A stretch of DNA of 20,882 nucleotides from a virus: the IMG/VR virus record IMGVR_UViG_3300017917_004832, positions 1 through 20,882 of that record, one strand, 5' to 3'. Of the stretch, positions 1 through 20,882 are shown in pieces. Numbering within the stretch: the stretch's first letter is position 1; each line of letters begins with the position of its first letter. The notes below the pieces were generated by a model, which was not told the origin of the DNA, made no database searches, and was given only the letters and a program-made list of their open reading frames with translations. Made by a program: the position numbers and the translations under genes.

Positions 1-1230
1 AAACAAAATCCAGATATTAAAAATACATACCTACTTTTACATACTCATTGGGGAGAGGGATGGAATATACATAAATTAGCCGCCGAATTAGGAGTAAATT
101 CACAAGAAATACTAACAACTTATATATGTAAAAACTGCGGAGAATATGAAGTAAAAAATTTTACTGGACAAGACTTAAATTGTAAATATTGTGGTGCAGA
201 AAAAAGTCAGACAACTACAAATGTTGGAATAGGAGTGACAGAGTCTCAACTAAATGAAGTATATAATTTAATGGATGCATACTGCCATCCATTTACAAGT
301 GGTGGACAAGAAATACCTATTCAAGAAGCAAAACTTACAGAATTAATAACTCTTGTTACAAATTATTCATGTGGAGAAGAAATGTGTGAGCCAGAAGCTA
401 ATTCATTAGCTTTAGAATGGTCAGAGTATAGAGAGCATGGCACAGAGTTTATTAAGGCTTCAACTTCTCCAGAATCAATAGCTAAACAGTTAAACATTGT
501 ATATAAAATGCCACAGCATAAAAGACTTGAAATGGGTAAAAAAGCTAGGGAGTGGACAATTAAAAATTTCGGTGTTAAAAATGTAGCTAAAATTTTAGAA
601 GATTTTATAGATGCACAACCACTAATCGAATGGCAAAAAATTAAAGAAAATCCAGAAAATAGAAAAGACCCATACTTTCAAATCCCTAATATTATTGATG
701 ATGCTGAATGGCTAACATTTATGTATCATAATATCTTAAAGATGAAAAATATAGATAGAAATGACTCTGGTCATCAATACTGGATGGGTGAATTAAACAA
801 AGGTGCAAAAAGACAAGATATTGAAAATTATTTTAGAAACGTAGCTTTACAAGAAAATAATAAATCTAAAGAGATTAAATTTGAAGATCTTCTTGATCCA
901 AACGATAAAGGAAGAGTTATATATGTAATGCCAGAGAGTGCAGGCGATATATTCTTAAGTACAGCTTTATTTAAATCTATAAAAAATAGATATCCAGAAT
1001 ATAGTTTATATGTAGCAACAAAACCTCAATACAAAGATATTCTAGAAGGTAATCCTTATGTTCACAAATGGATCGAATATAATCCAATAATGGATAATCT
1101 TATTTGGCTAGAAGGAAACAATCAACATAATGGTCACTTTGATATCGCTTATCTTCCGTATACATGCACTCAAAGAAATTTAAATTATATTCATAATGGA
1201 CTAGATAAACTAGATTTTAGCCTAAGTTAA
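1..1230 (+). CDS. Glycosyltransferase, GT4 + DUF4214 + GT9 N-terminal half (5' truncated)
   Basis: The reading frame is open from the left edge, so the start lies outside the window; an in-frame GTG at 235 is internal to the GT4 domain and is not the start. Visible residues 1-205 resemble the C-terminal half of a GT4 glycosyltransferase, with the HPFTSGGQEIPIQEAK segment at about 97-112; the second Glu of the E-x7-E motif is present but the first is Gly. A C-x2-C-x14-C-x2-C zinc-ribbon-like insert lies at residues 43-64. Residues about 236-285 match the DUF4214 pattern (FMYHNIL ... GHQYWMGELNKGAKRQDI ... F). Residues about 303-409 match the N-terminal domain of GT9 heptosyltransferases (ESAGDIFLSTALFKSIKNRY). 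The protein stops where a GT9 C-terminal domain should begin, and that domain is in the next ORF. It probably makes or modifies a surface glycan. GT assignments are fairly secure; substrate is unknown. Confidence 0.8.
   Translation, partial: KQNPDIKNTYLLLHTHWGEGWNIHKLAAELGVNSQEILTTYICKNCGEYEVKNFTGQDLNCKYCGAEKSQTTTNVGIGVTESQLNEVYNLMDAYCHPFTSGGQEIPIQEAKLTELITLVTNYSCGEEMCEPEANSLALEWSEYREHGTEFIKASTSPESIAKQLNIVYKMPQHKRLEMGKKAREWTIKNFGVKNVAKILEDFIDAQPLIEWQKIKENPENRKDPYFQIPNIIDDAEWLTFMYHNILKMKNIDRNDSGHQYWMGELNKGAKRQDIENYFRNVALQENNKSKEIKFEDLLDPNDKGRVIYVMPESAGDIFLSTALFKSIKNRYPEYSLYVATKPQYKDILEGNPYVHKWIEYNPIMDNLIWLEGNNQHNGHFDIAYLPYTCTQRNLNYIHNGLDKLDFSLS
127..192 (+). other. Zinc-ribbon-like insert in the GT4 domain
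   Basis: Two CxxC pairs 14 residues apart (codons at 127-129, 136-138, 181-183, 190-192) fall just before the GT4 acceptor/donor loop segment. Four cysteines in this spacing usually bind one structural Zn ion. The cysteines are read directly; zinc binding is inferred. Confidence 0.6.
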
Positions 1231-1247
1231 TTTATTATAATAAAATG
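1219..1247 (+). other. Probable frame-disruption point splitting the GT9 gene
   Basis: The upstream frame ends at TAA 1228-1230. The downstream frame (-1 relative) has TAG at 1218-1220 and is then open from 1221 through ATG 1245. A single -1 shift, or one missing base, between about 1221 and 1230 would join the GT9 halves into one continuous protein. No canonical X XXY YYZ slippery heptamer is visible. It could be a real gene fission, a pseudogene, or a sequencing/assembly indel. Confidence 0.55.
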
Positions 1248-2396
1248 AGATTATTAGATACTTACGCAACAAATACAGGATCAAGGATAGATAAACCTTT
1301 TATTTATACTAAATTTTTTCCACTTCCTTTAGGAAAATTTATTACATTTCAAGCTCAAACTCCATATGATTCTAGAAATTATTCATACTGGCAAGAAGTT
1401 ATAAATCTTATTCATCCTTATCTAAGTAAAAATAATATTCATATTGTTCAAGTCGGAACAAAAGACGAAAAAACATTTAATGGTGTCGTAAATTTATTAG
1501 GACAAACAACAATTAATCAATTGGCATATGTTATTGAAAATAATATTTTACATTTTGGTGCTGATAGTTTTTGCGTTCATTTAGCATCATACTTTGATAA
1601 ACCAATTGTATCTATCTATAGCATAAGCAATCCAAATGTTGCTGGACCTCATTTTGGTAATAAAAATAAACATATTCTTTTAAAAGGATATGAAAGAATT
1701 GGTAATAAAAAACCTTCATACTCTCAAGTAGAGAATCCTAAATCTATAGATGCAATAAAACCAGAAGAAATAGCCGAGGGAATATTAAATCTTCTTAATA
1801 TAGAATGTTCTAAGTTTCCAGAATCAATTCATTTTGGCACAGATTATAATGTAAGAAGTTTTGAAATTATACCAGATGAGATAATTGATCCAAACTCAAT
1901 ACCAGTAGAAAATCCTATTATAAGAATGGATTATTGTTTTAATGAAAAAGCTCTTGAACAAATAATATCAGTAAAAAAATCTATTATTTTTACAGATAAA
2001 CCAATTAAAAAAGATTTAATACAAAAATATAAGAAAAACATTAATCAAATAATATATATTATAGACGAATCTAATAATATTAATTTTGTTAAACTTTTAA
2101 AAAATAATTCAATTAATTATGTTTTATTATCATTTTTAGATGAAGAAGTTTTAAATAAATATAAAATAGACTATATGGATTATAATCTTATTGTTAATAG
2201 AAAGCATAAAACTAAAGTTGATACAAATATCAAAGAAGTAGAAAATCTATACTATAAGTCTTCTAGAACGCTATATTCTTCAAAGGGTCAATTTATATCA
2301 AGATATGATTGGATTCATAATATTGGAAATAAAGTCGTAGATGATCCAGATTTTTGGAAAGAAGTAGATAATTTCTACATTTTTAGATTGACTTAA
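1245..2396 (+). CDS. GT9-type glycosyltransferase C-terminal half plus uncharacterised C-terminal domain
   Basis: Residues 1-165 match the nucleotide-sugar-binding half of GT9 heptosyltransferases: FITFQAQTP, then YWQEVINLI, IVQVGTKDE, LLGQTTINQLAYVI, and the signature GADSFCVHLA (105-114) followed by DKPIVSIYS. A complete GT9 enzyme needs the N-terminal half, which is the end of the preceding ORF. Residues about 190-383 form a second, unrecognised domain, rich in I/N/K, with possible Rossmann-like strands (SIIFTDKP, QIIYIIDES, INYVLLSF). ATG 1245 has no SD upstream. Frame 3 is open from 1221, so the ATG may simply be an internal Met of a frameshifted gene. Function is probably glycan synthesis together with the upstream polypeptide. 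Confidence 0.7.
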   Translation: MRLLDTYATNTGSRIDKPFIYTKFFPLPLGKFITFQAQTPYDSRNYSYWQEVINLIHPYLSKNNIHIVQVGTKDEKTFNGVVNLLGQTTINQLAYVIENNILHFGADSFCVHLASYFDKPIVSIYSISNPNVAGPHFGNKNKHILLKGYERIGNKKPSYSQVENPKSIDAIKPEEIAEGILNLLNIECSKFPESIHFGTDYNVRSFEIIPDEIIDPNSIPVENPIIRMDYCFNEKALEQIISVKKSIIFTDKPIKKDLIQKYKKNINQIIYIIDESNNINFVKLLKNNSINYVLLSFLDEEVLNKYKIDYMDYNLIVNRKHKTKVDTNIKEVENLYYKSSRTLYSSKGQFISRYDWIHNIGNKVVDDPDFWKEVDNFYIFRLT

Positions 2397-2422
2397 AAAA
2401 TAAATACTGTTATCATCATATA

Positions 2423-3232
2423 ATGAGTCCAAAACTAAAACCCGAAGAAGAAACAATTTCAATTGGTAGTTCAGAATTAACTAATTTTGTTTCACAAACA
2501 TTTGATTTAAATACAAAAGAAGTATCCCAAGTCCCACCTAATATTATCGCTAGAAATAAATATGGTCTATTAGAAAATAATAATATTAAATATATCTATA
2601 ATGAAGATGGTACAATTAATTGGCGTAAAATGGTAAAAACAGAATATCTTGTACCAAATCGTCAAAAAACTCAAGAAACAGATGTATCAAAATTAGAAGA
2701 TAAAGATTTGCTTATTTTGCTTGGTGGAATTAAAGAATTAGCTCAAATTCGTGGATATACAACTGTAGAGTATAAAGTTGTTGCTGCAACAGAAAATTAT
2801 TTTGCTACAAGCTGCAGAATTACATGGATTCCTAATTATGAAACTGACGGCAGAGAGATTATATTTGAAGCGCTTGCTGATGCGACCTGTAATAATACAA
2901 AATCATTTGCTCGTTTTTTCTTAGCTGCAATTGCAGAAAATAGAGCTTTTGTACGTTGCGTCCGTAATTTTCTTAAAATTAATATTGTTTCTCAAGAAGA
3001 ACTTGGCGACGCTAAAATCTTAGATGAATCTAATGTTGTGGTAGAAAATCCAACGTCTCCCCAAACTCTTTTAGAAAAGACAATGAAAGATAAAGGAATT
3101 ACATTTGATATTCTTAAAAAGAAATTAATTAAAGAAAAATTTGATGGTGCAGAAAATTTTAATGTCATTACTGATATTCCAAAAGTAAAGATATTTGAAT
3201 TGATTGATAGAATTAAAAAAATTAAAGATTAA
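2423..3232 (+). CDS. Probable Rad52/ERF-like single-strand annealing protein
   Basis: 269 aa. Residues 96-195 have the layout expected of phage single-strand annealing proteins of the Rad52/ERF type: a helix (LLILLGGIKELAQIRG), a beta sheet with alternating hydrophobics (VEYKVVAATENYFATSCRITWIP, interrupted by loops), then an Ala-rich segment ending in RAFVRCVRNFLKINIVSQEELG (174-195), like the ...RA..RA.R...G pattern of those families. A C-terminal region (213-269) with a predicted helical LLEKTMKDKGITFDILKKK segment may bind DNA or partners. Known relatives pair complementary ssDNA in phage recombination. There is no SD before ATG 2423; an ATAAATACT box lies at 2400-2408. Its stop shares TTAA with the convergent gene. 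The family call is by pattern only. Confidence 0.45.
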   Translation: MSPKLKPEEETISIGSSELTNFVSQTFDLNTKEVSQVPPNIIARNKYGLLENNNIKYIYNEDGTINWRKMVKTEYLVPNRQKTQETDVSKLEDKDLLILLGGIKELAQIRGYTTVEYKVVAATENYFATSCRITWIPNYETDGREIIFEALADATCNNTKSFARFFLAAIAENRAFVRCVRNFLKINIVSQEELGDAKILDESNVVVENPTSPQTLLEKTMKDKGITFDILKKKLIKEKFDGAENFNVITDIPKVKIFELIDRIKKIKD

Positions 3233-3525
3233 AATTCTTTATATTTAATTAAATTATTTCTTACAAAATATAAGTTAATAAAAAAACCACAAAATGCGCT
3301 GAAGATATTGCTAAGAAATGGATAAGTTAATTCACTAAATGGATTAATAAAGATGCTAACACATAAAGATATCCAAAAACTACTACATTCATGGCAGAGC
3401 AATATTTTATTTATATATGAAATTTTAGCTATAAAATTACGTATGGATGTTGTAATTTCAGTATCATTCCAAGCATAACTAACCCCAAGACAAACAAATA
3501 GATAAACTAAAAAATTATAGAACAT
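3229..3525 (-). CDS. Small membrane protein, DUF1360-like
   Basis: 98 aa. A hydrophobic N-terminal segment (about 2-18) is followed by a polar stretch, then LLCHECSSFWISL (42-54), which resembles the C-x2-C-x-x-F-W signature of DUF1360 phage/bacterial membrane proteins, and a second hydrophobic region at about 68-88. Two to three membrane passes are likely in the host inner membrane. ATG 3525 has a GGAG nine bases upstream, inside the end of the preceding gene, indicating coupled expression. Role unknown. The family is moderately supported by the Cys-Cys-Phe-Trp motif. Confidence 0.55.
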   Translation of the reverse strand: MFYNFLVYLFVCLGVSYAWNDTEITTSIRNFIAKISYINKILLCHECSSFWISLCVSIFINPFSELTYPFLSNIFSAFCGFFINLYFVRNNLIKYKEF

Positions 3526-3531
3526 ATTATA

Positions 3532-3816
3532 CTACTCCAAACCCAGCCTCATTTTCATTCGATCTCCTTTTCTTTTATAAATATTTTTTATACTTTCTTC
3601 AGAAAGAAGATCTAAAAAGAAATCCCTTTCATTTTCTATTCTTGATATAAGATAAGCTTTTACTTTATTTTTACAAGAACAGTTTCTATTTAATTTTGAA
3701 CTTGTAAGATCTGCTAATATTTCTGGAAATTTTTCTTTTAAAGAATTAAAAAATATGTCATCATGAATAAATAAATTAAAAAATATTGGTAATTCAATTG
3801 CCTCTTTTATTGTCAT
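3532..3816 (-). CDS. Hypothetical protein, 94 aa
   Basis: I do not recognise this gene. The protein is probably mostly helical, with a hydrophobic N-terminal part (IFFNLFIHDDIFF), a SSKLNRNCSCKNKV segment with Cys46 and Cys48, and a basic tail (KGDRMKMRLG). The CxC could bind metal only with partner residues elsewhere. It sits between the tail-tube-like gene and the DUF1360-like gene on the same strand, 42 bases after the former and 6 before the latter, so it is probably co-transcribed. The upstream spacer is almost pure A/T and has no SD. Confidence 0.6.
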   Translation of the reverse strand: MTIKEAIELPIFFNLFIHDDIFFNSLKEKFPEILADLTSSKLNRNCSCKNKVKAYLISRIENERDFFLDLLSEESIKNIYKRKGDRMKMRLGLE

Positions 3817-3858
3817 ATTTATATTATATATTTATAATATATATATTCTATTATTTAT
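3817..3858 (-). promoter_or_regulatory. A/T-only spacer with TATAAATA boxes
   Basis: All but one of the 42 bases are A or T. Read on the minus strand it contains TATAAATA twice (3829-3836, and 3816-3823 overlapping the ATG). The octamer is the consensus of T4-type late promoters, but in DNA this AT-rich chance matches are common and no T4-type sigma factor is seen here. Confidence 0.2.
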
Positions 3859-4665
3859 TTAAACTCCACTTAATATATACGTATTTAAATTTAAATTTAA
3901 TTTAGCATCATCATTTATATTATATGACAATTGTGTTTGAGAGTTAATTAAATTAGAAAGATTTAAACTTAATAAGTTTTCATTCGTATGGTATTTTTTA
4001 AAGTTTATCGTTAAGTTTCTTTGAGTTAAGGTATTAAATATATTTGTGATTTTTTCTTGATTATAGTCACTAATAGAAAATTGAAAATCTAAATTAATGT
4101 TAATAGGATATTTTATAATAATATTAGTTGGTAGATAATTACCAATAGTATACATGGGGATTCGATCTATATCTATATTTAAATTAAATGATTCTAGTCT
4201 ATTAAAATTTGCTTCATTTAAATTTAAATCAACATAACAATTATCACCAATATTAAAATTATTTAATAATTTTGGTTGATAAGAAAAAGTTCCAGATGTG
4301 TTTCCTAATTCACCAAAAATAATACTTCTTATATTAATAACTGGATATTGGCCCAATCTATAGTTTATAGAATAACCATTTAAATAACCGCTAGAAAACG
4401 TAAAATATTTATTACCATACTCTAATTTACCATTAAAAAAATTGTTGCCAGTATAACTTATAAAATTATCATTAGAACTTAAAATATAACTTAAATCTAA
4501 ATTAGCAATAACAGGTTGAGAAACCAAATAATTTTGACTATTATCATTTATAGCTAAAGATGGTTGAATATTATTATTATAAGATATATTTAGATCTTGA
4601 ATCCCAGATATAAGTGAATCATTTAGATAAAAGTTCTGATTTTCTATAGAATATACATTAAACAT
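3859..4665 (-). CDS. Putative tail tube protein, duplicated fold
   Basis: 268 aa, all-beta and rich in N, I, L and S. The first half (about 20-120) has the pattern of siphophage tail tube proteins: SGIQDLNISYNNNIQP, then QPVIANLDLSYIL, EYGNKYFTFSSGYLNGYSI and LGQYPVINI. The second half (about 156-265) repeats it: RLESFNLNIDIDRIP, then KYPININLDFQFSIS, LTINFKKYHTNEN and ISpacer-like QTQLSYNINDDAKLNLNL. Two tandem tail-tube-type beta domains would suit a protein forming trimeric rings, but this is inferred from patterns. The gene is divergent from the M homologue across a 51-bp promoter-like region. It could instead be a distal tail or other tube-like structural protein. Confidence 0.5.
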   Translation of the reverse strand: MFNVYSIENQNFYLNDSLISGIQDLNISYNNNIQPSLAINDNSQNYLVSQPVIANLDLSYILSSNDNFISYTGNNFFNGKLEYGNKYFTFSSGYLNGYSINYRLGQYPVINIRSIIFGELGNTSGTFSYQPKLLNNFNIGDNCYVDLNLNEANFNRLESFNLNIDIDRIPMYTIGNYLPTNIIIKYPININLDFQFSISDYNQEKITNIFNTLTQRNLTINFKKYHTNENLLSLNLSNLINSQTQLSYNINDDAKLNLNLNTYILSGV

Positions 4666-4716
4666 TAATTATAATTACACTTCTTTTAAGTGTAAATTAT
4701 ATGAGGTAAAAGGTAT
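4666..4716. promoter_or_regulatory. Divergent promoter region with palindrome
   Basis: This short gap separates the leftward tail-tube-like gene from rightward gene M. A perfect inverted repeat, TTACACTT-CTTTT-AAGTGTAA, spans 4675-4695. TATAAT occurs on the plus strand at 4670-4675 and on the minus strand at 4701-4696, so each -10-like box abuts the palindrome and both predicted start sites fall inside it. No good TTGACA -35 is seen. GAGG at 4703-4706 is the SD for ATG 4717. An operator or a leader hairpin controlling both directions is plausible. Confidence 0.45.
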
Positions 4717-5265
4717 ATGGCTAGTATTTATGATACGGTTCCATCTTGGAATTCGACTAGTACTTATAATAAGTACGATATAGTTTTGGGTAGTGATAGT
4801 AAATATTACTATTCAATTATAGATTCTAATACTGGAGCAGGTAATAATCCTGTAACTCCTGGAAATCTTCAACTTGATTGGGATGGCTATATATCACTAA
4901 ATGGAACTTTATATCCAAATTTTTGGTGGAAACCTTCATATAATGCAAAAATAAACAATAAACCAAGATTAAAAATAAATCAATTTGGCAATGGTTATCA
5001 GCAAAGAATTCCAGATGGTTTAAATTCAAGCCTTATTGAATTTTCTTTAATTTTTGAAAACAGAAATGAAAAAGAAACTGTTTCTATACTACATTTTTTA
5101 CAACAAAGAAATGGGCAAGAAAGTTTTATTTATAATTTACCAACAATTTATTCAAAATCAACCTCTAGTTTAAATACTAGATTCATCTGTTTAGAATGGT
5201 CACCTAATTATATTTCATATAATAATTACTCTATAGAAGCTATATTTTCTGAAGTCCCAGTTTAA
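4717..5265 (+). CDS. M: Minor tail protein M homologue with N-terminal CBM-like module
   Basis: 182 aa. Residues about 75-182 match the lambda M family (PF05939-type): KPRLKINQFGNGYQQRIPDG, then a FENRNEKETVSILHFLQQR helix, NGQESFIYNLP, and a closing strand. Lambda M is a small tail-tip assembly protein added after the tape measure complex. Residues about 11-71 are extra and read W-x5-Y-x3-D-IV...YYYS...TG...W, like the aromatic pattern of CBM5/12 carbohydrate-binding modules. ATG 4717 has GAGG ten bases upstream. Gene L follows three bases after the stop without an SD. The M assignment is strong; the sugar-binding idea is inference. Confidence 0.8.
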   Translation: MASIYDTVPSWNSTSTYNKYDIVLGSDSKYYYSIIDSNTGAGNNPVTPGNLQLDWDGYISLNGTLYPNFWWKPSYNAKINNKPRLKINQFGNGYQQRIPDGLNSSLIEFSLIFENRNEKETVSILHFLQQRNGQESFIYNLPTIYSKSTSSLNTRFICLEWSPNYISYNNYSIEAIFSEVPV

Positions 5266-5268
5266 TTT

Positions 5269-6618
5269 ATGCAAACATCATCTGAGGTTTACAATTTAAT
5301 AGTTAGTGGTACAAAAGAAATTAATACTGAAATTGGATCGCTTACCCCATCAACACAAATTTTATTATATGAAGTAGACTTATCGCAAATTTTTCCATCA
5401 ACAATAAATTTTAATTACGATGGAAATCAACCAATTAATCAAGGCGTATTAAGAATATATAATGATTACAATTTATATAAATTAAGCAATAATGACTATG
5501 GAAGAATTAAATGGCAAAATAATTTTTATTATCCTTTTCCAATTTTTACTGAAGGTTTTGAATATACCTCTGCTGGTACATTACCAACTCCAAAAGTATC
5601 AATTTCAAATTTATCTACAGACTACTCAAATAATTCTTTTTATAGATATATAAGAATGCAAGTACAGTCTTTGGGGGATATTATTGGCGCAAAGTTTTCA
5701 AGAATTAAAACCTTTTTAAAATATCTTGATGGTTCAAATTTTTCTGGAGGATATAATCCATTTAATCCAAATACTGGTTTATATGAAATGGAGTTACCAC
5801 GTGATATTTATTACATAGATAGAAAATCTGTTGAAAATAAAAATGTTATAGAATATCAATTAAATACAGTTTTAGATTTAGAAAATTTAGTTTTACCCGC
5901 TAGAACAATTTTAGCTAAAAAATGTCCGTTTCAATATAGAGGAGAAGGCTGTATATATGAGTATAATTCAAGATTAAACTATATACATAGTGGAATTTAT
6001 GCTGGAGTTCAAAATCCTGGAATATCAGTCAAAGGACTTCAAACTGCTCCTCCAGTTGCAACTGAAAATGATCAATTATTTATAGGTAGTATTTTTTCCA
6101 CGGGAGTTGCAGCGCAAACTGCTATTTTTAGAATAACTGGTGGAATGGGTAATTCTGGATTATGGACAGAGACAGCTCAATATGTATCTGGAGATTTTGT
6201 ATTTTTACAAACTCAGGGAATTAAATATTATTATGTATGCGTAAGTAATCATACATCAGATGTTTTTAATGCTCCACCAAATAAAAATTATTGGACACCA
6301 GATTCATGCTCAAAAAGTATACATGCCTGTAGATTAAGATGGTTAAAAAATCCAGCGTTTAGACCTGTCATATGGCCTGTAAATAGAAATGGAGAAGATT
6401 TTGCTACTACAGAAAATAGAATTTTTTGGCAATATGCAGATTCTAGAGATTGGCTAACTGGAATTAATGGTGTTCCTGTATATTTTCCTAGAAGACCTGG
6501 CGCAGAAAATCCAGCATCCGAACAATCTCATGGACTTCCAAAAGATGCAAATGGAAATTATCTAAATGGATTTTTACCATTTGGTGGATTTCCAGGAACA
6601 AACCAACCACAAGTTTAA
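5269..6618 (+). CDS. L: Minor tail protein L homologue (Fe-S type) with large insert
   Basis: 449 aa, about twice lambda L. The N-terminal part (about 6-216) has the L-family layout (TQILLYEVDLS, IKWQNNFYYPFPIFTEGFEY, LPRDIYYIDR, YQLNTVLDLENLVLPARTI). Cys219 and Cys228 (CPFQYRGEGC) and Cys347 and Cys354 (CSKSIHAC) correspond to the four cysteines that hold a [4Fe-4S] cluster in lambda L. Between the pairs sits an insert of about 118 residues, including a CBM5/12-like stretch (GLWTETAQYVSGDFVF, then KYYYVCVSNHT and YW). The C-terminus is Gly/Pro-rich. L helps form the tail tip beneath J. It sits in the M-L-K-I-J block with no SD, coupled to M. Family call strong; cluster binding inferred from homology. 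Confidence 0.82.
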   Translation: MQTSSEVYNLIVSGTKEINTEIGSLTPSTQILLYEVDLSQIFPSTINFNYDGNQPINQGVLRIYNDYNLYKLSNNDYGRIKWQNNFYYPFPIFTEGFEYTSAGTLPTPKVSISNLSTDYSNNSFYRYIRMQVQSLGDIIGAKFSRIKTFLKYLDGSNFSGGYNPFNPNTGLYEMELPRDIYYIDRKSVENKNVIEYQLNTVLDLENLVLPARTILAKKCPFQYRGEGCIYEYNSRLNYIHSGIYAGVQNPGISVKGLQTAPPVATENDQLFIGSIFSTGVAAQTAIFRITGGMGNSGLWTETAQYVSGDFVFLQTQGIKYYYVCVSNHTSDVFNAPPNKNYWTPDSCSKSIHACRLRWLKNPAFRPVIWPVNRNGEDFATTENRIFWQYADSRDWLTGINGVPVYFPRRPGAENPASEQSHGLPKDANGNYLNGFLPFGGFPGTNQPQV

Positions 6619-6619
6619 A

Positions 6620-7351
6620 ATGATAGATAAAAAGTTAAAGAATTTTATAAAGCAACAATCTATTAAAGATTCTCCTAATGAATGCTGTGGTTTTATAGTA
6701 GAAGATTTTGATAATAATTTTAAATGTATACCATGCGAAAATATTGCTTCAAATAAAGAAGAATTTTTTAATATAAGATCTATAGATTATTTAAATATAA
6801 AAAATCAATATAAAAAAGTCCATTATATTTACCATAGTCATACTAATAGTAATTTTGATTTTTCAGATCAAGATAAAAAATGCGCAGAGAATTTAAATAT
6901 ACCAATAATTTTGTATATTTTAAAAAATAATGAAATAAAGATATATGAGACGCATGATGCATTTAAAAATTATACTGGAAGATTTTACCAACATGGAAAA
7001 TATGATTGTTTTAAACTAATAGAAGAATTTTATAAAAAAGAAAAGTCTATAGAATTAAAATATGACAAAGAATTTTATAATAAAAAATTTGAAGAAATGG
7101 AAATAAAAAATGAAATTTATAAATTTTATGATAGTAATAATTTTAAAATTTTAGATAAAAATGAAACATTAGAATTACATGATATACTATTAATTGATGC
7201 ATTTGGAGAAAATAAACCTAAACATTTCGCTTTATATATTGGAGAAGATAAAATCTTACATCAACCAATGTTTGGTTTCTCAAAAATTGAAAATTATTGT
7301 AATTTTTATAGAAAACATACAGATTCTGTATTTAGGTTAAAAGCTTTATGA
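6620..7351 (+). CDS. K: Tail tip assembly protease/hydrolase K homologue (JAMM + NlpC/P60)
   Basis: 243 aa from ATG 6620. A longer in-frame start at 6566 would overlap L by 53 bases, so ATG 6620, one base after the L stop, is preferred. The N-terminal domain has an intact JAMM metalloprotease motif: Glu21, His72-x-His74, seven residues, then Ser82-x-x-Asp85. The C-terminal domain is NlpC/P60-type with Cys130 (YDCFKLIEEFY), His202 (KHFALYIG) and His214. Both active sites look complete. In lambda, K works with I and L/J during tail-tip assembly, and NlpC/P60 domains cut peptidoglycan peptides. It overlaps I by ATGA. Identification is secure; the in vivo substrate is not shown. Confidence 0.88.
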   Translation: MIDKKLKNFIKQQSIKDSPNECCGFIVEDFDNNFKCIPCENIASNKEEFFNIRSIDYLNIKNQYKKVHYIYHSHTNSNFDFSDQDKKCAENLNIPIILYILKNNEIKIYETHDAFKNYTGRFYQHGKYDCFKLIEEFYKKEKSIELKYDKEFYNKKFEEMEIKNEIYKFYDSNNFKILDKNETLELHDILLIDAFGENKPKHFALYIGEDKILHQPMFGFSKIENYCNFYRKHTDSVFRLKAL

Positions 7352-8115
7352 TAAAAGTAAATTTACATGGTAAATTAGGAAAAGATTTGGGAGAATCCTG
7401 GGAACTTGAAGTTTCAAGTGTTGCTGAAGTATTTAGAGCTATAGAAGCAAATACTAGAAAATTAAGACGATGGGTTATTGATTATCAAGATGAATTTGAA
7501 TATGAAATACTTATAAATAAAAGTAACTTATTTACAGAAAAGCCAAATTTTAAATCAATTAATGAAATAAAAAATTCTGAATTTTTTGTCAAACTTAATG
7601 ATAAGATTGAAACTATAGATATAATACCTCATATCGAAGGCGCAGGAGGCGCAGTTAAACTTGTCGCAGGAATAGTCACAGTTGCAGCAGCAATCATTGT
7701 TGGTGTAGTTTTTCCACCTCTTCTTCCTCTTGCGGTTGGAGTAGGTATAGCTGGTTTAGGATTAGTGGCAGCAGGAACAAGCGAGCTTTTATCAAAACCA
7801 CCACCTTCTGTTCCTTTTACAGCTCAACAGATTAATCCGATAGAAGGAGAAGGAGAATCTGGTGGACCAACTTCTTATTTATTTAATGGACCAGTAAATA
7901 CCGTTGGAGAAGGAGGACCTGTTCCAATTGGATATGGTCAATTAGTAATTGGTGGAAATAATGTTTATGCAAACTATGATATAATTTATAGGGCTTATAA
8001 AGGATCAGTATCTAATACAAGTTTGCAAGCTTTAGATGAAGGCAGTAATCAGTATATATTTAATTCAAAATGTTATTTGATTAATCAGTCTTCTTTACAA
8101 ACATCTCCATTTTAA
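7348..8115 (+). CDS. I: Tail assembly protein I homologue
   Basis: 255 aa (lambda I is 223). The N-terminal 90 residues form the ubiquitin-like I domain (MIKVNLHGKLGKDLG, SVAEVFRAIEAN, FEYEILIN, IDIIPHIEGAGG). A Gly/Ala/Val-rich hydrophobic stretch follows (about 102-145). Then comes the conserved LFNGPVNTVGEGGPVPIGYG and LVIGG segment (178-203). About 50 extra residues (206-255) end the protein. In lambda, I acts in tail-tip assembly and is not abundant in the virion. It starts inside the end of K (ATGA) and is followed by J after three bases. Assignment strong. Confidence 0.86.
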   Translation: MIKVNLHGKLGKDLGESWELEVSSVAEVFRAIEANTRKLRRWVIDYQDEFEYEILINKSNLFTEKPNFKSINEIKNSEFFVKLNDKIETIDIIPHIEGAGGAVKLVAGIVTVAAAIIVGVVFPPLLPLAVGVGIAGLGLVAAGTSELLSKPPPSVPFTAQQINPIEGEGESGGPTSYLFNGPVNTVGEGGPVPIGYGQLVIGGNNVYANYDIIYRAYKGSVSNTSLQALDEGSNQYIFNSKCYLINQSSLQTSPF

Positions 8116-8118
8116 TTT

Positions 8119-11100
8119 ATGGGTAATGCATATAAATTTGCTGACGGATTAACTTACCTTTTATTTCCTGGAAATTTAGGATATGGATTTGCATCTTATA
8201 ACTTTCCAGAAAGTACAGCTCAAGATGATGGTGGTGGCGCTGGATCTATATCTTTATCATTTAGTGGATCATTTATACCATACAGTACTTATTCTAATGA
8301 GTCATTTGGATATGGACCAAGCGGATTTTCTTCTTCTTATACACCTCTAGCAAATCTTAGCGGTTATGATTATTATGATTGGAGAGCAGGTTATGTGTTT
8401 TATGGAAAAACAGATCCAAATACTCCAGACTTAAGAACTATATTTTCAGTTAATCCAAATTCAGGTGTAGAATCAACATATTCTGAAAAAGTAAAAAATC
8501 AAACAGCTTTTAATTCTATTTCTCAAATTAATATTTTAGATCTAATTTGTGAAGGACCAATTGAAGGATTTGTAACAGGAATTTATATACCAAATTTCAG
8601 TGGAAAAAATATTGGAGATATAGGTTATACTAGCGTAACTTTTCAACCATATTCAAGCGCTGCAGCAACCCAAGCTTCTCCTGGAGGACCAGAAACACGA
8701 TCAATTTATTGGAATGATGTTCCAATTACTGATTTACAAGGTTTTTATAATTTTCAATTTGTAGATTATAAATATAAATATGGCGAAAAAACAAACGACC
8801 ATACAATATATAATCCATATATTTATCTCTATGAAGATAGAAGAGATTATTTTGGTAAACAAGTTGATAGGAATAAAATACCTTTACAGACTTCTACTAC
8901 TCGCGCTGTGGGTGAAAGTATATATGGATACTATATAGTTAGTGGTAATGAAGAAATCATTACTCCAAAAACTTATTATGTATACAATACAGATGTATCT
9001 TCAATAAAAGTAAATATTAAAATTAATAGTTTATACGAACAAATACTCACAGGTTCAAACGCTGGAGATATAGAAAGACAAGACTTAATATTACAATTTG
9101 GAATATATAGAATACTAAATAATGGAGATTTAGTTTTATTAGATACATCAAAATATCCTCCATATGAAAAAGCATATTGGTCTGTAGATACTGTAGAAGC
9201 TAAAGGAAAAGTTGCAAACTCACCAATGATAATTACTTATGAAATAAGTTTAAGACCTTACGCCGAGAACACTCCATTTTTCCCACTTTTTTCAAATCAA
9301 ATAGGATGGGCTATAGATGTAACAAAAAGAAGTAGAGAGTTTGCTACAGCAAGTCTTTCTAGCTCAACATCTATTGATAGTATAACCGAAGTTTATTCTG
9401 ATAGATTTGTATATCCAGATGCAGCTTTAGTTTATTCTAAATTTGACGCAAGATACTTTAGCGACGTTCCTACGAGAACATATAAAGTTAGATTATTAAA
9501 AGTTAAAGTTCCAATTAATTATGATCCTATTTCTAAAACATATACTGGCCCATGGAATGGTCAATTTAAAATTGCTTGGACAGATAATCCAGCATGGTGC
9601 TTTTATGATCTTATAACAAATAATAGGTTCGGTTTAGGAAAATACATTGATTCTAATTTAGCCGATAAATGGAATTTATATGAAATTGGACAATATTGCG
9701 ATCAATTGGTTAGCGATGGTTTTGGAGGCTTAGAGCCTCGTTTTAGATGTAACGTATATATATCTACCAAAGAAGAAGCATATAAAGTTTTAAATGATAT
9801 GGCTAGTATATTTTTAGCTATATTATATTACGCAGCTGGACAAATTACAGCTAGTCAAGACTCACCAAAAGAACCAATATATTTATTTAATAATAGTAAT
9901 GTAATTAACGGAGATTTTACATATTCTGATGCATCTAAAAAATCAAGAAAAACTGTAGCAGTCGTAAGATATAATGATGAAAATGATAATTATAAACCTG
10001 CAATTGAATATATTGAAGATAGAAGTTCACTAATGAAAATAGGAATAAGAGAAACCGACATAGTTGCATTTGGATGCACAACTAAAAATCAAGCTCGAAG
10101 AGTTGGAAAATGGCTACTAACAACACAAAATACTGAAACAGAGGTTATTGATTTTGAAGTAGGTTTAGAAGGCAATTTCTTAAGGCCTGGAGATGTTATT
10201 TTAGTATACGATCAATATAGAAAAAATCAAACCTATGCGGGCAGAACGTTAGAACTAACTACAGGATATGCAGTTTTAGATCTTCCATATAATTCAACTA
10301 ATACTTATGCTATTACTGGGGTAAACTCTGGTTTAAGTTTTGAGATTTTAACTCCAACATATAACTTAAACTTAGGCACAAAATTAGGGGATTTATATGC
10401 TACAGGATTTTCAAATGTAACATCCTCTGGAGTATCTGGAATAAATAGCTCCTTCTTAAGAAGAGGACAAACTCAATCTATAAATATTAATAATCCAAAA
10501 AATTATTTAACTAGCGGATCTGGAATATACTCTAATAATATAAGAATAAATTTTCCATCTACACTAAATAATTCTGGGTATAGTTTACCTCAAAATACAG
10601 TATGGATAATTGATATAAATAATTCTGGTTATTCTAACGCTGGAATCAACACAAGATCATTAATAAATAATCCATCAAATACTTTATATCCTGGTTATTA
10701 TTTAGAATCTTATCTAAATAAGCCAAAAGAATATAGAGTATTAAATATAATAGAAAAAAGTCCAGAAGTTTTTGGTGTTAATGCTCTCGAATATAATAGA
10801 CAAAAGTTTGAAGATATAGACAATATCGGAACATTGGTAAATGTTCCAATTCGTCCAGCATTGCCAACAAAACCAAATCTAATATTAACAGGTCTATTTA
10901 GAGATAATAATGGTTACTTTTTGAGAGATCCTTATAATCCATCAGCTGGTCATTATACAGCCAATAGAACTGGTATTAATAGTATTATATATAATATAAT
11001 ACCTCCAGCAAGTTCTTCGAATACTTTATATTACGTTTATGTAAACTCTGGATCTAATTTTTCCTCTTCTACTACCCCAATATCAACTCAAAAAGATATA

Positions 11101-11334
11101 TTATCTCCATCAAATTTAAGAACAGGCATATCATATATAGATCCTAATACAGATGGCTTTTATGATGTTATATTTCCACCATTTTTTACCCCATTATATA
11201 CTGGATCTTATTATTTTAGAGTATTTGCTGAAAATAGTATTGGTGAAAGATCAGATCCAGCAACAGGAGTTTATGTTTTAAGAAATCAAGCTTCTGTTTT
11301 TAGTGTAGAAGCTTCTGGAATAAACGTTTATTAA
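8119..11334 (+). CDS. J: Central tail tip / host specificity protein J homologue
   Basis: 1071 aa (lambda J is 1132). About 125 residues precede the first J motif. ISQINILDLICEGPIEGFVTG (134-154) is the J hub signature, followed by the YWNDVPITDLQG strand (197-208) and a long inserted region. The conserved core is very clear: YTGPWNGQFKIAWTDNPAWC (475-494), then DLITNNRFGLGKYI, DKWNLYEIGQYCDQLVSDGF and GGLEPRFRCNVYIS, and later NNSNVINGDFTYS, DIVAFGCTTKNQARRVGKW and the FLRPGDVILVYD segment (to about 698). The C-terminus (about 960-1065) looks fibronectin-III-like (YYFRVFAENSIGERSDPAT). J contacts the receptor and plugs the tube. Lambda's far C-terminal binding region is absent, and the next gene may supply it. 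No SD. Confidence 0.93.
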   Translation: MGNAYKFADGLTYLLFPGNLGYGFASYNFPESTAQDDGGGAGSISLSFSGSFIPYSTYSNESFGYGPSGFSSSYTPLANLSGYDYYDWRAGYVFYGKTDPNTPDLRTIFSVNPNSGVESTYSEKVKNQTAFNSISQINILDLICEGPIEGFVTGIYIPNFSGKNIGDIGYTSVTFQPYSSAAATQASPGGPETRSIYWNDVPITDLQGFYNFQFVDYKYKYGEKTNDHTIYNPYIYLYEDRRDYFGKQVDRNKIPLQTSTTRAVGESIYGYYIVSGNEEIITPKTYYVYNTDVSSIKVNIKINSLYEQILTGSNAGDIERQDLILQFGIYRILNNGDLVLLDTSKYPPYEKAYWSVDTVEAKGKVANSPMIITYEISLRPYAENTPFFPLFSNQIGWAIDVTKRSREFATASLSSSTSIDSITEVYSDRFVYPDAALVYSKFDARYFSDVPTRTYKVRLLKVKVPINYDPISKTYTGPWNGQFKIAWTDNPAWCFYDLITNNRFGLGKYIDSNLADKWNLYEIGQYCDQLVSDGFGGLEPRFRCNVYISTKEEAYKVLNDMASIFLAILYYAAGQITASQDSPKEPIYLFNNSNVINGDFTYSDASKKSRKTVAVVRYNDENDNYKPAIEYIEDRSSLMKIGIRETDIVAFGCTTKNQARRVGKWLLTTQNTETEVIDFEVGLEGNFLRPGDVILVYDQYRKNQTYAGRTLELTTGYAVLDLPYNSTNTYAITGVNSGLSFEILTPTYNLNLGTKLGDLYATGFSNVTSSGVSGINSSFLRRGQTQSININNPKNYLTSGSGIYSNNIRINFPSTLNNSGYSLPQNTVWIIDINNSGYSNAGINTRSLINNPSNTLYPGYYLESYLNKPKEYRVLNIIEKSPEVFGVNALEYNRQKFEDIDNIGTLVNVPIRPALPTKPNLILTGLFRDNNGYFLRDPYNPSAGHYTANRTGINSIIYNIIPPASSSNTLYYVYVNSGSNFSSSTTPISTQKDILSPSNLRTGISYIDPNTDGFYDVIFPPFFTPLYTGSYYFRVFAENSIGERSDPATGVYVLRNQASVFSVEASGINVY

Positions 11335-11336
11335 TT

Positions 11337-12752
11337 ATGAAAGTAAATAACTTAAATTTAACAATAGAATGGGATACTATTAGAAATATTCCTAATTATG
11401 TTGTTGTATCCGAAGAGTTCCCTTCGTATAATGTATCTATCAAAGATGAGAGTAATTCTATAATTGAAAAATTTTTTAATATTAAAAATAATGAACCAGT
11501 TTTAGAAAGAAAAACTCAAAGAATTAAAGGAATACCTAAACTTAAATATTTTGTTAATTTTTCTAAAAATAAGATTAAAAGTAATTTTAAATATGACTTT
11601 GAAAAAAATTATAATAAATATAAAGAAATCAATAATAAAATTGGATTTTATAAAAAGTTATTATTTTCAATAGATTTTAATAATGATGGTAAAGGTGACT
11701 TTGATGTTGATGCTGAATACGCTACAATAGAAGATTTAAATAAAAATCTATTATTTAGTAAAATTTATAGAAGTAGTGATTATTTAAGCGTAAAGATGCT
11801 TATCAATAAAGAATATTTTAATATGAAGAATATTAATTCATTTTTAATAATTAGCGAAGTATCTAACAAAGTAGTTAAAAATAAAAAATTATTAAACCTA
11901 TTTACAGAAAAAATAAAAGAAAAATGGTTAGATGTTAATGACCAAACCGCACTATTAACAATACCATTTATAGAAAGTGATATAGTAGAAATATCTGAAA
12001 ATGTAAATATAAAAATTATTCCATTAAATTTTGTTCAAACAGAGATATATAAATTTTTAAAAGAAAAAGAAGCCGAAGCTGAAATAAATAGTTTATATGA
12101 AGAATATTTCTCTAATCAATGCTTTAATATAGGTAAAATATATAAACAAGCAGTAAATAATGAAATGATGATTTTTTATCAAAATTATATATATTTATTT
12201 AATAAAGATAGTATTGAAGCTAATTCTTTCCAGACCGATTTAAATATTAATGATATTAGTTTTAATAAATATTTTCCTTTATTAAATAAGGATCAAATGA
12301 ACAAAACAATATGTTTGTCTGACGATCTTAATACAGATGACGTTATAGATAACCCATATAATTTACAAAAAGATTACTTAGGATATTATTCAAAAAATAT
12401 GACAGATTATGAAGATATAGCTATAGATATTGATTATCTTCAAAACCAAGGATTAAAGACTGTTAAAATAATAGAAATCGAAGAATTAGGCAATATATGT
12501 AATATTTATATTGAGTTTATAACATCATTTTATAATAATGAAAAGTTCTATATAGAAACTAGTAATAATCTTAAATTTGATAAGAAATACAAGACTATAA
12601 TTGATGGACAAGAATATATTACATTTTTATTTAAATATTCTTATGATTTAAACTCTTTAAATGAGTATTTATCAGAAAATCTAAATATAAACAAGAATCA
12701 AATTATATCAGAAAAAGATCTTATCAATTTCTCGGCTAAATTAATACTTTAA
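11337..12752 (+). CDS. Hypothetical tail-tip-associated protein, 471 aa
   Basis: I do not recognise this family. It starts two bases after J, so it is almost certainly made with the tail-tip proteins and is probably structural or receptor-facing. It is extremely rich in K, N, I and D. A calcium-loop-like segment, DFNNDGKGDFD (from residue 113), matches the DxNxDGxGD pattern of EF-hand/dockerin loops. Residues 55-105 may form a coiled coil (KYKEINNKIGFYKKLLF). The middle (about 235-260) is helical with an EKEAEAEINSLYEEY run. Its stop overlaps the tape measure stop in TTAA. Codon use is even more AT-biased than that of J. Receptor binding or a J-companion role is inference from position. Confidence 0.6.
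   Translation: MKVNNLNLTIEWDTIRNIPNYVVVSEEFPSYNVSIKDESNSIIEKFFNIKNNEPVLERKTQRIKGIPKLKYFVNFSKNKIKSNFKYDFEKNYNKYKEINNKIGFYKKLLFSIDFNNDGKGDFDVDAEYATIEDLNKNLLFSKIYRSSDYLSVKMLINKEYFNMKNINSFLIISEVSNKVVKNKKLLNLFTEKIKEKWLDVNDQTALLTIPFIESDIVEISENVNIKIIPLNFVQTEIYKFLKEKEAEAEINSLYEEYFSNQCFNIGKIYKQAVNNEMMIFYQNYIYLFNKDSIEANSFQTDLNINDISFNKYFPLLNKDQMNKTICLSDDLNTDDVIDNPYNLQKDYLGYYSKNMTDYEDIAIDIDYLQNQGLKTVKIIEIEELGNICNIYIEFITSFYNNEKFYIETSNNLKFDKKYKTIIDGQEYITFLFKYSYDLNSLNEYLSENLNINKNQIISEKDLINFSAKLIL
11673..11699 (+). other. EF-hand/dockerin-like calcium loop
   Basis: Codons for D-x-N-x-D-G-x-G-D occur here once. The spacing of acidic side chains and the central Gly fit a Ca2+-binding loop; binding is inferred. 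Confidence 0.45.
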
Positions 12753-15700
12753 CCTATTTTTCTATAAACGCTACTACTTAATAAGCCACCTGGTCTTTGC
12801 TGCTCTGTTATTACTCTTATAACTTGATCTTTAACTCTTGCTGCTAATTCGCGTGTTCTTCTGCTTTCTTCTTCTCTTTGTTGAGCTGGAGTATTAGCAT
12901 TTTGCTCTGTTGTATCTGAAACAACTCTTTCTTGGTTTAAATTAACAACAACACTAACATTATTAGTTGGAGAATAATTAGAAGCTCCTTGTTCAGAAGT
13001 GGTCCCAACTGATCCTCCATCAGCAAATCTTTTTACTCTTCCAGAATTTAAATCATCAAAGAATTTTTTACCATATAAATTAACTGCTTCGCGACGCATA
13101 ACAAATTCTCCATCCATAAGTAAGGCTGGAATATTATCTTCATTTTTACCGCCATTTGCAAATCTTTTAATATGACCACCAGCTGCTTTTCTTAGAGATG
13201 GTTGTGCATATCTTAATTGAGTACCTGATGAAGCCCCTTCTCTTAAGGTTGGTTGCGCATATCTTAATTTAGGACCTGATGAAGCTGGACTAATTTGTCC
13301 CAGACCATAAGATGCCCCTGCAGCCCCAAGTCCAAAAAGGTAAGAAAACCATGCACCTTTAGATGCTGCTGATTTTTGGCTATTATATTGATTTTGAATC
13401 TCTTGGTTTAATCTTATGTTTTCTTCTAAAGCTTGTTTATTAGATTCATTTACTCCTTGAACATAATTTATATAATCAAACAAAGCTTGCTCTCTTTGTT
13501 GACGAATTTGATTTTGTGGATTATTGGGATCTAAAATAGCTTGTAGACTTAAACTTGGACTAACTAGATTTTCTCCAGCAGTAGGATAAAGTGGATCATT
13601 ATATCTATAGACATTTTCCCCTAAGAATTGAAGTTCTCCACCATCTGCGAATTTTGGTATCATTCCGCCGTATTTGAAAAATTCTCCCCTTTTTTCTTTG
13701 GGTCTTGAAATAGAAGGTGCTATTGAATATGAACTTTGTTGATTTGGTTGTACAAAATTTGGAGAAATTGATGTTATATTAAAACCAACTTGACTTAGAC
13801 CTCCTAAAAATGATTTCTTTACTTTCCCTTCATTCAACATTTGTAAATATTCTGGGCTATATTTTTTAACAGCGCTTTTTCTTATAACATATTCGCCTGC
13901 ACTTAACATCGCTGGAACGTCATCTTTTGTTCCAGATCCACCAGTTACAGTTCCACCGGAAGAGTAGCCTTTTATAATACCACCTTTTGATTTATTTAAT
14001 GAATTTAAAAATTTTCCTAAATTACCACCAACTGCTCCGCTTGTACTACCTAAAATACTTCCGAATAAAAGATTTGTACTAAATTCAAGAGCTAATTGTT
14101 GTATTTTATTAGATATGTTAAGAGCAAATTTTTGAAAAGCTTCACCAGCAGTAGCTGTACCTTGAGCAAAATCAAAAAATGCATTATTAAATTCAGACTT
14201 TATTGTTCTCGCAGTTTCTTTTGCGCCTAGTTGAACATCTCTAAATGCATCTTCTGTTCTATAATCAAATTCATCAAAAAATGAATCAGAAAAATCTGAT
14301 AATTGAGTATCTTGACCAAGTATGCGTGATTCTCTTGTTTCTTGTCTACCAGACCTAAAATCTTCTGCGAAAAGATTTCCAGCTTTTCTTTGATTGACTA
14401 ATATCTTCTCGCGTAAGCCCTCTAATCTTTTTCGATATTGATCTTCTGTTATTATTGCTTTTTCTATCTCTTTCTGATATTGATCTTCAGTAATCTCTTT
14501 ATTTTCTAACTGAACATTTAATTTATCTCTTCTTACAACTTCTTGAGCTAGCATTTCTCTAAGTTTTTCTGTTTCTTTATCGATTTCATCATAAACTTTA
14601 TTTCTTCTAGCTGGTGTTAAAATATCTTCACCAATTTGTTGAATAAGTCCAGCTTGCTCTTTACCTAAAACACCAAGAGGGTCTTGTAATTGAGCAAATA
14701 ATCTTTTCTTAACAAAATTGTCCGCTTCCCTTAAAGTTAAAGTATTATCTTTAAATGCTTGAATATATTCTTCTATGCTTGTTATAGCATTATTTTTAAG
14801 TATTTGCTCAATTCTTTTCGTACTTACACCTTGAGATCTTAAATCTTTTAAGATTCTCTGTAGAAGAGCATCTGCCGCTTCTTGATTTAAAGTCGTGCTA
14901 GATGCAGCGATTTTCCATTCAGCGAATTTTGCTCTAGTTTCTTCTGTATCTTGATAAAGTGGCTCAAGAACTGTTAATATTTGATTTAAATTTGTTCTTA
15001 TTTTCTCTTGTACTTTTACAGTAGGAACTCGTTCTATATTAGGAACTGCGACTCCTGCAAAACCCGCTCCTTCAACAAATGGAGATATACTTCCAGTACG
15101 AATTTTAGCCTCTTGTTGTAATTTTTGATTTTCTTTTAATAATTCTTCTAAATTTTTAGAAACAGTTTGTATTCTTTGTCTTCCTTCTTCTGTGGCGGCT
15201 AATTTTCTTATTACTGATTCTCCAGTTGATGTTTGAAGAGATAAGATGCTCTTTCCTATAATATCTGCATCGGTTTTAGTTTTTATCTCCTGACCTTTAA
15301 ATCCTTGTAATAAAACTTTAACACCTTCATTTGTAAGTTGAGCGCTACTTTCTGCTAATTTTTTATTAATAATCAAACCAATCGCATCATAATCTGCGCG
15401 AGCTAAAGATTCTAATACTTTATCTATAGTCTCTTTTCCTAATGGAGCTAAACCAGTAGCAATTTCATTTACTATTTTTTCTGAGTTAAAGGCTTTGGTT
15501 TGCTCGTCTGCTGTAGATGCTTGAACTTTTCTATATTCTTCAATAAGAGGAAGAACTCTTTGCAAAGAAGATTGAGATGCTTGAAATTCGTCTTGAAGAT
15601 ATTGTAAATTTTTCTGTAATTTTTCTAAGTCTGCTTTTTCTAAAGACTGAAAATATTGATAAGCTCCTATACCTCCACCAATAACTGTTCCAGCGGCTGC

Positions 15701-18700
15701 GCCATATAAACCTCCAAATCTACCTATTCCAGCGCCTACAAATGCTCCAGTAGATATAAAACTTAAAGCTGTACTTAAAGAACTAATTAGAGCTTGAGTT
15801 TTAGAGTCTTGATCTGAACTAAATTGAGATAAAGTTTGTAAAATTATTGGTAATCCAATTGATAACGCTAAAAATCCAGAACCAAATGTTTTAACGTTTC
15901 GACTTGTGTCTCGTAATTCTCCTTTAAAAGTCTTTAACTCTTTTGTAACTTCTTGGCGCGCTCTTTTTTCTGCGTTAAACTGAGCTTCTGAAGGAATAAT
16001 AATTCCTCCAGGACTAATCATTTCTGCATAATTTGGTACAAAACCTAAATTCATTCCAGCAGTTTTTGCATTTGAACCCATTCTAGCTATTCCTTGACCT
16101 AAACCAAGTGGCTCGTCTTGTGTATTATATACTCCTAATCCTAAAGGATTATATGCTGAAGTTAATCTTTTATCTCGACCTATTCTGATTCTAGATGGTG
16201 ATACTCCTGCTGATAATTCTCTATCAATAGATTCACTTAGAGCTGTAAAATTAGGAATAAAACCTTGTGAAGCTAATTTTTTAGTTATTGGTCTTGGTAA
16301 ACCTGGAAGTCCAGCATTATAAGCTTTTGATATTATCTCTCTAGCTGAATCTGGATTTACAATTCTTTTTGCATCTGCCTTAATTACGGGCGGGGCGAAT
16401 TTAAATCCATCATTAAATTCTTTAGATGGAGATGAAGCTTCTTCAAAATCGAAAGGCTTTTGAGCAAGATCCTGATTAAAAGCTTGTTCTAGTGCGCCTG
16501 TTCCTCTTTTTACCCCTAGATTTACGGCAGCCTCAAATATAGAACCTTCAGTTCCTTTTGGAAATAAATTAACATTTTTTCTTGTAGAGCTTTGTAATAA
16601 GCTAAGAAATTTTGGATCTGGATTAACTTTACCAAATATTTGACTTGCCAATGTATATAAAGGGCTAGCGAATAAAGTATTTATACTTCGCGAAAATTGT
16701 TCTTTATCTTTTATTTTAGAATTTGCTAAATCATTCAAAGTTCTGCCTTGTATACCAGTAAATGTTACTGATCTTGGATCATTTGGATATCCTAATTGTT
16801 TAAATTGAGTACTAACTTTACCAAAAGCGCCACTAAACCCAGCAACTCCAACAACACCAAGATTATTTGCATTGTATATTGCTTCGGGTAAATTTTGGGC
16901 TATTTTTGCATTTTTAACGCCTTGTAAATATTTAGCTTTATCTTGCTCAGTTTTTAATTGAGTCAAGGCTTTTTGTTGATTAATATTTCCTTTTATAGTT
17001 TCACTAATTAATGAAGTTACAGAAAAATTAGGTATAAATCCTTCTGCTGCGTATGGATTAAATCCATAAATTGAGCCAAATGTATCTTTATAATTTTTTC
17101 CAGCAGAGCTTTGACTAGGAGGCATAATTGCAGGTTGAGATAGTCCTGGAAATCTTTTTACTTTTTCTGCGCTATTATAAGTAATAGAACCTTCTCCAGG
17201 AATATTCATTCTTCTTATGTTCCCTGGACTATATCCACCAGCTAATGCTCCAAAAATTTCGCTCATTTCAAAATTAGGAATAAATCCACCACTTTTTGCT
17301 TTTAGAACTCCCCCTTTACTTGTTACTCCTCTTCCTAATAAACCTCCAGCAATTGTTGTTGAAAGTGAAGCGGCTCTTTCTCTTTCTAATGTTTGTTGAC
17401 GAATTATATTTAATATTTTATTTTCAACATCTAAAACACTAATTTGTTTATTATATATAGCTTGAACTAGATTTGGTTCTTGAGATAAAACTTGATTAAT
17501 TTTTGCTTGTATCTGAGCGCGTTGTTCTGCTTGCGTATTTACATTCAATAATGCTTTTAAAGAATCACCAGCAAATTTAGCTAAATTTAAAAATAATTTA
17601 CCAAAAACTGCGGTGATAAGTATAACTCCAGGACCACTTACGAATGTACCGATTCCTTCGAAAATACCTTTAGCTATTTTTGCTCCAGTTCCTTGCGAAT
17701 CTGTAGTTATTGATTCTAGACCTTTATTTAATAAATTAAGACCACCTTCAAAAGTAGGCTGTAGAGATATTCTGCCAAAATCTGCCCCAAGCTGAGTTAG
17801 ATTAACAAAAGTACGATTAATTAGAGCAGATAATGTCTCATTTAATTTTTCATTTCTAGATATAGCTTGATCTGTTGCATTGGCAGAAGTATCCAATGCT
17901 CTAGAATAAACTGAATATTCTTTTCCTAAATCTGCTAAAGCAGCTCGTAAAATATTGATTTGGAAAACGCCTCCAACAGTCTCTGCAACTTGCGCGCGTT
18001 GAGCATCTCCTAGTTGATTAAATGTAGTAGCTAAGTTACTTAGAATTTGAATAGCTGGAAGAGTATTTCCTTCTAAAGTTCTAACTTGTATTCCTAGTTG
18101 TTGTAATTGATCAAGAGTTTCTGTTCTTTGAATTCTTGTAAATATTGTCTTTAAAGAGTTACCAATAACTGCACCACCTCTAGCGGTAGTTTGTTGAACG
18201 CTTGTAACAATAGCTAATAATTGATCAAAATCAACACCAACATCTTGTGCAGAACTTCCTACTCTTTTAATAGCCTCCGCTAAGTCAGCCGAACTTACAG
18301 CAAATGCAGCGTCAACATTTGCTAATTTATTAATAATAGTTGTAGAATCTAGAGCTGCATTACTAAAGCTATTAATTGTAGCAGTTAGTGCTTCTACAGC
18401 GCTAACTGTATCTAAACCACTAAGACGAGTCAATATAAGTGCATCTCTTGTTCTTTTAAGAGTTTCTTCTAAACCTAAACCTTGACGCGAAAATTCTGTT
18501 GCAGCTTGAGCTACTGTATCAAAAGACTGGGCAGTATTTTTTGCAATAGAAAATAACTCGCCGCCAAATTTTTGTAATGTATTATTACTTACATTTAAAA
18601 TAACATTAATATCTGTCAATGACTTTTGAACATCTATTGTACTTTTTACAAGAGCCGTAAATGCTCTCTCTACTGTATAGATTAGACCTGCACTCGCACC

Positions 18701-18901
18701 GAATGCAATAACACGAGCATTAGAAGCATCTAATGATTTTTGAAATTCATTGGCTGCACCAGTAATTCTACCCAATGGTTGAGTAAAGGCTTTTTCATTT
18801 AATCCTTTAAATTTAAAATCACGCCCCAAGGCCCTTTGAATATCTCTTTCAAGTTGCCTTGTATCTGCACCTACTGAAATTGTAGCCGAGGTCCTTGCCA
18901 T
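12749..18901 (-). CDS. Tail tape measure protein, 2050 aa, multidomain
   Basis: ATG 18901 has AAGGA seven bases upstream. Residues about 85-330 match the TP901-type tape measure core (DVQKSLTDINVILN, AQAATEFSRQGL, LDTVSAVEALTATINSF, GGAVIGNSLKTIFTRIQR). A hydrophobic stretch follows (411-446). Four GFIPNF-type motifs lie at 539, 621, 880 and 953. A possible nuclease-like domain lies at 627-879 (Glu790, Asp818, Asp843-Ala-Lys845). Further hydrophobic segments lie at 1006-1027 and 1038-1084, then long helices and a coiled coil (about 1435-1510). The C-terminus has two VPAMLSAGEYVIR-type modules (1659-1696, 1919-1957), FADGG-type motifs and a tandem repeat. It sets tail length and passes into the host envelope with DNA. 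At about 0.15 nm per residue it would span roughly 300 nm if fully extended. Confidence 0.92.
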   Translation of the reverse strand: MARTSATISVGADTRQLERDIQRALGRDFKFKGLNEKAFTQPLGRITGAANEFQKSLDASNARVIAFGASAGLIYTVERAFTALVKSTIDVQKSLTDINVILNVSNNTLQKFGGELFSIAKNTAQSFDTVAQAATEFSRQGLGLEETLKRTRDALILTRLSGLDTVSAVEALTATINSFSNAALDSTTIINKLANVDAAFAVSSADLAEAIKRVGSSAQDVGVDFDQLLAIVTSVQQTTARGGAVIGNSLKTIFTRIQRTETLDQLQQLGIQVRTLEGNTLPAIQILSNLATTFNQLGDAQRAQVAETVGGVFQINILRAALADLGKEYSVYSRALDTSANATDQAISRNEKLNETLSALINRTFVNLTQLGADFGRISLQPTFEGGLNLLNKGLESITTDSQGTGAKIAKGIFEGIGTFVSGPGVILITAVFGKLFLNLAKFAGDSLKALLNVNTQAEQRAQIQAKINQVLSQEPNLVQAIYNKQISVLDVENKILNIIRQQTLERERAASLSTTIAGGLLGRGVTSKGGVLKAKSGGFIPNFEMSEIFGALAGGYSPGNIRRMNIPGEGSITYNSAEKVKRFPGLSQPAIMPPSQSSAGKNYKDTFGSIYGFNPYAAEGFIPNFSVTSLISETIKGNINQQKALTQLKTEQDKAKYLQGVKNAKIAQNLPEAIYNANNLGVVGVAGFSGAFGKVSTQFKQLGYPNDPRSVTFTGIQGRTLNDLANSKIKDKEQFSRSINTLFASPLYTLASQIFGKVNPDPKFLSLLQSSTRKNVNLFPKGTEGSIFEAAVNLGVKRGTGALEQAFNQDLAQKPFDFEEASSPSKEFNDGFKFAPPVIKADAKRIVNPDSAREIISKAYNAGLPGLPRPITKKLASQGFIPNFTALSESIDRELSAGVSPSRIRIGRDKRLTSAYNPLGLGVYNTQDEPLGLGQGIARMGSNAKTAGMNLGFVPNYAEMISPGGIIIPSEAQFNAEKRARQEVTKELKTFKGELRDTSRNVKTFGSGFLALSIGLPIILQTLSQFSSDQDSKTQALISSLSTALSFISTGAFVGAGIGRFGGLYGAAAGTVIGGGIGAYQYFQSLEKADLEKLQKNLQYLQDEFQASQSSLQRVLPLIEEYRKVQASTADEQTKAFNSEKIVNEIATGLAPLGKETIDKVLESLARADYDAIGLIINKKLAESSAQLTNEGVKVLLQGFKGQEIKTKTDADIIGKSILSLQTSTGESVIRKLAATEEGRQRIQTVSKNLEELLKENQKLQQEAKIRTGSISPFVEGAGFAGVAVPNIERVPTVKVQEKIRTNLNQILTVLEPLYQDTEETRAKFAEWKIAASSTTLNQEAADALLQRILKDLRSQGVSTKRIEQILKNNAITSIEEYIQAFKDNTLTLREADNFVKKRLFAQLQDPLGVLGKEQAGLIQQIGEDILTPARRNKVYDEIDKETEKLREMLAQEVVRRDKLNVQLENKEITEDQYQKEIEKAIITEDQYRKRLEGLREKILVNQRKAGNLFAEDFRSGRQETRESRILGQDTQLSDFSDSFFDEFDYRTEDAFRDVQLGAKETARTIKSEFNNAFFDFAQGTATAGEAFQKFALNISNKIQQLALEFSTNLLFGSILGSTSGAVGGNLGKFLNSLNKSKGGIIKGYSSGGTVTGGSGTKDDVPAMLSAGEYVIRKSAVKKYSPEYLQMLNEGKVKKSFLGGLSQVGFNITSISPNFVQPNQQSSYSIAPSISRPKEKRGEFFKYGGMIPKFADGGELQFLGENVYRYNDPLYPTAGENLVSPSLSLQAILDPNNPQNQIRQQREQALFDYINYVQGVNESNKQALEENIRLNQEIQNQYNSQKSAASKGAWFSYLFGLGAAGASYGLGQISPASSGPKLRYAQPTLREGASSGTQLRYAQPSLRKAAGGHIKRFANGGKNEDNIPALLMDGEFVMRREAVNLYGKKFFDDLNSGRVKRFADGGSVGTTSEQGASNYSPTNNVSVVVNLNQERVVSDTTEQNANTPAQQREEESRRTRELAARVKDQVIRVITEQQRPGGLLSSSVYRKIG
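13031..13147 (-). other. Second tape-measure C-terminal module (IPALLMDGEFVMRREAV)
   Basis: Residues 1919-1957 carry the Gly-rich lead and NIPALLMDGEFVMRREAVNL pattern common near the C-termini of siphophage tape measure proteins. It is the second copy; the first is at 13814-13927. Confidence 0.7.
13190..13285 (-). repeat. 51-bp tandem repeat, about 1.9 copies, inside the tape measure gene
   Basis: Units start at 13190 and 13241. Each encodes LRYAQP(T/S)LR plus a short linker, giving a 17-residue periodicity (residues 1879-1904). The copies keep GCATATCTTAATT and ACCTGATGAAGC and differ at scattered sites, so this is an older duplication. Confidence 0.8.
13814..13927 (-). other. First tape-measure C-terminal module (VPAMLSAGEYVIRKSAV)
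   Basis: Residues 1659-1696 carry KDDVPAMLSAGEYVIRKSAV followed by YSPEYLQMLNEGK, the family's usual C-terminal sequence. The duplicate occurs about 260 residues later. Confidence 0.7.
16028..16045 (-). repeat. GFIPNF-type motif, copy 4 (GFVPNY)
   Basis: Residues 953-958 of the tape measure read GFVPNY, the most diverged of four copies. It follows AGMNL and precedes a charged helix. Confidence 0.6.
16247..16264 (-). repeat. GFIPNF motif, copy 3
   Basis: Residues 880-885 are GFIPNF, followed by TALSESIDRELSAGVSPSRI and then IRIG, a downstream module that resembles the one after copy 1 (GGYSPGNIRR ... TYN). Confidence 0.75.
16265..17023 (-). other. Embedded domain between GFIPNF motifs, possible PD-(D/E)XK nuclease-like fold
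   Basis: Residues 627-879 are flanked by GFIPNF copies two and three. GSIFEAAVNLGVKRG (786-800), KPFDFEEAS (815-823) and VIKADAKRIV (839-848) place Glu790, Asp818 and Asp843-x-Lys845 in the order and spacing of the E...D...(D/E)xK active site. The second acidic residue of the xK motif is Asp, which the family tolerates. The motif is short and degenerate, so this is a hypothesis. Confidence 0.35.
17024..17041 (-). repeat. GFIPNF motif, copy 2
   Basis: Residues 621-626 are GFIPNF, preceded by NPYAAE, and open the 253-residue embedded domain. Confidence 0.75.
17270..17287 (-). repeat. GFIPNF motif, copy 1
   Basis: Residues 539-544 are GFIPNF after a GGVLKAKSG linker, followed by a Gly-rich module with SPGNIRR. 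Confidence 0.75.
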
Positions 18902-18959
18902 GCCTTATTCCTTTACTACAATAAATTACACAAAATATACTTATTTATGATAGTTTTAC
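18902..18959 (-). promoter_or_regulatory. Leader between the 338-aa gene and the tape measure gene, with SD
   Basis: The 58-bp gap holds AAGGA (18909-18913), seven bases from the tape measure ATG. A TCATAAATAA box (18941-18950, minus strand) could be promoter-like. No convincing hairpin is seen. Confidence 0.4.
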
Positions 18960-19976
18960 TTATTTAATACCATGTAGTTTCATTAAATCTTGCATGCTTA
19001 AAGTACCACCTTTTTTCAATGCTTCTCCATGCAAACTTACACCATTTTCATCTGCACCAATTTTAGCAAGATCTTCTTTTTTAGCTCCAACTATAGAAGT
19101 TCCAATTGCACCTTCGCTTTTCTTATTATCTTTTACGTCACTCTTACTTAATACTTCTTCAGCATTTTTACTACTTTCAAGCCAATCAATAAGTTTTTCT
19201 GGATCTTCGTATAGTTCATCAGCTGGTTTGTGCTTAGCTTCCGAAAGCATATTTCTAAAATACCTCGCATAGCTAAAAACTTCAATTTGATAAAAAGTAA
19301 GATATATTACAGGTTTTCCGTAAAGATAATATGGACTATCTTCACACATATTATAAAGACTAAGATAAAAAGATGACAATGCTATCTTTTTTAAATTTTT
19401 TTCAGAGAAGTCTTTATTTACATTATTATATATCTCTATAATCTCTGATACATCTTTATTTTCTAATTCATCAAATTGATCTTCTGAAAAGAATCTTTCG
19501 TTTAAATTTTTATCTTTAAATAATGAATTATACATATAATATTCATTGACTTTTTTATTAGCATAATCTTCAACAGTAAATCCCAATAATCCCTTTCTTT
19601 CGCTTATCAATTCTATCAGTCTTAAGGTTTCTTCATTAATTTGTTGATTAATTGAAGTTATTTCTTCATTTCTAAATAGTTTTGATTTTGTTGTCTTAAG
19701 GTTAGAAATATAAGATTTTATCTTTTTTATTTCTTCATTTTTTTCCTGAGACCAAAGTTTTTCAGCTATTAAGTACTTCTCTTTTTCCTCTTCTGTTGGC
19801 AAACCATTACTCTTAGCCTTTACTATGAAATCTTGTCTTTTTGAATCTATATCACCAGAATCAAAGCTAGTATTATGTTTAAAATAGACTTTATTATTTT
19901 TATAGTATGTTTCTGTATAGCCCTTGAGTATATCAACAAATAGTAACCTTATCTTATTTTTATCTATGGTTTCCAA
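18960..19976 (-). CDS. Pre-tape-measure protein, possible second tail assembly chaperone component (338 aa)
   Basis: No family is recognised with certainty. The protein is acidic/basic and mostly helical, with EEEKEKYLIAEKLWSQEKNE, SLYNMCEDSPYYLYGKP and YLTFYQIEVFSYARYF segments, a DELYEDPEKLIDWLES helix, and a Gly/Lys-rich tail ending SMQDLMKLHGIK. Its place between the chaperone-like gene and the tape measure is where the T part of lambda G-T sits. The start is TTG 19976, directly after in-frame TAA-TGA of the previous gene. GGAG (19986-19989) is nine bases upstream of TTG and five from an out-of-frame ATG (19980) that opens only a six-codon ORF. The start could be further in. The role is inferred from position. 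Confidence 0.55.
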   Translation of the reverse strand: METIDKNKIRLLFVDILKGYTETYYKNNKVYFKHNTSFDSGDIDSKRQDFIVKAKSNGLPTEEEKEKYLIAEKLWSQEKNEEIKKIKSYISNLKTTKSKLFRNEEITSINQQINEETLRLIELISERKGLLGFTVEDYANKKVNEYYMYNSLFKDKNLNERFFSEDQFDELENKDVSEIIEIYNNVNKDFSEKNLKKIALSSFYLSLYNMCEDSPYYLYGKPVIYLTFYQIEVFSYARYFRNMLSEAKHKPADELYEDPEKLIDWLESSKNAEEVLSKSDVKDNKKSEGAIGTSIVGAKKEDLAKIGADENGVSLHGEALKKGGTLSMQDLMKLHGIK

Positions 19977-19979
19977 TCA

Positions 19980-20741
19980 TTATTTCTCCGCTTTTTTACC
20001 ATCTTTATTTATTGCGTCAAGAAGTTTAGAAAACTCTTCTTGAGTAGCGGCTCTACCAATATACCAGAAGCTAATCAAATATAATAATTTTTGAAGAGCA
20101 ATTTTCTCAAGGCCTAATTCTGATTCTTCAATCTCATCATATTTCTTTAATTTTTCATCATAAACGCCATCTCCAAAAAGTTGTTTTAACTTTTTATCTT
20201 CACCTTCGATAAGACTGAGCTGAAGAACCCACCACATAATTGTTTTATTTCTAGCCCTATTCTCTGCCGTTTGCTCGAAAAGATTAGCTTGAGCCATTTC
20301 ATATTTTTGAATCATTTCTCTTGTTTCTGTCATCTTTTCGATAATTTTAGCTAGTTCACTTTTTTCGTCATCTGTTCTTAATGATTCTTGTTTTAAGGAT
20401 AATTTTTGAAAATCAACTTGTAAGTTCAAAAAATCATTATAAAGATCATTATATTCTTTTTGTTCTTCTTCACTTAAAACTCCACCATCATTATTAAATC
20501 TTTTAGCTAATAGAGCGCGAGTTAAAAGACCAGCTTTAATACCTTCAGATAGTCTAACTCCATAAAAAAGTTCAGCCTCATCAAAAAGACTTCTTGTTGG
20601 TTTTTTGATACCAAGCTTAACTGGTACTGTAGTTTTAACTTTAGAAGTTACTTTAACTTCTTCGCCTTTTTCATTAGTAGAAACCTCAGTTTTCTCTACT
20701 TCTTTTTCATGATAAATATCAAATTCAAACATTGTTTTCAT
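19980..20741 (-). CDS. Putative tail assembly chaperone (lambda G-like position), 253 aa
   Basis: ATG 20741 has GGAG (20749-20752) seven bases upstream; the next Met, at residue 4, is too far from it. The N-terminus (about 1-50) is beta-like and highly charged (KEVEKTEVSTNEKGEEVKV). Then comes KLGIKKPTRSLFDEAELFYGV, AGLLTRALLAKRFNNDGG and a long helical, Glu/Lys-rich region to about 165. The C-terminal half has MWWVLQLSLIE and LQKLLYLISFWYIGRAATQEEF. Small soluble proteins in this place coat the tape measure and recruit tube subunits. It is in the same reading frame as the 338-aa gene, separated by TAA TGA. The assignment rests on position and character, not on a clear motif. Confidence 0.5.
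   Translation of the reverse strand: MKTMFEFDIYHEKEVEKTEVSTNEKGEEVKVTSKVKTTVPVKLGIKKPTRSLFDEAELFYGVRLSEGIKAGLLTRALLAKRFNNDGGVLSEEEQKEYNDLYNDFLNLQVDFQKLSLKQESLRTDDEKSELAKIIEKMTETREMIQKYEMAQANLFEQTAENRARNKTIMWWVLQLSLIEGEDKKLKQLFGDGVYDEKLKKYDEIEESELGLEKIALQKLLYLISFWYIGRAATQEEFSKLLDAINKDGKKAEK
19986..19989 (-). promoter_or_regulatory. SD motif GGAG before the 338-aa gene
   Basis: It sits five bases from ATG 19980 and nine from TTG 19976. It therefore supports the TTG start but also an alternative six-codon ORF. Confidence 0.55.
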
Positions 20742-20882
20742 ATTTTTTCTCCATTATTTTCTACTATCTCATTGAGATATTTTTTAATTTTTCCATAGTA
20801 AACTACGCCGCCTATTGTTTTTATAAATAGGTGTTTTTTAGTTTCATCCCAATTTTTATAATTTTTAATAAAATTAGGATTT
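20738..20882 (-). CDS. Hypothetical protein, C-terminal 47 residues only (5' end outside window)
   Basis: The frame is open from the right edge to TGA 20738-20740, overlapping ATG 20741 of the next gene as ATGA. The visible part is NPNFIKNYKNWDETKKHLFI followed by KTIGGVVYYGKIKKYLNEIV and NNGEKI, basic and unrecognised. The ATGA overlap, and the GGAG inside its final codons that serves the next gene, are typical of a real coupled gene. In lambda-like order it would lie on the tube/connector side of the chaperones. Confidence 0.6.
   Translation of the reverse strand, partial: NPNFIKNYKNWDETKKHLFIKTIGGVVYYGKIKKYLNEIVENNGEKI

Follow-up and report, generated by a model that had tools for sequence, protein, structure and literature searches.

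A candidate nuclease cassette, exchanged between phages, inside the tape measure protein of an uncultured siphophage lineage

The window analyzed here is a 20,882-nucleotide stretch of an IMG/VR virus record, and it encodes a tape measure protein (TMP). TMPs are usually viewed as rulers and as conduits for DNA entry. In this TMP, residues 627 to 879 probably represent a metal-dependent, nuclease-like cargo that is likely ejected together with the genome and would then cleave DNA inside the host; its activity and its target are inferred.

Results

The tape measure protein and its surroundings

The 2050-aa ORF matched the Pfam family PhageMin_Tail (1.2e-28, residues 121 to 311) and several PHROG families annotated as tail length tape measure protein (best 7.2e-51). 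Its TMP core domain lies within a tail gene cluster; the neighbors, on the + strand, correspond to the lambda-like minor tail proteins M and L (Phage_min_tail, Phage_tail_L) and to a JAB plus NlpC/P60 protein. The features of the protein are collected in Table 1.

Table 1. Features of the tape measure protein, in window coordinates
Feature	TMP residues	Window position	Strand	Basis
TMP gene		12749..18901	(-)	ORF, 2050 aa; Pfam and PHROG matches
PhageMin_Tail domain, conserved carrier part	121-311	17969..18541	(-)	Pfam
Hydrophobic segment	416-444	17570..17656	(-)	Kyte-Doolittle 19-mer > 1.6
GFIPNF copy 1	539-544	17270..17287	(-)	Motif in TMP translation
GFIPNF copy 2, left cassette edge	621-626	17024..17041	(-)	Motif and identity drop
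Exchangeable nuclease-like cassette	627-879	16265..17023	(-)	Identity drop; core profile
E790 codon, predicted helix 782-797 (EGSIFEAAV)	790	16532..16534	(-)	E in 135/136; AF2 helix
D818 codon (QKPFDFEE)	818	16448..16450	(-)	D in 135/136
D843-A844-K845 codons, (D/E)xK motif, predicted strand	843-845	16367..16375	(-)	Alignment and AF2 strand
K859 codon, helix after (D/E)xK strand	859	16325..16327	(-)	K in 132/136
GFIPNF copy 3, right cassette edge	880-885	16247..16264	(-)	Motif and identity recovery
GFVPNY copy 4	953-958	16028..16045	(-)	Motif in TMP translation
Hydrophobic segment	1003-1024	15830..15895	(-)	Kyte-Doolittle 19-mer > 1.6

Just upstream of the TMP gene (window 18960-20741, - strand), two ORFs of 253 and 338 aa share one frame and are separated only by TAA-TGA followed by TTG, as if the second ORF were reinitiated. 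The double stop upstream of the TMP also occurs in the relatives L305, L289, L291, L297, L298, and L295. At the other end, window 1-2396 (+ strand) holds two glycosyltransferase-like genes, one of group 1 and one heptosyltransferase-like of family 9, adjoining the tail module.

Edges of the cassette and evidence for its exchange

Comparison of the window TMP with the near-identical TMPs L289-L292 disclosed an identity of 77-92% in residues 539-626, which falls to 12-30% within residues 627-879, with the catalytic residues kept, and returns to 68-81% in residues 880-960. For L289, L290, and L291, the 77-92% identity applies to residues 1-626, and the value in residues 880-960 is 68-72%. Judged from these alignments, residues 627-879 form a self-contained module that begins and ends abruptly at GFIPNF copies. 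The N-terminal carrier is 45-87% identical across diverged members; overall, carriers are 45-89% identical, and in many of the same pairs the cassette is 17-35% identical. Of the pairs with N-termini more than 85% identical, 20 of 39 have cassettes less than 35% identical, while 28 pairs with N-termini only 68-75% identical have cassettes more than 50% identical. The identities of N-terminus and cassette are thus not tree-like, which implies exchange of the cassette between phages.

Residues 539-626 and 880-960, which bear the GFIPNF copies, are conserved small domains themselves (e.g., 'GLGVYNTQDEPLGLGQG'), and they could act as homology arms for swapping of the cassette. In L126, a tandem repeat of 'NAVRGYG.EIPNF' (163-277 aa) lies beside a GYIPNF motif, and this repeat suggests that the GFxPNF-type motif is able to amplify.

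Conservation of the catalytic-type residues

The original prediction had read E790, D818, D843, and K845 as following the order of the PD-(D/E)XK active site between GFIPNF copies 2 and 3. Both the order and the placement were found in the TMP translation. Shuffles predict 8.5 instances of a loose E-D-(D/E)xK pattern in the TMP, which has 6, and 0.69 in residues 627-879, which have 2; the bare pattern is therefore at chance level, so that the motif by itself is no evidence and what had been put forward for it was weak when taken alone.

Conservation in homologues, by contrast, is very strong, with all four residues either invariant or D/E-exchanged, the D/E exchange being confined to the (D/E)xK position. 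An alignment of 136 sequences, in which some contigs are present more than once so that counts refer to sequences and not to independent events, retained E790 in 135, D818 in 135, K845 in 136, K859 in 132, and G786 in 136, with D (116) or E (20) at position 843. The 65 unique sequences all carry E790, D818, K845, K859, and G786 (each 65/65), and position 843 is D in 61 and E in 4. In an alignment of 81 sequences, whose pairwise identity has a median of about 20% and a minimum of about 10%, the corresponding counts are 80 (E790), 79 (D818), 81 (K845), 78 (K859), and 81 (G786), with 72 D and 9 E at position 843.

The cassette has 54 charged residues, and the only five near-invariant charged columns are E790, D818, position 843, K845, and K859. 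Residues E785, E820, and R846, invariant among close relatives, are lost in diverged ones, leaving the catalytic-type set alone. Synonymous codons vary at the conserved positions, indicating that the constraint acts on the amino acid. An E-D-(D/E)xK set with D/E exchange is a typical nuclease signature, and its conservation across the 136 sequences makes a PD-(D/E)XK-like active site in residues 627-879 a well-supported assignment at the level of sequence.

Predicted fold and family searches

AF2 modeling with 18 sequences gave a pLDDT of 77.5, and with 78 sequences (residues 660-882) a pLDDT of 87.3 and a pTM of 0.81. The model with 78 sequences starts with five strands, after which come one long helix, a second helix, and the E790 helix (782-797). 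D818 lies in an isolated beta-bridge, and the D843/K845 strand (841-848) and the K859 helix (850-863) follow, with no further strand. The contiguous alpha-beta-beta-beta-alpha-beta run expected of a PD-(D/E)XK core is absent from this model, and for this reason we do not file the cassette in that superfamily. The proposal of a nuclease-like domain within the TMP is supported as regards the conserved active-site set and the discrete module, and not as regards the fold; membership in the PD-(D/E)XK fold is unproven. A permuted core built with the N-terminal strands may be present, and in L113-L117 the last helix is followed by a 'GPGxxF(I/M)xHTP'-like stretch that could be the missing strand.

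Residues 627-879 matched no Pfam or PHROG family, and the cassette could be matched to no known nuclease family or structure with Pfam, PHROGs, PADLOC, PDB sequence, Foldseek, or VIA-align. Specifically, Foldseek with two AF2 models against the PDB gave no match with E below 0.1, the better model had no meaningful match in BFVD, and VIA-align of the AF2 model reached Z of at most 2.4 and no relative. Comparisons by hhalign with Mrr_cat, UPF0102, and YqaJ were not significant, and since these known families also miss one another under the same settings, the comparison is blind; one value of the column-shuffle null was an outlier, and that null was set aside.

Several candidate matches were rejected. 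Lectin matches (4oei/3v6n, E 1e-5) covered only ~36 residues around 'G-x-x-FE' in repeat copies, without the DxK; a Cas4 match of one member (E 0.006) fell outside the catalytic motif; a Phage_int_SAM_6 match (0.014) did not reach the cut-off and lay in the N-terminal part; and a tblastn match to a cyanophage gp22 scaffold (E 0.1) was insignificant and concerned a different protein.

Distribution of the cassette

Relatives were gathered by iterated IMG/VR scans, which yielded 20, then 36, then many more. All cassette relatives from these scans lie within TMP ORFs, where the second GFxPNF motif precedes most of them. The lineage comprises at least 520 TMP loci in IMG/VR, counted as relatives confirmed by the N-terminus. 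The cassette core profile was detected in 68 of 72 full-length TMPs, drawn from the best 80 of these at least 520 relatives, and the best reversed decoy reached an i-E of 0.09. The active-site-like residues conserved in this otherwise fast-changing insert suggest that an enzyme is delivered inside the tail 'ruler' by hundreds of uncultured phages.

Among 50,697 phage records, the cassette had no match (best tblastn E 0.1). With the TMP N-terminus, the matches listed were all of about 31% identity or lower and came mainly from phages of Bacillus and Lactococcus; the lineage has no close relative among cultured phages. GTDB genomes gave a single match, on a Flavobacteriales MAG contig.

Other modules in the slots

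Four of the 72 full-length TMPs lack the cassette core (L353, L339, L357, and L368). In the slot of L353 the cassette is replaced by an SNase domain, which passes the Pfam cut-off (PF00565, 1.4e-5; thermonuclease 3d8g, 5.5e-4), and L339 and L357 show other D...ExK stretches by eye. Elsewhere, a GFxPNF-bounded GNAT module (PF00583, 7.6e-7) in L352 and L360 and a PcfJ module in L339 exceed the Pfam cut-off, while HATPase (L346) and P-loop (L086, 1545-1858 aa) matches stay below it. Several unrelated enzymatic domains, modular between relatives, are thus found across the TMPs of the lineage, as is characteristic of polyvalent proteins; the window TMP itself has one enzyme-like cassette.

Up to nine GFxPNF motifs bound modules in the TMPs of the lineage. 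By eye, L164 (1124-1325 aa) has a kinase-like module, and stretches in L017 (913-1259 aa, 'ANELTHLIQ') and L052 (2398-2828 aa, 'ANESIHWIQ') resemble zinc-peptidase helices; these two modules have no Pfam match. A putative protease of this type could release cassettes.

Discussion

The proposed mechanism starts from a two-metal-type nuclease active site in residues 627-879, E...D...(D/E)xK, with a conserved lysine in the next helix. The TMP would be spooled inside the tail tube and pushed out ahead of or together with the phage DNA, whereupon the cassette, positioned between the two hydrophobic segments (416-444 and 1003-1024), would refold beyond the tube and cut DNA inside the infected cell. 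The DNA attacked might belong to the host chromosome, to a rival element resident in the cell, or to a superinfecting phage. Delivery into the host is deduced from TMP biology: the lambda TMP leaves the tail during entry and reaches the inner membrane at injection (PMC13190303). Rapid divergence and exchange around a fixed active site suggest conflict with factors of the host or of rivals, such as an arms race involving inhibitors, immunity, or target specificity. We also count in favor of a nuclease cargo the slot that carries an SNase instead of the cassette and the other slots with enzymes such as GNAT.

The main rival is a nuclease acting on the phage's own DNA, trimming or releasing an end at the head-tail joint or processing DNA during entry, and it owes this rank to the near-universality of the module (68/72 of the TMPs examined), as would be expected if the phage's own cycle depended on it. 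T4 gp4, also a nuclease associated with the virion, has its role in packaging (PMC7824862). The near-universality of the module would be compatible, too, with a function in tail assembly or entry. Sharp exchange and fast divergence would nevertheless be unusual for such a housekeeping step. Furthermore, the tail tube is narrow and a domain inside it is unlikely to be folded. We consider action on the phage's own DNA unlikely.

An equally low probability is given to an enzyme with a similar charged site on a fold of its own and a substrate other than DNA, for example, RNA, tRNA, nucleotides, or protein. That neither fold nor profile searches linked the cassette to DNA nucleases would agree with this alternative, as would the non-nuclease enzymes such as GNAT in other slots of the lineage; the nuclease signature with its D/E exchange and the replacement of the module by SNase in the slot of at least one phage speak against it.

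Phage TMP length tracks tail length and TMPs tolerate insertions, and the segment could accordingly be structural, only lengthening the ruler or binding DNA, with residues conserved for folding. This appears quite improbable: among charged residues, near-invariance is limited to the catalytic-type set, hydrophobic and spacer positions have diverged to about 10-20% identity, and folding would not favor D/E exchange at one site together with a strict K two residues on. A chance motif in a non-homologous stretch has a negligible probability since, although chance alone should produce the bare pattern at this length, this reading is refuted by the conservation in 136 relatives, the detection in 68/72 TMPs, and the negative reversed decoys.

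Returning to the reading of the cassette as an injected nuclease, we tentatively extend it to the lineage as a whole, with somewhat less confidence than doubt. In this uncultured siphophage lineage the TMP may serve as a delivery rack whose GFxPNF slots hold exchangeable, fast-evolving enzymes, the first almost always a new E-D-(D/E)xK nuclease, injected with the genome against host or rival DNA. If this is true, the tail ruler itself would be a weapon or take-over factor in a lineage of at least 520 TMP loci.

With the PD-(D/E)XK superfamily the cassette shares the order and spacing of a helix E, a D, a strand (D/E)xK, and then a helix in which a polar residue is conserved; with Mrr-type enzymes it shares, on visual comparison, the F-E start of the helix. 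It differs from the superfamily by having five additional strands at the N-terminus, and then a long helix, before the motif, by the absence of a detectable profile or fold match, and by a model that lacks the contiguous core order. An enzymatic motif inside a phage TMP has a precedent in the peptidoglycan hydrolase motif of the mycobacteriophage TM4 TMP, whose substrate during entry is the cell wall and not nucleic acid (PMC1796659). The 'polyvalent proteins' of phages and plasmids are likewise large injected proteins stringing together unrelated enzymes (GNATs, kinases, nucleases) (PMC5512222); the text of that survey does not contain the word 'tape' (PMC5512222), whereas the carrier here is a TMP and the cassettes are GFxPNF-bounded. 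Sle1-type TMP-related effectors combine a tape-measure-like carrier with diverse exchangeable (reconfigurable) functional domains (PMC13277306), in their case C-terminal and in actinobacterial injection systems, with no nuclease reported there (PMC13277306). A further parallel is Tme, a TMP-related effector of the Streptomyces davawensis contractile injection system with an active EndA-type DNase domain (PMC11126660). Tme also places a nuclease domain on a tape-measure-like carrier and is delivered by a tail-like machine (PMC11126660). Its domain is EndA-type (DRGH / H-N-N), C-terminal, and part of a bacterial injection system, in contrast to the internal E-D-(D/E)xK cassette of the phage TMPs described here. 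If the proposed function is true, the cassettes would connect the tails of phages with the TMP-derived effectors that bacterial injection systems carry, and would provide a testable family.
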